Both the position numbers and the translations under genes were made by a program. A stretch of DNA of 64,000 bases from contig NZ_CP018099.1 in assembly GCF_001886815.1 (NCBI RefSeq), positions 4,338,501 to 4,402,500 of the forward strand, in the 5' to 3' direction. Shown in pieces: positions 1 to 64,000 of this stretch; position 1 is the stretch's first letter, and every line of letters begins with the position of its first letter. The notes beneath the pieces are model-generated. The model made no database searches and was not told the DNA's origin. It worked only from the letters and a program-made list of their open reading frames with translations. This DNA is from Caldithrix abyssi DSM 13497 (GTDB lineage Bacteria; Calditrichota; Calditrichia; Calditrichales; Calditrichaceae).

Positions 1-1
1 G

Positions 2-1486
2 GAAATCGATTTTTTGTTGTATGATGAAAAAAGCGGGTTTGCCATATTCTTCCCTAAGGCCCTGGTCGATTTTAAAGAAGAGGCCAAAGGCGGCGAAATT
101 GAAAAAGTGGCCTTTGAATACCAGGGCGAAAACCTTGCCAGCAAAGAGAGCTTTCGCATCCGCTTTAACGCCCAGACAGGCGCCGGCGGAATTCCGCTCT
201 GGTTCGATAGCAACGTGCAAAATTTTTCAGATATGTTTACTGGCATTGGCAGCCCGGTGCAAAGCACACATTTTTATCATCAGCCAGAGGCATACTACTT
301 TAAAGGAAGCAGCGAGCGCATCTATTTCGCCTTTATTACAGACAGCGATAATCCAAACACAAATATCACTACCTGCTACGTTGCCGCTTTAAACCTTAGC
401 GACCTTTCTTTGATAGGGCCGGTTGATGTTGGCCCGAGTAAAGTATATGCTGAGCAACATCACCAACCAGCCATTATTGTGGCTGACGACGGACATATTC
501 TTGTTGCGTACGACCAGCTTAACGACGCAGAAACAGGGCACAACGGCGGCATCCGCATCATGCGCAGTAATAATCCGGAAGATATATCTAACGGCTTTAC
601 GCAGATTAAGGTTTTAGAAGGCGAAGGTTCGTATCCATACCTTTTTAAAAAGAATGGAATTTTGTACTGCGGCTTTCGGGAGCGCGATTCCCTGTCTTTG
701 ATTCCGCGCTGGGTGCGATGGGCTAAATCAACCGATCACGGCCAAACCTGGGAATCGGCTTTTCGCATTATGGACGTAGGCGGCGGAGATAATATATGGG
801 CGTACGGTACGCGCCCATGGGGTAAAGAAAATGACTGGCTTTACATCCTGATGATGCCGGAAGACAGGTCTTTAAGCAATCCCACGGGGCGTTATGTATT
901 GTATGTTTTAAAAACCAGAGACGGCGAAACGTTTTACAATATGGACGAATCTTTCAAAAAGGACGTTAAAACTAACGGCTATTTGACCAAAGCGGAATTG
1001 GATACATATTTTGAAATGGAGCGCGTAACGCATCCGGTTAGAGTATATCATCAAGGCGGCTATGTCACGCGCTCTAATGAACTCATTCTCATGACCAGAA
1101 TAATCTTTGAAGATTCTTCCAGTAAATATTATCTGCAATGGTTTGATGGCAAACATTGGGTAAAAAGAGAAATTGACAATAAATTGAACGTTGCCTGGGC
1201 TTATTTCCCTCACATTATTATTGCTCACGATATGAATAATATCGATTTGATTTTACGCAAAGACGACGACAAAACATTACACCGCTTTCGCACAACCGAT
1301 CGAGGATTAACCTGGACTTATAAAGGTCAATGGCCGGATTTAGGCTGGGGAACGGATTCGCCCATTTATCCTAATCCTCAAAGTAATATTTATGATTACA
1401 ATCGGTTGTTTTATTTACTTTCTATTCGACCGGCATCCGGATCAATCGGAAAACTTTACGCCTATTTATGGCAGGGAGTGGAATAA
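2..1486 (+). CDS. Prophage tail-region protein with sialidase-like Asp-box repeats (5' end outside window)
   Basis: The reading frame is open to the left edge, so the protein is probably longer than the roughly 490 residues visible; a TTG at 14 is an internal candidate start only. The C-terminal two thirds show Asp-box motifs of the BNR/sialidase type (KSTDHGQTW and RTTDRGLTW) and many W/Y-rich strands, as in a six-bladed propeller that binds or cleaves glycans. No signal peptide is visible. The stop codon overlaps the next ATG (TAATG), and the genes that follow are a tail chaperone and a tape measure protein, so a role in the virion (tail tube decoration, fibre or receptor-binding part) is inferred. 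The family of the N-terminal part is not recognised. Confidence is good for the propeller, low for the exact role. Confidence 0.6.
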   Translation, partial: EIDFLLYDEKSGFAIFFPKALVDFKEEAKGGEIEKVAFEYQGENLASKESFRIRFNAQTGAGGIPLWFDSNVQNFSDMFTGIGSPVQSTHFYHQPEAYYFKGSSERIYFAFITDSDNPNTNITTCYVAALNLSDLSLIGPVDVGPSKVYAEQHHQPAIIVADDGHILVAYDQLNDAETGHNGGIRIMRSNNPEDISNGFTQIKVLEGEGSYPYLFKKNGILYCGFRERDSLSLIPRWVRWAKSTDHGQTWESAFRIMDVGGGDNIWAYGTRPWGKENDWLYILMMPEDRSLSNPTGRYVLYVLKTRDGETFYNMDESFKKDVKTNGYLTKAELDTYFEMERVTHPVRVYHQGGYVTRSNELILMTRIIFEDSSSKYYLQWFDGKHWVKREIDNKLNVAWAYFPHIIIAHDMNNIDLILRKDDDKTLHRFRTTDRGLTWTYKGQWPDLGWGTDSPIYPNPQSNIYDYNRLFYLLSIRPASGSIGKLYAYLWQGVE

Positions 1487-1896
1487 TGGAAAAACTGCAA
1501 TTTGAACATAACGGCACGGTTTATGAATTTGCCGATTTGACGATCGCGCAAATGGAAATTTTAAGCCAGCTCATTACTAACGCCCGCGATCTATTGCAGG
1601 AAGTAGATATTGAAAAAAACGCCATTAAAGTTGCGGTAACCATAAACGACGTTATCCAAAAGCTGCGCGAACAAAAGAAACTGGCTTTATTTTGCGCCGC
1701 CTGTGTGGTTAAAAAAGGCCAGGTATTCGATGAGAAGGATCTGCCGGAGCGGGAAAAGGAATTTAAAACGCTGCCCTATAAAACAGCCGAAGAGATTTTA
1801 AGTTTTTTTTTCAATACCGGGATTTTCACGAAGCTCATTACGCCCAGCTTTTTGATGAGTCAGGCGGATCTGGAGAAAGCGCAGACGACTATGTAA
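1486..1896 (+). CDS. Phage tail assembly chaperone, frame-0 product (gpG-like)
   Basis: A 136-residue acidic, helical protein starting at ATG 1486, which overlaps the upstream stop; an in-frame ATG at 1468 lies inside the previous gene and is less likely. No strong sequence family is recognisable by eye. The identification rests on position (directly before the tail genes and tape measure), size, and a T9 run near its 3' end that gives a canonical slippery heptamer, followed by a second open frame in -1. That layout is the lambda G/G-T arrangement found in many siphophages, where both products bind the tape measure protein during tail assembly. Expect most translation to stop at 1896 and a minority to continue into the T extension. 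Confidence 0.6.
   Translation: MEKLQFEHNGTVYEFADLTIAQMEILSQLITNARDLLQEVDIEKNAIKVAVTINDVIQKLREQKKLALFCAACVVKKGQVFDEKDLPEREKEFKTLPYKTAEEILSFFFNTGIFTKLITPSFLMSQADLEKAQTTM
1806..1812 (+). promoter_or_regulatory. -1 programmed frameshift site (T TTT TTC)
   Basis: A run of nine T (1803-1811) followed by C gives the heptamer T TTT TTC, with TTT and TTC being the frame-0 codons. After a -1 slip, reading continues with CAA at 1812 and stays open to 2045. This is the standard X XXY YYZ geometry for tail chaperone genes. Frameshifting itself is inferred. Confidence 0.6.
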
Positions 1897-2045
1897 AAGA
1901 AATGATTTTCTTTTTATGTGATGGCGACTTTACCAGAATCGAGCAAATTCGGCGTCAAAAGTACATCGATGCGTTATGGTTTATGAGTAAATTGTTAAAT
2001 AAGCAAGATGAAAAGAATGAAGAAGTGGAAATCGATGAATTTTAA
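1812..2045 (+). CDS. T extension of the tail assembly chaperone (-1 frame; gpG-T fusion)
   Basis: In the -1 frame the sequence is open for 77 codons to TAA 2043-2045. It encodes a Gly/Ser/acidic linker followed by a helical stretch with DYVKEMIFFLCDGDF and KYIDALWFMSKLL, rich in aromatic residues. The segment has no well-placed start of its own near its beginning, which fits expression as a fusion to the upstream 109 residues (about 186 residues in total). In lambda the T domain of G-T recruits the tail tube protein and the tape measure complex. The extension ends two bases before an intrinsic terminator. Confidence 0.55.
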   Translation, partial: QYRDFHEAHYAQLFDESGGSGESADDYVKEMIFFLCDGDFTRIEQIRRQKYIDALWFMSKLLNKQDEKNEEVEIDEF

Positions 2046-2046
2046 A

Positions 2047-2069
2047 GGTGCAGCCATCTGCACCTTTTT
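2047..2069 (+). terminator. Intrinsic terminator inside the tail module
   Basis: Perfect 7-bp stem GGTGCAG / CTGCACC with loop CCAT, followed directly by five T. It lies right after the T-extension stop and 18 bases before the next gene, so it may attenuate rather than end tail transcription. Confidence 0.75.
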
Positions 2070-2087
2070 AGTTGTAAGGAACTGACA

Positions 2088-2474
2088 ATGTTAAGCCCAG
2101 TAATCGAATTCGAAAATTTGACTAATCCGGCCACGTATCAAATAAAGGCCGCCAAATGGAAGGTCTTTCGCAAATACGTGCGCGTCCGTTATGATTACGT
2201 GAACGGCGGCACCGATTTCTTTTATCGCAGCTATAAATTATTATTCGAATTTGAATGGCCTTATCTATCGCAAGCCGCTCACAATAATTTAAAGAGCGTT
2301 ATCGAAGCTCTGGCCCGCGGCGACACGGTGCGCATTAATTCCATTGGCTCAATAACTTATCAGGTGAATATTGTGCAGGATACCGATGATTTTACGGAAA
2401 CCGAGGGCGAATTTTTAGAAAAACGTCCGGTAAAAGTGAGGTTTATTAGCAAAGATGCTCAAACTATATCTTGA
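2088..2474 (+). CDS. Prophage tail-region protein, unknown function (128 aa)
   Basis: A 128-residue protein with a good ribosome site (AAGGA before ATG 2088). It is rich in alternating hydrophobic/aromatic residues (predicted beta), with the segment RVRYDYVNGGTDFFYRSYKLLFEFEW in its first half, and ends EKRPVKVRFISKDAQ. I do not recognise the family. Its position between the tail chaperone and the tape measure, and overlap of its last 20 bases with the next gene, make it a tail structural or completion protein by inference. Its size and beta character resemble small tail-tube or tail-tip proteins, but that is a guess. Confidence 0.55.
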   Translation: MLSPVIEFENLTNPATYQIKAAKWKVFRKYVRVRYDYVNGGTDFFYRSYKLLFEFEWPYLSQAAHNNLKSVIEALARGDTVRINSIGSITYQVNIVQDTDDFTETEGEFLEKRPVKVRFISKDAQTIS

Positions 2475-3816
2475 TTACGGCGGTAATCCGACCATTGATT
2501 TAAGCGATAAGATTTTGAGTGTATCCAGCCTCTCTCGTCAGGTTGAAAGTCAAAAGCCTGGCGAGCCTGGCGTTATTTCTCTGGATAATGTTAGTTTAGA
2601 ACTTCCCTTAAACGCTTTTCCAAACGACGAAATGAGTTTTGCCAATCTGGATAGCAATCCGGATTATATTTTTACTATTAAGATCGATTTTGGCGGAACG
2701 GAATACAAAATTTTTGAAGGAATTCTGGATAAATCTTCCGTTGAACATACCAAAGCCGAAACAGCTAAATTTGATGTTTTAGATAAAATCAATGCTTTAA
2801 AGTTTTTAGAAAATACACAACCAAGAACACAAGAATATTTTGATGCTGGCAGTGGATTTAAATATCAAAATTGGGAAACAGGTAATCCTAATGAAATAAA
2901 AATTTACAAACGATATGATAATAATACGAATTATGTCGACAACAACGATGTTGTCCCTTTAGGAAGTATTTTGATCAGCGATAGTAATAATCTTTATTTT
3001 GTAATAAACAGCTATACTGCTTTTGATTCCGGTGAAGGAGTGAATGTAAACATAGTTGAATTTCATAATGCACAACCAGGAAACTGGGAATTTGATAATC
3101 GATATTTGCAATATTATTCCGAATATTTTGGTAATGAAATCATTCATCTTATTAATACCGGAACTAGTAAGGTTGAAGCTTTTAGCGCTACAGCTATTAT
3201 TGAAGCTATTATAAAAAAACAATGGCCAGGCGCTAATATCATTAGAAGAATTTCCGGAGATGACCGCTATCCTATTTCTCTGGATTATTGGGATCAATTG
3301 GTAACAACATATTTTGATAAACAGCCGCTTGAAGCTTTAAAATACTTAATTTCTACAATTCGTTTATATCTTTTCGTCAATATACAAGGCGATTTTATTC
3401 TGCAGACGTTCGATCTTTTAGGGCAATATGCACAATTAACTATTAATCCGGATGAGTTAATTGATTTTAATAAAAAGTACGACTGGCAAAAAACGGTTCA
3501 ATATGTAAAAATAACCAATGTTGACAATGCAAATGATTATGGTGAATATCCAACAAATTTAGATGTTATACCAACCAATAAATTAGAAAAAGAAGTATTT
3601 AAATTTTCAGATAATTTAAATCAAATTGCGCAGGATTATTATAATTTTTATGGCGCAAAAAAATTAATGGCAAATATCAAAATCCCGCTGAATAGCAATT
3701 CGATTACCATTGACTTAACGGATAAAATAATATTATGGAATAAGAACTGGTTTATTATTTCAATTGAGGCAGATTTAATTAATATGGTTTTAAATCTGGA
3801 TATTGCGGAGCTTTAA
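2455..3816 (+). CDS. Prophage tail-region protein, unknown function (453 aa)
   Basis: A 453-residue protein starting inside the preceding gene (20-base overlap) and ending two bases before the tape measure ATG, so it is translationally coupled in the tail operon. Predicted mostly beta with many Asn/Asp/Tyr; the first 110 residues (LYLDYGGNPTIDLSDKILSV onward) look like a beta-sandwich, and the end (ITIDLTDKIILWNKNWFIIS) resembles the C-terminal part of phage baseplate-hub or distal-tail proteins. I do not recognise a specific family. The central part (2820-3600) is more AT-rich than its neighbours, suggesting a variable or exchanged segment. Confidence 0.5.
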   Translation: MLKLYLDYGGNPTIDLSDKILSVSSLSRQVESQKPGEPGVISLDNVSLELPLNAFPNDEMSFANLDSNPDYIFTIKIDFGGTEYKIFEGILDKSSVEHTKAETAKFDVLDKINALKFLENTQPRTQEYFDAGSGFKYQNWETGNPNEIKIYKRYDNNTNYVDNNDVVPLGSILISDSNNLYFVINSYTAFDSGEGVNVNIVEFHNAQPGNWEFDNRYLQYYSEYFGNEIIHLINTGTSKVEAFSATAIIEAIIKKQWPGANIIRRISGDDRYPISLDYWDQLVTTYFDKQPLEALKYLISTIRLYLFVNIQGDFILQTFDLLGQYAQLTINPDELIDFNKKYDWQKTVQYVKITNVDNANDYGEYPTNLDVIPTNKLEKEVFKFSDNLNQIAQDYYNFYGAKKLMANIKIPLNSNSITIDLTDKIILWNKNWFIISIEADLINMVLNLDIAEL

Positions 3817-3817
3817 T

Positions 3818-6664
3818 ATGGCTACAAATGAAATTAAAATAAAGATCTCAATTGATGGCAAAGAAGCTATTGCCACGCTTAATTTAACGGAAAATACGAT
3901 TAATGAATTAAGCGAAGCTTTTCAGGGATTTGGCCGCACTTCGCAGCAGGTTTCCAATCAAATCGTGCAAAGCTTTGACAATGCGCGGGTGATGATCGAA
4001 GGCTTCCAGCGTACTTATGAAGTCCTGCGCAATGCCTTTGCCCAGCCCATTCGTTTAGCCGCCAATTTCGAGCAATATCAGGCTACTTTAGAAGTAATGC
4101 TCGGTTCGACCGAGTTGGCTAAACAACGTTTACAAGAACTGGTTGATTTTGCAGCCCACACTCCCTTTCAGTTGCCACAAGTAATCGAAGCAGCCAATCA
4201 ATTGCAGGCTTTAGGGCGTTATTCACGGGAAACGCTTACCATGTTAGGCGATCTGGCCGCCGCTTCCGGCAAGCCTATTGAACAGGCTATTCGCGCTTAC
4301 GCTAAATTGGTTACCGGGCAAAAAGGCATTGCCGTGGATATGTTCCGGGATTTACTCATTTCGGTTGACGATTGGGTTGCGGCAACCGGTAAAGGCATTA
4401 AAGCAAACGGCGAATTGGAAGCCAGTTATCAGGAATTAGCCGACGTTTTGCCCAAAATATTGGAGATGAAAAATTTTGCCGGCTTGATGGGAAAACAGAG
4501 TGAAACGCTGGCCGGTCAACTTTCAAATTTAACCGATTCTATTGATCAATTTAAAACGTCGATGGGCGGGGCCATTGCCGTGGGGCTTTCGCCTATGCTA
4601 AAAAGCTTAAGCGATGTATTAAATGTATTGAATAGCGCGCCGCCTGCCATTAGCGGCACAATTGGCGCTATAACGGCCTTAACCGGCACGCTGGTTATTT
4701 TAAAAGTTACCGGATTACTGCCGGTTATACGGCAGATCATGACGATGAAAATTAGCCTTAAAACGCTGCCGGCGGATACGGCCGAGGCGTCAGCCGGATT
4801 TTTAGGTTTGAGCGGTGCCTTGCGGGCCGCAGGTGTGGCGGCTAAGGGCTTTTTTGCCAGTTTGGGGCCAATCGGATGGCTTACAATCGGTATCGGGACT
4901 GCCCTGGAAGTTTGGGGCATTGTATCATCCCAGATGGATGAAGCTAAAGAAAAAACAAAAGAAGCGGAAAGCGAATTGGATCGCTATAAGCAAAAATTAC
5001 AATCTATGACTGAAGAGGAATTAGGAGAAGAAATCTCTATTTTATGGGATGCCCAATTAAAAGCTCAAAAAGAGGCCGATCAGGAAGCGTTAAAATTAAC
5101 TAAACAAAAGTATCAATTATTAAAAAAAGAGTTTAAACGAAGAGAAGAAGAAAAAAAGAAAATTGAAATTGAAAAGAACGCTGAAGCGCTTGACGCTGTT
5201 AAAAAACTGCGGATAGAGGCATTAGGAGAAGGAAAAGAGAAAGAAATTTTGGCATTAAATTACTGGTATGAAAAACAAAAAGAAAAATATGCTGAAAATG
5301 AAGCTGTTCTGGAAGCATTAGAAAACACATATTTTGCTAAGCGCAGAAAAATAGAAGAGAAATATCGGCAGGAATCATTAAAAGCTCAGGAAGCGTATTT
5401 ACGCAGAAACCTGGAGCTAAATCAAAAAATGATGGAGCTTGAAGAACGACCGCAAAGCGAAATTCTTGAAGCAAAGAAAAAAGTATTGCATCAGATAGCC
5501 GATCTGTATGCCGAAAGTTCACCAGAGCGCAATAGAATTTTGCAGGAAATCGCCTTATTACAAATCGATATTGAGAAAGCCTTAAAAGAAGAGCATGCCG
5601 TTAAAATTCAGTTAAAAGCCGAACTTAACGAGGCTGAATTCCAGGAAGAACTGGCCAGAATGAAACGCGATTTAATCGCCCAGGGCAGGGGAGAGGAAAT
5701 TGAATTCATTACGTTTGATTTAATGATTCAAAAGAATCGCGAAGCTATTCAAAAAATTCAGAATGATCAAAGCCTGGGTGATGAAGAGCGGAAAGCTAAA
5801 ATCAAACAATTAAATGCGGAAATTCTTGATCTGCAGGCCCAGCGCGCCCAACGGGAAATTGAACTGGAAAAACAGAAAAACGAAACCATTCGGCAATTGG
5901 GCATGCAAACCTGGAACGATTTAAAATCGGTTGTTAACGAATATTACAGCCAGCAACGGGCCAAAGCGCGCAAACAAATTGAGGAGGAATTCGAAAAACG
6001 AAAACAGGCTCTGGAAACCGAACGCCAAAAGCGATTAGAACATGCTAAAACACAGAGGGCCAAGGATTTAATCAACAAACAATACGATCAAAAAGAAGCG
6101 CAGTTAGAGAAGGAAAAAGAAAGGCGTTTAGCGGAGGCTGCCAAAAAGGGATTTGCGATCCAGCAGGCCATAGCCATTACCGAAACAATTATGAATACCG
6201 CTCAGGCGGTAATGAAAGCCTGGGCCGAAGCCGGTCCGGTTGCAGGCCCAATTTTATCAGGTATTATCACCGCCCTGGGAGCAGCTAAAATTGCGCTTAT
6301 TAAATCGCAAAAACCGCCGGCATTTGCCGAAGGCGGCCTGTTTGAAGGGGAAGGATCCGGCACGGACGATAAAAACCTGATCCGAATTAGTAATCGAGAA
6401 TTCATTGTCAATAATAGAATGACGGAAAAGCATTTAACGCTTTTAGAGGCCATCAATACCGACCGCGTGCGCTATGCCGATTTAGGGGCGGTTGTAAAGC
6501 AGCTCCAGGAGGTGAATTTGCGATTAGTGCGAGTTGAGCAAGCTTCGCTAAACGTTTCGGAACGGCCAATTAAGATCGACGAAGTGTCGGCAAAGATTCC
6601 GAGATACGAAACAAAGGCCATCGTGGAAGTCGGTTCGTACAACCAGGAAAGGCTTAAATTGTAA
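3818..6664 (+). CDS. Phage tail tape measure protein
   Basis: A 948-residue protein from ATG 3818, chosen over an ATG at 3803 because GCGGAG sits six bases ahead. Residues about 1-260 hold the typical tape measure N-terminal domain (AANFEQYQATLEVMLGS, then AAHTPFQLPQVIEAANQLQA and GKPIEQAIRAYAKL), residues about 270-370 are a hydrophobic Gly/Ala-rich region with likely membrane-inserting helices, and about 375-780 is a long charged coiled coil (E/K/Q/R-rich). The end has the family-typical FAEGGLFEGEGSGTDD and NREFIVNNRMTEKH. Such proteins set tail length and help DNA entry. This is the firmest marker that the region is a tailed-phage module. Its stop overlaps the next ATG. Confidence 0.88.
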   Translation: MATNEIKIKISIDGKEAIATLNLTENTINELSEAFQGFGRTSQQVSNQIVQSFDNARVMIEGFQRTYEVLRNAFAQPIRLAANFEQYQATLEVMLGSTELAKQRLQELVDFAAHTPFQLPQVIEAANQLQALGRYSRETLTMLGDLAAASGKPIEQAIRAYAKLVTGQKGIAVDMFRDLLISVDDWVAATGKGIKANGELEASYQELADVLPKILEMKNFAGLMGKQSETLAGQLSNLTDSIDQFKTSMGGAIAVGLSPMLKSLSDVLNVLNSAPPAISGTIGAITALTGTLVILKVTGLLPVIRQIMTMKISLKTLPADTAEASAGFLGLSGALRAAGVAAKGFFASLGPIGWLTIGIGTALEVWGIVSSQMDEAKEKTKEAESELDRYKQKLQSMTEEELGEEISILWDAQLKAQKEADQEALKLTKQKYQLLKKEFKRREEEKKKIEIEKNAEALDAVKKLRIEALGEGKEKEILALNYWYEKQKEKYAENEAVLEALENTYFAKRRKIEEKYRQESLKAQEAYLRRNLELNQKMMELEERPQSEILEAKKKVLHQIADLYAESSPERNRILQEIALLQIDIEKALKEEHAVKIQLKAELNEAEFQEELARMKRDLIAQGRGEEIEFITFDLMIQKNREAIQKIQNDQSLGDEERKAKIKQLNAEILDLQAQRAQREIELEKQKNETIRQLGMQTWNDLKSVVNEYYSQQRAKARKQIEEEFEKRKQALETERQKRLEHAKTQRAKDLINKQYDQKEAQLEKEKERRLAEAAKKGFAIQQAIAITETIMNTAQAVMKAWAEAGPVAGPILSGIITALGAAKIALIKSQKPPAFAEGGLFEGEGSGTDDKNLIRISNREFIVNNRMTEKHLTLLEAINTDRVRYADLGAVVKQLQEVNLRLVRVEQASLNVSERPIKIDEVSAKIPRYETKAIVEVGSYNQERLKL

Positions 6665-7038
6665 TGAAAGCAATTTTACAGTATTCAACCGATGGGACAA
6701 ATTACATCAATGTCGGTGAATTAAGATCGGATGAAAAGGATTACAAATTAAAGCCCGTTACCGAAATGAATGAAGACGGAAATCCAGAAATATTGGGGTA
6801 TCAAGTTGAGTGCCGGACCATTCTGTTAGAAAAAGACGATACCTTTTTAAATCAAACTTCCTGTTATTTTCGTTTGCATTTCGATGACGGTAAAGTCATT
6901 AATTTGGGCACTCATTCCTTTAGCGTTAATCATGATTTAATGCTCAATAAAACCGGAATTGAAGAAATAGAAATCGTTCTCAACTTTTTCATTGAAAAAT
7001 CGGATTATCAAAATTATGTGACACCAATGGAGGTTTAG
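6664..7038 (+). CDS. Prophage tail-region protein, unknown function (124 aa)
   Basis: A 124-residue protein whose ATG overlaps the tape measure stop (TAATG), so it is translationally coupled to it. It begins MKAILQYSTDGTNYINVGELRS and is predicted mainly beta (CYFRLHFDDGKVINLGTHSF). The family is not recognised. Location after the tape measure suggests a distal tail or minor tail protein. No signal peptide or membrane segment is seen. Confidence 0.5.
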   Translation: MKAILQYSTDGTNYINVGELRSDEKDYKLKPVTEMNEDGNPEILGYQVECRTILLEKDDTFLNQTSCYFRLHFDDGKVINLGTHSFSVNHDLMLNKTGIEEIEIVLNFFIEKSDYQNYVTPMEV

Positions 7039-7040
7039 CC

Positions 7041-7196
7041 ATGCAAGATAAAATTCAAAGCGCTATTCAAAAATTAGAAAAATTCATCAGCGAAGTTGGC
7101 CTTATTAAGGAAAGAAGATTACAACTTCAAGAGATAGTTAGCGACCTTAAGAAGGTAAAAAAACAGCTTGGGAAAGCATCAAAATCCATCAAGTAA
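7041..7196 (+). CDS. Small coiled-coil protein at the end of the prophage tail operon (51 aa)
   Basis: ATG 7041 to TAA 7194-7196, two bases after the previous stop, with GGAGG ten bases ahead. The 51 residues (MQDKIQSAIQKLEKFISEVG onward) are nearly all helical with heptad-like Leu/Ile/Val spacing and a basic end (KKVKKQLGKASKSIK). It is too short for most automatic calls but has good spacing and a good ribosome site. It may be a small scaffold or chaperone-like protein; function unknown. It is the last phage-like gene; host-type genes start on the other strand at 7468. Confidence 0.5.
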   Translation: MQDKIQSAIQKLEKFISEVGLIKERRLQLQEIVSDLKKVKKQLGKASKSIK

Positions 7197-7467
7197 ATTA
7201 TCATGATAGACTTGTGATTTATCTCGATTTTAATTGAAATTTATCGCGGTTTGGTAATTTGCAGAGAAAAAGAGATTGAAATCCTTCTCCGTTACTAAAA
7301 CATCCAGATTACCGCAGAATTTTCAAATAACGATTGTCTTGATTGGACTCTCCCACCGGCAAAGGATCGATATGGCAAACTGCCCGCTTCGATCAAATTC
7401 AATCATCAACCATCAATCATCATTTATCATTCATACCACCGGCCTGCTGCGAACAATTTTTAATGCT
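7197..7467. other. Non-coding stretch at the prophage/host junction
   Basis: No convincing gene. It contains a low-complexity run of CATCAA/CATCATT repeats around 7402-7438 and no clear terminator or attachment site. An att site could lie here but no repeat partner is in the window. Confidence 0.35.
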
Positions 7468-10400
7468 TCAGCGCATCAAAACCATCTTTTTAACCACAGT
7501 ATGGTTTTCCGTTTGCAGGCGGTAATAGTAAACCCCGGAAGCCACCGGATTCCCCCTGTCGTTCCGCCCGTGCCACACGTAGCGATAGACATTTCCTTTA
7601 AATAAATTTTCTTGCTCAATTAAAGTTCTGACCAACTGGCCGGCGCTGTTGAAAATTTTTAAGGTAACCGGTCCGTTCTTATCCAGCGTAAAAGAGATGG
7701 TCGTTTGCGGATTAAACGGATTTGGATAATTGTTAAACAGCGCAAATTTAACTGGCTGCGTTTGATTGGCAATGGCTGTTTCTGTGGCAGGCGCTACTTT
7801 AAAATCGTCAATTATCCATCCCCAGCCTGTCTGATAGTCATCGGCAAACAATCGGAAACGTAGATAAACAATGTCGCCTTCATTGTAAAAGTCAGAAAGG
7901 TTCACCTCGTGTGTCCTGAACATATCCGGCGTCGGATCTGCAGATGCGTCGTAAGCGCTTCGCCAGGCAACATCAAAGCGACAATCATACGGTGTGATCA
8001 GTATATTCCAGTTTTCCCCGTCTTTTGAACCTTCCAGCGTAACGTAATCCCACATGCGGTAATCGGGATAAAAGTAGCCTACTTCGCCAGGCTCAACCAG
8101 CGCAATGTCTTTGTACGTTAAAATAGTTTTTTTCTTGATGATAATCGGGGGGCCAAGCGCAGTTATGTAATCACGTTTATTCAAATAAGGATGCTCGGTT
8201 TGCAGGGCGCTGTTCTCAAAATTCGCTGGTTTATCGATAAAAAAGTCGCCGTAAAAATCGCTAAAGCCGGAATTGAACGTAAACTCCGCGCTTTCCACCG
8301 CTTCGTAGATAAACAACGATTCTTTATTGGAAACATAAGGTTTACTGCCGGCAAAACCGATCACTTCAATTTCCAGATAATCCGGCGGCGTCACCTCCAC
8401 CGTGGCAAAGGTGTCGATATAGGCCGACACGCTGCCCATAGTTGCCGCCACTGCATCGTTAATGGAAATATGCAGTGAATCGTATTGATAGCGCGTCTTA
8501 AATTGGATCTTCATCGTATGCTCAATGGGATGGGGCGGAGTCAAACTTCGCACAACGGGCGGACGGGCCGGCGCCACAATTTCCGGCAAATTTTCGTCAT
8601 ACAGCGCCCAGATGCCGCGCCCGTGAGTGGCCGCCACAATTTCCTTGCCAACAATCTTTAGACGACGGATGGAAACAGCAGGCAACGTACCTTCTGCCAG
8701 ATTCCAGCTCTGCCCGTTATCGTTAGAGATAAAGAGACCGATATCCGTGCCGATCCAGATTTGCGTGGTGTCGTAAGGCAACCAGATGGCGCAATGCACC
8801 GGGATGTCCGGCAAATTGGCCGTAATGTCTTGCCAGCTTTGCCCCAGATCGCGCGTCCGAAAAATCTTACCATAACCAGAAACGCCAAACAAGGCCAGCG
8901 CAGAGGCCGAATCGACGGGATGCGCAGCCAGACCGGTTAAAAAGGCGTTGGGCGCATTGTCCGGCCGATTAACCAGTTGAAAGGTCCGCCCGCCATCGGT
9001 AGAGACATTAATATGATTTACCGATGAAGCAATCCAGACAATGTCCGACTGGACGGGCGAAACAGCTATCCTTACCCACCTGTAACCTCCCAGTTCAACG
9101 GAACGACCTGTCCATTGTCCGCCGCCATCTTCGGTGACAAAAATCTTATTCGTTTCCGAAATGGTAAACAATTTTTCCGGATTATTGGGATCCATGGCCA
9201 GCGGCGTATGAAACACATCGCTTTCGGGAAGGCCGTTATTAATCCCAAAAAAGCTATTGCCGCCATCGATGGATTTGAAAATGCGCGAATCATAAAGCGT
9301 GCCGTAAACAATGCCCGGATCATAACGATCCCAGGCGCAATCAAAACCGTCGCCGCCGATGGCTCTCGTCCAGTTGCTGTTGCTATTGGGTTCAATAGGC
9401 GAGATGTGCGTACCGTTGTCCTGTGTGCCGCCCACATATTGCGCCAGATGCGGATGACGATCGGCATCGTAGTATTGCGTAACATTAAACTGGTTGTTGC
9501 GCGCCTCCCAGTGGATACCCCCATCGTTGGAGTAAAAAACGCCGCCGTCATTGGCGCTGATTAAAGCAAAGCTGGAATCGGAACGAGGAATGGTCACCAG
9601 GCAATGGTGATCGGCGTGTACATAAGGCAGGCCATATCCGCCCCACCAGCTACTAATTTGTGTCGCGCTCATCCCATTGTTATTGACCTGAAGCTGGTAA
9701 AGATCGATTCCGCCGACGAAAACGATCTTTTTATTAAAAGGATGCACAACCAGGGTGTTGTCGTACCAGCCCTGGCTGCCCAGCCAGTTGGGCGAACTAC
9801 CCAGATTGTTCCAGCTATTGCCTGCATCGGTAGAAAGGTAAAAGGCAGCCAGTTGGCCGCCCGAATTAACCGTGGCCGCGTAAAGGTAATTGGTGTCTGC
9901 TTCAGAAATAGCCATCTCCACACGGTAATGCTCTCCAAAAACGGAACTGATTTTCTGCCAGGTTTGGCCCATATCTACTGATTTGTAAATGCCATTGGTA
10001 TGAATGGCAGCGTACAGCGTATTAAAATTGAGCGGATTGGCCACAATTTGCTGCGCGCGGTTGCCAACGTTCAGAACTTGCTCCCATGTCGTTCCTCCGT
10101 CCAGGCTGCGGAAAACGCCGCTATTGGTGGCGGCCAGTACGGTGTCTGGATGCAATGGATGCACCACCAGGCGATTGACAAAGCGAAATTCAGAATTCCC
10201 TGCCGTTGAAACGAGCTGCTGCCAGGTCTCGCCGCCATCGGTGGTTTTAAAAATCCCGTCGCCGATAACGTGATCGTAATTACCAAAGCCCTCGCCGGTG
10301 CCCGCATACAGGATGTCGGGCTGCGCCAGACAGAGGGCCAGAGCGCTAATCGAAATAACGGGCATATCATCGGTTAAAGGACGCCAGTGGGCGCCGGCGT

Positions 10401-10821
10401 CTTCTGTTTTCCACACTCCGCCGCCAACCGCTCCGGCCCACCAGATATCGGCATTTTGCGGATGCACAATCAAAGCGCGCGTACGTCCCCCAACATTGGT
10501 CGGGCCGCGTTCAATCCAGTTTAAATTGGCGGTTTTTCTTAATTGTAAGGGACGCGATGCCTGTTTATAAGCCTTAAAACGCCAGTTGCCTTTGTAACTA
10601 AACGGTTTGTCGATTTCCGATCGCAATAATTTTTCATAAAGCAAAGCCTGATCCGGCCGGTCGGTTTTATATTCTTCCTTTTCGCTCTTGCCCAGAACCA
10701 GGGCCAATTTCTGAGAAATACCTTCATCCTTTTCAAAAGATTGACCATTGTCCATTTTAATCAAATAGAAAGCGCCAATAATAAGCGCAAAACTTAAAAT
10801 GATGAAAATTTTGCGATGCAT
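7468..10821 (-). CDS. Secreted Asp-box (sortilin/VPS10-like) propeller protein with type IX-like sorting domain
   Basis: An 1117-residue exported protein. The N-terminus is a signal sequence (MHRKIFIILSFALIIGAFYL). Residues about 90-730 carry many Asp-box repeats (KTEDAGAHW, KTTDGGETW, RSLDGGTTW, KSVDMGQTW, STDAGNSW, VTEDGGGQW, RDLGQSW, NDNGQSW), as in VPS10/glycoside-hydrolase-74-type propellers. A linker and a jelly-roll-like segment follow (about 780-1010), and the end is a FlgD-Ig-like sorting domain with NNYPNPFNPQTTISFTL, SAGQLVRTLI and GVYYYRLQTENHTVVKKMVLMR. Such proteins are secreted and cell-surface attached. No catalytic residues can be assigned, so enzyme versus adhesin is open. 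It is a monocistronic minus-strand gene. Confidence 0.75.
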   Translation of the reverse strand: MHRKIFIILSFALIIGAFYLIKMDNGQSFEKDEGISQKLALVLGKSEKEEYKTDRPDQALLYEKLLRSEIDKPFSYKGNWRFKAYKQASRPLQLRKTANLNWIERGPTNVGGRTRALIVHPQNADIWWAGAVGGGVWKTEDAGAHWRPLTDDMPVISISALALCLAQPDILYAGTGEGFGNYDHVIGDGIFKTTDGGETWQQLVSTAGNSEFRFVNRLVVHPLHPDTVLAATNSGVFRSLDGGTTWEQVLNVGNRAQQIVANPLNFNTLYAAIHTNGIYKSVDMGQTWQKISSVFGEHYRVEMAISEADTNYLYAATVNSGGQLAAFYLSTDAGNSWNNLGSSPNWLGSQGWYDNTLVVHPFNKKIVFVGGIDLYQLQVNNNGMSATQISSWWGGYGLPYVHADHHCLVTIPRSDSSFALISANDGGVFYSNDGGIHWEARNNQFNVTQYYDADRHPHLAQYVGGTQDNGTHISPIEPNSNSNWTRAIGGDGFDCAWDRYDPGIVYGTLYDSRIFKSIDGGNSFFGINNGLPESDVFHTPLAMDPNNPEKLFTISETNKIFVTEDGGGQWTGRSVELGGYRWVRIAVSPVQSDIVWIASSVNHINVSTDGGRTFQLVNRPDNAPNAFLTGLAAHPVDSASALALFGVSGYGKIFRTRDLGQSWQDITANLPDIPVHCAIWLPYDTTQIWIGTDIGLFISNDNGQSWNLAEGTLPAVSIRRLKIVGKEIVAATHGRGIWALYDENLPEIVAPARPPVVRSLTPPHPIEHTMKIQFKTRYQYDSLHISINDAVAATMGSVSAYIDTFATVEVTPPDYLEIEVIGFAGSKPYVSNKESLFIYEAVESAEFTFNSGFSDFYGDFFIDKPANFENSALQTEHPYLNKRDYITALGPPIIIKKKTILTYKDIALVEPGEVGYFYPDYRMWDYVTLEGSKDGENWNILITPYDCRFDVAWRSAYDASADPTPDMFRTHEVNLSDFYNEGDIVYLRFRLFADDYQTGWGWIIDDFKVAPATETAIANQTQPVKFALFNNYPNPFNPQTTISFTLDKNGPVTLKIFNSAGQLVRTLIEQENLFKGNVYRYVWHGRNDRGNPVASGVYYYRLQTENHTVVKKMVLMR

Positions 10822-11026
10822 GAAATACTCCTGATTGGTTGCGGATGGTCTAATTTAAACGCTTGATGTTCAATATTCAAATAAGCGCTGAATTTATTAT
10901 GTTATTTTTGATTTAAATCATAAGGTGAAAAAGAAATCTTTAAACCCTTTTATCTTTCAGAATTGCAATGAATGGCGATCGCCCGTATTTTTAGTGCCGT
11001 CTAAACATTTTAAGGAGATGTCTTGT

Positions 11027-11824
11027 ATGCACGCAAATTTTAAGGGCTTTTATGCGCTAATTGTACTCATCGTTTTCGCCTCATTTTATTTTGTAATTCT
11101 TCCCTACTTTCAAAAATGGCAATTACAATCGAAAACCATCAGGGAGTATGATCAATTAAAAGAATCAAATCTCCCATGGAAGATCCTCGGCTATTCCGAA
11201 AAAGACAATCCCATCTACGGTTTAGAGGTGGGCGCTGGCCAGGATACGGTTATCATTTTTGGCGCGTTCCACGGCGATGAACAGGTAGGCTTTCATCTGG
11301 TGCTTCAACTGGCCGATACGCTGTACCAAAACCCTTCTCTGGCTCGCTCCTTTGTTTTGCTGGTGCCGGTGGTCAACCCGGATGGCTTGCTGGCCGGTAC
11401 GCGTACTAATGCCAACGGCGTGGATCTAAACCGCAACTTCCCCACCGAAGACTGGTCGCCGGTTTACACCAAAAAAAAATATTTCCCGGGTGTTGAAGCC
11501 GCTTCCGAAAAGGAGACCCAGCTGGTGATAGAACTCATCGATCGTTATCGCCCGGATCGCATCGTTTCCATTCATGCCGATCTGCGGATGAACAATTACA
11601 ATGGCCCCGCTAAAACGTTAGCCGAAGCCATGGCCCAATACAATGGCTACCCCGTAAAAGGAGATGTGGGCTATCCCACGCCCGGCTCATTTGGCACCTT
11701 TGCCGGCAACGAAATGCAGATACCGGTTATTACGCTGGAATTGCCCGGCGTGGGTATTGAAGAAGCCTGGCAACAAAATTTTAAAGCGTTGCTTACAGCC
11801 ATCAATTTCACATCGCAGAGATAA
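11027..11824 (+). CDS. Membrane-anchored M14-family zinc carboxypeptidase (MpaA-like)
   Basis: A 265-residue protein. I chose ATG 11027 because AAGGAG (11012-11017) is correctly spaced; the frame extends up to 10925 but without a ribosome site. Residues about 7-27 form one membrane helix (FYALIVLIVFASFYFVILPYF), so the enzyme faces the periplasm. The catalytic domain has the M14 zinc motif HGDE in GAFHGDEQVG, then VVNPDGLLAGTRTNANGVDLNRNFP and ITLELPG near the end, matching murein tripeptide amidase A and related peptidases that trim muropeptides. A later His ligand could be in SIHADLRMNN. Substrate is inferred. It is divergent from the propeller gene, with about 200 bases between. Confidence 0.75.
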   Translation: MHANFKGFYALIVLIVFASFYFVILPYFQKWQLQSKTIREYDQLKESNLPWKILGYSEKDNPIYGLEVGAGQDTVIIFGAFHGDEQVGFHLVLQLADTLYQNPSLARSFVLLVPVVNPDGLLAGTRTNANGVDLNRNFPTEDWSPVYTKKKYFPGVEAASEKETQLVIELIDRYRPDRIVSIHADLRMNNYNGPAKTLAEAMAQYNGYPVKGDVGYPTPGSFGTFAGNEMQIPVITLELPGVGIEEAWQQNFKALLTAINFTSQR

Positions 11825-11875
11825 CAAGAATTGTAAACCATAATATTGAAGTATCAGAAAAGTGTAAGAGTTTAT

Positions 11876-11912
11876 TAGTTGAATAGTTAATTGGTTGAAT
11901 GGTTTAATGGTT
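11876..11912 (+). repeat. TTGAATGGTT-type short repeat cluster (copy 1)
   Basis: Degenerate tandem copies of GTTGAATAGTTAATTGG / TTGAATGGTTTAATGG. Similar clusters occur at 12283-12310, 19411-19439 (reverse), 37838-37872 and 43316-43352, always in intergenic space next to the other dispersed repeats. Confidence 0.6.
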
Positions 11913-12054
11913 CTTTAGAGTCATTAGGTCAACCTGATAAATCCCTTTCCCGTCGGAAAAGGAAAACGGTAAAAGCGTTAGAGTTCAATAATTGAATAAA
12001 GCGCCTCGTTAGATTTAAAGAACACCTGCCGTGAATGTGACCAGCTGTCCCCCT

Positions 12055-12228
12055 GGGGCTGTCCCAAAAGTCGAAGAAAATGTATTTTTATAAATTTCTT
12101 CTTTCCCTCACCCCCTTTAATTCCCCCTCTCCCGATTTTCGGGAGAGGGGGCAGGGGGTGAGGGCTAATGTAAGGTTTTTCATGATTTTAAATAAATATA
12201 CATTTAATTTCGCTTTTGAGACACCCCC
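12055..12228 (+). repeat. Repeat family A, full copy 1 (palindromic, MITE-like)
   Basis: 174 bases with imperfect terminal inverted repeats: GGGGCTGTCCCAAAAG at 12055-12070 and CTTTTGAGACACCCCC at 12213-12228 (14 of 16 match after reversal). The inverted similarity continues inward through an ATGTATTTTTATAAA-like stretch, and the centre is a long hairpin around CCCTCTCCCGATTTTCGGGAGAGGG. A second full copy is at 38557-38737 and half copies at 19251-19312 and 43441-43503. The small ORFs here are by-products of the repeat. The rest of the 11825-12493 gap shows no gene. Confidence 0.7.
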
Positions 12229-12282
12229 AGACCTTAATTCTGGGAGTGGGGGGCAGGGGGTGAGGGCTACCACATAGTTGAA

Positions 12283-12310
12283 TAGATAATTGGTTGAATG
12301 GTTTAATAGG
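12283..12310 (+). repeat. TTGAATGGTT-type short repeat cluster (copy 2)
   Basis: AGTTGAATAGATAATTGG followed by TTGAATGGTTTAATAGG, the same unit as at 11876. It lies just after repeat A copy 1. From 12311 to 12493 I see only small imperfect inverted repeats and no gene. Confidence 0.5.
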
Positions 12311-12493
12311 CCTCCCGCCCTGCCACTCATCACCCGACTCGTCAGGTGATTGCCAGCTCATGGAAGGCCTGAAAATTTCACAAAAGTCCTTCATTTTAAT
12401 ATTATGAAAAAGCCTTCTCAGGCGTTAATATTTCAGAAATTTTAAAAAGCCGAGATCCGTAAGGCTAACTCTTTCTCTCAAACCTTTAGCCGC

Positions 12494-13735
12494 TCATCCC
12501 CGTGAATGAATTTGCGTGGTCAACTGCGCAAAGTCTTTTCCGCTTGGATTCTGGAAGATGCGTAGTTCAAATTCCGGAACCACGGCCAGCAGGTGATCAA
12601 AAATATCCGCCTGGATGGACTCATAAACTTCCCAGCGGATATCGTTGGTAAAAGCGTAAATCTCGATAGGAAGCCCCTGCGGTCCGGGTGGCAACTGACG
12701 GACCATTTTGGTCAATCTTTGATTAATTTTGGGATGACTTTTAATGTAGGCCGCGGCGTATGCACGAAAAGTACCAATGTTGGTCATGCGGCGCCCATTA
12801 ACCATCACGCTGTCATCAATATTGTGTTCGCGATTGTAGCGTTCCAGCTCTTCAAGTTTATTTTTCACATAATCATGAATTAACTGAATTTTCAGGAAAC
12901 GATCGATCATTTCCTGATCGCAAAATTTAATGGAATTTTGATCGATGTAAATCGACCGTTTAATGCGTCTGCCGCCGGCCTCTTCCATGCCGCGCCAGTT
13001 TCGAAAAGAGTTCTCTAAAATTTTATGCGTGGGAACAATGGTAATCGATTTATCCCAGTTTTGCACCTTGATGGTGTGCAGAGCAATATCGATTACGTCG
13101 CCGTCCGCGCCAAATTGCGGCATTTCAATCCAATCGCCCACATGCAGCAGATCGTACATGTTGATCTGAATGCCGGCCACAAACGAAAGAATGGTATCGC
13201 GAAAGATGAGCAAAATAATGGCCGTCATAGCGCCCAAACCGCTCAGCAGCATCCATGGCGGCTGGCGGGTTAAAATGCCAATCATAATAATGAAGGCCAC
13301 AATGTAAACGACAATCACCACAATCTGCAGGTAGCTCTTAATCGGCCTTCTACGCGCGCGCGGTTTTAATTCGTAATAGCTGTTGCCGGCCATTAATAAG
13401 GTGGAAACCGTTCTGGCCGATAAAAAGGTGAGTAATAGATTTACGATGACATCCACCGTGTTGCCAATAAGCGGCAAAAGAAAAAGGAAGTTTTTGATAA
13501 TGAGCAGGGGAATAAAAAACGCCAGTACTTCAATGACTTTGTGTTCAATAAAAATGTCGTCCAGCCGCGTTTTGGTGCGCGCGGCAAATTTTCGGGCTAT
13601 TTTATTGCCCATGCGCTTTGCAGCCAGATATACAAGAAACGAACCCAGTAAAATAAGCGCCAGAATAAAAAACTCTTTAAGCAATGGCAGGTCGGTAAAA
13701 AAATCTCTGATGTTTTGAAAAAAAACGGTGTTCAT
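12494..13735 (-). CDS. MscS-family mechanosensitive channel (YbdG-like)
   Basis: A 413-residue inner-membrane protein. Residues about 15-185 give four or five membrane helices (LKEFFILALILLGSFLVYLA, VLAFFIPLLIIKNFLFLLPL, YLQIVVIVVYIVAFIIMIGI). The pore-lining helix and beta domain signature follow: LSGLGAMTAIILLIFRDTILSFVAGIQI and HVGDWIEMPQFGADGDVIDIALHTIKVQNWDKSITIVPTHKILENSFRNW. The C-terminal part (about 270-400) has the extra region found in YbdG-type members. These channels open under membrane tension and release solutes during hypo-osmotic shock. The ATG overlaps the stop of the S51 peptidase gene (ATGA-type), so the two are co-transcribed. Confidence 0.88.
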   Translation of the reverse strand: MNTVFFQNIRDFFTDLPLLKEFFILALILLGSFLVYLAAKRMGNKIARKFAARTKTRLDDIFIEHKVIEVLAFFIPLLIIKNFLFLLPLIGNTVDVIVNLLLTFLSARTVSTLLMAGNSYYELKPRARRRPIKSYLQIVVIVVYIVAFIIMIGILTRQPPWMLLSGLGAMTAIILLIFRDTILSFVAGIQINMYDLLHVGDWIEMPQFGADGDVIDIALHTIKVQNWDKSITIVPTHKILENSFRNWRGMEEAGGRRIKRSIYIDQNSIKFCDQEMIDRFLKIQLIHDYVKNKLEELERYNREHNIDDSVMVNGRRMTNIGTFRAYAAAYIKSHPKINQRLTKMVRQLPPGPQGLPIEIYAFTNDIRWEVYESIQADIFDHLLAVVPEFELRIFQNPSGKDFAQLTTQIHSRG

Positions 13736-14442
13736 GCTTTTTCTGCCTCGTTTTCGAATTTAAAGTTCTTCGGTAATAAAAGCTGACTTTTAAGCCGCTC
13801 GTTTTCCTGCTCAAAGAGCCAGGCCGGCTTGTTAAGAGCTTCGATGGAATGATCAGGATGGTACAAAACGCCTCCGCCAAAAGGAATGCCAATCCCGTGA
13901 ACATACGGATTCTTTAATAAACTTAAGGTCTGCTTCAACCTCGACCAGTTTTCCGCTTGTTGATGCACGTCAATCACAAAGGGGATGCATTTTAACATGG
14001 GCTGCAATTGATCGTCCTGATCGGAGAAGGCCAGCCCCAGATGAATGGCTCCGGCCGAAACGCCAATTAAATAGGCCCCTGCGTAGTAACGCTCCACAAT
14101 AATCGCGGCCATACCAGTTTGCTCCAGAATTTTCCAGCCAAAAAGAACGTCGCCGCCGGCCAGCAAAATGATATCGGCCTGACTCAAAAAATCCCGTTCT
14201 GTTTCGTTAAATTCTTTTTTGATGTGCCGGCACTCCACGGAAGAAAATCCGCGCATGGCCGCAGTAAAAATCTGAAAAAATTCTGGCCGATCATCGTTTG
14301 CTGCCCCGATGTAGGCCGCCCGGCCGCCGCTTATCTGTGCCAGGTAGTTTTTTAAAAAAGATTGGCCGCCATACTGCTCGAAAAGAAGCTGACTGTCTGC
14401 TAAAAGTAAGGCCGCTTTTTGTTTCAATGCTACGCTCCGCAA
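13732..14442 (-). CDS. S51-family peptidase / class I glutamine amidotransferase-like protein
   Basis: A protein of about 230 residues of the dipeptidase E / cyanophycinase fold. It shows AAYIGAANDDRPEFF (strand-turn), ADIILLAGGDVLFGW, and the nucleophile elbow LIGVSAGAIHLG with the catalytic Ser; HGIGIPFGGGVLYHPDH fits the later fold region. Members hydrolyse Asp- or cyanophycin-derived peptides; the substrate here is unknown. The start is uncertain: the longest frame begins with TTG 14442, but GCGGAG at 14434-14439 better serves a TTG at 14427. It overlaps mscS by four bases. Location is probably cytoplasmic, no signal peptide. Confidence 0.75.
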   Translation of the reverse strand: MRSVALKQKAALLLADSQLLFEQYGGQSFLKNYLAQISGGRAAYIGAANDDRPEFFQIFTAAMRGFSSVECRHIKKEFNETERDFLSQADIILLAGGDVLFGWKILEQTGMAAIIVERYYAGAYLIGVSAGAIHLGLAFSDQDDQLQPMLKCIPFVIDVHQQAENWSRLKQTLSLLKNPYVHGIGIPFGGGVLYHPDHSIEALNKPAWLFEQENERLKSQLLLPKNFKFENEAEKA

Positions 14443-14482
14443 TTTCTTAATAAATTATAATAATTTTTAAATGATGCAAGTC

Positions 14483-14755
14483 GGAATATTAAAATTGAAC
14501 TGAATGTCCCCCAAATTTTTTAAGATTACAATATTTTTTCTAAAATTATTTTTACAACTCACCCCCTAATTTCATACTTACTAACACGTTAGGTATGCTC
14601 TTTTCCCCCTCTCTTTGCAAAAAGACTCACAGAGCAAGGCGGGGGAATGAGGTGAGTTTTTCATACATTCAGCTAATGTATTCCCTTAAATATCAATCGA
14701 TTATAAGGTCTTTGTTTGAAATTTTGGGGGACATTCAGGGAATATTAAAATTGAA
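14483..14755. mobile_element. MITE-like element (14500-14738) with 16-bp inverted ends and flush 17-bp direct repeats
   Basis: The ends are perfect inverted repeats: CTGAATGTCCCCCAAA at 14500-14515 and its reverse complement at 14723-14738. Immediately outside lie identical direct repeats GGAATATTAAAATTGAA at 14483-14499 and 14739-14755, flush with both ends, as left by insertion of a transposable element. The 239-bp body has no transposase and contains an inner imperfect palindrome (AACTCACCCC ... AATGAGGTGAGTT). It lies upstream of the peroxiredoxin gene and could contribute promoter or terminator signals. No second copy is in the window. Confidence 0.75.
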
Positions 14756-14792
14756 AACTCTGTTGATACTATTGTAAAGAAAAGGAGACATT

Positions 14793-15302
14793 ATGAAATG
14801 GCTATTCAGCATCGCTTTTATTTTAGCATTAAGTACACTGCTGTTCGGAGGAGATATTTTGAAGACAGGAAGTAAAGCCCCGGATTTTGAACTGCCCGAC
14901 AGCGAAGGAAAAATACATCGTCTTTCCGATTATCGAGGGAAGATGGTAGCGCTCTATTTTTACCCTAAAGATTTTACGCCGGGCTGCACGGCAGAGGCCT
15001 GCAATTTGCGCGATAATTACGATGCCTTGCAGAAAAAAGGCCTGGTGGTTTTAGGCGTAAGTTTCGATAAGCCCGAAAAACATAAGGCGTTCAAAGAAAA
15101 ATACCAGCTTCCTTTTCCACTGCTTTCGGATACCACAAAAAGCGTGGCCGATAAATATGGAGCTAAAGGGACTTTTACCGGTTTTCTGTTTGCCAAACGG
15201 ATCACCTATTTAATCGACGAGCAGGGAAATGTACTGCATGTGTTCGAGAAGGTAAACGCCGGAAACCACGCGCAGCAGATTCTGGACTTTCTGGAAAAAT
15301 AA
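14793..15302 (+). CDS. Peroxiredoxin (Bcp/PrxQ type) with signal peptide
   Basis: A 169-residue AhpC/TSA-fold thiol peroxidase. AAAGGAGA precedes the ATG. Residues 1-20 are a signal peptide (MKWLFSIAFILALSTLLFGG), so the protein is exported, probably to the periplasm. The peroxidatic Cys is in YFYPKDFTPGCTAEACNLRD, and the second Cys five residues later is the PrxQ-type resolving Cys. It reduces H2O2 and organic peroxides using thioredoxin-like partners, useful to an anaerobe meeting oxygen. An exported form is less common than the cytosolic one. The MITE-like element lies directly upstream. Confidence 0.88.
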   Translation: MKWLFSIAFILALSTLLFGGDILKTGSKAPDFELPDSEGKIHRLSDYRGKMVALYFYPKDFTPGCTAEACNLRDNYDALQKKGLVVLGVSFDKPEKHKAFKEKYQLPFPLLSDTTKSVADKYGAKGTFTGFLFAKRITYLIDEQGNVLHVFEKVNAGNHAQQILDFLEK

Positions 15303-15480
15303 CGTGCCGGTTAAAGGCAGACCTTTGGCCGCCATATAAAAGCGCATACGTTTTAAAATGATTAGCTGCTACAAAGCGACATCTGTAACTTTCCGCATTA
15401 AACACGATCTAACTTTATGACGCATTAACGCAAGTCAAATATTTCGAAGCCTTTGTAAAAACAGAAAAATGACGAGATAC

Positions 15481-15524
15481 TCATTCCCCACACGACCCTG
15501 AAAGGATTCCCTGTGGGGAACATG
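15481..15524. promoter_or_regulatory. Inverted repeat upstream of hrcA (hairpin, role unknown)
   Basis: TTCCCCACA (15484-15492) and TGTGGGGAA (15512-15520) form a 9-bp stem with a 19-base loop; TCAT/ATGA extends it imperfectly. It is not followed by a T run. A weaker inverted repeat (ACAACAATTATTGTTCG, 15536-15552) follows. Neither matches the CIRCE sequence. The rest of 15303-15636 shows no gene. Confidence 0.4.
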
Positions 15525-15637
15525 ATATTTACAGCGACAACAATTATTGTTCGTAGGTAACGTCCCTTGAAACGGGAGGACGACTCCTGTTATGTTTTCA
15601 AAAAAAGAATTTGAAATCAGTGTTAAGTTAAGCTATC

Positions 15638-15666
15638 TTGACACATATTAACGGTTTAATTTAAAT
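15638..15666 (+). promoter_or_regulatory. Candidate sigma-70 promoter of the hrcA operon
   Basis: TTGACA at 15638-15643, 17-base spacer, TTAAAT at 15661-15666; 34 bases before the preferred hrcA start. The -35 is perfect, the -10 only fair. No CIRCE operator is visible around it. Confidence 0.4.
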
Positions 15667-15700
15667 TAAAAAACACAAACGAATTAAGTTGCAAAAAACC

Positions 15701-16729
15701 ATGATGCGTTTAAACGATCGGGAAAAACAGATATTAAAGGCGGTAATTCAGGAGTTTATCGATACGGCGGTACCGGTGGGGTCGGCGCAGATTTCACAAA
15801 AATCAAGCATCGATTTAAAGCCGGCATCGGTGCGCCGTATTATGGCCACCCTGGAAGAAAAAGGCTTGCTCACGCATCCGCACACTTCGGCGGGACGCGT
15901 GCCCACTTCGCTGGGGTACCGTATTTACGTTAACGAACTACTCAAAAAAAGTAAGTTAACTGAGCATCAGGAAAAGCTTATTAACCAGACTATTGATGCG
16001 TACGATGGCGACGTGCAGCTTTTTATGAGTAAGGTCAGCGCCGTACTGGCTAAAATTTCCAGACAGGTGGGCATCATCGTTACTCCTAAATTTTACGAAG
16101 CGGTTCTGGAACGTATTCATTTAATCCCGGTTTCTTCGACGCGAGTCATGGTCATACTGGCCGTAAAAGATCAACAGGTGCGCACCATTTTGGTGGAAGT
16201 CAACCATCCGGTGGATAAAGAAGATTTGCATCGCCTGGCGCGTAAAATAAACCGGCGATTTTACGGCAAAACATTGCGCGAAATTAAGAATTCGTACCCC
16301 CATCTCATGTCCGATCTGAAGTCGGAAAAAAGCGGCCTGGTGCGCTTTTTCAGCAGAACCGCCGACCGCATCTTTGACTTTTCGCGCTATGAAAATTATT
16401 GGCTACACGGCACAAATTATTTAATGCACCAGCCGGAATTCAACGACGTTCAACGCGTTTCGGGGTTAATTCAGGTGCTGGAAGACAAAGATCATATTTT
16501 CCACTTTATGGAAAAGCGAGAACAGCCGCCCGGAATCAAAATAACCATCGGCCGGGAAAACGAGCTGGCAGAAATGCGCGATTGCAGCGTAATTACTTCT
16601 ACCTACAAGGTTGGCGATATCTGGGGCGTGGTGGGGATTATTGGCCCCATGCGTTTGCGTTATCAGAAAGTTATTCCGGTAGTAGAATTTATGGCTTCTG
16701 CAATTACACGGAAACTGGGAATGGCATAG
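15701..16729 (+). CDS. hrcA: Heat-inducible transcription repressor HrcA
   Basis: About 342 residues. The N-terminal winged helix (LNDREKQILKAVIQEFIDTAVPVGS, then SIDLKPASVRRIMATLEEKGLLTHPHTSAGRVPTSLGYRIYV) is typical of HrcA, and the GAF-like dimer domain ends in GDIWGVVGIIGPMRLRYQKVIPVVEFMA. HrcA binds CIRCE operators and represses chaperone genes, with GroEL as cofactor. The start is ambiguous: ATG 15701, ATG 15704 or TTG 15689, none with a clear ribosome site. It is followed by grpE after 26 bases and dnaJ, as in the usual operon, but dnaK is not between them. Confidence 0.93.
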   Translation: MMRLNDREKQILKAVIQEFIDTAVPVGSAQISQKSSIDLKPASVRRIMATLEEKGLLTHPHTSAGRVPTSLGYRIYVNELLKKSKLTEHQEKLINQTIDAYDGDVQLFMSKVSAVLAKISRQVGIIVTPKFYEAVLERIHLIPVSSTRVMVILAVKDQQVRTILVEVNHPVDKEDLHRLARKINRRFYGKTLREIKNSYPHLMSDLKSEKSGLVRFFSRTADRIFDFSRYENYWLHGTNYLMHQPEFNDVQRVSGLIQVLEDKDHIFHFMEKREQPPGIKITIGRENELAEMRDCSVITSTYKVGDIWGVVGIIGPMRLRYQKVIPVVEFMASAITRKLGMA

Positions 16730-16755
16730 AAATTTAAAAAAAGGAGACATAGAAA

Positions 16756-17316
16756 ATGAGCGATCAGGAACAGGTGAAAGAAAAGGTCGAACAGGAAACG
16801 AAAAAATCATCTTCTAAAAAACATACCAGCAAAGAAAAATATGAAAAAAAGATCAAAGAACTGGAAAAGAAAATTCAGGAATTAGAAGAAGAAAACAAAA
16901 GCCTGAAAGATCAAAACTTGCGGCGAATTGCAGAATTTGAGAACTTAAAGCGTCGCAAAGATAAAGAGTTCTTGAATATTCTGCAAAACGCCAATGAAGA
17001 ATTGATTCTGGAACTTTTGCCGGTTATCGACGATTTTGAACGATTTTTGGCCCACGTTAATGACGAAAATCAAAATGTCGAATCACTAAAACAGGGCGTG
17101 GAGCTGATTTACAAAAAGATGATGCAAATACTGGAAAAACAGGGACTGAAGCCCATCGAGTCTGTTGGACATGAATTTGATGCCGAAAAGCATCAGGCCT
17201 TAATGCAGGTAGAAACAGACCAATACGAAAGCGGATACATCGTAGATGAACATTTAAAAGGTTACACATTAAACGACAAGGTGATTAGACACGCGCAGGT
17301 GCTGGTCGCTAAATAG
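16756..17316 (+). CDS. grpE: Nucleotide exchange factor GrpE
   Basis: A 186-residue DnaK co-chaperone that speeds ADP release. AAGGAGA lies ten bases before the ATG. Residues about 1-85 are charged coiled coil ([28 protein letters not shown]), followed by the family core [29 protein letters not shown] and the C-terminal beta domain with [25 protein letters not shown] and [18 protein letters not shown]. Length is ordinary for GrpE. It sits between hrcA and dnaJ with short gaps, so it should share their heat-shock transcript. Confidence 0.95.
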
Positions 17317-17324
17317 GTGAGAGA

Positions 17325-18485
17325 ATGGCAACAAAGAAAGATTATTACGAAATACTGGGAGTGGATCGCAACGCCACGCAGGATGAGATCAAAAAGGCCT
17401 ACCGAAAATTAGCCGTTAAATACCATCCAGATAAAAATCAGGGCAACAAAGAAGCCGAGGAGAAATTCAAAGAACTCGCCGAAGCGTATGCCGTTTTGAG
17501 CGATCCGGAAAAACGCAGACGCTACGATCAGTTTGGCCATGCCGGCGTGGGCGGCGCCGGGCAGCAGGGATTCGATTTTACGGATTTCGACCTGGCCGAC
17601 GCTCTGCGCCAGTTTATGGAAGAAGGCTTTGGATTCGGTTTTGGCGATATTTTCGGCTCTTCTCGTTCCGGCAGCAGAAGAAGACGCGTCACACGCAAAG
17701 GCAGCGATCTGCAAATTAAATTAAAATTAACTCTGGAAGAAATCGCCACAGGCGTCACTAAAAAAATAAAAGTGCGTAAAAAAATAGCCTGCCCGGAATG
17801 CAACGGAAGCGGTTCTGCCAAGTACAGCAAAACGGTAATGTGTCCGGTGTGTCACGGCAGCGGCGAAATTCGCCAGGTGTCGCGTTCGCTCTTTGGGCAG
17901 TTTGTAAATGTGACCACCTGTCACCGCTGCAACGGCGAAGGCCAGGTTATAGAAAATCCCTGTCATTCCTGCCACGGCACGGGATTGATCGACGGCTCAA
18001 AAACCATCGAAGTTAACGTACCGGCAGGCGTTTCCACCGGCAACTACATCACTCTGAGCGGAGAAGGCAATGCCGGTGTGCGGGGCGGGCAACCAGGCGA
18101 TCTGATCATTTACATTGAAGAGGCGCCGCACCAGATTTTTCAGCGCCAGGGCAACGACATTCTGCTGGCTTTGCCCATTAGTTTTCCCACGGCCGCCCTG
18201 GGGGGAACCGTTGAGGTTCCTACTTTAACCGGCAAGGCCAAATTGAAAATCGCACCCGGGACGCAGTCCGGGAAAATACTTCGCATGCGCGGTAAAGGCA
18301 TTCCCTACCTGCGCAGCGCGGGCAGCGGCGACCAACTGGTGCAGGTACAGGTTTATGTGCCAACCAAACTAAACGAAGAAGAACGGTTATTACTGCAAAA
18401 ACTGGCCGAATCCGAAAACCTGGATCCGTCCAAAAGTACGCATAAATCCTTTTTCGATAAATTCAAGGAAGCGTTCAAAATTTGA
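17325..18485 (+). CDS. dnaJ: Chaperone protein DnaJ (class I Hsp40)
   Basis: A 386-residue class I J protein starting eight bases after grpE. Domains in order: J domain 1-70 with the HPD motif ([29 protein letters not shown]), Gly/Phe-rich region about 75-115, four zinc-binding CxxCxGxG-type repeats between about 145 and 215 ([32 protein letters not shown]), and the C-terminal substrate-binding domains ending in a short dimerisation tail. It delivers unfolded proteins to DnaK and stimulates its ATPase. A strong hairpin follows the stop. Confidence 0.96.
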
Positions 18486-18492
18486 TGCCAGG

Positions 18493-18524
18493 GATGGCCT
18501 TTTGAAAAAGAAAGAAAGGCCATC
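18493..18524 (+). promoter_or_regulatory. Hairpin covering the ribosome site of the comEA-like gene
   Basis: GATGGCCTTT (18493-18502) pairs perfectly with AAAGGCCATC (18515-18524) across a 12-base loop. The 3' arm contains the only plausible Shine-Dalgarno (AAAGG) of the gene starting at 18528. It could be a dnaJ-end processing or attenuation hairpin, or block translation of the next gene; no T run follows. Confidence 0.45.
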
Positions 18525-18527
18525 ATC

Positions 18528-18992
18528 ATGAGTTTAACCCCTGCCGAACGACGCGCTCTACTGATGGTGGCGCTGGTATTCGCCATCAGCGCCTTCATAC
18601 AGTGGGTAAGACCGCATAAGGTCACCACCAAGCAGTTTGATTATACGCTGCAGGACAGCCTGTTCCGGGCATTGTCCGCCGATACGCTGCAAAAAACGAC
18701 AAGCGTACCTCAGGCGCAAACCGCCCCAAAACGCAACGTCAAATCCACCAAAAAGAAAAAAGAAGTCTTAAAGCCCAAAAGCATCGACATCAATACCGCC
18801 AACGCCAGCACGCTAATCAAATTGCCGCGCATCGGCCCCAAAACAGCACAGGCGATTATTGATTACCGCACAGAACACGGGCCCTTTAAAAGCATTGAAG
18901 AACTGGACGAAGTAAAAGGCATTGGCCCTAAAACCATCGAAAGGCTGCGACCCTTTATCATAATAACCATGCCGGACAGCACAGGAAAGTAA
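18528..18992 (+). CDS. ComEA-like helix-hairpin-helix DNA-binding protein
   Basis: A 154-residue protein. Residues about 15-32 are an N-terminal membrane anchor (ALLMVALVFAISAFIQWV), followed by a polar linker rich in Lys, and a ComEA-type double helix-hairpin-helix at about 84-152: SIDINTANASTLIKLPRIGPKTAQAIIDYR and FKSIEELDEVKGIGPKTIERLRPFI. ComEA binds incoming double-stranded DNA at the membrane in natural transformation; single-gene relatives also occur outside competence loci. It starts 42 bases after dnaJ and may be co-transcribed with it. Confidence 0.82.
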   Translation: MSLTPAERRALLMVALVFAISAFIQWVRPHKVTTKQFDYTLQDSLFRALSADTLQKTTSVPQAQTAPKRNVKSTKKKKEVLKPKSIDINTANASTLIKLPRIGPKTAQAIIDYRTEHGPFKSIEELDEVKGIGPKTIERLRPFIIITMPDSTGK

Positions 18993-19109
18993 AAATGAGA
19001 GTTCTAAAGAGCTTGCTCTGCGAGCGCACAAAATCCTTTAAGTCTGTACAAAAAAACATTCAGTCTGACAATTGGCAGTCGCCTCTGACCTGCCGCCGCG
19101 GAATCGCAG

Positions 19110-19250
19110 ACGAAATCAGCAAAGCCGTAACCAAAATCAACCACAACGCAGGCAAAGTAATTTTCTCGCAGATTACGTCAATCATCGTAGAAAATGTTTA
19201 AACAAACTGTTTTGAGACTAAAGCTAAGCAAATCGGCGCTATTTACGCCC
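19110..19250 (-). repeat. Repeat family B, copy 1 (reverse orientation)
   Basis: Reverse complement of the about 135-bp element found forward at 38183, 38741, 40201 and 43505. Shared landmarks are GCCGATTTGCTTAGCTTTAG, a TTGGCGTAATCTGC-like core (GACGTAATCTGC here) and AAAATTACTTTGC, then GGTTGATTTTGGTTGCGGC-like ends. It runs straight into repeat A at 19251. ORFs drawn across it are not genes. Confidence 0.65.
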
Positions 19251-19312
19251 GGGGCTGTCCCAAAAGTCAAAGAAAATGTATTTTTATAAAGTTTTTCTTT
19301 CCCTCACCCCCT
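19251..19312 (+). repeat. Repeat family A, half copy
   Basis: Begins GGGGCTGTCCCAAAAGTC and continues through ATGTATTTTTATAAAG to TTTCCCTCACCCCCTTT, then departs from the full copies; the right half is missing. The following bases (19313-19440) match the reverse of 43314-43440, so 19.1-19.5 kb is one arm of a long inverted duplication. Confidence 0.65.
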
Positions 19313-19440
19313 TTCCAAGAAAAAGAGTCTGGGAGAGTAGGAAGAACTGTTCGTTGGAAATTTTTCTCCAATGATGTTCAATATTTGCGCATTTGCAAAT
19401 TTCTATTCAACCATTCAACTAATTAACTATTCAACCAATA

Positions 19441-19507
19441 CAGCAGCACAAAAATTTTCAAATCCCGCCCGGGCGGGATTGATCTTTCAAAGGAAGTATC
19501 CTAAACC
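19441..19507 (-). repeat. Repeat family C, intact copy (palindromic core)
   Basis: Core ATCCCGCCCGGGCGGGAT (19462-19479) is a perfect 18-bp palindrome, flanked by GGTTTAGGATACTTCC on one side and AAAATTTTTGTGCTG on the other. Other copies: 40093-40153 (intact) and 41537-43306 (split by the IS element), with a partial one near 38516. It overlaps the last codons of the next gene. Confidence 0.65.
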
Positions 19508-19827
19508 ATTGCAGCGCGCAGTTTATTTTTCATCTTTTTAATCTCTTTTCGCACTTCTTTCAGCTTTTTATAGTCTTTGGCTTCAATGGCTTTATCGCGC
19601 TCCACTTTTAGCATCCGTATTTTACGTTTGATCTCTCCTTTATTGGCTAAAGTGGAAACATGATGCTCGTGCATGTCAATATTCATCGCCTTGCACAAAA
19701 GCTCAATCAGGTGCTCTTTGTTCAGTTGCGTGTATCCCTGAACCGCTTCCTGATTTTCAAAAGCGGCTGCGATTTCCCGTAACTCAGCTACAGTCTTGCG
19801 CTTTAAGTCCTGGTAAGTATATTCCAT
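19501..19827 (-). CDS. Small Rho-N/SAP-like and coiled-coil protein, unknown function
   Basis: A 108-residue basic protein from ATG 19827, with AGGAGG at good distance; an upstream in-frame GTG is less likely. Residues about 1-60 resemble a Rho N-terminal/SAP-like helical fold (YQDLKRKTVAELREIAAAF, then LNKEHLIELLCKAMNI), which often binds nucleic acid. Residues about 70-105 are a basic helical pair with UVR-like spacing (RDKAIEAKDYKKLKEVRKEI). It may be a nucleic-acid binding protein. It stands alone; its stop codon (TAG) is supplied by repeat C, which suggests the original 3' end may have been different. Confidence 0.6.
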   Translation of the reverse strand: MEYTYQDLKRKTVAELREIAAAFENQEAVQGYTQLNKEHLIELLCKAMNIDMHEHHVSTLANKGEIKRKIRMLKVERDKAIEAKDYKKLKEVRKEIKKMKNKLRAAMV

Positions 19828-20040
19828 CACGAATCCTCCTGTTGGTTTAAAATTTATGTAATCAACCTATTATTCCAGGTATGTTCATGCTGCTTATCTT
19901 CCCGACTCTAAGCTCCTTCCATCTTTCCTTAATTCGTTGCGCATTGGCATTAACAAATTCGGTAAATATTAAGGAATTTTAATCTTCTATTCAAGTTCCG
20001 CGCTAAAAAGTTTTTTTCGGCCAATATGACCATTTTTTAT

Positions 20041-20091
20041 TTGCATTGTGAAATTGTTCTCTTTATATTTAGTTCTGTGAATCAATTCACA
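20041..20091 (+). promoter_or_regulatory. rex-hyd promoter with Rex-type operator
   Basis: TTGCAT (20041-20046), 17-base spacer, TATATT (20064-20069) form a reasonable promoter. TGTGAATCAATTCACA at 20076-20091 is a palindrome (TGTGAAT, CA, ATTCACA) closely like the Rex consensus TTGTGAA-N-TTCACAA and would cover the transcription start. A second, degenerate site (TTGTGAAATTGTTCTC, 20046-20061) lies between the promoter boxes. Since rex is the first gene, autoregulation and NADH-responsive control of the hydrogenase operon are likely. Confidence 0.7.
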
Positions 20092-20111
20092 TTGTGAGAG
20101 GAATAACACTC

Positions 20112-20738
20112 ATGCATCGAGCAAATTTACCGGAAAAAACCGTTGAACGTACCATTTTATACAAACGCCTGCTGCTCAACTTGCAAAAAAGCGGGCAACA
20201 AATGGTCTTTTCATATCAGTTGGCTCAACTTGCCGGCAATTCCGCAGAACAGGTACGCCGCGACCTGATGCAAATCGGTTTTTCCGGCAATCCCAAAAAG
20301 GGCTACGTCATAAAGGACATGCTACAGGCCATCGAAGCGGTTTTAAACAACCCGTTTCAGCAGCCGATCATTTTAATTGGGGTGGGCAATCTGGGTAAAG
20401 CCATTTTGTCCTATTTCACGTACCAACAGCCTCATATTAACATCGTCGCCGCTTTTGACAGGGATCCCAACAAGGTTGACCGCGTTATTGCCGGCTGTCG
20501 CTGTTATTCCACAGACGCCCTGGAAGAGATCGTCGCCAGAGAGAACGTTCGACTGGCCATCCTTACCGTGCCGGCCTCTCACGCTCAGGAAATAACAGAC
20601 CGGCTGGTTTATCTCGGAATAAAGGGCATTTTAAACTTTGCTCCCGTTCCGCTCAAAGTGCCGGATACGGTTATCTGCGAGCAGCTGGACATCATGTTAC
20701 AATTGGAAAAACTTGCTTTTTTAACACAGGTAAAATGA
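20112..20738 (+). CDS. rex: Redox-sensing transcriptional repressor Rex
   Basis: A 208-residue repressor. ATG 20112 is preferred over GTG 20094 because GAGAGGAA precedes it correctly. The N-terminal winged helix (about 5-75: LPEKTVERTILYKRLLLNLQ, QLAQLAGNSAEQVRRDLMQIG) reads DNA; the Rossmann domain (about 85 onward: IILIGVGNLGKAILSYF, AAFDRDPNKVDRVIAGCRCY) binds NADH or NAD+, and the C-terminal helix swaps between subunits. Rex leaves its operator when NADH/NAD+ rises. It starts the operon 16 bases before hydC, directly coupling hydrogenase expression to the redox pool the enzyme oxidises. Confidence 0.9.
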   Translation: MHRANLPEKTVERTILYKRLLLNLQKSGQQMVFSYQLAQLAGNSAEQVRRDLMQIGFSGNPKKGYVIKDMLQAIEAVLNNPFQQPIILIGVGNLGKAILSYFTYQQPHINIVAAFDRDPNKVDRVIAGCRCYSTDALEEIVARENVRLAILTVPASHAQEITDRLVYLGIKGILNFAPVPLKVPDTVICEQLDIMLQLEKLAFLTQVK

Positions 20739-20753
20739 TAGAAGAGGTTAGCG

Positions 20754-21233
20754 ATGCAAAAAGCGAAAAAAAGAGAAAAAATATTTCAATCCGTAAAAGA
20801 ACCCAAAAGAGAGCACTTAATTCCTCTACTGCAGGAAATTCAGGAAAGCGAAGGTTACATCTCGCCAGAAGCAGTTAAGGCGCTGGGGCAGTTTTTGAGA
20901 CTCCCTGCCAGCAAAATATACGGCGTGGCCACATTTTACAACCAGTTTCGCTTTAAGCCGATCGGTAAATATCATATTCAGGTTTGTCGGGGCACGGCCT
21001 GCCACGTAAAAGGCTCTTCCAGCGTAATGCAGACCCTGGCGCACGAATTTCACCTGAAGCCCGGCGAAACCACGCGAGATGGTTTGTTCAGTCTGGAAGT
21101 AGTAGCCTGTCTGGGCGCCTGCGGTCTGGCTCCGGTCGTCAGCATTAACGGAGAATTTTACGCCAACATGACCGGCCCCAAACTGGTGACTTTGTTACGC
21201 AAATTGCAACGAAAAGAAACGCAAAACAATTGA
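20754..21233 (+). CDS. hydC: Bifurcating [FeFe]-hydrogenase gamma subunit HydC (NuoE-like)
   Basis: A 159-residue thioredoxin-like [2Fe-2S] protein of the NuoE/HndA family. The helical N-terminus (LIPLLQEIQESEGYISPEAV, KIYGVATFYNQFRF) is typical, and the four cluster Cys are in CRGTACHVKG and CLGACGLAP. In HydABC complexes this subunit relays electrons next to the flavin subunit HydB. It starts 16 bases after rex and is followed by hydB after seven bases. Cytoplasmic, no signal peptide. The order hydC-hydB-hydA is as in Thermotoga. Confidence 0.9.
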   Translation: MQKAKKREKIFQSVKEPKREHLIPLLQEIQESEGYISPEAVKALGQFLRLPASKIYGVATFYNQFRFKPIGKYHIQVCRGTACHVKGSSSVMQTLAHEFHLKPGETTRDGLFSLEVVACLGACGLAPVVSINGEFYANMTGPKLVTLLRKLQRKETQNN

Positions 21234-21240
21234 GGTCGAT

Positions 21241-23193
21241 ATGCGCAAAGATCAATTGCAAATCCTAAAACAGATGCTTTCGCTGGAATTTATCCGGCAT
21301 GAATCCGAAAATGGGCAAAACAAAGAATTACAAATTAAAATTAACCAATTAAAAAACAGTCACTCCCCCATTCCCGTTTTTTACGTTGGCGCTGGCACCT
21401 GTGGACTGGGCGCCGGAGCCGACAGGATGATGCAGCGCCTGGTCTCTTACCTGACAGAAAATGAAATCCAGGCTAAAGTAGTAGAAGTCGGATGCATCGG
21501 CTTATGCTCGGACGAACCTTTACTGGATGTGCAGCTACCGGGCAGAACACGACTGATTTTTAGAAAAGTAACCGAAAACAATGTCATTTCTATTGTAAAA
21601 GCCGTTTTACAGGGGAAAATTCCACTGGAAAATCTGCTGGGGCAACATACATCTCAGGAATTAGAATCATGGGCGAACATCCCTTACCTCCATGAACATC
21701 CCTTTTTTGCCCCTCAAAAGCGTTGGGTCTTGAAAAACTGCGGTTTGCTTGATCCAACCAGCGTAGAAGAGTACATGGCTTACGGAGGGTATCAGGCTCT
21801 GGCCCGTACCCTCCAGACCATGACTCCCCTGGAAGTTTGTGATGAAATAGAAATGAGTGGATTACGCGGTCGCGGCGGCGGCGGATTTCCTACCGGCCGC
21901 AAGTGGAAGTTTGCTTTAAACACGCCGGCCGAACAGAGATACATGATTTGCAACGCCGATGAAGGCGACCCGGGGGCCTTTATGGACCGCGCCATTATCG
22001 AAGGCGATCCACACCGCGTTCTGGAAGGACTGATGATCGCCGCCTATGCCATCGGCGCCACCAAAGCATACATCTACATTAGAGCAGAATATCCGCTGGC
22101 CATTGCCCGACTGAATAAGGCCATAGAACAGGCCCGGGAGCTCGGTCTTATTGGCGAAAATATATTGGACAGCGGGTTTAATTTTGACGTTACTATCAAA
22201 AAAGGAGCCGGCGCCTTTGTGTGCGGAGAAGAGACAGCGCTGATTCACAGCATCGAAGGCAAACGCGGCATGCCGCGCCCCCGTCCGCCCTACCCGGCCG
22301 TAAACGGACTGTTCCAAAAACCGTCGGTTATCAACAATGTGGAAACCCTGGCCAACATTCCGGAAATCATCTTGCAGGGCGCCAGCGCCTTTGCTCAAAT
22401 CGGAACCGAAAAGAGCAAAGGCACCAAGGTATTCGCCCTTTCCGGTAAAATTGAACGCACGGGTCTGGTCGAAATTCCCATGGGCACCCGTTTGTGGGAG
22501 CTGGTGTTTACCATTGGCGGCGGAGTCAGCGACGGTAGAACATTCAAAGCCGTGCAAATCGGAGGCCCTTCTGGCGGTTGTATTCCGCAAGAGCATCTGG
22601 ACATTCCCATCGACTACGAATCGTTGAAAGCGGTTGGGGCCATGATGGGTTCCGGAGGTCTGGTGGTCGTTGACGACAAGACCTGTATGGTCGATCTGGC
22701 CAAATTTTTCATGGATTTTATTCAACGCGAGAGTTGCGGAAAATGTATTCCCTGCCGCGAAGGCACGCGCCAGATGTTGGAAATACTGAACATTATCTCC
22801 AGAGGACGTCGTTCGGAAAGCGGCTACGATGCGCTGGAACGCATGAAAAGCATCATGTACCTGGAACGGTTGGCCGAAGTGATCAAAGATACCAGCCTGT
22901 GCGGGCTGGGGCAATCGGCGCCCAATCCGGTGTTAAGCACCTTACGCTGGTTCCGCGACGAGTACGATGCGCACATTTACGAACGGCAATGCGCGGCCGG
23001 CGTGTGCGCCGAACTGTTGACCTTTGAAATTATTGCGGACAAATGCAAGGGCTGTACCTTGTGCGCCTTGAAGTGTCCCACGCAAGCCATTTATGGCGAC
23101 CGGAAAGCGCCGCACTACATCGTCAAAGAAAAATGTATTGGCTGCGGCACCTGTGTTGAAGTTTGTAATTTTGACGCAATCATCGTCAAATGA
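21241..23193 (+). CDS. hydB: Bifurcating [FeFe]-hydrogenase beta subunit HydB (NuoF-like flavoprotein)
   Basis: A 650-residue cytoplasmic subunit. Domains: N-terminal [2Fe-2S] thioredoxin-like part (about 35-125, Cys in GAGTCGLGAGA and VGCIGLCSDEP), NuoF core (about 140-570) with the Gly-rich NADH/FMN site LRGRGGGGFPTGRKW and NADEGDPGAFMDR, a [4Fe-4S] site ESCGKCIPCREGT plus TSLCGLG, and a C-terminal two-[4Fe-4S] ferredoxin (CKGCTLCALKCP, CIGCGTCVEVC). This is the flavin-based bifurcation subunit: it handles NAD(H) while electrons also pass to or from ferredoxin. The stop overlaps an upstream in-frame ATG of hydA. Confidence 0.93.
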   Translation: MRKDQLQILKQMLSLEFIRHESENGQNKELQIKINQLKNSHSPIPVFYVGAGTCGLGAGADRMMQRLVSYLTENEIQAKVVEVGCIGLCSDEPLLDVQLPGRTRLIFRKVTENNVISIVKAVLQGKIPLENLLGQHTSQELESWANIPYLHEHPFFAPQKRWVLKNCGLLDPTSVEEYMAYGGYQALARTLQTMTPLEVCDEIEMSGLRGRGGGGFPTGRKWKFALNTPAEQRYMICNADEGDPGAFMDRAIIEGDPHRVLEGLMIAAYAIGATKAYIYIRAEYPLAIARLNKAIEQARELGLIGENILDSGFNFDVTIKKGAGAFVCGEETALIHSIEGKRGMPRPRPPYPAVNGLFQKPSVINNVETLANIPEIILQGASAFAQIGTEKSKGTKVFALSGKIERTGLVEIPMGTRLWELVFTIGGGVSDGRTFKAVQIGGPSGGCIPQEHLDIPIDYESLKAVGAMMGSGGLVVVDDKTCMVDLAKFFMDFIQRESCGKCIPCREGTRQMLEILNIISRGRRSESGYDALERMKSIMYLERLAEVIKDTSLCGLGQSAPNPVLSTLRWFRDEYDAHIYERQCAAGVCAELLTFEIIADKCKGCTLCALKCPTQAIYGDRKAPHYIVKEKCIGCGTCVEVCNFDAIIVK

Positions 23194-23207
23194 AATTAGG
23201 AGACGGC

Positions 23208-24929
23208 ATGTTTACTGTTGAAATCAATGGAAGAAAAATAGAAGCCCGAAACGGCGAAACCATTTTAGACGTATTAAATCGCGCAGGCGCTAAAGTCCCC
23301 ACTCTTTGCCATCTAAAGGGGCTTTTCCCTTCCGGGGCCTGCCGCATCTGTTCAGTTGAAGTAGAAGGTTTCAACACCTTAATTCCCTCCTGCGCCTATC
23401 CGGTTCAGGATGGCATGATCATTAAAACCAATACCCCGCGCGTGGTTAAAGCGCGTAAAACGATTATTGAATTATTGCTGGCCAACCATGTACAGGATTG
23501 TCTGTACTGCGTTCGCAACGGCGATTGCGAGCTTCAGGAATTAGCCGCCGTTTACGGCGTTCGCGAACGACGCTATCCGGCCGGTCCGGAAAAACGCCCG
23601 GTCGATGTATCTTCGCCGTCAATTGTTCACGACCAGAATAAATGTATTTTATGCGGAAAATGCGTGCGTACCTGCGAAGAGATTGTGGGCGTGGCGGCCA
23701 TTGATTTTGTACATCGCGGAAGTAAAACCGTAATCGCGCCGGCCTTCGAGTTCAATTTGAATGTCTCTTCATGCATTGGCTGCGGACAATGCGTTCTGGT
23801 TTGTCCCACAGGCGCTCTGCGCGAACGCAGCTCACTAAAAGAAGTAACGGACGCCCTGCAAAATCCTGAAAAATTTGTGGTGGTGCAACATGCGCCGGCG
23901 GTGTCCGTAACCCTGGCCGAAGAATTTGGCTTAAAAGCGGGTAGCGATGCGGATCGCCTGCTGGTAAACGCCTTAAGGCGCCTGGGCTTTGACCGTGTTT
24001 TTGACACCGCTTTTTCGGCCGACCTGACCATCATGGAAGAGGCCTCGGAGCTGGTGGAACGCCTGCAAAATGGCGGCAGCATACCCATGATGACCAGCTG
24101 TTCCCCGGGTTGGGTAAAATTCGTGGAACAATTCTATCCGGAATTCATCCCCAACCTTTCCACCTGTAAAAGTCCGCAGCAGATGATGGGCGCGGTCATT
24201 AAAAACATTTTCGCCCGCGAACAGGGCATCAGTCCCGATAAAATTTTCAGCGTTTCCGTCATGCCCTGCACGGCTAAAAAGTTTGAGGCGGAGCGCCCCG
24301 AATTTTCGCACAACGGTTACGCCGATATCGACGCCGTTTTGACTACCCGGGAGTTGATTCGTCTGATTCGCATGTACGGCATTGAGTTTGATTCTCTAAA
24401 ACCGGACGAGCCAGACTTACCGTTTGGCAAACGCAGCACGGCCGGTAAACTGTTCGGCGGCACAGGCGGCGTAATGGAAGCCGCTTTAAGAACAGCCTAC
24501 TTTCTGATTACCGGAAAAGAACCGCAAAAGATTGTATTTGAAGAAGTGCGCGGCTTAAAAGGCATTCGCGAAGCCCGCGTCAAAATAGCGGATATTGAAC
24601 TCGGCGTGGCCGTGGCCAACGGAATTCAGAATGCGAAAGCCCTGCTGGAACAAATCAAAGCCGGACGCGACGATCTGCATTTTATTGAAGTAATGACCTG
24701 CCCGGGCGGCTGCGTCGGCGGCGGCGGTCAACCGTTTGACACCTGTCCGGCAAGCATTCGCACACGCCTGCAGGCATTGTACCAGATCGACCGCAATGAA
24801 GCGGTGCGCGCTTCCCATCAAAATCCGCTAATTCAAGAACTTTACGACCGGTATCTGGAACGGCCGTTAAGTCATCGCAGCCATGAGCTGCTGCACACCA
24901 AATACACAGAACGGGATGTGCTAATTTAA
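23208..24929 (+). CDS. hydA: Bifurcating [FeFe]-hydrogenase catalytic subunit HydA
   Basis: A 573-residue catalytic subunit. I chose ATG 23208 because TTAGGAGA lies just ahead; an ATG at 23190 overlaps hydB. In order: plant-type [2Fe-2S] domain (about 30-75), His-Cys [4Fe-4S] site HVQDCLYCVRNGDC (about 100), two [4Fe-4S] clusters (CILCGKCVRTC, CIGCGQCVLVC), then the H-cluster domain with L1 TSCSPGW (about 295), L2 MPCTAKKFE (about 352) and L3 VMTCPGGCVGGGGQP (about 498). The enzyme interconverts H2 with protons plus NADH and reduced ferredoxin. L1 has Ser where clostridial CpI has a second Cys, and an extra Cys occurs in LSTCKSPQQ. Confidence 0.95.
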   Translation: MFTVEINGRKIEARNGETILDVLNRAGAKVPTLCHLKGLFPSGACRICSVEVEGFNTLIPSCAYPVQDGMIIKTNTPRVVKARKTIIELLLANHVQDCLYCVRNGDCELQELAAVYGVRERRYPAGPEKRPVDVSSPSIVHDQNKCILCGKCVRTCEEIVGVAAIDFVHRGSKTVIAPAFEFNLNVSSCIGCGQCVLVCPTGALRERSSLKEVTDALQNPEKFVVVQHAPAVSVTLAEEFGLKAGSDADRLLVNALRRLGFDRVFDTAFSADLTIMEEASELVERLQNGGSIPMMTSCSPGWVKFVEQFYPEFIPNLSTCKSPQQMMGAVIKNIFAREQGISPDKIFSVSVMPCTAKKFEAERPEFSHNGYADIDAVLTTRELIRLIRMYGIEFDSLKPDEPDLPFGKRSTAGKLFGGTGGVMEAALRTAYFLITGKEPQKIVFEEVRGLKGIREARVKIADIELGVAVANGIQNAKALLEQIKAGRDDLHFIEVMTCPGGCVGGGGQPFDTCPASIRTRLQALYQIDRNEAVRASHQNPLIQELYDRYLERPLSHRSHELLHTKYTERDVLI

Positions 24930-26953
24930 TGGGAACAACCATGGAATTAATTTACACTGAAAAAGAGCGTTGCCGTGTTTGTTACACCTGCGTGCGGGAC
25001 TGTCCGGCTAAAGCCATTCGGATCCGCAACGGCCAGGCCGAGGTGATTACCGAACGCTGCATCGGCTGCGGAAATTGCGTTAAGGTGTGCCGCCAGCAGG
25101 CTAAACAGGTTTACAATTCCATTCCGGAAACGCTAAAGCTGCTGGAGTCGAAAAAAAACACGGCCGCCATTTTAGCTCCGAGTTTTCCGGGCGAGTTCGT
25201 GGATTATGACCCGGAACAGGTTGTCTCCATGGTGCGCGCTCTGGGATTTAAGTATGTAAACGAGGTGGCTTTTGGCGCCGATTTAGTGGCCGCGCAATAT
25301 CGGCAACTAATTAAACAAAACGGTCAAAAAAGCTACATCGCCACCACCTGCCCGGCGCTGGTCACCTATGTTAAAAAATACCATCCGGCCCTGGTGCCCT
25401 ATCTGGCGCCTATTGTTTCGCCTATGGTAGCCACAGCCAGAGCCTTAAGAAAAAAATACGGGCCGGATTTAACCATTGTTTTTATCGGACCCTGTTTCGC
25501 CAAAAAAGCAGAAGCGCAGTGGGAAGAAACCGGCCATGACATCGACGGCGTGCTAACCTTTGCCGAGTTGCGCCGCCTTTTTGAACTAAAAAAAATAAAC
25601 GGCCAAAACCTTCCGCCCTCAGATTTTGATCCGCCCTATCCCGACCTGGGCATGATCTTTCCGGTAACGCGCGGGCTGGTTCAAACATCGCGTTTAAGCG
25701 ACGACATCATCGCCGGCGAGGTGATCGCCACAGACGGCAAAATGAATTTTGTGCATGCCATTAAAGAATATGAAAAAGGCGAATTGCAAACGCGCCTGTT
25801 AGAAGTGCTCTGCTGCACCGGCTGCATCATGGGGCCGGGCTTCAGCCAGGAAAATCCATACTTTTTACGGCGCACGGCGGTCAGCAAGTACGCCAGCAAT
25901 CGCTTACAGATTAATCGTCAGCGCATGTCAGAGGCGGAATGGCAGGAATATTCTTCTTTGAATCTTTCCATCTCCTTCGAACCAGAAAATCTGGACGATC
26001 CGCTACCCACCAGAGAAGAAATTGAATCGGTTTTACGACGCATGGGTAAAGAGAAGCCGGAAGACGAGCTGGATTGCGGCGCCTGCGGTTACGAAACCTG
26101 CCGCGAACACGCCGTTGCCATTTTAAAAGGCCTGGCCGAAAGCGAAATGTGCCTGCCCTACACCATCGATCGTTTAAAATCGTCGTTACAGGAATTAAAT
26201 CTTTCGCACGAGCAATTAGCTTCCACCCGTCAGGCGCTGATCAACGCCGAAAAGCTGGCCAGCATGGGGCAGCTCTCGGCCGGCATTGCCCATGAAATCA
26301 ACAATCCGCTGGGCGTCATTCTTCTTTACGGCAAAACCATGCTGGAAGATTGTCCGCCGGATTCGGAAGAATATCAGGATTTACAAATGATCGTCGAACA
26401 GGCCGAACGATGCAAGAATATTGTTTCTGGCTTGCTTAATTTTGCCCGTAAAAACAAAGTTAACCTTAAACCGACCAATGTGCGTGATTTAATCGACCGT
26501 TGTCTGAAAACCATCATCAAACCAGATAACATTCAGATCGAAGTAGAGCACCGCCTGAAAACGGAGATTGTGGAAGTGGACGCCGATCAGATCATTCAGG
26601 TGTTGACCAATTTGATCAACAACGCCATTGAAGCCATGCCTCAGGGCGGCGCCATTCGTATCCAAACGCTCGACCATCAAAATGAGTGGCAAATCATCGT
26701 CGAAGACAACGGTTGCGGCATCCCGGATCACATTCTGCCTAAAATCTTTGAACCGTTGTTTACGACCAAAAAAGAAGGAAAGGGCACCGGTCTGGGCCTG
26801 GCCGTTACTTACGGAATTATTAAAATGCATCACGGCAAAATTGACGTGTGGTCCAATGCCGATCCGCAAAAAGGCCCCACAGGAACGCGTTTTACCATAA
26901 CGCTGCCCAAACAGGGAGCCTGGCAGACCATTTTAAATAGCGATAAACATTAA
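24929..26953 (+). CDS. Sensory [FeFe]-hydrogenase-like histidine kinase (ferredoxin, H-cluster-like, FeS, HisKA, HATPase fusion)
   Basis: A 674-residue cytoplasmic fusion protein; its ATG overlaps the hydA stop. In order: two-[4Fe-4S] ferredoxin (about 10-60: CRVCYTCVRDCP, CIGCGNCVKVC), an [FeFe]-hydrogenase-like domain (about 75-345) with altered motifs TTCPALV (about 137-143), GPCFAKK (about 185-191) and EVLCCTGCIMGPG (about 290-302), a CODH/RnfB-type Fe-S motif CGACGYETC (about 384), a coiled linker, HisKA with AGIAHEINNP (His about 455), and HATPase with NLINNAIEA, DNGCGIPD and GKGTGLGLA. Sensory hydrogenases (HydS; HydDB group C1 is kinase-linked) bind H2 and signal rather than turn over fast. 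Input to a kinase in one chain is clear here; the ligand is inferred. Confidence 0.9.
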   Translation: MGTTMELIYTEKERCRVCYTCVRDCPAKAIRIRNGQAEVITERCIGCGNCVKVCRQQAKQVYNSIPETLKLLESKKNTAAILAPSFPGEFVDYDPEQVVSMVRALGFKYVNEVAFGADLVAAQYRQLIKQNGQKSYIATTCPALVTYVKKYHPALVPYLAPIVSPMVATARALRKKYGPDLTIVFIGPCFAKKAEAQWEETGHDIDGVLTFAELRRLFELKKINGQNLPPSDFDPPYPDLGMIFPVTRGLVQTSRLSDDIIAGEVIATDGKMNFVHAIKEYEKGELQTRLLEVLCCTGCIMGPGFSQENPYFLRRTAVSKYASNRLQINRQRMSEAEWQEYSSLNLSISFEPENLDDPLPTREEIESVLRRMGKEKPEDELDCGACGYETCREHAVAILKGLAESEMCLPYTIDRLKSSLQELNLSHEQLASTRQALINAEKLASMGQLSAGIAHEINNPLGVILLYGKTMLEDCPPDSEEYQDLQMIVEQAERCKNIVSGLLNFARKNKVNLKPTNVRDLIDRCLKTIIKPDNIQIEVEHRLKTEIVEVDADQIIQVLTNLINNAIEAMPQGGAIRIQTLDHQNEWQIIVEDNGCGIPDHILPKIFEPLFTTKKEGKGTGLGLAVTYGIIKMHHGKIDVWSNADPQKGPTGTRFTITLPKQGAWQTILNSDKH

Positions 26954-26979
26954 GACGCATCATGGAGTCCTCCTCAAAC

Positions 26980-27012
26980 GGGGAATGCAAATTCCCCGCC
27001 CCCTTGCGGGGG
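26980..27012. promoter_or_regulatory. Two tandem hairpins after the sensor kinase gene
   Basis: GGGGAAT/ATTCCCC with loop GCAA (26980-26997), then CCCCC/GGGGG with loop TTGC (26999-27012). They separate the hydC-B-A-kinase transcript from the response-regulator genes and may stabilise or end the upstream mRNA; there is no T run directly after. A looser inverted repeat (ACGGGAGTATC near 27052 and GATAATGCTCCCGT near 27101) follows in the same gap. Confidence 0.5.
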
Positions 27013-27155
27013 AAGGAGATAAAAAAATTGAAATTCTGGGATTTAAGGTACGGGAGTATCCTAAATGTTGATAAAACAGAAAACTGAAAGTTGAATTTTG
27101 ATAATGCTCCCGTTTGAGTTAAAAAATCTAAAAAAATTTCGGAAAGGCGCTCAAG

Positions 27156-27551
27156 ATGAGTGAAAAGAAAAAAATTCTGATTGCAGACGATGATTTTGAT
27201 ATGTTGGAACAATTAAAAATGCAGCTGCAGGCCAAAGGCTTTGAAGTGATTGCCTGCGAATCGCAGGTCGAGGCCGAAAGCCAGCTGGAACAATTTAAAC
27301 CGCACCTGGCCATTTACGATTTAATGATGGATGACGTGGATAGCGGTTTTGTGTTAAGTTATAAAACCAAAAAGAAGTACCCGGACGTTCCGGTAATCAT
27401 CATTACGGCGGTAACGCATGAAACCGGTTTAAAATTCGACGTTTCAACCGAAGAGACCAAAAACTGGATTAAAGCCGACGTTATTTTAAACAAAGACATT
27501 CGTTTTGAACAGTTGTTCAAAGAGATCAATCGTTTATTAGGAGAAGACTAA
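27156..27551 (+). CDS. Stand-alone receiver-domain response regulator
   Basis: A 131-residue single receiver domain: acidic pocket IADDDFD (about 9-15), phosphoacceptor Asp55 in AIYDLMMDD, the Thr in VIIITAVTHET, and a Lys in VILNKDIRFEQL. There is no DNA-binding or enzymatic output domain. GGAAAGG precedes the ATG. It lies about 200 bases after the hydrogenase-like kinase, so it is a likely first acceptor of its phosphate. The TAATG overlap couples it to the next gene, a receiver-kinase hybrid, suggesting a phosphorelay. Confidence 0.88.
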   Translation: MSEKKKILIADDDFDMLEQLKMQLQAKGFEVIACESQVEAESQLEQFKPHLAIYDLMMDDVDSGFVLSYKTKKKYPDVPVIIITAVTHETGLKFDVSTEETKNWIKADVILNKDIRFEQLFKEINRLLGED

Positions 27552-28693
27552 TGCAAGCGCTTAAAGTGCTGGTGGCCGACGACGAAATCGGCATGCGAAA
27601 AGGCGTACAAAAAGTTTTAAAAAAGGCCCATTTTAAATTAGAAAAGCTGGATCATGAAATCCGTTTTGAAATTTTAGAAGCGGAAGACGGACGGCAAACC
27701 ATTGAACTACTACAAAAAGAGCCCATCGATTTGCTGCTGCTGGACTACAAAATGCCCGAAGTCAGCGGACTCGAAGTGCTGGAATGGATAAAAAAGGAAA
27801 AACGCGACGTAACAACCATCATGATTACCGCCTACGCCTCGCTGGATGTGGCGGTTAGCGCCACCAAAAACGGCGCGTTTGATTTTTTGGCCAAACCGTT
27901 TACGCCCGAAGAGCTACGCACGGTCGTCGAAAAAGCCACACGCAACTTAATCGCGCAACGCGAGGCCAAAAGGCTGGCCGAAGAAAAACGGAAAATTCGC
28001 TTCCAATTTCTATCGGTGCTGGCGCACGAATTAAAAGCGCCCATCGCCGCGGTAGAAAGTTACCTGAGATTGATGCAGGGGCGAGCCGCAGGAGAAGAGC
28101 TAAAAAATTACGACCACATCATCAGCCGCTCGTTAATCCGCCTGGAAGGCATGCGTAAACTGATCTTTGACTTACTGGATTTAACGCGCATTGAATCCGG
28201 CGAAAAAAAGCGCGAACTGCGCACGATCGACCTGGTGCCCATCGCCAAAAATTCCATCGAAACGCTAAGCGTTCTGGCCAGCGAACGGGACATCGAAATT
28301 ACGCTCAAGGCGCCGGAATCTCTTAAGCTGACAGCCGATCATAGCGAACTGGAAATCATCTTAAACAATTTGATCTCCAATGCCATTAAATACAACAAAG
28401 ATCATGGAAAGGTAGAAGTAATCTTAAAAGAAAGCGATTCGCAGGTCATTATCCAGGTTTCCGATACCGGCATCGGCATGACGCCCGAAGAACAGAGCCG
28501 TTTATTTCAGGAATTTGTGCGCATTAAAAACGAACAAACGCGCAACGTTCTGGGCAGCGGACTGGGACTATCGATTGTTAAAAAAATTGCTCAACTTTAC
28601 AACGGAACGGTTTCCGTAAAAAGTGAAAAAAATGTTGGCAGTACGTTTACTGTCGCTTTGCCGATCCAACAGGAGCAGCAGGTAAAAGAGTAA
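27551..28693 (+). CDS. Receiver-histidine kinase hybrid (REC-HisKA-HATPase)
   Basis: A 380-residue cytoplasmic protein with an N-terminal receiver (Asp65 in LLLLDYKMPEVSG, conserved Thr in IMITAYAS, Lys in FLAKPFTPEE), a short helix, then HisKA with His159 in FLSVLAHELKAPI and a HATPase domain (NLISNAIKYN, DTGIGMTPEE, GSGLGLSIV). No sensor or membrane region is present, so its kinase activity is probably set by phosphorylation of its own receiver. Its start overlaps the stop of the preceding receiver gene. Together with the hydrogenase-like kinase it forms a chain with no local transcription factor at the end. Confidence 0.9.
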   Translation: MQALKVLVADDEIGMRKGVQKVLKKAHFKLEKLDHEIRFEILEAEDGRQTIELLQKEPIDLLLLDYKMPEVSGLEVLEWIKKEKRDVTTIMITAYASLDVAVSATKNGAFDFLAKPFTPEELRTVVEKATRNLIAQREAKRLAEEKRKIRFQFLSVLAHELKAPIAAVESYLRLMQGRAAGEELKNYDHIISRSLIRLEGMRKLIFDLLDLTRIESGEKKRELRTIDLVPIAKNSIETLSVLASERDIEITLKAPESLKLTADHSELEIILNNLISNAIKYNKDHGKVEVILKESDSQVIIQVSDTGIGMTPEEQSRLFQEFVRIKNEQTRNVLGSGLGLSIVKKIAQLYNGTVSVKSEKNVGSTFTVALPIQQEQQVKE

Positions 28694-28776
28694 ACCGGCT
28701 GGCGACACGCAGGCAAAGCGCGCCCAAAATACTGCCACAAGTCAGTCAAATTAATTAATCAGGAACGAAGGTTAAA

Positions 28777-29163
28777 ATGAACGTCAACACACACCATAAA
28801 ATAGACCGTAACCTTTGCGGCACGCCCGTCGAGTTAAAAGAAGGCGTTGCGCGAGTTTCTTTAACCGCAAGCGAGCCGATGGTGGCCGATGAACTCGGCC
28901 TGGTTCATGGAGGCTTCATCTTCGGCCTGGCCGATTACGCAGCCATGTTAGCTGTGAACCATCCCAATGTTGTGTTAGCGCGGGCTCACGTTGATTTTTT
29001 AAAACCGGTAAAGGTCGGCGATAAATTGATCGCAGAAGCAAGAATAACCGAGCAGGAAAAAAACAAAGCGCTGGTGGAAGTAATCGTGAAAAAAAGCAAA
29101 GACATGGTGTTTTCAGGCAAATTTTTCTGTGTTATCACCAGACATCATGTTCTGGAAGGCTAA
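28777..29163 (+). CDS. Hotdog-fold thioesterase (PaaI-like)
   Basis: A 128-residue hotdog protein: LVHGGFIFGLADYAAMLAVNHPN is the typical PaaI/YiiD-like active helix region and VLARAHVDFLKPVKVGDKLIAEARI the following strand pair. The His-Gly-Gly motif and the Asp in LADYA are consistent with acyl-CoA thioesterase activity. Substrate is unknown. It sits between the receiver-kinase gene and hydE in the same direction; a link to hydrogenase biology is not obvious. AGGAACGAAGG precedes the ATG. Confidence 0.75.
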   Translation: MNVNTHHKIDRNLCGTPVELKEGVARVSLTASEPMVADELGLVHGGFIFGLADYAAMLAVNHPNVVLARAHVDFLKPVKVGDKLIAEARITEQEKNKALVEVIVKKSKDMVFSGKFFCVITRHHVLEG

Positions 29164-29343
29164 ACAAATTTAAAAGAAATCCATCCCGCGCCGGCAAGGT
29201 CGCTTTACCATTGCCGCTCGCGCAACCGCCGAGGTTTAAAATCAGATTAAAACCGATTCTGTTAACAGACAAACAAGCGGGGCAGACCTTCCGCAGCATT
29301 AAAGGAATCAAAAACAAACGCAGACGTCAGGGAAACACCTAAC

Positions 29344-30399
29344 ATGCTGAGCAAAAACGAAATCATTCGCTGGTTAAAGGAAAAAGATGCGCAACGGTTA
29401 GAAGCCCTATGGCTACAGGCCGATCGCATCAGAGAACAATACGTGGGCAATACCGTGTATTTTCGCGGCATCATCGAAATTTCCAACTACTGTGCGCGCT
29501 ATTGTAAATATTGCGGCATCAACGCCGGCAACAAAACCCTCAAACGCTACCGCCTATCCATGGACGAGATTTTGACCGTTGCGCAAACTATTGAGCGACT
29601 GGATTACGGCACGGTAGTGCTGCAGGCCGGCGAGGACCCCGCTTTAAGCGGCGAATGGATCACAGAACTCATTAAACGCATTAAAAACGAAAGCGATCTG
29701 GCCGTCACGCTCAGCCTGGGAGAACGAACGCCGGAAGAACTCGAAGCCTGGCGTCTGGCTGGCGCCGATCGCTATTTACTTAAGTTCGAAACCGCCGATC
29801 TCAGGCTGTTTAACGAAATTCATCCCCTGCAAAACAACGGGCCGTGGAAAAATCGACTTGAAATTTTGCATTTTTTAAAACAAATTGGCTACGAGACGGG
29901 CAGCGGAATCATGATTGGCCTGCCCGGTCAAACTTACGACGAACTGGCCGAGGCCATTTTGCTGTTTCAAGAGCTGGATTTGGACATGATTGGCAACGGG
30001 CCGTTCATACCGCATCCCGACACGCCTCTGGGAAAGGAATATGAGCGAATGAAAAATTCCGATCAACAGGCGCCGAACGACGCATTGACCACCTGTAAAG
30101 TAAACGCTTTAACGCGTATGGTCTGCCCCACGGTCAACATTCCCTCCACAACGGCTCTGGCCACCATTGACCGGCAGCAAGGTCGCGAAAACGGCTTGTT
30201 GCGCGGCGCCAATGTGATCATGCCCGATTTTACGCCCCTACCCTACCGCCAGTGGTACGAAATCTACCCCGGACGATTACAGGCTTACAAACCGCCCGAA
30301 GAACAACACGCGCTGCTGTTGAAAATGTTACACAAAATCGGGCGAACCATGGGGCGCGGCAAAGGCGTTTCTTTAAACTATTTAAAAAAGAGAGATTGA
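29344..30399 (+). CDS. hydE: [FeFe]-hydrogenase maturase HydE (radical SAM)
   Basis: A 351-residue radical SAM enzyme with the CX3CX2C cluster motif in NYCARYCKYCGINAGN (Cys50, 54, 57), GLPGQTYDELAEA and NGPFIPHPDTPLG typical of HydE, and a BATS-like C-terminal part (VNIPSTTALATID, GANVIMPDFTPLPYR). HydE converts the HydG-derived Fe(CO)2(CN)Cys synthon toward the diiron subcluster. It begins the maturation block hydE, membrane protein, hydG, aspartase, hydF. The 180 bases upstream show no clear promoter, and the ribosome site is weak. Confidence 0.92.
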   Translation: MLSKNEIIRWLKEKDAQRLEALWLQADRIREQYVGNTVYFRGIIEISNYCARYCKYCGINAGNKTLKRYRLSMDEILTVAQTIERLDYGTVVLQAGEDPALSGEWITELIKRIKNESDLAVTLSLGERTPEELEAWRLAGADRYLLKFETADLRLFNEIHPLQNNGPWKNRLEILHFLKQIGYETGSGIMIGLPGQTYDELAEAILLFQELDLDMIGNGPFIPHPDTPLGKEYERMKNSDQQAPNDALTTCKVNALTRMVCPTVNIPSTTALATIDRQQGRENGLLRGANVIMPDFTPLPYRQWYEIYPGRLQAYKPPEEQHALLLKMLHKIGRTMGRGKGVSLNYLKKRD

Positions 30400-30432
30400 A
30401 CTTTTGATTCTTAGATATAAATGGGGGATGTC

Positions 30433-31593
30433 ATGAAATTCAGGTTCTATTTTTTACTCCTTTGTGTTTTTAGTTTAAGCTCAGCGCTTTATGCCGGTGA
30501 TGTTGACCGTCTGAAACCCCCTGTCTGGGTTTACGAAAACGGCTTTACTCCCACAGGCGTCAGCTTCTGGGCCAGCGGCGGCGCCGGCATCGCCAATCCG
30601 CACAATGCTGAAGTTTTGTTTTACAATCCAGGCAGTCGGATAAAAACAGAATATGTGTTTTTAATGGGCGGATTAAAACATTTTGAAAAATCATTCTTCC
30701 AGATCCAGGATTTAGAAATAAAAATTGGCGGTAAATGGTTATTACCATCTTACTTGCTGATCGGCCGCCGTTTTAATTCAGGATTTCTGTTCTTAGGATT
30801 TCAAAACGTTTACCATTTTAAAAAGAAATTCATATCTAAAGTGGTTACAATTGAACAGCCGGAAGGAACCGGTGAATTTTTAACCAATGTGGAAGAGCAG
30901 TCATTGCAGAATTTTTTTATTGGCTTTAACCGGCCCTTTCTTACTCATTTCAATTTTGGCCTTAAAATTGGATTGTTACGCCATTCTTTGAGCGGTGAAA
31001 TAGGGCACAGGAAAATCGATTCTAAGACCGGTTACAGCTATAATTTGAATTTAGGGTTGAATTATAAAATAAATGATCAGCTTCAAATGGCGCTAACTTA
31101 TCGATACCTTGATCCGCTGAAATACAAATTCCGGCTGGAAGCGCCCATGGTTTCGGATAATTACGACAGTATTGAATATGTTATGACTGAAATAGAAAGG
31201 CATTTTCGTTTACCCTGGTTTCTGGATTTTGGCATTCATTTAAAACCAGCAAAATCATTGCAACTTATGCTCAAACTGGAATATCAGGAATGGAAGAAAG
31301 TATCTAAATATTACGATAACCGGCTGCAACTGGCGTTAGGCGCTACTATTACACCAAATGAAAAATGGCAGTTAAGTTTTGGCGCTTTTACCAGCGGCCA
31401 ATACCCGCAAAAAGACGACGATTTAGAAGATACGCCGTTTGTAACAGCCGGTATTGATTATCAGTTAAAATCTGGTTTATTGTTTTCCATAAGCGCTTTA
31501 AGCAATACTTTTTTTGTGAATCAAGTAAACGACAATGCAAAACAAATGGATCGCAGTCAGATTTTGTTTGGGATGGCGTGGGCGTTGGAATAA
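30433..31593 (+). CDS. Outer-membrane beta-barrel protein (UPF0164/FadL-like), inserted among hyd maturases
   Basis: A 386-residue protein from ATG 30433 (GGGGGAT ahead; the in-frame ATG 30421 is the ribosome-site region). Residues 1-21 are a signal peptide (MKFRFYFLLLCVFSLSSALYAG). The N-terminal GVSFWASGGAGIANPHNAEVLFYNPG resembles the PorV/UPF0164 start that lists a Gly-rich turn then a YNPG motif. The rest alternates hydrophobic strands, ending with a barrel-type strand (SQILFGMAWALE). It has no known role in H-cluster assembly. It sits 33 bases after hydE, so it may be co-transcribed. Confidence 0.65.
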   Translation: MKFRFYFLLLCVFSLSSALYAGDVDRLKPPVWVYENGFTPTGVSFWASGGAGIANPHNAEVLFYNPGSRIKTEYVFLMGGLKHFEKSFFQIQDLEIKIGGKWLLPSYLLIGRRFNSGFLFLGFQNVYHFKKKFISKVVTIEQPEGTGEFLTNVEEQSLQNFFIGFNRPFLTHFNFGLKIGLLRHSLSGEIGHRKIDSKTGYSYNLNLGLNYKINDQLQMALTYRYLDPLKYKFRLEAPMVSDNYDSIEYVMTEIERHFRLPWFLDFGIHLKPAKSLQLMLKLEYQEWKKVSKYYDNRLQLALGATITPNEKWQLSFGAFTSGQYPQKDDDLEDTPFVTAGIDYQLKSGLLFSISALSNTFFVNQVNDNAKQMDRSQILFGMAWALE

Positions 31594-31760
31594 CCTAATA
31601 TCGGCTCTCTGCGAATTTGAGGCAGGAATCGGGATGGATTTAATATCTTTTAAAAATCCATCCTCCGCCCCGTTGTGTGCGCTAAAGGAAATTGGAGCTA
31701 ATGTGTTAATTTGAGGAAAATACTGAGATAAAAACAAATCATTTATAAGGAAGAAACACT

Positions 31761-33185
31761 TTGAAGAGAGAATTAAAACTTTCGCAGCATGCGCTGGATT
31801 TTATTGACGAACATAAATTACAAACGCTTTTACAAAGGCCGCACCCCGAGCCCGAACAGGTGCGCGAGGTCATCGCCAAAAGCCTTTCAAAAAAAGCGCT
31901 GCAAATAGACGAAACAGCGGTGTTGTTACGCACGACCGATCCGGATATGGTAGAAGAGATTTTTGAAGCGGCGCGCAAATTAAAACGCGATGTTTACGGC
32001 AACCGCATTGTACTGTTTGCGCCGCTTTACATTGGCAATTACTGCGTGAACGACTGCGCCTATTGCTCGTTCAGGCGCAGCAACAAAAACGCCGTGCGCC
32101 GCACGCTTACGCCGCAGGAAATTGTTCAACAGGTAGAGGCATTAGAAGACAAAGGCCACAAACGCTTGATTCTGGTTTTCGGCGAACATCCCCATTACGA
32201 TGCCTCGTTCATTGCCGAAACCGTTCGTTCGGTTTACCAGATCAAAAAAGGCAACGGCGAAATCCGCCGCGTGAACATCAACGCCGCGCCGTTAGATCAT
32301 GAAGGCTTCCGGATCGTTAAACAGGCCGGCATCGGTACCTATCAGATTTTCATGGAGACCTATCACCACGAAACCTATCAGCGCGTTCATCCGCCAGATA
32401 CGTTTAAAGGCGACTACCTGTGGCGGCTGGATGCTTTGAATCGCGCTTTCGAAGCCGGCTGCGACGATGTGGGCATTGGCGCCCTGTTCGGCTTGTACGA
32501 CTGGCGTTTCGAAGTTTTAGGGCTGGTGGCGCACTCCCTGTTTTTACAGGAACACTACGGAGTTGGCCCGCACACCATCAGTTTTCCGAGGCTGCAACCG
32601 GCATTGGGGGCGGAAACGCAATATCCCTATTTAGTAAACGATTACGATTTTAAACGATTGGTAGCCATTCTTCGCCTTTCCGTTCCGTACACCGGCATGA
32701 TTTTAACCGCGCGCGAAGGGGCCGAACTGCGACGCGAAATTTTAGCCTTTGGCGTTTCGCAAATCGACGCCGGCAGCCGCATCGAAATTGGCGGCTACAC
32801 CGAAATCGGCGACGCGCAGGTGCAGGTGCTGGAAAAAGAACAATTTAAACTGGGCGACCTGCGCAGCCTGGACGAGGTAATGCGTCAACTATTAGAAGAC
32901 GACTACCTGCCCAGCTTTTGCACCGCCTGCTACCGACTGGGCCGAACCGGCGAACATTTTATGGAATACGCCATCCCCGGTTTTATCCAGAACTTTTGCA
33001 CGCCCAACGGCCTTTTAACCCTGGCCGAATACCTGGAAGATTACGCCTCTGAGCAAACCAGAGCCGCGGGCAAGGCTTTAATCGAACGGGAGCTCAAAAA
33101 AATTAGCGACCAACGTATTGTAAAAGCCGTTCAACAACGGCTGAAAAAAATTAGGGAAGAAGGTCAACGTGATCTCTATTTTTAG
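31761..33185 (+). CDS. hydG: [FeFe]-hydrogenase maturase HydG (tyrosine-cleaving radical SAM)
   Basis: A 474-residue enzyme of normal length, starting with TTG 31761 after AAGGAAG; no in-frame ATG lies upstream. The radical SAM motif is NYCVNDCAYCSFRRSN (Cys95, 99, 102), and the C-terminal second cluster motif CX2CX22C is at Cys387, 390 and 413 (CTACYRLGRTGEHFM ... FCTPNGLL). HydG cleaves tyrosine to p-cresol and dehydroglycine, yielding CO and cyanide on an iron that becomes the H-cluster diiron unit. The aspartase gene follows after nine bases. Confidence 0.95.
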   Translation: MKRELKLSQHALDFIDEHKLQTLLQRPHPEPEQVREVIAKSLSKKALQIDETAVLLRTTDPDMVEEIFEAARKLKRDVYGNRIVLFAPLYIGNYCVNDCAYCSFRRSNKNAVRRTLTPQEIVQQVEALEDKGHKRLILVFGEHPHYDASFIAETVRSVYQIKKGNGEIRRVNINAAPLDHEGFRIVKQAGIGTYQIFMETYHHETYQRVHPPDTFKGDYLWRLDALNRAFEAGCDDVGIGALFGLYDWRFEVLGLVAHSLFLQEHYGVGPHTISFPRLQPALGAETQYPYLVNDYDFKRLVAILRLSVPYTGMILTAREGAELRREILAFGVSQIDAGSRIEIGGYTEIGDAQVQVLEKEQFKLGDLRSLDEVMRQLLEDDYLPSFCTACYRLGRTGEHFMEYAIPGFIQNFCTPNGLLTLAEYLEDYASEQTRAAGKALIERELKKISDQRIVKAVQQRLKKIREEGQRDLYF

Positions 33186-33194
33186 GCGAAGCCC

Positions 33195-34601
33195 ATGAAA
33201 GCATATCGTAAAGAAAAAGATCTGCTCGGCGCGCGCGAAATTCCCGCCGACGCGCTGTATGGAATCCATACCCTGCGCGCGGTAGAAAATTTTCCTTTAA
33301 GCGGCAGAACCGTCCACCCTGCTTTAATTCACGCTTACGGCGCGGTTAAATGGGCCTGCGCTAAGACAAATGCCGAATTGGGTTATTTGCCAGAAGAAGT
33401 TTACCGCCCGCTGGCCCAGGCCTGTGAGGAAATGGCCGACGGCAAACTCGACGCGCACATTTTAGTCGATGCCCTGCAGGGCGGAGCCGGCACCTCGTTG
33501 AATATGAATGTTAATGAAGTTCTGGCCAACCGCGCTTTGCAACTGGCGGGAAAACAACCCGGACAATACGAATTCATCCATCCGCTGGAACATGTAAATC
33601 TGCACCAGTCCACCAACGACACCTTTCCCACCGCTTTGCGCGTGGCCGCCATCCGGCTGTTAAAACAACTGGAAAACGAGCTGGTGCGCCTGCTTGAAAC
33701 CCTGCAAAATCTGGAAAAAAAATTTGCGCACGTGGTTAAGATCGGTCGCACCGAATTGCAGGATGCCGTTTTGACGACCATGGGAAGAACCTTTGGCGCT
33801 TACGCCGACGCAATCAGCCGCGATCGCTGGCGCGTTTATAAAGCGGAAGAGCGGCTGCGCGTGGTTAACCTGGGCGGAACGGCCATCGGCACGGGCATTA
33901 CCGCTCCCCGCCGCTACATCTTTAAAGTGGTGCAGCATTTAAACGCCATCACCGGGCTGGGATTGGCAAGAGCCGAAAATCTGATCGATGCCACGCAAAA
34001 CAGCGACGCCCTGGTAGAAGCCGACGGTATTTTACAAACCTGCGCGGTTAATCTGCACAAAATCAGTAACGATTTGCGCTGGCTTTCATCCGGCCCGCAC
34101 GCCGGTTTAAACGAAATCATTCTGCCGGCCAGGCAGGCCGGCTCTTCCGTCATGCCCGGCAAGATCAATCCGGTCATCCCCGAAGCCGTAATGCAGGCGG
34201 CCATGACGGTGATGGGAAATCATACGCGCCTTGTGCAGGCCTGCGCGGCCGGCAACCTGGAATTAAACGCCTTTATGCCGCTCATCGCCGACGCCCTGCT
34301 GGAAAACTTTTCCCTGCTTACAAAAGCCAGCCATATTTTAAATCGCATGGCCTTAAAAGACCTGCAGGTTAACGAAGCCAACTGCAAAAAACAGGTCGAA
34401 AATTCCACGGCCATATTAACCGCGCTGGTCGGGCGGCTGGGCTACGAAAAGATTCAACAGGTAGCGCAAAAGATGCAGCAAACCGGTCAATCCGTTCGTG
34501 AAATTGTCATTTCGGAAGGCTGGCTGGATGAATCGACCTTTAATGAATTAACCTCAGCCGAAGCCGTCAACCGCCTGGGCACGGAGGAACGTACAAAATG
34601 A
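33195..34601 (+). CDS. aspA: Aspartate ammonia-lyase
   Basis: A 468-residue member of the aspartase/fumarase superfamily. Signatures: STNDTFPTALRVAAI, RTELQDAVLTTMGRTFGAYA, and the mobile loop GSSVMPGKINPVIPEAVMQ (about 315-335) with the catalytic Ser. Aspartase and class II fumarase are hard to tell apart by eye; the RTELQDA and LEHVNLHQST patterns favour aspartase. It converts aspartate to fumarate and ammonium. It lies between hydG and hydF with nine-base spacing and a four-base overlap, so it is a fixed part of the maturation operon. Confidence 0.85.
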   Translation: MKAYRKEKDLLGAREIPADALYGIHTLRAVENFPLSGRTVHPALIHAYGAVKWACAKTNAELGYLPEEVYRPLAQACEEMADGKLDAHILVDALQGGAGTSLNMNVNEVLANRALQLAGKQPGQYEFIHPLEHVNLHQSTNDTFPTALRVAAIRLLKQLENELVRLLETLQNLEKKFAHVVKIGRTELQDAVLTTMGRTFGAYADAISRDRWRVYKAEERLRVVNLGGTAIGTGITAPRRYIFKVVQHLNAITGLGLARAENLIDATQNSDALVEADGILQTCAVNLHKISNDLRWLSSGPHAGLNEIILPARQAGSSVMPGKINPVIPEAVMQAAMTVMGNHTRLVQACAAGNLELNAFMPLIADALLENFSLLTKASHILNRMALKDLQVNEANCKKQVENSTAILTALVGRLGYEKIQQVAQKMQQTGQSVREIVISEGWLDESTFNELTSAEAVNRLGTEERTK

Positions 34602-35827
34602 GAAATACGCCCCAATCGATCCGTTTGCACATCGCCCTGTTCGGGCGGAGAAACGTGGGCAAATCGTCGTTAATCAATGCTTTGACCGGACAAAACCTGT
34701 CCATTGTTTCCGAAACGCCGGGCACCACAACCGATCCCGTCCTCAAAGCCATGGAGCTGTTGCCATTTGGCCCGGTGGTTTTTATCGATACCGCCGGCAT
34801 CGACGACCGGGGCGCCCTTGGACAACAGCGCGTGGAAAAAACGCTTAAAATGATCGATCGCTGCGATGTGGCCGTGCTGGTGATTGACAACCGCTGGGAT
34901 CATTACGAGTCCGAGCTGCTCAAACGCCTTCAAACACAGCGCATTCCTACCATTGTCGTTTTTAACAAAAGCGATCAACATCCGCCGGATTTAAATCTGG
35001 TCCGAAAGCTGGAGCGGCAAAAAATTCCCTGGGTAAAGACCTGCGCTACTTCCAATGAAGGCATCAATGCCTTAAAAGAGCAGATCATGCGCCTGGCGCC
35101 CGATAAATCTCAAATCCAGCCGACCATCATCGGCGACCTGATCCATCCGGGCGCGCTGGTGGTTCTGGTTACGCCCATCGATCTGGAAGCGCCTGCCGGT
35201 CGTTTGATCTTACCGCAGGTGCAAACCATCCGCGATATTCTGGATCACGACGCATTTTGTCTGGTGGTGAAAGAACGCGAGCTAAAGTACGCGCTGGCGC
35301 AGTTGAAAAATCCGCCGGCGCTGGTGGTAACCGATTCTCAGGCCTTTTTAAAAGTGGCCGCCGATACCCCGCAAAATGTGCCCATGACCTCTTTTTCCAT
35401 TCTCTTTGCCCGGCTTAAAGGCGATTTAACGGTTTTTGTGCAGGGCGCCCTGGCCATTGAGCGGCTAAAGCCCGACAGCCACATTTTAATCGCCGAAGCC
35501 TGCACACACCATGTGGTGGGCGACGATATCGGCCGCGTTAAAATTCCGCGCTGGTTGAGGCAATATGTGGGCGCGCCGCTGAACTTTACGCACGTTCAGG
35601 GCCACGACTTCCCCGAAGACCTCTCCCGGTTTGATCTGGTGATTCACTGCGGCGGATGTACCATTAACCGACGTTTAATGCAATCCCGAATTTTAAAATG
35701 TAAAGAGGCCGGCGTGCCGATTACCAATTACGGCGTGACCATTGCCTATTCGCTGGGGATTTTTGAAAGAGCTTTGCAAATTTTTCCGGAAGCGCTGGAA
35801 GCGTACAAACAAGAGCAAACTTTTTGA
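34598..35827 (+). CDS. hydF: [FeFe]-hydrogenase maturation GTPase HydF
   Basis: A 409-residue scaffold protein. The GTPase domain has G1 GRRNVGKSS (about 13), G2 in TPGTTTDPV, G3 DTAG, and G4 NKSD. The dimerisation domain follows, and the C-terminal cluster-binding part carries CTHH (Cys302) and HCGGC (Cys351, Cys354), the family [4Fe-4S] ligands. HydF receives the diiron precursor from HydE and loads it into HydA. Its ATG overlaps the aspA stop (ATGA), completing the maturase operon. The stop is 21 bases from the convergent receiver gene. Confidence 0.95.
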   Translation: MRNTPQSIRLHIALFGRRNVGKSSLINALTGQNLSIVSETPGTTTDPVLKAMELLPFGPVVFIDTAGIDDRGALGQQRVEKTLKMIDRCDVAVLVIDNRWDHYESELLKRLQTQRIPTIVVFNKSDQHPPDLNLVRKLERQKIPWVKTCATSNEGINALKEQIMRLAPDKSQIQPTIIGDLIHPGALVVLVTPIDLEAPAGRLILPQVQTIRDILDHDAFCLVVKERELKYALAQLKNPPALVVTDSQAFLKVAADTPQNVPMTSFSILFARLKGDLTVFVQGALAIERLKPDSHILIAEACTHHVVGDDIGRVKIPRWLRQYVGAPLNFTHVQGHDFPEDLSRFDLVIHCGGCTINRRLMQSRILKCKEAGVPITNYGVTIAYSLGIFERALQIFPEALEAYKQEQTF

Positions 35828-35835
35828 TTAAAAAA

Positions 35836-35872
35836 AATCGATCGCCATTACTGGGTTAAAAGCCGATCGATT
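35836..35872. terminator. Candidate bidirectional terminator between hydF and the convergent receiver gene
   Basis: AATCGATCG (35836-35844) pairs with CGATCGATT (35864-35872) around a 19-base loop; A and T runs flank both sides. The second arm is inside the 3' end of the minus-strand gene. The long loop lowers confidence. Confidence 0.4.
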
Positions 35873-36216
35873 AAATCTTTTAATTCACCAACACGAAAAG
35901 GCTTTTTTAAATAAATGTAATCTTCGCTTTCCGGCAATTCGGCGGCATTTTGCTCCCGATCAAATCCCGACATGAGAATGTAGCTGGCCTGCGGAAAATC
36001 CGGCTGAAGACGCTCAAAAAGTTCCCTGCCGCTCAGGCCGGGTAAATTGACGTCAATAAAGATCAGATCAAAAGTCTCTTCAGTGTTTGCCACGCACTCC
36101 AGCGCCTGCTCGCCGCTTTCCGCTTCAATGACCTCAAAATCCCATATATGGAGTAACTCTGTGAGGACCTCGCGCAGGCCAATCTCATCATCCACAATCA
36201 ACGCGCTTTTTTTCAT
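35848..36216 (-). CDS. Stand-alone receiver-domain response regulator (CheY-like)
   Basis: A 122-residue receiver: VDDE at 8-11, phosphoacceptor Asp55 in LIFIDVNLPGLSG, conserved Ser in YILMSGFDRE, Lys in YIYLKKPFRVGEL. No output domain. It is convergent to hydF and divergent from the symporter gene, so it has its own promoter. It is the third receiver in this neighbourhood and a candidate alternative target of the hydrogenase-like kinase, though that pairing is only inferred from location. Confidence 0.85.
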   Translation of the reverse strand: MKKSALIVDDEIGLREVLTELLHIWDFEVIEAESGEQALECVANTEETFDLIFIDVNLPGLSGRELFERLQPDFPQASYILMSGFDREQNAAELPESEDYIYLKKPFRVGELKDLIDRLLTQ

Positions 36217-36302
36217 CCTGCTTCCAATAAATTTTAGATTTTTTACAATATAAGAAAATTTACTAAATTGTGAGCAATTAACAAGTTTTTATCGGAGGCA
36301 AA

Positions 36303-37802
36303 ATGGGTCTTTCTATAATTGATCTGATTATCATTGTACTTTACCTGATTCTGGCCGCTGTGATTGGCTCGCTGTCGGGCGGCAAACAAAAAAACATTAA
36401 GGATTATTTTCTGGGCGGCACTTCCGTTCCCTGGTGGGCGGTAGCCTTTTCCATTGTAGCCGCAGAAACCAGCAGTCTTACCTTCATTAGTATTCCCGGT
36501 CTTGCGTACCTGACCAATCTGAACTTTTTACAGTTAACTATCGGATTTTTAACGGCGCGCGTCATTATTGCGCTGGTCTTTTTGCCGGCTTACAAAAAGG
36601 GCGAACTAAAAACCGCTTACGCCTTTTTAGGCGAACGTTTCGGGCAACGCACGCAACGCTTTGCCTCCATCGTCTTTTTGTTCACGCGCATCGCCGCCGA
36701 TGGGGTGCGTTTGTTTGCCACAGCCATTCCGCTGGCCATCATTCTAAAAGCGGCGCCCTGGTTTCAGGACTGGAGTAATTTCCAGATTTATCTGATATCG
36801 ATCATTCTGATTGCCATTATTTCCCTTATTTACACATACACCGGTGGGATGAAAGGCGTTATCTGGGCCGACGTTTTGCAGATGTCCATTTACGTGGGCG
36901 GCGCCATCATTGCCCTGTTCATTCTCTGGCGCCATCTGCCTGCCGATTTTTCCATTCCGGCAGAAAAATGGCAGGTGTTTAATCTCGATTTCGGCCAATC
37001 GCTCGCCGATTTTTTTAGAAAGCCCTACACCCTTTTAGGGGCGTTAATCGGCGGCACCTTTCTCTCGCTCGCTTCGCACGGCACCGATCAGCTAATCGTA
37101 CAGCGTTTGCTTTCCACGCCCTCGTTAAAAGACAGCCAAAAAGCGATTATTACCAGCGGGGTGATTATCATCTTCCAGTTCGCTCTTTTTTTGGTTGTGG
37201 GACTCTTGCTTTACGCCTTCTACCATGGCATTTCCATTGCTTCGCCAGATGCGCCTTTCCACAAGCCGGATGAAATCTTTCCCTATTTTATCATCCACAA
37301 TTTACCGTTCGGCATTAAGGGGCTGATCATTGCCGGACTGTTTGCCGCGGCCATGTCCACTCTGGCCGGCTCCATGAGTTCGCTTTCCGGATCGGCCATG
37401 ATGGATTTGTACAAACCGATCACCAAAAAGAATTTGAGCCATAAACAGGAACTGGCCGTCTCCCGCTTTTTCACCATTCTTTCGGGCGTTATTCTGACGG
37501 TTGTGGCCTTGTTGTTTATTAAAATGAGTCATTCGGTGGTGGAGATTGCGCTGGGCATTGCCTCAATTACCTACGGCGGCTTGCTGGGCGTGTTTTTACT
37601 CGGTTTGCTCTCTCAAAAAGTTCAGGAAAAGGCGGCCATTATTGCTTTTACAGCCGGCTTGCTGGCCATGCTTTCGGTTAGCATTACGCCCATCCTTTTA
37701 GGACAGGCGCCCTTTGTGCACTGGACGTGGTATGTTTTAATCGGTAGCGTAGTCACCATTGGCGTTGGCCTCGTTTCCCAATGGATAATTCAAAGGCTTT
37801 AA
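36303..37802 (+). CDS. Sodium:solute symporter (SSS family)
   Basis: A 499-residue inner-membrane transporter with about 13 helices. The start is typical (IIDLIIIVLYLILAAVIGSL, then NIKDYFLGGTSVPWWAVAFSIVAAETSSLTFISIPG), with the SSS core TYTGGMKGVIWADVLQM and GLFAAAMSTLAGSMSSLSGSAMMDLYKP. It couples Na+ entry to uptake of a sugar, amino acid or carboxylate; the substrate cannot be read from sequence. TCGGAGG precedes the ATG. The repeat-rich island starts right after it. Confidence 0.85.
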   Translation: MGLSIIDLIIIVLYLILAAVIGSLSGGKQKNIKDYFLGGTSVPWWAVAFSIVAAETSSLTFISIPGLAYLTNLNFLQLTIGFLTARVIIALVFLPAYKKGELKTAYAFLGERFGQRTQRFASIVFLFTRIAADGVRLFATAIPLAIILKAAPWFQDWSNFQIYLISIILIAIISLIYTYTGGMKGVIWADVLQMSIYVGGAIIALFILWRHLPADFSIPAEKWQVFNLDFGQSLADFFRKPYTLLGALIGGTFLSLASHGTDQLIVQRLLSTPSLKDSQKAIITSGVIIIFQFALFLVVGLLLYAFYHGISIASPDAPFHKPDEIFPYFIIHNLPFGIKGLIIAGLFAAAMSTLAGSMSSLSGSAMMDLYKPITKKNLSHKQELAVSRFFTILSGVILTVVALLFIKMSHSVVEIALGIASITYGGLLGVFLLGLLSQKVQEKAAIIAFTAGLLAMLSVSITPILLGQAPFVHWTWYVLIGSVVTIGVGLVSQWIIQRL

Positions 37803-37837
37803 AAACTTAAGGCAAAGCGAAGGCCATGCTTGGCTGC

Positions 37838-37872
37838 AGGTTGATTGGTTGAATGGTTGAATGGTTGAATAG
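37838..37872 (+). repeat. TTGAATGGTT-type short repeat cluster (copy 4)
   Basis: TTGATTGGTTGAATGG followed by two more TTGAATGGT-like units, ending GGTTGAATAG. It marks the left edge of a 1-kb stretch without genes. Confidence 0.6.
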
Positions 37873-37930
37873 AAATTGGCGGCGTTTGCGCCCAGCATAC
37901 CGCCGACAAAAATTCTCACCAGCAAGTCTT

Positions 37931-37965
37931 CCTCCTCTCCCAGACTTTTATTCTGGGGGAGGAGG
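37931..37965. repeat. Long hairpin repeat (CTCCCAGA type)
   Basis: CCTCCTCTCCCAGA pairs with TCTGGGGGAGGAGG around the loop CTTTTAT, with one bulge. The same hairpin style occurs next to repeat A at 12228-12248 and inside the A elements. It may act as a strong terminator for the symporter gene 130 bases upstream. Confidence 0.5.
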
Positions 37966-38040
37966 ATCGAGGGAGGGAGGGCAATTACAGGAAAGCAGAA
38001 ACTTTTTTTGATTTTTACATTCTTTGCGCCTTTGTGACTT

Positions 38041-38084
38041 CTCTGTGCGCTGTGTGCTGTGCGCTGTGTGCTGTGCGCTCTGTG
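38041..38084 (+). repeat. Tandem repeat of CTGTGCGCTGTGTG
   Basis: Three imperfect copies of a 14-base unit (CTGTGCGCTGTGTG) in a row. Low-complexity GT/GC-rich sequence, no coding potential. Not a CRISPR: no spacers. Confidence 0.55.
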
Positions 38085-38182
38085 GTTGCTTAAATTCTTG
38101 CGGGAATGTTTTTGGTTGTGGTTTTGCTGTACTACAATTAAAAATTACGAATTATCACGCGGAGCGGGAGGCTGTGCCCGAA

Positions 38183-38317
38183 TTGTAGAGTGCCGGTTTG
38201 CTTAGCTTTAGTCTCAGAATAGTTTGTTTAATCTTTTTCTGCGATGATTGGCGTAATCTGCTAAAAAATTACTTTGCGCGCATTGCGGTTGATTTTAGTT
38301 GCGGCTTTGCTGCCCTG
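38183..38317 (+). repeat. Repeat family B, copy 2
   Basis: About 135 bases, nearly identical to 38741-38872: starts around GTGCCGGTTTGCTTAGC, passes TTGGCGTAATCTGCTAAAAA and ends GGCTTTGCTGCC. No ORF of note. These elements are found next to or near repeat A at most sites. Confidence 0.7.
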
Positions 38318-38326
38318 AGGATAGTT

Positions 38327-38470
38327 TTTGAACCTTGATTTTCAGGATTAAAGGATTTTCTTGATTTTTTACTACAATTAAACGATGCATCTCTTTTTAA
38401 AGATAAATTCTGGAATGCAAAAAAAAATAATCCCGTTAATCCAAAAATCAAGCAAATCCTGGTTCAAAAA
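38327..38470. repeat. MITE-like repeat with TTTTTGAACC inverted ends
   Basis: TTTTTGAACC at 38327-38336 and GGTTCAAAAA near 38461-38470 are inverted, with further inner match of AAATCCTTGATTT-like and AAATCAAG-like arms. About 145 bp, no coding capacity. Flanking direct repeats are not obvious. It lies between repeat B copy 2 and repeat A copy 2. Confidence 0.45.
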
Positions 38471-38556
38471 TTAAATTATTCACCGGCCGGTCATTCCAAA
38501 TTCCCATCTGGCGGAATGCGAAAATTTTTGTGCTGTTTGAAAAACTCATCCCCCAG

Positions 38557-38737
38557 CCCGGGGCTGTCCCAAAAGTCAAAGAAAATGTATTTTTATAAAG
38601 TTTTTCTTTCCCTCACCCCCTTTAATTCCTCCGCTCCGGAAAATCGGGAGAGGGGGAAAGGGGGTGAGGGCTATTGTAAACTTTTCCATATAATTTTATA
38701 AATATACACTTGATGTCGCTTTTGAGACACCCTCGGG
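38557..38737 (+). repeat. Repeat family A, full copy 2
   Basis: Ends CCCGGGGCTGTCCCAAAAG (left) and CTTTTGAGACACCCTCGGG (right), an imperfect 19-bp inverted pair. The body matches 12055-12228 including the central hairpin (here CTCCGGAAAATCGGGAG variant). It is immediately followed by repeat B copy 3. Confidence 0.7.
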
Positions 38738-38740
38738 AGC

Positions 38741-38872
38741 AATTGTGCCGGTTTGCTTAGCTTTAGTCTCAGAATAGTTTGTTTAATCTTTTTCTGCGAT
38801 GATTGGCGTAATCTGCTAAAAAATTACTTTTCGCGTGTTGCGGTTGATTTTGGTTGCGGCTTTGCTGCCTTA
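38741..38872 (+). repeat. Repeat family B, copy 3
   Basis: Nearly identical to 38183-38317; begins at GTGCCGGTTTGCTTAGC and ends GCTTTGCTGCCTTAGAG. Its last bases form the stop codon region of the minus-strand ATPase gene, so the repeat abuts or has trimmed that gene. Confidence 0.7.
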
Positions 38873-39994
38873 GAGTAAAAAATCAAAATAATTTTTCGGA
38901 TGAATCACATAGGTTTGAGCCGGCTGGTAGGTTTTTAAAAACCTTTCAGGAAATCGCACCTTTTTCCTGGGATTCCATTTAATTTCATACGCTGTTAACT
39001 GCCCTCCTGTTTCTTCGAGGTAATCGATCTCCTGCTGGCTGTGGGTACGCCAGAAATAATAATTAACCGGTTTTAGCTCATTATTTAAATATTTCATTCG
39101 CTCGGCAATAAAAAAGTTTTCCCACAAAGCGCCAACGTCGGCGCGTAAAGGTAAGGAATTAAAATTTTTAATTAAGGCATTTCGGATTCCATTATCGTAA
39201 AAATAGATCTTTCGATTCTTTTTAATTTCATTGCGTAAATTGCGCGAAAAGGTTGGTAAACGAAAAATGACGAATGATTTTTCCAGAAGAGCGATGTATT
39301 TTTCTACGGTTTGTTTATCCGCGCCAATTAATTGGCCCAGCTCATTGAACGAAACTTCCTGTCCAATTTGCAGGGCTAATGCTTTTAAAAGTTTGTCTAA
39401 AATGTATGGTTTTTTAACCAATCCCATTGACAAAATATCTTTGTATAAATAACTCTCGGTCAATTCCCTCAGCAAAATTTGTTCACTGCCCGGTCTGTTG
39501 ACGATTTCCGGATAATATCCGTAAATTAGACGATGTTCCAACAAACGTTTTTCTTCTAAAAGCGAAGTATGATTCACCATTTCTTTAAAAGAAAAGGGAT
39601 ACAATTTGAAAACGAACTTACGGCCGGTTAAAGGCTCCTGCAATTCATCCGCCAGGTTTAATGAAGACGATCCTGTAACAATTATTTTTAAATTTTTTGT
39701 AGAATCGTGCAGCAATTTTAAGACAAGGCCAATCTCAGGAATTCGTTGCGCCTCATCAAAAACCACCACATTTTTATTGCCAATCAGGGCATGTAAACGG
39801 GTTGAAGTCGCTTTTGTTAATATTTCGCGGATATCAGGTTCATCGCCATTGAGCAAAAGATAAGGTTCATCGATTTTATCCAGTAACATTTTTACCAGGG
39901 TAGTTTTCCCGACCTGACGCGCTCCGTAAATGATAATGATTTTATTTAAATCAAGGTGCTTTAAAATAATATTTTCAAGGCTACGCTCAACCAT
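38870..39994 (-). CDS. AAA-type ATPase with DUF4143-like C-terminus (first copy)
   Basis: A 374-residue protein; ATG 39994 is preferred (GGGAGA ahead) over the frame start at 40045. Walker A YGARQVGKTTL (about 24-34), Walker B VVFDEAQRIPE, sensor-like IIVTGSSSLNLADE, then the DUF4143 region with a winged-helix (SFNELGQLIGADKQTVEKYIALLEKSF) and a PD-(D/E)xK-like end (WRTHSQQEIDYLEETGGQLTAYEIKW). These are common, poorly understood NTPases of bacterial and archaeal accessory regions. The C-terminal QEIDY...YEIKW is nuclease-like. Its 3' end sits on repeat B. Confidence 0.82.
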   Translation of the reverse strand: MVERSLENIILKHLDLNKIIIIYGARQVGKTTLVKMLLDKIDEPYLLLNGDEPDIREILTKATSTRLHALIGNKNVVVFDEAQRIPEIGLVLKLLHDSTKNLKIIVTGSSSLNLADELQEPLTGRKFVFKLYPFSFKEMVNHTSLLEEKRLLEHRLIYGYYPEIVNRPGSEQILLRELTESYLYKDILSMGLVKKPYILDKLLKALALQIGQEVSFNELGQLIGADKQTVEKYIALLEKSFVIFRLPTFSRNLRNEIKKNRKIYFYDNGIRNALIKNFNSLPLRADVGALWENFFIAERMKYLNNELKPVNYYFWRTHSQQEIDYLEETGGQLTAYEIKWNPRKKVRFPERFLKTYQPAQTYVIHPKNYFDFLL

Positions 39995-40092
39995 ACCATC
40001 TCCCAATATTTTATTAAATTTAAGATTTAAATCTCCAAATTTCAATTAATTTTTAGATTGTAATCTCCTATTTTAAATATATTCGGAGATTT

Positions 40093-40153
40093 TAGGATAC
40101 TTCCTCTGGAAGATCTAATCCCGCCCGGGCGGGATTTGAAAATTTTTGTGCTG
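40093..40153 (+). repeat. Repeat family C, intact copy 2
   Basis: TTTAGGATACTTCC, then AAGATCTAATCCCGCCCGGGCGGGAT and TTGAAAATTTTTGTGCTG in that order; the 18-bp core palindrome is uninterrupted. It provides an empty-site version of the IS insertion at 41576. Confidence 0.65.
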
Positions 40154-40200
40154 TTTTAAAAACTCATCCCCCAGCCCCTTCTCTTTAAAAAAGAGAAGGG

Positions 40201-40337
40201 GCGTAAATTGTGCCGATTTGCTGAACTTTGGTTTCAGAATAATTTGTTTAATTTTTTTCTGCGATTATTGGCGTAATCTGCTAAAAAATTACTTTGCGCG
40301 CGTTTCGGTTGGTTTTGGCTGGGGCTATGCTGCCTTT
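40201..40337 (+). repeat. Repeat family B, copy 4
   Basis: More diverged copy: AAATTGTGCCGATTTGCTG at the left, TTGGCGTAATCTGCTAAAAA in the middle, GGGGCTATGCTGCC at the right. With repeat C copy 2 it fills the gap 39995-40403; no gene is present there. Confidence 0.6.
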
Positions 40338-40403
40338 GATCTTACAGCGAAAGTGTTCTAATGGCATGGAAAATAAAAAATCGGTTAAGCAGTCCGGCTG
40401 GAC

Positions 40404-41219
40404 TTAAAACCACTTTTTGTACAACTCCGGTCTGCGGTCGCGGAAAAACCAGCGTTTGGCCGGAGATTCCTTAATGCGCTTTAAATCGATATCACAGAGC
40501 AGAATTTCATCTTTCCCGCTGGCAGCCCGGGCAATCACCTGCCCAAAGGGATCGCAGACGAACGATTCGCCGGCGAATTCCAGCACCTCTTCTTTACCGA
40601 CGCGGTTGCACAGCGCCGTAAAGTAACCGTTTTGAAAGGAGGCCACGCGCATTTCCGCTTCGTACAGCCCTTCCGGCCACTCGCCCACAGCGCCGGCCTG
40701 CGGCACAAAGACGATTTCCGCCCCCTGTAAGGCCAGCCTGCGCATGTACTCGGGGTAATGCCTGTCGTAACAAATAGCCACGCCGATTCTGGCAAACTCC
40801 GTTTGGTACACTGGCGCGCCGTGATCTCCAGGATCATAATAATCCTGTTCATGAAATCCCGGATAGTCCGTAATGTGAACCATACGCGTGGTTCCCAGCA
40901 GCGTGCCGTCAGCATCGATGACCGGAGAAGTGTCGTATGCTCTATCGCCGTCCCGTTCATAAAGATTAAGCACAAACACTACGCCTAATTCTTCAGCCAG
41001 TTTGATAAAGCGTTCCGTGGTTGGCCCGGGAATGGGCTCAGCCAGGCTTAAGCGATTCTGCGGATTTTTATGTTGCGGGTAAAAAGGCTCAAAGGCCAGT
41101 TCGGCAAAGGCAATGATCTTTGCGCCTTTTAAAGCGGCTTTTTTGGCAGCCTTTACAGCCCGTTCAATGTTTTCCTGCTTATCTTTTGTGCAAGGTTGCT
41201 GAATTAAAGCGATTTTCAT
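40404..41219 (-). CDS. Carbon-nitrogen hydrolase (nitrilase superfamily)
   Basis: A 271-residue protein close to N-carbamoylputrescine amidase / beta-ureidopropionase-type hydrolases: MKIALIQQPC start, Glu40 in IIAFAELAFEPFY, Cys150 in IGVAICYDRHYPEYMRRLALQGAE, and NRVGKEE. The usual catalytic Lys position (YRKxHI in relatives) reads GTTRMVHI here, with Met in place of Lys, so activity may differ. Cytoplasmic, no signal peptide. It overlaps by four bases the stop of a truncated ATPase stump upstream, which may simply be what was left next to it. Confidence 0.82.
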   Translation of the reverse strand: MKIALIQQPCTKDKQENIERAVKAAKKAALKGAKIIAFAELAFEPFYPQHKNPQNRLSLAEPIPGPTTERFIKLAEELGVVFVLNLYERDGDRAYDTSPVIDADGTLLGTTRMVHITDYPGFHEQDYYDPGDHGAPVYQTEFARIGVAICYDRHYPEYMRRLALQGAEIVFVPQAGAVGEWPEGLYEAEMRVASFQNGYFTALCNRVGKEEVLEFAGESFVCDPFGQVIARAASGKDEILLCDIDLKRIKESPAKRWFFRDRRPELYKKWF

Positions 41220-41341
41220 TTTGCCTCCTGGTACGATATTAACAGGGTTGTTTTACCGACCTGTCTGGCGCCACCTAAAAATACCATTTTAGAGCGTAAA
41301 TCTTCAAAAATGGCATTTGTTAAATATCTTTCTTTTAACAT
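41216..41341 (-). pseudogene. N-terminal stump of a DUF4143-type ATPase
   Basis: A 41-codon frame (MLKERYLTNAIFEDLRSKMV onward) containing a clean Walker A, GGARQVGKTTLL, that stops at the start of the nitrilase gene. This matches the N-terminus of the ATPases at 38870 and 47150, which are nine times longer. The rest of the gene has been lost. The 41342-41569 stretch upstream is AT-rich without a gene. Confidence 0.7.
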
Positions 41342-41575
41342 GATTTTAAATTATGATCTTTTGGGATTGAATGCAAAATTATTGCGTTATTTTTAAATCA
41401 AAGTAAAAATATTACATGTTATTTTTTTACTTTAATACAAATTTTACATTTCTAAATAGATTCTCATGATTAAGTTAGTGTTTAGTAAGACATGAAGTTT
41501 TGCGGCAAACAATTTTGTTTGACAAACGTACAAAAGGTTTAGGATACTTCCTCTGGAAGATCTATCCCGCCCGGG

Positions 41576-43280
41576 AGGCTGTTGCAAATTCAGTTTGAGT
41601 AAAATTCAAAAAATTTGTAAATTCTGGGCGACAGATAAAACAAGTAATAACAAAGGAATTCCATGAGTTTTATTACTTATAATCGCTCACAAATGAATCT
41701 CTTTGGCTATAGTGTGGAAGATTTTGCCAGAGACGATCCAAAGAGTCGATTTGTAGTGGAGTTGGTTTCGCGCCTTGATTTAAGTGCACTTTATTCCCGT
41801 TATAGTTCACAAGGCGGTGATTCTTATGCCCCAGACATGATGCTTGCCTTATGGTTTTATGCTTATAGTAACGGCATTACCAGCACCCGTAAGCTGGAGG
41901 AATTGTGTAAATATGATACGCGCTACATTTATATCACTGGGAATCAGCATCCGGATCATAGTACATTAAGTCGTTTTCGCAAGGCACATTTGGATTTATT
42001 AGACCAATATTTTGTAGAGATACTTTTAATTGCCCAGGCCGAAGGCATAAGTAGTTTCAACCAGATAGCCATAGATGGCACGAAAATCAAAGCGCACAGC
42101 AGTAAGCGTCATGGCTACACTGAGGATCAATTAGACAAACGTATAGAGAAGTTAAGAGCAGAGATCAAGCAATACATGCAGCGCTGTAATTTTGTAGAAC
42201 AGGGGGCCACGGATGAATTAGATTTAGAAACTCTTCGAGCGGAGAAAGAACGGCTTGAGCGCTTAGAGAAAGAGATATTAGAACGTAAAGCCCAATTGAA
42301 AGAGCGTAAGAAACAGCTCAAATCAGAACACCGTTCAAGACATCAAATAAATGTAAAAGAGCCGGATGCCCGCATGATGCCTTCGGTGGATGGACCGGGC
42401 TATAACGCACAATTAGGCGTAGATATGTCCAGTCATTTAATAGTAGCTCATGAAGTCGTAAGCCAGCCCAACGACCAGGGTCAATTCATACCGATTCAAG
42501 AACAAGTAGAGAAGAATCTTGGTTCAGATGATAAGCGATCTTACACGGCCGATTCCGGTTATCACAATAGCACAGACCTAAAAGAATTGGAAGAAAAGCA
42601 GATTGATGCCGTAATAGCCGATCCCCAGTTATCCAATCGTTCGATAAAGGAGACACCAACCTCCAAGGAAGAATTGCAAAAAGAAGAAAGAAAACTAAAA
42701 CGAAGTGATTTTGTGTATCATGAACAGGGAGATTACTATGAATGTCCGACGGGTAAGAAGCTTTTTCCAGTTGAGAGGAATAGCGAACGGATCGTATATC
42801 GTTCCAATGATTGTCAGGACTGTCCCTTAATTAATTTATGTATTTCCAGTAAAAAGAAAGTTAAGCAAATCCATCGTTCAGTTAATGAGAGTTATTGCGA
42901 ACGTATGGCGAAAAAGTTACAAACTTCAGCGGCGCAGGAACGACTAAAGAAGCGTTCGGTGACAGTTGAACCTGTTTTTGGTAACTTGAAGCATAATTTA
43001 GGCTATCGTGGATTTTCCTTATCTGGTCTTAATAATGTTCGTAGTGAATTTACGTTAATGTGTATTGGGCATAATATTAATGTTCTATTTAAAAATATGT
43101 TAGGGAAACGTTTAGCAGCGTTTATAACAGCATCACAAGAAAAAGATGATCTATTAATTTTATTTTCAAAGAATATTTTGGCGTTTTTAATTCTATATTT
43201 TGCCCAACGCTTAAGAATGAGAAAAAATTATCAATATCGGAGAATATAAGCATTAATTCCTCCCCCCCATGCAACAGCCT
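41576..43280 (+). mobile_element. IS1182-like insertion sequence (complete)
   Basis: 1705 bp with perfect 11-bp terminal inverted repeats AGGCTGTTGCA (41576-41586) and TGCAACAGCCT (43270-43280), flanked by CCCGGG on both sides (41570-41575 and 43281-43286). The intact repeat C copies at 19461 and 40115 have one CCCGGG at this point, so CCCGGG is most simply a 6-bp target duplication in the centre of the palindrome. It carries one transposase gene. The element looks intact and possibly active. Confidence 0.85.
41663..43249 (+). CDS. IS1182-family transposase
   Basis: A 528-residue DDE transposase. N-terminal DUF772-like part (ALYSRYSSQGGDSYAPDMMLALWFYAYSNG), LEELCKYDTRYIYITGNQHPDHSTLSRFR, first catalytic Asp in QIAIDGTKIKAHSSKRHGYT, a coiled-coil insertion (about 155-225), second Asp in SYTADSGYHN, and the Glu region in VTVEPVFGNLKHNLGYRGF. 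A GGAATTCC run precedes the ATG. It is full length and uninterrupted, so probably functional. Confidence 0.92.
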   Translation: MSFITYNRSQMNLFGYSVEDFARDDPKSRFVVELVSRLDLSALYSRYSSQGGDSYAPDMMLALWFYAYSNGITSTRKLEELCKYDTRYIYITGNQHPDHSTLSRFRKAHLDLLDQYFVEILLIAQAEGISSFNQIAIDGTKIKAHSSKRHGYTEDQLDKRIEKLRAEIKQYMQRCNFVEQGATDELDLETLRAEKERLERLEKEILERKAQLKERKKQLKSEHRSRHQINVKEPDARMMPSVDGPGYNAQLGVDMSSHLIVAHEVVSQPNDQGQFIPIQEQVEKNLGSDDKRSYTADSGYHNSTDLKELEEKQIDAVIADPQLSNRSIKETPTSKEELQKEERKLKRSDFVYHEQGDYYECPTGKKLFPVERNSERIVYRSNDCQDCPLINLCISSKKKVKQIHRSVNESYCERMAKKLQTSAAQERLKKRSVTVEPVFGNLKHNLGYRGFSLSGLNNVRSEFTLMCIGHNINVLFKNMLGKRLAAFITASQEKDDLLILFSKNILAFLILYFAQRLRMRKNYQYRRI

Positions 43281-43503
43281 CCCGGGCGGGATTTGAAAAT
43301 TTTAGTGCTGCTGTATTGGTTGAATAGTTAATTAGTTGAATGGTTGAATAGAAATTTACAAATGCGCAAATATTGAACATCATTGGAGAAAAATTTCCAA
43401 CGAACAGTTCTTCCCACTCTCCCAGACTCTTTTTCTTGGAAAGGGGGTGAGGGAAAGAAAAACTTTATAAAAATACATTTTCTTTGACTTTTGGGACAGC
43501 CCC
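43281..43503 (+). repeat. Right arm of the long inverted duplication (repeat C right half, TTGAAT cluster, half A reversed)
   Basis: Starting at the IS junction, GGGCGGGATTTGAAAATTTT, the TTGGTTGAATAGTTAATTAG cluster (43316-43352), the ATGTTCAATATTTGCGCATT equivalent, and a reversed half copy of repeat A (43441-43503) follow in order. The same blocks occur in reverse order and strand at 19251-19480, nearly identical. So the two loci are copies of one composite repeat. Confidence 0.7.
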
Positions 43504-43504
43504 G

Positions 43505-43638
43505 GGCGTAAATTGCGCCGATTTGCTTAGTTTTGCTCGCAAAATAATTGTTATTTTTCTGCGATTATTGGCGTAATCTGCAAGAAAATTACTTTGCGCC
43601 CGTTACGGTTGATTTTGGTTGCGGCTTCGCTGCCTTAG
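43505..43638 (+). repeat. Repeat family B, copy 5
   Basis: Begins GGGCGTAAATTGCGCCGATT, has ATTGGCGTAATCTGC in the middle, ends GGCTTCGCTGCCTTAG. It completes the composite repeat shared with 19110-19480. No gene in 43250-43702. Confidence 0.65.
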
Positions 43639-43702
43639 AAATTTAGGTACAATAAAAATAATATACTGGCTTTTCAAATTAAATTCCTCACCAATATTAA
43701 GT

Positions 43703-44563
43703 TTAATTTTTCAAATATATGATAGCTGGTCTAAATAATTCCTTCTTCTTTAATAATGTTTTGTTTAAAGGATTCAGAGGTTTGGGATTAGTCAGAGAGT
43801 CCGCCCAAAAATAATCTGCTTTGAAGTATTCAGGGAAATGAATTAAATCTGCAATTATAGAAAAAAATAAATATGTCCCAGGCTTAAAACATTGTTTCTC
43901 AAATTTGTTCAATTCGATAGGTTCCATAAAGAGGGTTGTATCATTTGGATATAAAGTGATTAAACCGCCACCTTCTATATCAACTCCGCCTAACCAACCG
44001 TATTTATCATAACAATAATCTGGTCTATTATCTGGATTAGGAATAAATGGCCAATCAAAATTTTGAGGGACTAAAGCATGAACATTTAATGGGAACTCTC
44101 TGGTCCCCAGTTGAACCGGTTGATCAGAAATATTTACACTATATTGCTTAAATAAAGGCAGCCTAAAATAATATTCATCTGAATTGTTTAGTGAAATTGT
44201 CGTTTCTGATGGTTCAATCCAGAATTGAATTAATTGTTTAAGTTCTAAGTTTATTATAGGTGATATTTGACCATTTTCAACCTTAACAGACATTTCTTTT
44301 CTACGGAAATAGGGATATTTAATTATTAAGCTGTACTTACCATCTGGGATACTATCAAATTCAAAAAATCCAAGCGAATCGGTAATGGTAAATATATTCA
44401 ATTCCTTTAATAGTACAATTATTCCTGAATGATCGGATTGATTTTCTAGCCGAATGTAATTTATGTTTCTATTTAAGATTATATCTGTCTTTGTGCTTTG
44501 TTCACAATTATTGGTTATTAATAATCCGATAAGGATTATTAATAAAAATATCTTACCATTCAT
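43703..44563 (-). CDS. Putative lipoprotein with carboxypeptidase-regulatory-like domain
   Basis: A 286-residue exported protein. N-terminus MNGKIFLLIILIGLLITNNC ends in Cys20, a lipobox-like site though the residues before it (TNN) are not ideal. Residues about 45-110 look like a carboxypeptidase-regulatory-like beta-sandwich (IIVLLKELNIFTITDSLGFFEFDSIPDGKYSLIIKYPYFRRKEM). The C-terminal half (REFPLNVHALVPQNFDWPF, WLGGVDIEGGGLITLYPND) is not recognised. The gene is visibly more AT-rich than the hyd region, suggesting separate ancestry. It has no clear partner gene. Confidence 0.55.
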   Translation of the reverse strand: MNGKIFLLIILIGLLITNNCEQSTKTDIILNRNINYIRLENQSDHSGIIVLLKELNIFTITDSLGFFEFDSIPDGKYSLIIKYPYFRRKEMSVKVENGQISPIINLELKQLIQFWIEPSETTISLNNSDEYYFRLPLFKQYSVNISDQPVQLGTREFPLNVHALVPQNFDWPFIPNPDNRPDYCYDKYGWLGGVDIEGGGLITLYPNDTTLFMEPIELNKFEKQCFKPGTYLFFSIIADLIHFPEYFKADYFWADSLTNPKPLNPLNKTLLKKKELFRPAIIYLKN

Positions 44564-44844
44564 ATTTTATTTTTTCAGCTATTTAAAACTTCTTTTTATT
44601 AATTTTTATATAGAAAGTAAAAAAAAAACAGCCTGTCAAATTTTTTTAATATTTTTTGATTACTTTTTTGGCTAATTTTTTCCTGTGGGCTTTTTACTTT
44701 TAAAACAGCGTTTTGTCGTTTGTATTAAGTAAAAATAGGATCATGAATATTCAAAATCGTTCCAAACGATTTCCAATAAAATGAACGTTTTTTGCATCTT
44801 TGGCTTTTAAAAAAAATTCAGGAAAGAACTAAATAAGCCCTGGA

Positions 44845-45030
44845 TTGTTTGACATGGACTACAAACAATACGGGCATTTGTTCAAAGGCTATGGCCCTTA
44901 TGTGGTAAAAGGCCGCGTGCAATCGCGTCTGCTCCCAATAAATCGGGACCTCCGCTTCGCTCCGGCGGGCGAGGCCAATTTGCTGGTGGAGGAGGTGGAA
45001 GTTTTTCCATTGAAAAAGAAAAAATTGGAG
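44845..45030 (+). pseudogene. dnaE-like 3'-end fragment 1
   Basis: The frame reads LFDMDYKQYGHLFKGYGPYV then VKGRVQSRL, an insertion of about 37 bp, and GEANLLVEEVEVFPLKKKK. This is the OB-fold/C-terminal pattern of DNA polymerase III alpha (value of VLF...Y..Y..L....YVVKGRVQ...). No start, no upstream part. Related fragments: 46130-46250, 48346-48620 and 52222-52458. 44564-44844 and 45031-45292 are AT-rich without genes. Confidence 0.6.
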
Positions 45031-45292
45031 ATGAATTGGCCAGAAACTGAGAAACCCTAATTTGTAAAATTTATTAAAATTGAAAAAAGAGGTCAGGAAC
45101 ACGCAATTAGAATGATGATAAATTAAAAAGCTTACTCAAAGAAGCTTCCCTCGAAATCTTAACAGAATAGCGAGAACTCCCTCGCGAAATTTTAGAAGAA
45201 GTTCTGGAATAAATGGTCTGAGGCGTCAAAGCCGATTCGTATCGCAAGCGAAGATCATCAATATTCAAAGGGAACCACATTGAAAATGGGAA

Positions 45293-45598
45293 TTATGTTT
45301 TTTTCTTGTGGCTATCCAACCATTTTTTTAAAGACTCTGGACTTTCCTGAGATGGTTTTCCAAGAATGAGCGCCTGTACACTAATATCTTCGTCAAGATC
45401 CGGCCAATGAATGCCCTTACCGCCTGCGATCAAACGCCAATTGGCGCGCTCCCGCTCTGTGGCATGTACCAGTCTGGGAAACCAGGCGATGGGCACGGTA
45501 ATGGTCCGTCCGTCACTTAACTCCACCGTTAAATCCTCTTCGTTAATTGCAACCTGAACAATATCAGGTGTCTCTATTTCAATGGTCGAAAAATTCAT
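45293..45598 (-). CDS. DUF2442 protein
   Basis: A 101-residue protein; ATG 45598 (GAGG ahead) overlaps the end of the upstream DUF4160 gene by 20 bases, while the frame could extend to 45634. DUF2442 pattern: EDLTVELSDGRTITVPIAWFPRLVHATERERANWRLIAGGKGIHWPDLDEDISVQALILG. DUF2442 and DUF4160 genes are usually found as a pair, with a toxin-antitoxin-like distribution, but no activity is established. Pairing here supports both calls. Confidence 0.8.
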   Translation of the reverse strand: MNFSTIEIETPDIVQVAINEEDLTVELSDGRTITVPIAWFPRLVHATERERANWRLIAGGKGIHWPDLDEDISVQALILGKPSQESPESLKKWLDSHKKKT

Positions 45599-45815
45599 GC
45601 CAGGCCTCTTTAATTTTTTCCTCATGTTGCTCAACCAATTTTAATATCTTATAAAGCTCTGATCTGTTAAAACCAAAATTATTGCAAACTCGCACAGGAT
45701 CAAGCCAAATTTTTGTAATTTTATTTTCTCTTTCAACATGAACATGGACAGGCTCATTTCCATCACTGGAATAAAAGAAAAATCGATAAGGCCCGTCGCG
45801 TAAAATTGTTGGCAT
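45579..45815 (-). CDS. DUF4160 protein
   Basis: A 78-residue protein from ATG 45815 (MPTILRDGPYRFFFYSSDGNEP). The DUF4160 core is YRFFFYSSDGNEPVHVHVERENKITKIWLDPV followed by the helical LYKILKLVEQHEEKIKEAWHEFF. It precedes and overlaps the DUF2442 gene, its typical partner. Function unknown; the pair is thought of as an accessory stress or defence cassette by distribution only. Confidence 0.78.
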   Translation of the reverse strand: MPTILRDGPYRFFFYSSDGNEPVHVHVERENKITKIWLDPVRVCNNFGFNRSELYKILKLVEQHEEKIKEAWHEFFDH

Positions 45816-46003
45816 TTTTACTCCACGGCTCAACAATCCATTACAATTTACATTAAAATTCAATTTTTTCCAAAGATTTAGCAATCTTAACTTGTTAATA
45901 AAATACCTATCTATAGCTTTTAAAAATGTAATTAATTCAATTTTTCGTAAAAAAAATGCTATTTGAAAAGCCTACAAAGAATAATGAGATTTTTACAAAA
46001 TCT

Positions 46004-46129
46004 ATCCTTCGACTTCGCTCAGGGCAGGCCTTTCGGCAAGCTCAGAGCATGCTCTTTGGTTTTTAAAGCGAAATCAAAATAAAAGAACTGGCAATTAGTG
46101 GCATAAATGAATAAAAACTGTGGGCATTC
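46004..46129 (+). repeat. Repeat family D, copy 1
   Basis: From ATCCTTCGACTTCGCTCAGG through TTTTTAAAGCGAAATC and AGAACTGGCAATTAGTGGC to about 46129. Copy 2 is at 48410-48515, nearly identical over the last 90 bases. In both places it precedes a dnaE-like fragment; copy 2 interrupts it. Confidence 0.6.
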
Positions 46130-46250
46130 GCGCCTGCTCCCAATAAATCGGGATCTCCGCCCCAATGCACGGGATTTCCGCTTCGCTACAACATAGCTCC
46201 GACTGGTGAGGCTAATTTGCTGGCGGGTGAAATAAAAATTCTGAAAAAAA
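46130..46250 (+). pseudogene. dnaE-like 3'-end fragment 2 (most decayed)
   Basis: Recognisable only from GCATTCGCGCCTGC, the CCCAATAAATCGGGATCTCC insert, and a GEANLL-like end (GAGGCTAATTTGCTGG). The upstream half is replaced by repeat D. Much shorter than fragments 1, 3 and 4, but shares the same inserted motif as 1 and 3. Confidence 0.45.
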
Positions 46251-46366
46251 ATCAACAGAAACCAATTAATTGAAAATTGCGTTCTTTAATTAAATGACTA
46301 AATTTGATTAAAGCATTGTAAATTATTAAACTTGTTTAAAATCTGAATTTCAAGTTGAGGGAAAAT

Positions 46367-46570
46367 ATGAAAATAAAAGTTTATTTACAACAGAGTGAAG
46401 ATGGCGGGTACACCGTTATTGTACCTTCGTTGCCCGGTTGTATTTCGGAAGGCGACACCAAAGAAGAAGCCATCAAAAATATAAAAGAGGCCATAGAACT
46501 TTATCTTGAGCCGGTTGATGATGATACCACCATAATCCCCCAGGCAGAAGAGATTGAACTTGTATTATGA
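46367..46570 (+). CDS. hicB: HicB-family antitoxin
   Basis: A 67-residue HicB-like protein: MKIKVYLQQSEDGGYTVIVPSLPGCISEGDTKEEAIKNIKEAIELYLEP is the standard HicB partial RNase-H fold. ATG 46367 has GAGGGA upstream. There is no C-terminal DNA-binding extension, as in the short HicB class. Its stop overlaps the hicA ATG (ATGA). In the pair HicA cleaves mRNA and HicB blocks it; here the toxin is frameshifted, so the antitoxin may be a solitary relic. Confidence 0.85.
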   Translation: MKIKVYLQQSEDGGYTVIVPSLPGCISEGDTKEEAIKNIKEAIELYLEPVDDDTTIIPQAEEIELVL

Positions 46571-46800
46571 GCAAGGTCCCCAGCTTAAATTATGATAAAG
46601 TGATTCGCGCACTGCAACGCGCTGGGTGGGTTGTTGTGCGACAACGAGGTTCACATATCCGATTGCAGAAACATTTCGGGAATGAAGTATTAAAAATTAT
46701 TGTTCCTGCATAAACCGATAAAACGTTCAACACTTTCCCATATTTTAAAACAGGCGCAAATTTCATTGGATGATTTCATTAATTATTTGCAAAATTATGA
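46567..46800 (+). pseudogene. hicA: HicA-family toxin gene, frameshifted
   Basis: Reads MSKVPSLNYDKVIRALQRAG then WVVVRQRGSHIRLQKHF up to VPA and stops at 46711, 48 codons. The expected continuation HKPIKRSTLSHILKQAQISL occurs in another frame from 46709, as if CACATAAA had become CATAAA (loss of two bases). The catalytic GSH His is present, but the C-terminal helix is out of frame. The shifted frame runs on past the normal HicA end. Confidence 0.75.
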
Positions 46801-46810
46801 TAATATTTCC

Positions 46811-47107
46811 TCAGAACTTTCTTTGTTTCAAAAAATAATCGGTCTCCAATTCGTAAAAATACAACCCTCCAAAAACCGCCTGCCCGCTCTCGTTTTTGCC
46901 ATCCCAGAGGATTGAATGATAACCCTTTGAAACTTGCCCATTGATCAGGGTGCGCACTTTTTGACCGCTCATGGAATAAATAGTAAGTCGCACATGGCCA
47001 TCCTCCGGCAAACCAAATTTGATAGTTGTAGTGGGATTAAACGGATTGGGCCTATTGTTAAACAAAATTTCTGTTTTTGATAATATAATTTGATTTTTTG
47101 AGATCAT
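46811..47107 (-). pseudogene. Orphan FlgD-Ig-like sorting domain fragment
   Basis: 98 codons that encode only the C-terminal domain of a secreted protein: FNNRPNPFNPTTTIKFGLPE, SGQKVRTLINGQVSKGY, GGLYFYELETDYFLKQRKF. The usual basic end is cut short, and no N-terminal protein or signal peptide remains. It is a leftover of a larger type IX-like cargo gene. Convergent with the hicA fragment. Confidence 0.65.
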
Positions 47108-47149
47108 TACTTTACATTTGGTGGTACTAAATGCAAAATAAGGTTACGT

Positions 47150-48295
47150 ATGGTAAAACGTCCTTTCTGGCTCAATAAAATTTATCGCGCATGGCAAAAG
47201 CGCTCCTTTGTCTGGCTTTCCGGCGTACGACGCGTGGGTAAAACGACCCTATCCAAAATGATCGATGATGCGCTGTACCTAAACTGTGACTTACCTTCCA
47301 CGCAACGTCTTCTTGAAGACCCTGAATTCTTTTTTAAAAATCAATCAAGCGCTCAAAAGATCATCTTCGATGAGATTCATCGCTTATCTGATCCAAGCCA
47401 ACTTCTGAAAATTGCCGCCGATGAATTTCCGCATTTAAAAATTCTGGCTACAGGTTCGTCCACTCTGGAGGCCACCAAAAAATTTCGGGATAGCCTGACT
47501 GGTAGGAAAATTTCCATCCACTTAAAGCCGGTTCTCTGGAGCGAATGTACCCGCGACTTTAAGATCAATAATCTGGACTACCGATTGTTGCGCGGCGGAC
47601 TGCCGGAATGGCTAATAGATGCTTCCCTATCTGCGGAATTCTTTTCGGAGTGGATCGACAGTTTTTATGCCCGTGATATTCAGGAATTGTTTGGCGTGCG
47701 CCAACGACTTGGCTTTTTGACGTTCTTTAAATTATTACTCCGTCAAAGCGGTGGGCTGGCCGATTTTACTCAACTGGCTAAATTATGCGGTTTAAGTCGC
47801 CCTACGGTTATGGCCCATCTGGAAATTCTACAGATTGCTCATGCCATTTATCTTTTAAAACCATTCCATGGGGGCGGACGCAAGGAACTTACGCAACGTC
47901 CTAAAATTTACGGATTCGACACCGGCTTTGTCGCTTTTATGAAAGGTTGGGACACCATTCGCCCCGATGATCGCGGATATTTGTGGGAACATCTGGTGCT
48001 CGATACGCTTTCGTCTGTTTTTATCGAGCCTGTGCTTTATTGGCGCGATAAAGCCGGTCATGAGATCGATTTTGTCATTAAATTTAGAGACGATAGTGTA
48101 AATACCTATGAATGCAAAATAAATCCCGATGAATTTAAGCCTAACAATTTAAAAATATTTCGCCGGATTTATCCCAAAGGGGAAAATTTTCTGATAAGTC
48201 CGGTCGTTTCAAAGCCCTTCCGGAGGAAAATGGACAATCTAATTATCAATTTTGTCTCTCCTGATTATTTTACCGAAGAGAATATAATCTCTTGA
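47150..48295 (+). CDS. AAA-type ATPase with DUF4143-like C-terminus (second copy)
   Basis: A 381-residue relative of the protein at 38870: Walker A SGVRRVGKTTL (about 24-34), Walker B IIFDEIHRLSD, ILATGSSTLEATKKFRDSLTGRK, winged helix (DFTQLAKLCGLSRPTVMAHLEILQ) and nuclease-like end (WRDKAGHEIDFVIKFRDDSVNTYECK). It appears intact. It is less similar to the first copy than a recent duplicate would be, so the two probably came in separately. Function unknown. Confidence 0.8.
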   Translation: MVKRPFWLNKIYRAWQKRSFVWLSGVRRVGKTTLSKMIDDALYLNCDLPSTQRLLEDPEFFFKNQSSAQKIIFDEIHRLSDPSQLLKIAADEFPHLKILATGSSTLEATKKFRDSLTGRKISIHLKPVLWSECTRDFKINNLDYRLLRGGLPEWLIDASLSAEFFSEWIDSFYARDIQELFGVRQRLGFLTFFKLLLRQSGGLADFTQLAKLCGLSRPTVMAHLEILQIAHAIYLLKPFHGGGRKELTQRPKIYGFDTGFVAFMKGWDTIRPDDRGYLWEHLVLDTLSSVFIEPVLYWRDKAGHEIDFVIKFRDDSVNTYECKINPDEFKPNNLKIFRRIYPKGENFLISPVVSKPFRRKMDNLIINFVSPDYFTEENIIS

Positions 48296-48345
48296 AGAAT
48301 TCATAAACACAAAGTTGTTGAAATGGATTGTCCTAATTCAACGCA

Positions 48346-48620
48346 GGACTGGTGGAAGTCGTCCTATTTGACAAAACCTACAAAAAGGACGGACATTTGC
48401 TCAAAGGATATCCTTCGACAGCTCAGGGCATGCTTTTTGGTTTTTAAAGCGAAAGCGAAATCAAAATAAAAGAACTGGCAATTAGTGGCATAAATGAATA
48501 AAAACCGTGGGCATTCGCGCCGGCTCACGATAAATCGGGATCTCCGCTCCGGCGGGCGAGGCTAATTTTCTGGTGGATGAGGTGGAGGCGCTGAAGTTAG
48601 AAAAAGAAAAGATTGAAAAA
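48346..48620 (+). pseudogene. dnaE-like 3'-end fragment 3, interrupted by repeat D
   Basis: GLVEVVLFDKTYKKDGHLLK followed by GY, then repeat D copy 2 (48410-48515) and the CGATAAATCGGGATCTCCGC insert, then GEANFLVDEVEALKLEKEK. The coding pattern on both sides belongs to the same polymerase segment as fragments 1 and 4. The 48296-48665 gap contains nothing else. Confidence 0.6.
48410..48515 (+). repeat. Repeat family D, copy 2
   Basis: TATCCTTCGACAGCTCAGGG, then GCATGCTTTTTGGTTTTTAA, then AGAACTGGCAATTAGTGGC. Sits inside dnaE-like fragment 3. Confidence 0.6.
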
Positions 48621-48665
48621 GTTTACAGGGTAAAAGCTAACCCCTCTGAAAACCTTCCTCTTTAG

Positions 48666-50432
48666 CTATCTTAATAAGATAATCTTTTTTGTTTTTCTTG
48701 CATTATCTATTCTTAAACTACATAAATAAATACCAGAAGGACAATTTTTACCTGTAAAATCTTTCCCATCCCAGTTTACTTTATATTTACCCGGATATTG
48801 GGTACGATTTATTAATGTTTTTATTTTTTGCCCTATTGCGTTGTAAATTACAAGTTTTACCAAGCCTAATCTATTAATTTCATACTCTATAGTTGTACTA
48901 TTATTAAATGGATGGGGATAATTTTGATATATAATAAAGTATTCCGGCTTTTTAATGCCGGATTCATTGATTCTTTCAAGCGTATTATTATAGTAAATTT
49001 TAATACCATCGTCCCATAAAGCACAAATATCAATTTTTTGGTCATTATTAAAATCTGCAGAAATAATATCTTTTATTAAGGCAGGTTCTTTTTGATCTAT
49101 AGTAAATTTTTTATCCCAGAATGTTATAGTAGAATCAGCCGGATTAAACAAGATATATAGTTTTGAAAAATTCTCCGGCGGGATAGTATATGAATACAAT
49201 AAGTCTGCCCAACCATCTCCGTCCATATCTGTTGTTATTGCATTATGTGGAGAATCTCCGCCTCCTGTAAATATTATATGATTAACATCATTAAAAAATT
49301 CACCGTTTTTATTATTAATAAATATTAAATCATGAATGTTTGTTAATAACTGTATATCTAAAAACGAATCATTATTAAAATCCGTAATATTTAGTTTTCT
49401 AAAATAACCAAAATAATAACCATCTGGTAATGCATCTTCTTTTAAAACATACGTATTAACAATATTCAAAAATTGATCAAGGAAAAGTATTTTAATTTTA
49501 TTTTCACCGCTTGATCCTGAAATTGTAGGAAAAACATTGGTCAGATAGATAATATCATTTATTCCGTCGTTATTGAAATCGGCTACCTTAAATAACACGA
49601 TATTATTGTCAGTTACGATCGTATCTTCTTTCTCTTGATAAGTCCCATTTCCATTATTAAGCCGCAGGGAAATATATTGAGTTGTATCATTAATATTTTT
49701 TTTTATTATAAAATCAGGAAAAGCATCAAAATTCATATCTTGATTTCCGAAATGTATGGAGGTATCCTCGAAAAAATAATAATTCTCTTGTTGTTCAAGA
49801 TCAAAGTAAAAGGAGTTTGAATGAATTTCTTTTTTAAAGTCCAAATCTACGTCAGAAATAATTATACCATGAGGGCTTGTAGGGAGCTCTTGCCACAACA
49901 TTAAATCTTTTCCATATTTATTAAGAATAACAGCGCCTTTTTGGTAGTTATCCGTAAGAATTAGATCAGGATATTTATCATTATTAAGATTTAAAAAAGA
50001 TAAATGTTCGCCGTTGAAATTAGTATATGTTTTTTTTAAGTTAAAACTTGGTTCATTTTTATTTAACAAGTTAAAAGAAAACTGCCAACTAAAGCCGCTA
50101 AAATTTTCACCATTTAATCCATTAATGCTCTTAGTTATAATTACAGTTATTTTTTCGCCTGAAAAATATGGCTTATCAGGAGTAATGGTTAGAGTGGTGT
50201 CTTCAACTTTATAAATGTATTTTTTTGAAGAAGTGTAATCTGAAAAAAGATAAATTTTTCTTTCTAAACCAATGGTATCAATTTTATTATCAAATATAAT
50301 TTTTATTTTAAAATCAGAAGTATCATTTATTGCTTCGTTAAATGAAGGATATAAAGAAACAATTTTTAAATGTTGTGAAAAAATTGTAGTTATAGTAGCA
50401 AATAAGATAAAACTAATGACTTCTATTTTCAT
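48666..50432 (-). CDS. Secreted FG-GAP/VCBS-repeat protein with type IX-like sorting domain
   Basis: A 588-residue exported protein. Signal peptide at 1-19 (MKIEVISFILFATITTIFSQ). An N-terminal Ig-like domain (about 20-115) resembles bacterial SbsA-type Ig folds (YPSFNEAINDTSDFKIKIIF). A seven-bladed FG-GAP-like propeller follows with calcium-loop motifs DVDLDFKKE, DFNNDGINDI, DFNNDSFLDI, DMDGDGWADL, DFNNDQKIDI. The end is the sorting domain (NYPHPFNNSTTIEYEINRLG, GIYLCSLRIDNARKTKKIIL). It is strikingly AT-rich, suggesting recent acquisition. Binding partner unknown. Confidence 0.75.
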   Translation of the reverse strand: MKIEVISFILFATITTIFSQHLKIVSLYPSFNEAINDTSDFKIKIIFDNKIDTIGLERKIYLFSDYTSSKKYIYKVEDTTLTITPDKPYFSGEKITVIITKSINGLNGENFSGFSWQFSFNLLNKNEPSFNLKKTYTNFNGEHLSFLNLNNDKYPDLILTDNYQKGAVILNKYGKDLMLWQELPTSPHGIIISDVDLDFKKEIHSNSFYFDLEQQENYYFFEDTSIHFGNQDMNFDAFPDFIIKKNINDTTQYISLRLNNGNGTYQEKEDTIVTDNNIVLFKVADFNNDGINDIIYLTNVFPTISGSSGENKIKILFLDQFLNIVNTYVLKEDALPDGYYFGYFRKLNITDFNNDSFLDIQLLTNIHDLIFINNKNGEFFNDVNHIIFTGGGDSPHNAITTDMDGDGWADLLYSYTIPPENFSKLYILFNPADSTITFWDKKFTIDQKEPALIKDIISADFNNDQKIDICALWDDGIKIYYNNTLERINESGIKKPEYFIIYQNYPHPFNNSTTIEYEINRLGLVKLVIYNAIGQKIKTLINRTQYPGKYKVNWDGKDFTGKNCPSGIYLCSLRIDNARKTKKIILLR

Positions 50433-50564
50433 GTTAGATCAATATAGTATATTTTACATACGATTGATTTTAAAAGAAAAAATTAAGATTATCAAATTTT
50501 TATTTTTTTGACTTAAGGTTCAATAATCACCCTCCTATTAACAAATTTTGTGTCAAATAAAATT

Positions 50565-51052
50565 ATTACCTAAATTTTTAAAGTAAAAATTTAGGTAATT
50601 GATTATTCTGACGAAAACCGAACTTTTTGAAACGATATCGGATCGTGTCAATATCCAAATGCCCATTGAGATCAAATAAGTGATGGATTAAAGGATCTAA
50701 ACTAAAATGTTCGATTTTTAAAAGACGATCCATACCGCCGAGTAAACAAAGAATCATTATATTGAAAATTTGAGCCAATGAATATTTTTGATTATGTCTT
50801 CCCTCTATGGTAAGTTTGGTTTCTATTAGTTTATCTATCCCTAACTTTTTCATGAATTTGTAAATTGGATATAAGCCGGAATAATTAGTTAAATTGCCGC
50901 CTGTAAAAGAAGTTTTGACACTTTTATGATTATTCTTTATTTTCATCTACAAGGTGCTCCTTTCTTTTGTTTTTTTGTTTTTGTAACTAACTTAATTTAC
51001 AAATAATTGGAGCACCTTTCATCTTTTTTACATTAGAAATTTAGGTATAATT
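50565..51052 (-). mobile_element. IS1380-type remnant with palindromic end
   Basis: A 488-bp remnant. At the left ATTACCTAAATTTTT (50565-50579) is followed by its exact reverse complement (50585-50599), a 15-bp stem with five-base loop; the right end has AAATTTAGGTATAAT (51038-51052), the same end sequence with one or two changes. In between lies only the 5' part of a transposase gene. An inner inverted pair AAGGTGCTCC (50951-50960) and GGAGCACCTT (51009-51018) lies upstream of the transposase start. Confidence 0.6.
50578..50946 (-). pseudogene. IS1380-family transposase, N-terminal fragment
   Basis: 122 codons: NLTNYSGLYPIYKFMKKLGI and YSLAQIFNIMILCLLGGMDR, ending in FGFRQNNQLPKFLL. This is the N-terminal part of an IS1380 transposase (normally over 400 residues); the DDE catalytic core is missing. 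The stop codon lies in the terminal repeat sequence, so the deletion joined the 5' third of the gene to the element's other end. Confidence 0.75.
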
Positions 51053-51073
51053 TTTAAACATGACTTACTCCTT

Positions 51074-51802
51074 TTATCTTAATTGATAACCGAAATTGAA
51101 TAAAAACGTATACTCTTTATCTATATATCTTAATTTATACCTTTTGTTTATATATAAAAATTTTAAAAATATCTTTTTATATTTGAACTGAATACCAGTA
51201 TTTATATTATAACCAGAATTATCAAAAATAGAATCATCTATAAATTTGTCATTTTCTGGTATAGGTATCTCAAATACTGTACCTAATACCTCATTTGTAT
51301 TTCGAAAATTAGATTTTCTATAGTCATTCCTAATTGAAATACTATATCCAACTCCAAAGCTTACATAAAATGAACTCGAATTTGTATTCCAAAATTTGTA
51401 ATTGATCATTACAGGTAGCTCAACAAATAAAACTGATATGTTCACATCAAAAAATTGTCTATAAACATAGTTGTCATCTCTCCATGATGACACATGATTT
51501 TTATATAAAATATTTTGTTTAGAAAGGATTACCAAATAGTTAAACGCAATTGATTTTGTTAATTTATTGGCAATAGTTATTCCCGCTGAATAACCATATC
51601 CATATTTACTGTTTATATTTTGAAATTTAGAAAGGCACATCCCTGCTTCAAAATAAAGAGTTATATTATTTTTGTATTGCTGATTAATAGTAATCAATGA
51701 ATCTTTTGATTCTATTTCTTTTTTTAAATTTAAATTTTGACTAATAACAGTATTTATCAAAAAAAATAATAAAATCTGTATACGAAATATGCATTTATGC
51801 AT
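51074..51802 (-). CDS. Outer-membrane beta-barrel protein (PorT-like)
   Basis: A 242-residue exported protein. Residues 1-21 form a signal peptide (MHKCIFRIQILLFFLINTVI then SQ). After a short polar region, eight or so amphipathic strands follow (YFEAGMCLSKFQNINSKYGYGYSAGITIANKL, SVLFVELPVMINYKFW, FYVSFGVGYSISIRNDY, YNINTGIQFKYKKIFLKFLYINKRY), ending in a strand with a C-terminal aromatic-rich pattern FLFNFGYQLR. Resembles the PorT/OmpW-like eight-stranded barrels of the Bacteroidota group. AT-rich like its neighbours. Role unknown. Confidence 0.65.
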   Translation of the reverse strand: MHKCIFRIQILLFFLINTVISQNLNLKKEIESKDSLITINQQYKNNITLYFEAGMCLSKFQNINSKYGYGYSAGITIANKLTKSIAFNYLVILSKQNILYKNHVSSWRDDNYVYRQFFDVNISVLFVELPVMINYKFWNTNSSSFYVSFGVGYSISIRNDYRKSNFRNTNEVLGTVFEIPIPENDKFIDDSIFDNSGYNINTGIQFKYKKIFLKFLYINKRYKLRYIDKEYTFLFNFGYQLR

Positions 51803-52221
51803 TACTATTTCCTTTCTTTCTTATTACTTATCTTCTTTAAACAACAAAGATATATGAACTGTACTTTGAATCTAAAAAAAAAAAAAAATAAGAAGTCAAT
51901 TTTTCCAGCAGATTGTCCACCATATACTGCATGTAAACTCATTGCTGTCCAAAATAAATCATATTTAAGACAAGATTTGCTGTAATTATTGAAATTAGTT
52001 GTTTAAAATTCACATTTTTCAGTTGAGCCCTTATTTTTTGATTTATTTTGCTGTCCAAGATAATGGATAGCAATTAATAAAATTAGGCTATTTTAACTTG
52101 GTATTCCAGTATTTGTGAGCAATTATTCTAATTTTGATATAAATAAATCTATTCGGCTGTCCAAATTAATTTGCAAGAATTCTTATTTTGGACAAGTGTG
52201 ATGTAAACTAAAAACTAAACC
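51803..52221. other. AT-rich intergenic stretch with inverted TGTCCAAAATAA motifs
   Basis: No gene seen. TGTCCAAAATAA at 51946-51957 recurs inverted at 52183-52194 and in diverged form near 52053 and 52157. These could be ends of a lost mobile element; no duplicated flank is clear. Confidence 0.35.
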
Positions 52222-52458
52222 ATGATGAAATTCATTACCCTGGAAGACCGCGACGGGCTGGTAGCCGTGCTGTTTGACAATGCATACAGGCATTACGGAC
52301 ACCTGTTCAATCGCTCCGGTTCTTACGTGGTAAAGGGCAGCGTGCAGTTGCCCGGCTAGGCTAATTTGCTGGTGGATGAGGTGCAGATTTTGCAATTAGA
52401 AAAAAAATCGGTGGAAACCAATGCGGAAGGCTTGCCGCTCGCAGATCACATGGATTAG
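52222..52458 (+). pseudogene. dnaE-like 3'-end fragment 4
   Basis: The best preserved fragment: MMKFITLEDRDGLVAVLFDN, AYRHYGHLFNRSGSYVVKGS, VQLPG then an in-frame TAG (GAG to TAG), ANLLVDEVQILQLEKKSVET and on to a normal TAG at 52456. It lacks the inserted motif seen in fragments 1-3, so it shows the ancestral joint. Matches the beta-subunit-distal OB/C-terminal part of DNA polymerase III alpha (error-prone DnaE2 type possible). Confidence 0.65.
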
Positions 52459-52536
52459 CGCAAATTCTTTTTTTTACTTTTTTCTGCGAGCATCCGCGTA
52501 ATCCGCGTGAATCACCATGCCTGAACAGCAATTCGA

Positions 52537-53430
52537 TCAGCGCTTACCAACCATCACCGGTAAAAATTCTAAAATAGAAGGTATTTTAAAGTCGGCCCCG
52601 TCCGGGGTTTGCGTGCAAACAAGAGAAACATCCACCGGACGCGGATAATCGGTCATATCATTTAAAGAAATAGCTTCTAACAGCTTATGGCCATAGCCCA
52701 AGGCATCACACAGTTTTTGCCCTAACGTAAAACGATCCAGAGCCTCGGCGCCGCAAATGTGGTAGATGCCCGTTGCCCGGCTCAATGCCAATTGCCAGAA
52801 TCTGCGGGCCAATTCAACGGTGTAGGTGGGCGTACGAATTTCATCTTTAAAAAGAGGAATGGTTTCGTTGTTGTTCAGGCGTTCCAAAAACCAGTCAATA
52901 AAATTGCGTGTGCCGTTTAGTCCAGGCGCCAGGGCCAATGCAATACGGCCTATAGCAAAATTATCCATCGTTTCCTGAACGGCTATTTCTCCCTGCCATT
53001 TGCTAAGGCCATAATGGTTAATCGGTTCTGGCTTACTATTTTCATCGTACGGCGGATGATCGCCTTTAAAAACGATGTCGGTGGAAAGATAAATCAGACG
53101 CGCGCCATTGGTTTTACACCAGTGAGCTAACTCCCTGGTGGCCTGGGCATTAACGCGTAATGCTAATTCCGGCTCTTTCTGGCAGAGTGCAAGGCTGCTG
53201 ACGGCGGCGGTGTGAATTACTGCATCAACAGGGCCGGAAAGGGCGTTTAACTGCGGCTGGACGGCTTGCGAAAGATCCAACTTAATTAAAGCATCAATAT
53301 TCAAAGCATGTGCGCTTAAATCATCCCTCCGCGCGGCGCCGATAATTTCCACATTTTCCGGGCGCGTCTGCAGTAAAAATTGACTGATGTAGCCGTTAAT
53401 GCCCGTAATCAAAACGCGCTTAACACACAT
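52537..53430 (-). CDS. NAD-dependent sugar-nucleotide reductase (RmlD/RfbD-like SDR)
   Basis: A 297-residue extended short-chain dehydrogenase. Rossmann motif VLITGINGYISQFLLQ (about 6-21), VIHTAAVSSLALCQKEPELALRVNAQATRELA, RLIYLSTDIVFKGDHPPYDE and the YGLSKWQGE active Tyr-xxx-Lys pair. Closest to dTDP-4-dehydrorhamnose reductases by pattern, but other 4-ketosugar or SDR substrates are possible. The ATG is two bases after the stop of the next gene upstream, so it is translationally coupled to the envelope genes. Confidence 0.75.
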   Translation of the reverse strand: MCVKRVLITGINGYISQFLLQTRPENVEIIGAARRDDLSAHALNIDALIKLDLSQAVQPQLNALSGPVDAVIHTAAVSSLALCQKEPELALRVNAQATRELAHWCKTNGARLIYLSTDIVFKGDHPPYDENSKPEPINHYGLSKWQGEIAVQETMDNFAIGRIALALAPGLNGTRNFIDWFLERLNNNETIPLFKDEIRTPTYTVELARRFWQLALSRATGIYHICGAEALDRFTLGQKLCDALGYGHKLLEAISLNDMTDYPRPVDVSLVCTQTPDGADFKIPSILEFLPVMVGKR

Positions 53431-53432
53431 GA

Positions 53433-54161
53433 TTAAAATTGCACATTTAAATTGAATCCAATATAATTTGAATATTTCGACTCCCGATACGCGTCGAAGC
53501 GAAAACCGACCTTTTGTTCTTCTAACTGCTTATTGTGTCTGCGCGCCAGGCGCAGCGCATTAATGCCGCTAACCAGATGGTTTAGCACAATGGCCAGTTG
53601 AAAATAAACGCGCTGGTTGTCCTCATCGTTGGCATGAATCCGCTTGCCGTCGTACTTAATGCGATTTTCGTGTTGATCCCAGCGCCAGTAATTTTCCGGC
53701 GTAACTTCGTACAAATCGGCAAAGTAACGCTCCCGTTCTCGCTGATCGTTAAAGGCGTAAATGTCGTCGTATTTGCCAATATCCACCCAATAGCGATCAT
53801 CTCGCGGAACGGTAGGATCAAATCCGGCATGCTGCCTGGCGTAAGTCTTGTATTCACGCACCAGATGGTTGTAGTAAAGACGATTGCCGATTAACGCAGC
53901 CCAGGCTACAATTTCCGTACTGAGAAAAACCGTAAAAAAATTACGCTGCCCCAGATAGAGCTCGCCCGCGCCAGGCAGAATTAAACTCAACAATCCGGCC
54001 TTCCCCGGCGAAACCGTTTGTACCTCTTGTTCAGATGTCAATTGAATGGATTGACGCAAATCGGTGGTTGTCTCACTTTCATTTTGCGCTGAAAGCAGCG
54101 TGCTAATCAACAAAACCGCCAGCATGCTGTTCAGCATGCCGTTCATAATTCTTTTAAACAT
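53433..54161 (-). CDS. DUF5683-like envelope protein
   Basis: A 242-residue exported protein: signal peptide at about 1-26 (MFKRIMNGMLNSMLAVLLISTLLSAQ), then GKAGLLSLILPGAGELYLGQRNFFTVFLSTEIVAWAALIG, the Pro-Gly-Ala-Gly-(E/Q)-xY motif with a membrane helix that defines DUF5683-like proteins of Bacteroidota-type envelopes. The C-terminal half is polar with a second helix (YFQLAIVLNHLVSGINALRLARR). A relative sits directly upstream. Function unknown; GGGAG precedes the ATG. Confidence 0.6.
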   Translation of the reverse strand: MFKRIMNGMLNSMLAVLLISTLLSAQNESETTTDLRQSIQLTSEQEVQTVSPGKAGLLSLILPGAGELYLGQRNFFTVFLSTEIVAWAALIGNRLYYNHLVREYKTYARQHAGFDPTVPRDDRYWVDIGKYDDIYAFNDQRERERYFADLYEVTPENYWRWDQHENRIKYDGKRIHANDEDNQRVYFQLAIVLNHLVSGINALRLARRHNKQLEEQKVGFRFDAYRESKYSNYIGFNLNVQF

Positions 54162-54176
54162 AGTGCTCCCGTTCGC

Positions 54177-55106
54177 TTACCAGGCGACTCTTAATCCATA
54201 AGTTAATATCGGCGTGGAACGCCATTGATCGTACTGCATACGCACGGCCTGGCTTAAACGCATGTTGTACTTTTTCACCGTCCAGGCCGCATCGAATGCG
54301 CTTAATAAATGATTTGCCAGCACCAGACTGACCATGGTAGTGGCCAGGTCGTAATAGCTGTTACTCCTGTTACGCATGTCTCGATATTGGGCGATGGTAG
54401 GCGTCAGCTTGGTTAAATTGTACGGATTTTCATAAAAAAACGGATCGCCCCAATAGGTGCCCACATCGTCCCAGCCAATGCCAAACTGGTGCAGATATTT
54501 GTAGATCATTTCGTAATATTGCTGGGTTTTGGTTAAAGGCAACGAATGGGTAAAGCCCAGGTCGTCCTGCAGTTCATAAAGCTGCCGTTTAACCTCGTCC
54601 GTCAACTGATCCAGCACAAAACGCCCCTGATCGTCGGTATAGCCGGAAAGCGGATCGCCAGGCCATCTGCCTTCCTGTATGGCTTTTTGATAAACATACG
54701 ACCAGTACACCTGCTCGCTCCAGTGCTCGTCGCCAAAACGCCGCATCCTCTCGTCTTCTTTGTCCCCTTTATCATTGTACACGTAATGCGCCGTCCAGAA
54801 CCCTATTTCCAGCGCGGCAAACAGCGCAGCCTTCCAATAAGAGCCGGCATACAATTCACCGGCGCCCGGAATGGCCGCCGACAAAAACGCTGCTTTAATC
54901 CCTGATTTTTTTTTCTCCATTTCAACAGTCTTTTGCTGCACTGAAATCGGCAACTCGGAATGCAAAAGCGCGAATTTTTGCCCCACGTTCCAGTAAGGGA
55001 CATCCGCTTTGTTGAGTTGAAAAGCTTTATGCTGGAACAAATTCCCGGCCTGCAAATCAACAACCAGTAATATGGCCAGAGACAGCGCCAAATGCATTTT
55101 TTTCAT
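54177..55106 (-). CDS. DUF5683-like envelope protein (paralogue of the downstream gene)
   Basis: A 309-residue protein from ATG 55106 (GGTGGAAG ahead; the longer frame from 55208 lacks a ribosome site). Signal peptide at about 1-20 (MKKMHLALSLAILLVVDLQA), then SGIKAAFLSAAIPGAGELYAGSYWKAALFAALEIGFWTAHYVYN, the same AxIPGAGELY motif as the next gene. A C-terminal helix (YYDLATTMVSLVLANHLLSAFDAAW) is also shared. They are an old tandem duplicate, 15 bases apart. Role in the envelope is inferred only. Confidence 0.6.
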   Translation of the reverse strand: MKKMHLALSLAILLVVDLQAGNLFQHKAFQLNKADVPYWNVGQKFALLHSELPISVQQKTVEMEKKKSGIKAAFLSAAIPGAGELYAGSYWKAALFAALEIGFWTAHYVYNDKGDKEDERMRRFGDEHWSEQVYWSYVYQKAIQEGRWPGDPLSGYTDDQGRFVLDQLTDEVKRQLYELQDDLGFTHSLPLTKTQQYYEMIYKYLHQFGIGWDDVGTYWGDPFFYENPYNLTKLTPTIAQYRDMRNRSNSYYDLATTMVSLVLANHLLSAFDAAWTVKKYNMRLSQAVRMQYDQWRSTPILTYGLRVAW

Positions 55107-55234
55107 ACTTCCACCTGCCTGTTTGTTTTCATTCAATTTTTCACGTTTTTTACCGGAAAAATCAGTAAGGCCGCCATCAACTCCCCCGGCGCCCTTTCCA
55201 TAATTCAAAATTCAACATTCAAAACTCAAAATTT

Positions 55235-58200
55235 TCAAAAAATCCTCCCAAGCCGCCGGCCCACACTCTCCATTCGTTCGCGCAGGTCAAAATCGTACAA
55301 AGCGCCAAAATAAAAACGCCATTCCTGTGGATAGCGAATCAACTTTTTTCGACTGCCGTCGTAATTCTGAATTTCATCCAGCGGATAAGCCGCCTGCGCA
55401 AAAAAACGCGTCGGAAACAGCGAATAGGAAAAGGTGTTTAAGCGCAACTCCACGCCCACATCCTTTTTAAAGTTAGCGATGGAAAAACGCTTGTCAAGGT
55501 AATTCCAGGCGTCTCCGTAGTCAAAAAACAGGCCCAGATACAATTTATCAAAATAGATGTGCGCCAGCAGTTTGTCGATATTCTGCCAGATGGGAAACCG
55601 ATAGGCCAGCGAAAGAATCAGTTTATGGCGCCCCTCAATGCTGAAATAGGAGTAGCCTTTCATACCCAGCAGGCCGCCGGCGTACAAATCAAAAAAACTG
55701 TCCACCTTGCGGTCGATGTAACCGCTGTTCAAACGAATCGAAAAAGCGTGCGAAGGCCAGAATGGATTGGCAAAAAACTCTTCCCAGTCCAGCGTGAACT
55801 GATTGTAAGTGTAGTTTTTGTAAACTTCTTCAATACCTATGGGGCTTAAAGCAAAATCTTCTAAAAAATCGCTCATTTCGCGACTGTAAAAGAAAGAGAC
55901 ATAGCGACCGCCCGAAGGCGCGATGTGTCGGTTGCGGTCTTTTTTAACCATATCGGCTATGACCTTCAATTCCACCGCATAACCTTTTAAATAGTTGTAG
56001 TGAAAAGTAAAGGGCGCTTCCCAGCGCTGACGGTAAGGATCGTAAACCGGTTTGGTGTAAATTTTGGCGTTGTAGCGGCGCCACACCCCGGCCAGACTGA
56101 ATTTTAAATATGAACGTGGGTAGTACTGCAATCCAACGCGCGCCTCCGTTAAATCGAAATTGACGTCGCGATCATAGCGCAGCGCGTAGCCGCCCTGCGA
56201 AATGGAAACCGTATCGCCGATATTGGCGCTGGTGTTAAACACTTCCACAAAAACGCTGGGCTTAAAAAGATTCATCTGAAAATAGCCGTACAAATCGTAG
56301 TCTTTGTCTTTGTTAATCGCCGCGCCGCCAATCAGTGTGTACTTATTTAAAATATCGTCCGAAACCAGATAAAAGCCCGGCTTAATCGTGCCGTAATCTA
56401 TCATTAAACGAGGCAAAATGTGCACTTTGCCAAAGGTTTGTTTGTATTCTCTAACCTGCACATCGTCGGGCAGGCTATTGTCAAAATTTTTGGGCGGGAT
56501 GGTGGCCAGATAGTCTTTCTGATAAACGGCCAGCTCAGGATTCAGCCCATTCGGATTTTCAATCAAATAAATGTGGTAACCCAACGAATCGTAGCAGGCG
56601 TACACCAGCTCTCCCCGTTCATTAACCGCGGGCATCAACGCGCCGCCGGTTACATTGGTTAACAGCTCTTCGCGGCCATTTTGTAAATTTTTACGATAGA
56701 TATTGTAAATACCCGTTGGACTGGCTGCGTAGTACAAAAAGGTTCCGTCCCCGCTTAAAAAGGGATAGCGCTCTTCCACGCGGCTGTTTAAAATAAAATC
56801 CATTTTTTTAGATTTTAAATCGTAGCGGGCAATATCGCGTCCGTAATCAATGGCCGTGTCAAACACAATGGCCCGGTCGTCGGCCGTCCAGCGTGGGTGG
56901 TAAATCTGCCGTTCATCATCAAAACGTAAAATCTGTTCGATCTTTCCCCCGCGGAATTCGACTTTACGCCAATCCGGCGAGCCGTTCGGCTTCAATTTAC
57001 TTAAGCGTCCGTCTTCCATGTTAAAATAGACCACGCTGTCCAATCCAACGCCAAAATCTTCCGGTAAATAATAAACGTTTAACTGATTTAATCCGTTGGT
57101 TTCCGAAACAAATACCACCTTTTTCCCATCGCGGCTAAAGTCCGGATTCCGCCCGCGCAAATTTCTGGTTAAACGGATTTCTTTTTCTTTTTGCGCATCG
57201 TAAACAAACAAATCGTTAAACGCTGAACCCTGACTGTTGCGCTTTTGCCGGGCGTAAATCAAATAACGGCCGTCCGGCGACCAGCTTAAAGACGATGAAA
57301 TGTTTTGACTAATGGCTTTCTTTTTTCCGCTCTGCCGGTCAAACAAAACCAGGCGATTTAAGCTAAAATAATCTTCGCCGGCATTGGAAACGTAAGAGAT
57401 CCATTTGCCATCCGGCGAAAATACAGGATACAAATTGGCGCTGCCTCTGATTTCGATGGGCCGCCCCTTTACCTCATTTTTTCGAATGACTTCCGTGCGC
57501 TGTAAGTAAACGGCGGTTAAGGAATCTTTCCAGGCCTTGTACAGTTGATCGGCCGGCACGCCCGTGGCCGCCTTTAACGCGCTTTCAAACGTCCAGTATC
57601 GCCACCTGGAAGAGTTTTTCGTAATTTTAGCTAAAACGCCCTCGCCAAAACGGCGCGTCAGATAGTTGACAAATGAAAATCCCAGATTATAATTGGACTC
57701 GTTTCCGTGGCTGTCTTTGCCGAAGACGGTCATGGAGTTGTAGGTCAAAAACTGCTCGTGCAAAATCCGATCGCGAATAATCATTTCACGATTGGGATCG
57801 CGGTAATCGTAGCGGGCACCCGGCGCCTGATGCTGGGCCGTACCTTCAGCAAACCACACCGGGATATTGATGGAACTAAGCGGATAACTGACCAGCACAT
57901 TGGGAAAACCGCGCACCACGTCCTTGCGCCGTTCTTTTTCGTAACCAAACACCTGAAAAAAACCATAAGGAAACAGCAAATTGGTTTTGATCATTTTCTG
58001 AATCGAAATCATGTGCGTGAATTCGTGCGTGACCACATCGCGCAGCCAGTTCTTGGTGCCGCGCATGATGTAATCTAAATTAGAAGCCCAGATTTCGATC
58101 TTGTTGTCAAAAAAGAATGCGCCGCCGTTAGAGTAATCGTCCGTGTCTTTAATGATAAAATGGATTTTGTCCTTTGGCCGGTAGTTGTACAAGCCGGTCA

Positions 58201-58405
58201 CATGGGGGTAAATCTCTTCCGCTATTTTGCCCACCAGTAAAGCGGTGCGCCTGGTACCCTGATGAAAATGCACCGTAAAATGTTCGGTATCAAACGATTG
58301 CCAGCGCAGTTCAGGATGGTTGTATTCAATAAACTGCGCCTGCGTCCCCACCGCTCCCAGTATTAAAAAGATTAAAAGAATTTTCTTCAAGTCGTTCATC
58401 GCCAT
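55235..58405 (-). CDS. Outer-membrane metallopeptidase-propeller-barrel fusion (HExxH, TolB-like, beta-barrel)
   Basis: A 1056-residue exported protein. Signal peptide (LKKILLIFLILGAVGTQAQ, about 5-24). Residues about 30-300: peptidase-MA-like domain with HEFTHMIS (about 126-133) and, later, VWFAEGTAQHQ, the Glu ligand region of gluzincins. About 310-640: TolB/WD40-like propeller (YPVFSPDGKWISYVSN, LSWSPDGRYLIYAR, NPDFSRDGKKVVFVSE, YPFLSGDGTFLYYA). About 690-1056: surface-antigen-like barrel strands ending WRFYFGALYDFDLRERMESV. Three envelope functions in one chain; substrate unknown. The DUF5683-like genes follow on the same strand. Confidence 0.75.
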   Translation of the reverse strand: MAMNDLKKILLIFLILGAVGTQAQFIEYNHPELRWQSFDTEHFTVHFHQGTRRTALLVGKIAEEIYPHVTGLYNYRPKDKIHFIIKDTDDYSNGGAFFFDNKIEIWASNLDYIMRGTKNWLRDVVTHEFTHMISIQKMIKTNLLFPYGFFQVFGYEKERRKDVVRGFPNVLVSYPLSSINIPVWFAEGTAQHQAPGARYDYRDPNREMIIRDRILHEQFLTYNSMTVFGKDSHGNESNYNLGFSFVNYLTRRFGEGVLAKITKNSSRWRYWTFESALKAATGVPADQLYKAWKDSLTAVYLQRTEVIRKNEVKGRPIEIRGSANLYPVFSPDGKWISYVSNAGEDYFSLNRLVLFDRQSGKKKAISQNISSSLSWSPDGRYLIYARQKRNSQGSAFNDLFVYDAQKEKEIRLTRNLRGRNPDFSRDGKKVVFVSETNGLNQLNVYYLPEDFGVGLDSVVYFNMEDGRLSKLKPNGSPDWRKVEFRGGKIEQILRFDDERQIYHPRWTADDRAIVFDTAIDYGRDIARYDLKSKKMDFILNSRVEERYPFLSGDGTFLYYAASPTGIYNIYRKNLQNGREELLTNVTGGALMPAVNERGELVYACYDSLGYHIYLIENPNGLNPELAVYQKDYLATIPPKNFDNSLPDDVQVREYKQTFGKVHILPRLMIDYGTIKPGFYLVSDDILNKYTLIGGAAINKDKDYDLYGYFQMNLFKPSVFVEVFNTSANIGDTVSISQGGYALRYDRDVNFDLTEARVGLQYYPRSYLKFSLAGVWRRYNAKIYTKPVYDPYRQRWEAPFTFHYNYLKGYAVELKVIADMVKKDRNRHIAPSGGRYVSFFYSREMSDFLEDFALSPIGIEEVYKNYTYNQFTLDWEEFFANPFWPSHAFSIRLNSGYIDRKVDSFFDLYAGGLLGMKGYSYFSIEGRHKLILSLAYRFPIWQNIDKLLAHIYFDKLYLGLFFDYGDAWNYLDKRFSIANFKKDVGVELRLNTFSYSLFPTRFFAQAAYPLDEIQNYDGSRKKLIRYPQEWRFYFGALYDFDLRERMESVGRRLGRIF

Positions 58406-58532
58406 CTATGACCTTTCCTGCCCGGCGAATTTTAAAAACGCCTTCTACAACACGCCGGTGCGTTCTGCTTACTTTGTCCCTTAAAAACAAAAGTTAAATT
58501 TCCTCCCAATATGTTCAGGAGGCCAATGTCGT

Positions 58533-61505
58533 TTAGTGGACAACCATTATTTTAAACAAACGGCGTTCGGTTTTACCGCTCACGTCCGATTTTGCTTCGA
58601 TCTGGCACAGATAAACGCCGGAAGGCACATCCTCCACATTCCACACAAACTCGTTGTCTGTTTGCCCCCTGCCCGGCATATCAATGGTTAGCATCCGTTT
58701 GCCTGCCAGATCAAAAATGCGGATGAACACCTGCGCCGGTTCGCTTAAGTAATAGCGAATGGTTGTAAAATTCCCTTCATTGGGGTTCGGATAGTTGTAG
58801 GCTCTCCCTGCCGGAAGCAAAGAGACGTCTTCCTGTACAGCGCTGCCGCCTTGCAGTTGAAAAACCGGATTGCCCGTGGGATTCAAACGGGCCAACGGCC
58901 AGATCGTTTCAGGCGTCCCGTTGTAATTTAACTCCCACACTGTAACCAAACCCTGATCGTTCACAGCCAGTAGTTCCAGCGGCGCGTCCTCATCCCACTG
59001 AACCAGAGCCGGGCTGCCGCTCATCTGGCCACCGATAGAAAGCGGAAAATCAACCAGCAATTTTCCCTGCCTGCTAAAAGCCAGCAAGCCGCCATTCTGC
59101 GAGGCGACCACAATCTCCGCCTCTCCGTCGCCGTCCAGATCGACAATCAGAGGCGTGCCGATCAGGCGATCGGCATGATCAAAAGCCACCTCAATGGGAA
59201 AATCCGTCACAAACGTTCCGTTAGTGTTCAAAGCGAAAATTTTATTCTCGCTATTAAAAACAATATCCACTCTGCCGTTACCGTCCATGTCGGCCAGAGA
59301 AAAATCGGCGACCGGCAGGGCGTCGATGGTAAAAAAGCGTTTTTTGCCACCTTCTATGATCGTAAAAACGGTTTGCTGATCCTCTCTGGTAGCCATAGCC
59401 AAAAAGCGGGTTTGGTCGGCATGCACGCCCACTCCAATGTAATCCACCGTTAGCCCCTCGGGCAACGCGAACTCCGGATAAAACACCAGCGAACGATAAT
59501 TTCCGTACCCCGCCTGACGTCCGACAACACTTAAAGACGAACCGTTCACCTCCAGCCGATACAACGAATCGTTGGCGCAGTTCACCAGCAATTGATTACC
59601 ATCAACCACCGGGCGGGCCACGATTGACGCCGGCGCCTGCCACTCCAGAGCGGGATTTAAAGCAGACTGCCGCGCATCCTCTACCGCTTTAATGACGATC
59701 TTCTGCTCATAGGTCATTACAAGATTATCAAACGCTTCGTCGCCGCTTATTTCCATGGCGTTTAAATAGCGCAGCGGGGCGCCATCCTGATCGTCATAAA
59801 CCGCAAAAATTTCCGTCTGCTGCAAAGAATCGTCCACCGTTAAAACCTTTACCTGCCCGTTGTCCAGCCCAAAATAGAGGTAATTGTCGTTGCGATATTT
59901 GAGCCACAGAAAATCGGTCGCCGCTTGTTCAGCGGTTGCGGTTAAGGACAGCGGAAAGCCCTTTTCCGTCATCTCTCTTGTAAAAGAAAAAAACATCACA
60001 TCGCCGCGGTTTTCGCTAAAGTTGTAGAGCTTAATGTGCGAAAGAGCGTGATTCCAGTTAGAAAGCGTTGCCGGCCGCGATGTGGATGAAAATTCATTCT
60101 GGTACAATTCAAAATTCTTCAAATAGTCCGGACGATTTTTAAACCAGAAGTCGGCAAACCAGCCCAGCTCCGTACCGTAGCCGGCATCCAGCAACGTGTA
60201 ATTCTGGCCGATATCCTGCGAACCGTCCGCTTCTTCCAGATCAACGGCGCGCCAGTTGGGATCGTCGTTAATCCTGTTTTGCGCTCCTTTTTCGCGAATG
60301 ACGCGCTCGTCAATATGCCAGATTAAAATGCCCGAGCCCGGCAATCCCCAGTCGTAATTTTCCACGCCGGTCAAAACCCCGCTGGGCCCGATCTCTATTC
60401 CGTCGTTTAAATAGGTCTTCAGCAATTCCATGTAGCTGGGCAATTCGTCGCGCGCGTAGGCCAGCTCCTGGTACAGCGAATCGATATTAACCGCAGGGTC
60501 ACCGCGGCATTCGATCAGATAATACTCGTCCTGATTAATGGGCACCTTGTAAAGCGTATTACCGGTCAGCGCGCTTTCAGAAAATAAACGGGCCAGTGGA
60601 ATATCTGCGGCCGGCTCGCTCAGCTCAACGGGATTTTCCCAGCCCAGCAAATAACGAGAAAAAGCGCTGGGTGGAGCGGGAATCAATCCATTCACATTCA
60701 GCAGCCCGGCATCCATTAATCCAAATCGGCCAACGGCGCTTTTTTGCGTACTCGGGCTGAACAGATCATAAAGCCCCAGATAGCTGCCAATGTTGGAAAC
60801 CAGAAAACCGGTTAAGGCAATATGGTAGCCTTCCTGGTTTTGCGTTTCCGGCAATAAAATGCCAGAAGAGATCAGCTTTTGCCCGTTATTGACCGGAACG
60901 CCGTTAAAAGTATCGCCCAGAGCGGCTTTTAAAAAGGCGGGGCTCAAATAGAGCGAGGGAATATCCTGCGGCGTGGGATCGTAACCAAGCTCAATGTCGC
61001 GCCCCACGCCTGCATGAAAAATCACCACCAGGTCGTATTGACTGAAATCGATGGATTCCGCGCTTTGATCGGCGGCTTTAACGGCATCCACAAATAATTG
61101 ACTGATGCCTTTATTGATTTCCTCATCGGTCGTATTCGGATTATAAGCGCCCATCTGTCTGGGCAGACGAAAGGCTTCGTTTTCGCCCGACGGAAAAACA
61201 TCCCCGGTAATCGTTAAGCGTCCTTTGGACACCTTCCAGAAATAGTTAGCGGCCGCGGCGAGCTGATCTTCGAAATACTGTTTGTTGTGCGGCGCGGGGT
61301 CAACGGCAAAGGGATCGGTGGTAACGGTATCGATCATAAACAACCCGTTGCCCGTGGTTAACGGGTTTTCATCGGGCTGGAACTCCACACGCAGAGCGCA
61401 AATTTTTAGCGAATCGAAGGAGGACGGCGTCTGAGCAAGCGAAAGGTTCAGGGCGAGCAAAACAGGCACGAAGCCTGCAACCAATATGTTCATCTTCATT
61501 TTCAT
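58533..61505 (-). CDS. Secreted M6-like protein with inactive catalytic motif, propeller and sorting domain
   Basis: A 990-residue exported protein. Signal peptide about 1-25 (MNILVAGFVPVLLALNLSLA). Residues about 25-310 match the immune-inhibitor-A-type M6 peptidase fold (VIFHAGVGRD, SYLGLYDLF, GRFGLMDAG, PSAFSRYLLGWENPVEL), but the zinc motif HEFGH reads SNIGS (residues 237-241), so both His and the Glu are missing. Then a propeller-like part with FG-GAP-type loops (DMDGNGRVDIVFNS, DLDGDGEAEIVVAS) and a C-terminal sorting domain (YNYPNPNEGNFTTIRYYL, GVYLCQIEAK). A binding or structural role on the surface is likely. Confidence 0.75.
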   Translation of the reverse strand: MKMKMNILVAGFVPVLLALNLSLAQTPSSFDSLKICALRVEFQPDENPLTTGNGLFMIDTVTTDPFAVDPAPHNKQYFEDQLAAAANYFWKVSKGRLTITGDVFPSGENEAFRLPRQMGAYNPNTTDEEINKGISQLFVDAVKAADQSAESIDFSQYDLVVIFHAGVGRDIELGYDPTPQDIPSLYLSPAFLKAALGDTFNGVPVNNGQKLISSGILLPETQNQEGYHIALTGFLVSNIGSYLGLYDLFSPSTQKSAVGRFGLMDAGLLNVNGLIPAPPSAFSRYLLGWENPVELSEPAADIPLARLFSESALTGNTLYKVPINQDEYYLIECRGDPAVNIDSLYQELAYARDELPSYMELLKTYLNDGIEIGPSGVLTGVENYDWGLPGSGILIWHIDERVIREKGAQNRINDDPNWRAVDLEEADGSQDIGQNYTLLDAGYGTELGWFADFWFKNRPDYLKNFELYQNEFSSTSRPATLSNWNHALSHIKLYNFSENRGDVMFFSFTREMTEKGFPLSLTATAEQAATDFLWLKYRNDNYLYFGLDNGQVKVLTVDDSLQQTEIFAVYDDQDGAPLRYLNAMEISGDEAFDNLVMTYEQKIVIKAVEDARQSALNPALEWQAPASIVARPVVDGNQLLVNCANDSLYRLEVNGSSLSVVGRQAGYGNYRSLVFYPEFALPEGLTVDYIGVGVHADQTRFLAMATREDQQTVFTIIEGGKKRFFTIDALPVADFSLADMDGNGRVDIVFNSENKIFALNTNGTFVTDFPIEVAFDHADRLIGTPLIVDLDGDGEAEIVVASQNGGLLAFSRQGKLLVDFPLSIGGQMSGSPALVQWDEDAPLELLAVNDQGLVTVWELNYNGTPETIWPLARLNPTGNPVFQLQGGSAVQEDVSLLPAGRAYNYPNPNEGNFTTIRYYLSEPAQVFIRIFDLAGKRMLTIDMPGRGQTDNEFVWNVEDVPSGVYLCQIEAKSDVSGKTERRLFKIMVVH

Positions 61506-61587
61506 GGCGATCTTCTGCTAAGTTTAAAATGGCTAAATTCTTTAAGTGGGGAATAATAAAGCGGGGAAAAATTCCCCGCTTACAAAA

Positions 61588-62679
61588 TCAGAACTTGATG
61601 CCCAGGCTGAAACGCATGGTTTCGGCCAGCGGGTGATCTTTTGCCGCAGAGATGTAACTAAAATCGATATTGAACAGATTGAAGCCAATCCCGCCGCCAA
61701 AAGTGATAAATTTTCGATCGCCAAATTTTGGGTCTTCATAAAAATAACCGACGCGCAACGCAATTAAAGAGCCATAGCTGTATTCCAGACCGACCGAATG
61801 GGTAAACCGACGCAACCGGTCTTTTATGCTGCCTTTCACCCAAACCGAATAAAAAGCCGCCTTAAAAACGCCATCCGACGTGCCGTCTGCATAACGATAA
61901 ACCAACAAACGATTGGTATCGTAAACCACCAGTAATTTGTTAAAACCGTCGTCATAGGCTTTGTAGGCCAGGCCCAGACGTAAATTGGTGGGCAGCGGAT
62001 CGGCCTGCGCCCGGTCGATGTAGGTAACCTTGGGGCCAAAGTTGGAAATATTTGCGCCAACGCTTAAGCGATTGTCAAAAATTTCGTAACCCGGTCGCCA
62101 CAAAACGCCCACGTCAACCGCAAAGCTGGTGGCGCGCCCGTCGCGGTCTTCGGAACCGACGGACACATCGCTTAAATTACTCTGAATAATTTTAGCGTTG
62201 ACGCCAATGCCCAGGTTAGGCTTTAGTTTGGTGGCATAAGCCAGCGAAATGGCGTATTCAAAAGAATCGAACGTCCCCAGCTCCGCGCCGGTTTCATCCG
62301 TCCACACATTTTTCCCCAGGTTCAAAAAGGTAATACTGGCGCCGAACATGCCAATTCCTTCAACGTAGTAACGACCGGCGGCAAAATCGTAGAACAGATC
62401 GCTAAAGTTGAACTGCGGCAACCAGCGCGAGTGCATCAACGAGAGTTGACGCGGCCTGTCCACGGCCGGGTCTTCATATTGAAACGCCAGTCCGGCAGGA
62501 TTCCAGTAGATCGCCGTGGCGTCATTTACCAACGCAACGCCTGCTTCGCCTAAACCGCCATTACGGGCGCCGGGCGCGATTAACAAGAACGGAACGGCCG
62601 CCTCGCCCTGAGCGTAAAGGTCCTGTCCGAGCATGGAAACCATTAAAACGGCAAGCAGAATGATTGCAAACTTTTTCAT
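61588..62679 (-). CDS. PorV/UPF0164-family outer-membrane protein
   Basis: A 363-residue barrel protein from ATG 62679, with GGAGGAATTAAT ahead; the frame extends to 62712 without a ribosome site. Signal peptide about 1-23 (MKKFAIILLAVLMVSMLGQDLYAQ). The PorV-type start FLLIAPGARNGGLGEAGVALVNDATAIYWNPAGLAF is clear. PorV binds the sorting domains of type IX cargo and hands them to attachment; PorQ-like relatives share the fold. Its location just upstream of two sorting-domain cargo genes on the same strand is consistent. It ends in a barrel strand, TMRFSLGIKF. Confidence 0.8.
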   Translation of the reverse strand: MKKFAIILLAVLMVSMLGQDLYAQGEAAVPFLLIAPGARNGGLGEAGVALVNDATAIYWNPAGLAFQYEDPAVDRPRQLSLMHSRWLPQFNFSDLFYDFAAGRYYVEGIGMFGASITFLNLGKNVWTDETGAELGTFDSFEYAISLAYATKLKPNLGIGVNAKIIQSNLSDVSVGSEDRDGRATSFAVDVGVLWRPGYEIFDNRLSVGANISNFGPKVTYIDRAQADPLPTNLRLGLAYKAYDDGFNKLLVVYDTNRLLVYRYADGTSDGVFKAAFYSVWVKGSIKDRLRRFTHSVGLEYSYGSLIALRVGYFYEDPKFGDRKFITFGGGIGFNLFNIDFSYISAAKDHPLAETMRFSLGIKF

Positions 62680-62939
62680 ATTAATTCCTCCAAAAATAAA
62701 AAACCGGTTCATTTGGACAGCCTACCTTCACTTCCAAATAACCGGCATCTTTCTTTATGCCTATATACTGTTTGCTAAAGGTAGACTGCATCAACTATGT
62801 CAACGAGATCCTGAAACCTCATTAAATTCCTTTAACAAACAGCTTATAGGCAAGTTCCTCTTTTAATTTTTATCCCTAATTCAAAGTACTTGAATTTAAT
62901 CGCTTAAAACAAACAAGTCAAGAGATTTTCTCAGCGCCT

Positions 62940-63104
62940 CTAAAATTTTTGCGCCTCGTCAATCAGCATAATCGGAATACCATCCTCAATACGGAATATT
63001 AACCGGCAATGGTGGCATATCAGCTTATCTTCTTCTTTATCATACTCCAGTTCGCCCCTGCACTGGGGACAGGCTAAAATCTCCAATAACGACTCATCTA
63101 ACAT
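62940..63104 (-). CDS. Trm112/YcaR-like small zinc protein
   Basis: A 54-residue protein from ATG 63104, with GGAGTGG ahead, ending TAG 62940-62942. Two CxxC pairs bind zinc: ACPQCRG and ICHHCR, in the UPF0434/Trm112 pattern (LLEILACPQC ... LICHHCRLIFRIEDGIPIMLIDEA). Trm112 proteins stabilise tRNA and protein methyltransferases; bacterial ones are mostly of unknown partner. The gap 62680-62939 shows no other gene. Confidence 0.8.
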   Translation of the reverse strand: MLDESLLEILACPQCRGELEYDKEEDKLICHHCRLIFRIEDGIPIMLIDEAQKF

Positions 63105-63146
63105 GTTAACCACTCCGCAATTAATTAAACTAAACGACTGCGCAAA

Positions 63147-63536
63147 TTATTTCCTGATTTTTTCCAGGAAAAATTGCGGCGGACGAACAGGGCGTCCGGC
63201 GCTGTTCATAAAAGCATGAACGCTGTATCCCTCACAAATGCGCTGTTCGTCTCTGTAAACCTGATAGTCAATGCGCAATCGGGCTTTCACAATTTCATTA
63301 AACCTGGCGCGTATCTGCAACAAGTCGTCAAAAAAAGCTGGCTTAAAGAATCGGGCGTTTACTTCCAGAACGGGCAAAAGCAACCCGTCTCTTTCCAATT
63401 GCGCGTATGACAGATCGATTTTTCGCAACAGCTCAATACGCGCCATCTCAAACCAGACAATGTACGCCGCATGGTGCGCAAATTTCATCTGATCTGTTTC
63501 GGCATAGCGCACGCGAAATTCAATCGTGCATTCCAT
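63147..63536 (-). CDS. Acyl-CoA thioesterase, YbgC/4-hydroxybenzoyl-CoA type
   Basis: A 129-residue hotdog protein: VRYAETDQMKFAHHAAYIVWFEMARIELLRKIDLSY carries the YbgC-type active Asp in AETDQMKFAHHA. The later strands include VNARFFKPAFFDDLLQIRARF and RICEGYSVHAFMNSAGRPVRPP. It cleaves short acyl-CoA esters, a role often linked to fatty acid or aromatic metabolism. It overlaps by one base the stop of accA, so it belongs to that operon. Confidence 0.85.
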   Translation of the reverse strand: MECTIEFRVRYAETDQMKFAHHAAYIVWFEMARIELLRKIDLSYAQLERDGLLLPVLEVNARFFKPAFFDDLLQIRARFNEIVKARLRIDYQVYRDEQRICEGYSVHAFMNSAGRPVRPPQFFLEKIRK

Positions 63537-64000
63537 TACTCTTTCCAGGCGCCCATCTTTGCAAATTTTTCCAGACGTTGTTCCAGCAATTTATCTGTCG
63601 GAATTTTAATCAATTCCTTTAGATGCTTTAAGACGGCTTCTTTAACGAATCGGGCCGCCAGATCAGGATCGTTGTGCGCGCCGCCTTCCGGCTCCTTAAT
63701 AATTTCATCAATAATGCCAAAGCGCAGCAAATCGGGAGCGGTTACCTTCATGGCTTCGGCTGCCTGCGGGGCATGGGAGGCGTCTCTCCATAAAATGGCC
63801 GCGCAGCCTTCCGGACTGATGACCGAATACCAGCCATTTTCGGCCATTAAGATGCGATCGCCAACGCCAATGCCCAGCGCCCCTCCGGAAGCGCCCTCGC
63901 CGATTATTACATTAATGATCGGAACGGGCAAACGCGCCATACGCAACAAATTGTAGGCAATAGCCTCGGCCTGCCCGCGCTCTTCGGCGCCAATGCCCGG
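63536..64000 (-). CDS. accA: Acetyl-CoA carboxylase carboxyltransferase alpha subunit, C-terminal half (cut by window end)
   Basis: The frame is open to the right edge (64000), so 155 residues are visible, about half of a normal AccA. It reads [73 protein letters not shown], the AccA crotonase-fold core, then [19 protein letters not shown]-type end (here [19 protein letters not shown]). With AccD it transfers carboxyl from biotin to acetyl-CoA in fatty acid synthesis. Confidence 0.93.

Follow-up and report, generated by a model that had tools for sequence, protein, structure and literature searches.

In the window, by which we mean the whole stretch of 64,000 nucleotides from Caldithrix abyssi DSM 13497 that was analysed, a short segment is bordered by inverted ends and by a direct repeat, which raises the question of whether it is a mobile element and, if so, how its target site was chosen and what type of transposase has moved it. 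An earlier note on this DNA had described it as a MITE-like element with perfect 16-bp inverted ends, a flush 17-bp target duplication and a non-coding body of 239 bp, and had suspected a transposase of a less known type. Both the ends and the duplication are present as described (Table 1): the two inverted arms are complementary at 19 of 20 positions, whereby the outermost 16 match perfectly and read CTGAATGTCCCCCAAA, and both copies of GGAATATTAAAATTGAA are flush with the ends of the segment. The body is indeed non-coding, since the only open reading frame of at least 60 aa that overlaps it is a 60-aa ATG frame at 14595-14777, and an Rfam search of the 239-bp element returned no match. Its predicted fold is stable (z = -5.6) because of the ends and the internal palindrome.

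Table 1. Features of the element and of the adjoining genes, in positions of the window.
Feature	Position	Strand	Remark
MITE-like element	14500..14738	+	239 bp, non-coding
Left terminal inverted repeat CTGAATGTCCCCCAAATTTT	14500..14519	+	promoter-facing end in most copies
Right terminal inverted repeat CTGAATGTCCCCCAAAATTT	14719..14738	-	
Target duplication GGAATATTAAAATTGAA, promoter-side copy	14483..14499	.	site is single-copy in a same-genus genome
Target duplication GGAATATTAAAATTGAA, distal copy	14739..14755	.	identical to 14483-14499
Internal hairpin core CTCACCCCC...GGTGAG	14558..14656	.	palindromic-repeat variant
Putative -35 TTGCAT	14474..14479	-	3 bp (GTC) beyond duplication edge
Putative -10 region TATAAT/TAATTT	14452..14459	-	14-16 bp spacing, shorter than usual; weak
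Peptidase family S51 protein gene	13732..14442	-	read from the targeted promoter
AhpC/TSA (Bcp-type) peroxiredoxin gene	14793..15302	+	other side of the element

The palindromic repeat contained in the core of the MITE (about 45 bp) also stands alone, in dozens of copies, in two genomes of the same genus that are without the MITE (G001 and G002), and it seems that the MITE has picked up a dispersed palindrome. Elsewhere in the window, at 12080-12333, GC-rich intergenic palindromic repeats give rise to spurious open reading frames with LTPCP-type translations on both strands.

Copies of the Element and Their Target Duplications

The home genome (G000) is complete and consists of a single contig of 4,978,541 bp. 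A search of this genome, a step which the earlier note had proposed, yielded about 20 full-length copies that are dispersed over the genome and have their ends conserved, of which 17 are intact and 3 have other elements nested inside, plus several fragments. The intact copies share 82-100% pairwise identity, and the ends of the family can be written as CTGAATGTCCCC...GGGGACATTCAG. Conservation is best in the ends and arms, whereas the middle differs between copies, owing to a palindrome of which several versions occur. Four loci (L070, L066, L067, and L077) represent decayed copies. Lone matches to the terminal repeat at 682822 and 1705655, as well as matches in three relatives (L137, L138, and L140), lie in or near genes and were rejected as chance matches. 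A de novo search that did not depend on the end sequence, but only on a direct repeat of at least 11 bp together with inverted ends, was run over 1.66 Mb of the genome; it recovered this MITE family and merely weak, unrelated candidates without promoters, so that no second element type with the same signature was found in the 1.66 Mb searched.

Alignment of the flanks of each copy revealed target duplications of 13-17 bp in 19 of the 20 copies, the remaining one being a diverged copy without a readable length. The lengths are 13 bp (n = 2), 14 bp (n = 11), 15 bp (n = 4), 16 bp (n = 1), and 17 bp (n = 1), and the duplicated stretches are AT-rich (25% G+C). Thus, a 17-bp duplication is correct for the window copy but is not the norm of the family, in which it is the maximum and the mode is 14 bp. 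The comparison with an empty site, also proposed earlier, was possible in G002, a genome of the same genus: there, the same two genes enclose an orthologous interval that is shorter by 257 bp and contains a single GGAATATTAA in the context AAGCAAGTCGGAATATTAA, with no element. Since this site is empty and holds one copy of the repeat, the window element is a real insertion. Together, the many copies, the conserved ends, the duplications at nearly every copy, and the empty orthologous site support non-autonomous, MITE-like transposition, and a chance origin of the inverted ends and direct repeat at 14483-14755 is excluded.

Two copies have further repeats beside them. A second, decayed MITE-like end is located 16 bp beyond one copy (L006/L079; 4410629-4410678 in G000), which suggests tandem or repeated insertion at one site. 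Another copy adjoins a dispersed repeat of some other type, about 300 bp long (L016 1735-2037; 4533904-4534206 in G000), which is present in more than 20 copies of 76-91% identity in the genome.

Position of the Copies Relative to Promoters

When all copies are oriented, the same order appears beyond one edge of the duplication, namely three bases, a -35-like hexamer, 17 bp, and a -10-like hexamer. An offset scan placed the sole peak of the -35 matrix at an offset of 3 and that of the -10 matrix at an offset of 26. A predicted sigma70-type promoter with a score of at least 5 lies at an offset of exactly 3 from one duplication edge in 18 of the 20 copies, compared to 0.66% of background positions reaching this score (binomial P ~3e-32), whereby the score derives from an approximate E. 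coli-type matrix. The distance from the element end to the -35 box amounts to 16-20 bp, with a mode of 17 bp. As a control, the same -35 hexamers were collected elsewhere in 1.6 Mb of the genome: they are followed by a -10 box in 16% of cases overall and in 24% within DNA without long open reading frames, versus 16 of 18 at the MITEs (P ~1e-8). This excess indicates that the target is the whole promoter and not the hexamer alone.

The insertions are also biased in orientation. It is the left end (the 14500 side) that points toward the better-scoring promoter in 17 of the 20 copies; the opposite orientation is clear for L007 and L063 and weak for one more copy, and L061 shows no clear promoter. 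At the window copy itself the promoter scores only 3.5, since TTGCAT is well placed but the spacing to the -10 region is poor; the counterpart of this -35 region reads GATGCAAG in G001 and GAAGCAAG in G002. At most copies a long open reading frame lies downstream of the predicted promoter and reads away from the element. These include what we take, from sequence, to be carA- and groES-like genes. The carA promoter (TTGCAT-17-TAAACT) is kept in three genomes of the same genus with no MITE adjoining it, and it therefore predates the insertion. Overall, the copies very probably belong to a non-autonomous DNA transposon (a MITE) that is guided to housekeeping promoters when it inserts.

Related Ends in Other Lineages

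Among the 146 relatives searched, the full 239-bp element was absent from the other members of the phylum. Three bins had matches to the ends alone: one of Calditrichota (Dive96), one of KSB1, where about 20 sites match a version of 409 bp, and one called GMC4; a search of viral contigs for the MITE ends gave no match. For 9 of 18 ends from KSB1, GMC4, and Dive96, a predicted promoter scoring at least 7 lies within 15-20 bp, in all cases at 17-20 bp, where 2.5% would be expected per scanned interval (P ~1.5e-10), and near-consensus examples such as TTGACT-17-TATAAT and TTGACA-17-TATATT occur among them. The promoterless half of these ends consists mostly of one decayed family and of some chance matches. 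As the positioning at promoters recurs in KSB1, GMC4, and Dive96, target choice belongs to the element family as such rather than to a single genome.

Search for the Transposase

A genome-wide screen of matches to the 16-bp end with up to three mismatches detected no autonomous partner, only copies of the family and chance matches. Searches for the ISKra4, ISLre2, and rve families likewise revealed no transposase linked to the MITE family. Neither an ISLre2 nor an ISKra4 transposase scored above the curated cut-off in the home genome, and no ISLre2 transposase was present in KSB1, GMC4, or Dive96. In the added genomes, some of which are metagenome bins, contig ends truncate several copies, which means that an autonomous copy may be missed there. 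A partner with matching ends is usual for a MITE but can disappear from a genome; such a loss may have occurred in the home genome, or the autonomous element may have diverged ends and lie outside the 1.66 Mb surveyed. The MITE-like nature claimed earlier is thus borne out by copies, ends, duplications, and empty site, while the suspicion of a less known transposase is reasonable but unproven, with no full-length partner obtained by ends or by family searches.

The sole p-MULT matches in the home genome come from an IS256-like element that is present twice in identical form (L167 and L173; 3764186 and 4254688 in G000), with at least one of the two copies interrupting a longer coding region. 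The sole rve-type transposase belongs to a two-ORF element with TGT ends and a 4-bp duplication. This element is presumably IS3-like. Transposases of the DruA-Tn5, IS110, and IS1634 types that lie between MITE ends were considered as autonomous partners and rejected, as they belong to nested insertions. For instance, in L063 (2310796-2313069 in G000) an IS1634-family element is nested in a MITE copy, with 5 bp of MITE sequence (GTTAG) duplicated on its two sides.

Comparison With Known Elements

The behavior of the MITE is most easily compared to that of TnGBS/ISLre2 (p-MULT 3, Mutator-like DDE transposases; PMC3942029, PMC4701971). Guerillot et al. (2014; PMC3942029) showed for TnGBS/ISLre2 elements, and for some of the ISKra4 group, that insertion takes place 15-17 bp upstream of sigmaA -35 boxes, that the asymmetry of the ends sets the orientation, and that the terminal base of the ends is C. 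The distance of 16-20 bp, the orientation bias, and the conserved terminal C of the MITE are alike; 19 of 20 copies have this C at their left end (T in the diverged copy), and most have it at the right end, where six carry T. In contrast, duplications of 8-9 bp are published for all five Mutator-like families (PMC3942029) versus 13-17 bp here, TnGBS/ISLre2 elements carry their transposase whereas the MITE does not, and the published hosts of ISLre2 are mainly Firmicutes. Some members of the ISKra4 group (p-MULT 4) target promoters at the same distance, but the ISKra4 reference elements that we measured differ from the MITE in their ends, GGGTGCGGCTC (GGGTGCGGCTCTTTTAG), and in their 9-bp duplications.

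Long duplications are known from the IS1202 family, where the IS1202 subgroup generates 16-28 bp (PMC10132070). However, the ends of this family are TGT...ACA as opposed to CTG...CAG in the MITE, and no target preference has been reported for the subgroup (PMC10132070). Correia and similar prokaryotic MITEs are also short, non-coding, and located near genes, but Correia elements carry promoters of their own (PMC10969869), whereas here the target is a host promoter outside the element. By analogy, the MITE works like the promoter-targeting Mutator-like elements, and we do not file it as a member of them. Promoter-targeting transposition upstream of the -35 box is already known; what is new is the combination of a long, variable duplication, the MITE form, and the host range.

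Proposed Mechanism and Alternative Explanations

We suggest that a DDE-type transposase would recognize the promoter, most likely in complex with RNA polymerase and sigma. On one strand, it would attach the end of the element at a point 16-20 bp upstream of the -35 box, and it would cut the other strand 3 bp upstream of that box, at a position that does not vary; gap repair would then duplicate the AT-rich stretch between the two cuts. With a constant promoter-proximal cut, the variable length of the duplication would reflect the distal cut only. Recognition might proceed through the RNA polymerase holoenzyme, a route put forward for TnGBS (PMC3942029), or the transposase might read promoter DNA directly; the former is favored because a -10 box is needed at the right spacing. 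The promoter and its immediate upstream region would be left intact, which should make an insertion cheap for the host; since the promoter-side copy of the duplication keeps the native sequence by the core promoter, the target gene is probably not silenced. Here might also lie the reason for the long duplication, in that the target keeps its core promoter together with adjacent upstream DNA.

Promoter-directed transposition has been reported for few bacterial families, and a single complete genome here offers about 20 insertions of natural origin, positioned to the base relative to the -35 box. It is at its promoter-proximal edge that the duplication is anchored, and this limits how the holding of the target complex can be modeled. 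The ends, the duplication, and a promoter at a fixed offset provide a signature by which the transposase can be sought.

Regarding the enzyme that moves the MITE, a Mutator-like (p-MULT) transposase is the leading candidate. It is quite conceivable, if short of probable, that it belongs to a known promoter-targeting family (ISLre2/TnGBS or ISKra4) and makes an unusually long duplication. The similar distance to the -35 box, the orientation bias, the terminal C, and the avoidance of coding DNA speak for such a family, whereas the published duplication lengths, the ends of the ISKra4 references, and a home genome whose only p-MULT matches are IS256-like speak against it. Somewhat more tentatively, we consider a new transposase family that recognizes promoter-bound polymerase, cuts with a 13-17 bp stagger anchored on the promoter-proximal side, and has carried MITEs into Calditrichota, KSB1, and one or more further lineages. 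An IS1202-family transposase of the long-duplication subgroup would account for a similar duplication length, but it is an improbable mobilizer given its TGT...ACA ends, the lack of a target found for the subgroup, and the fact that the one rve-type transposase of the home genome duplicates only 4 bp.

That the copies inserted at random and that the promoter pattern arose from selection against copies inside genes seems extremely improbable to us. Promoters are abundant in intergenic DNA, but selection cannot set an exact 3-bp spacing in 18 of 20 copies, other offsets are not enriched, and the -10 enrichment exceeds that after the same hexamers in non-ORF DNA. It is also very unlikely that the DruA-Tn5-type transposase inside L061 and L062 is the autonomous partner of the promoter-directed MITE. 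Two composites do hold it between MITE ends with outer duplications of 14 and 16 bp; however, the segment lies in opposite orientations in L061 and L062, and it has IS50-like ends of its own (CTGACC.../CTGGACC...) and is bordered, within the loops of palindromes, by separate duplications of 9-10 bp.

This IS50-like element occupies L061 2420-4678 and L062 2838-5096 (871264-873843 and 3132120-3136532 in G000). Its two copies are 99.6% identical and encode a transposase of 752 aa that combines a DruA domain with a Tn5-type transposase, and the location of its duplications in palindrome loops suggests that it prefers palindromes.
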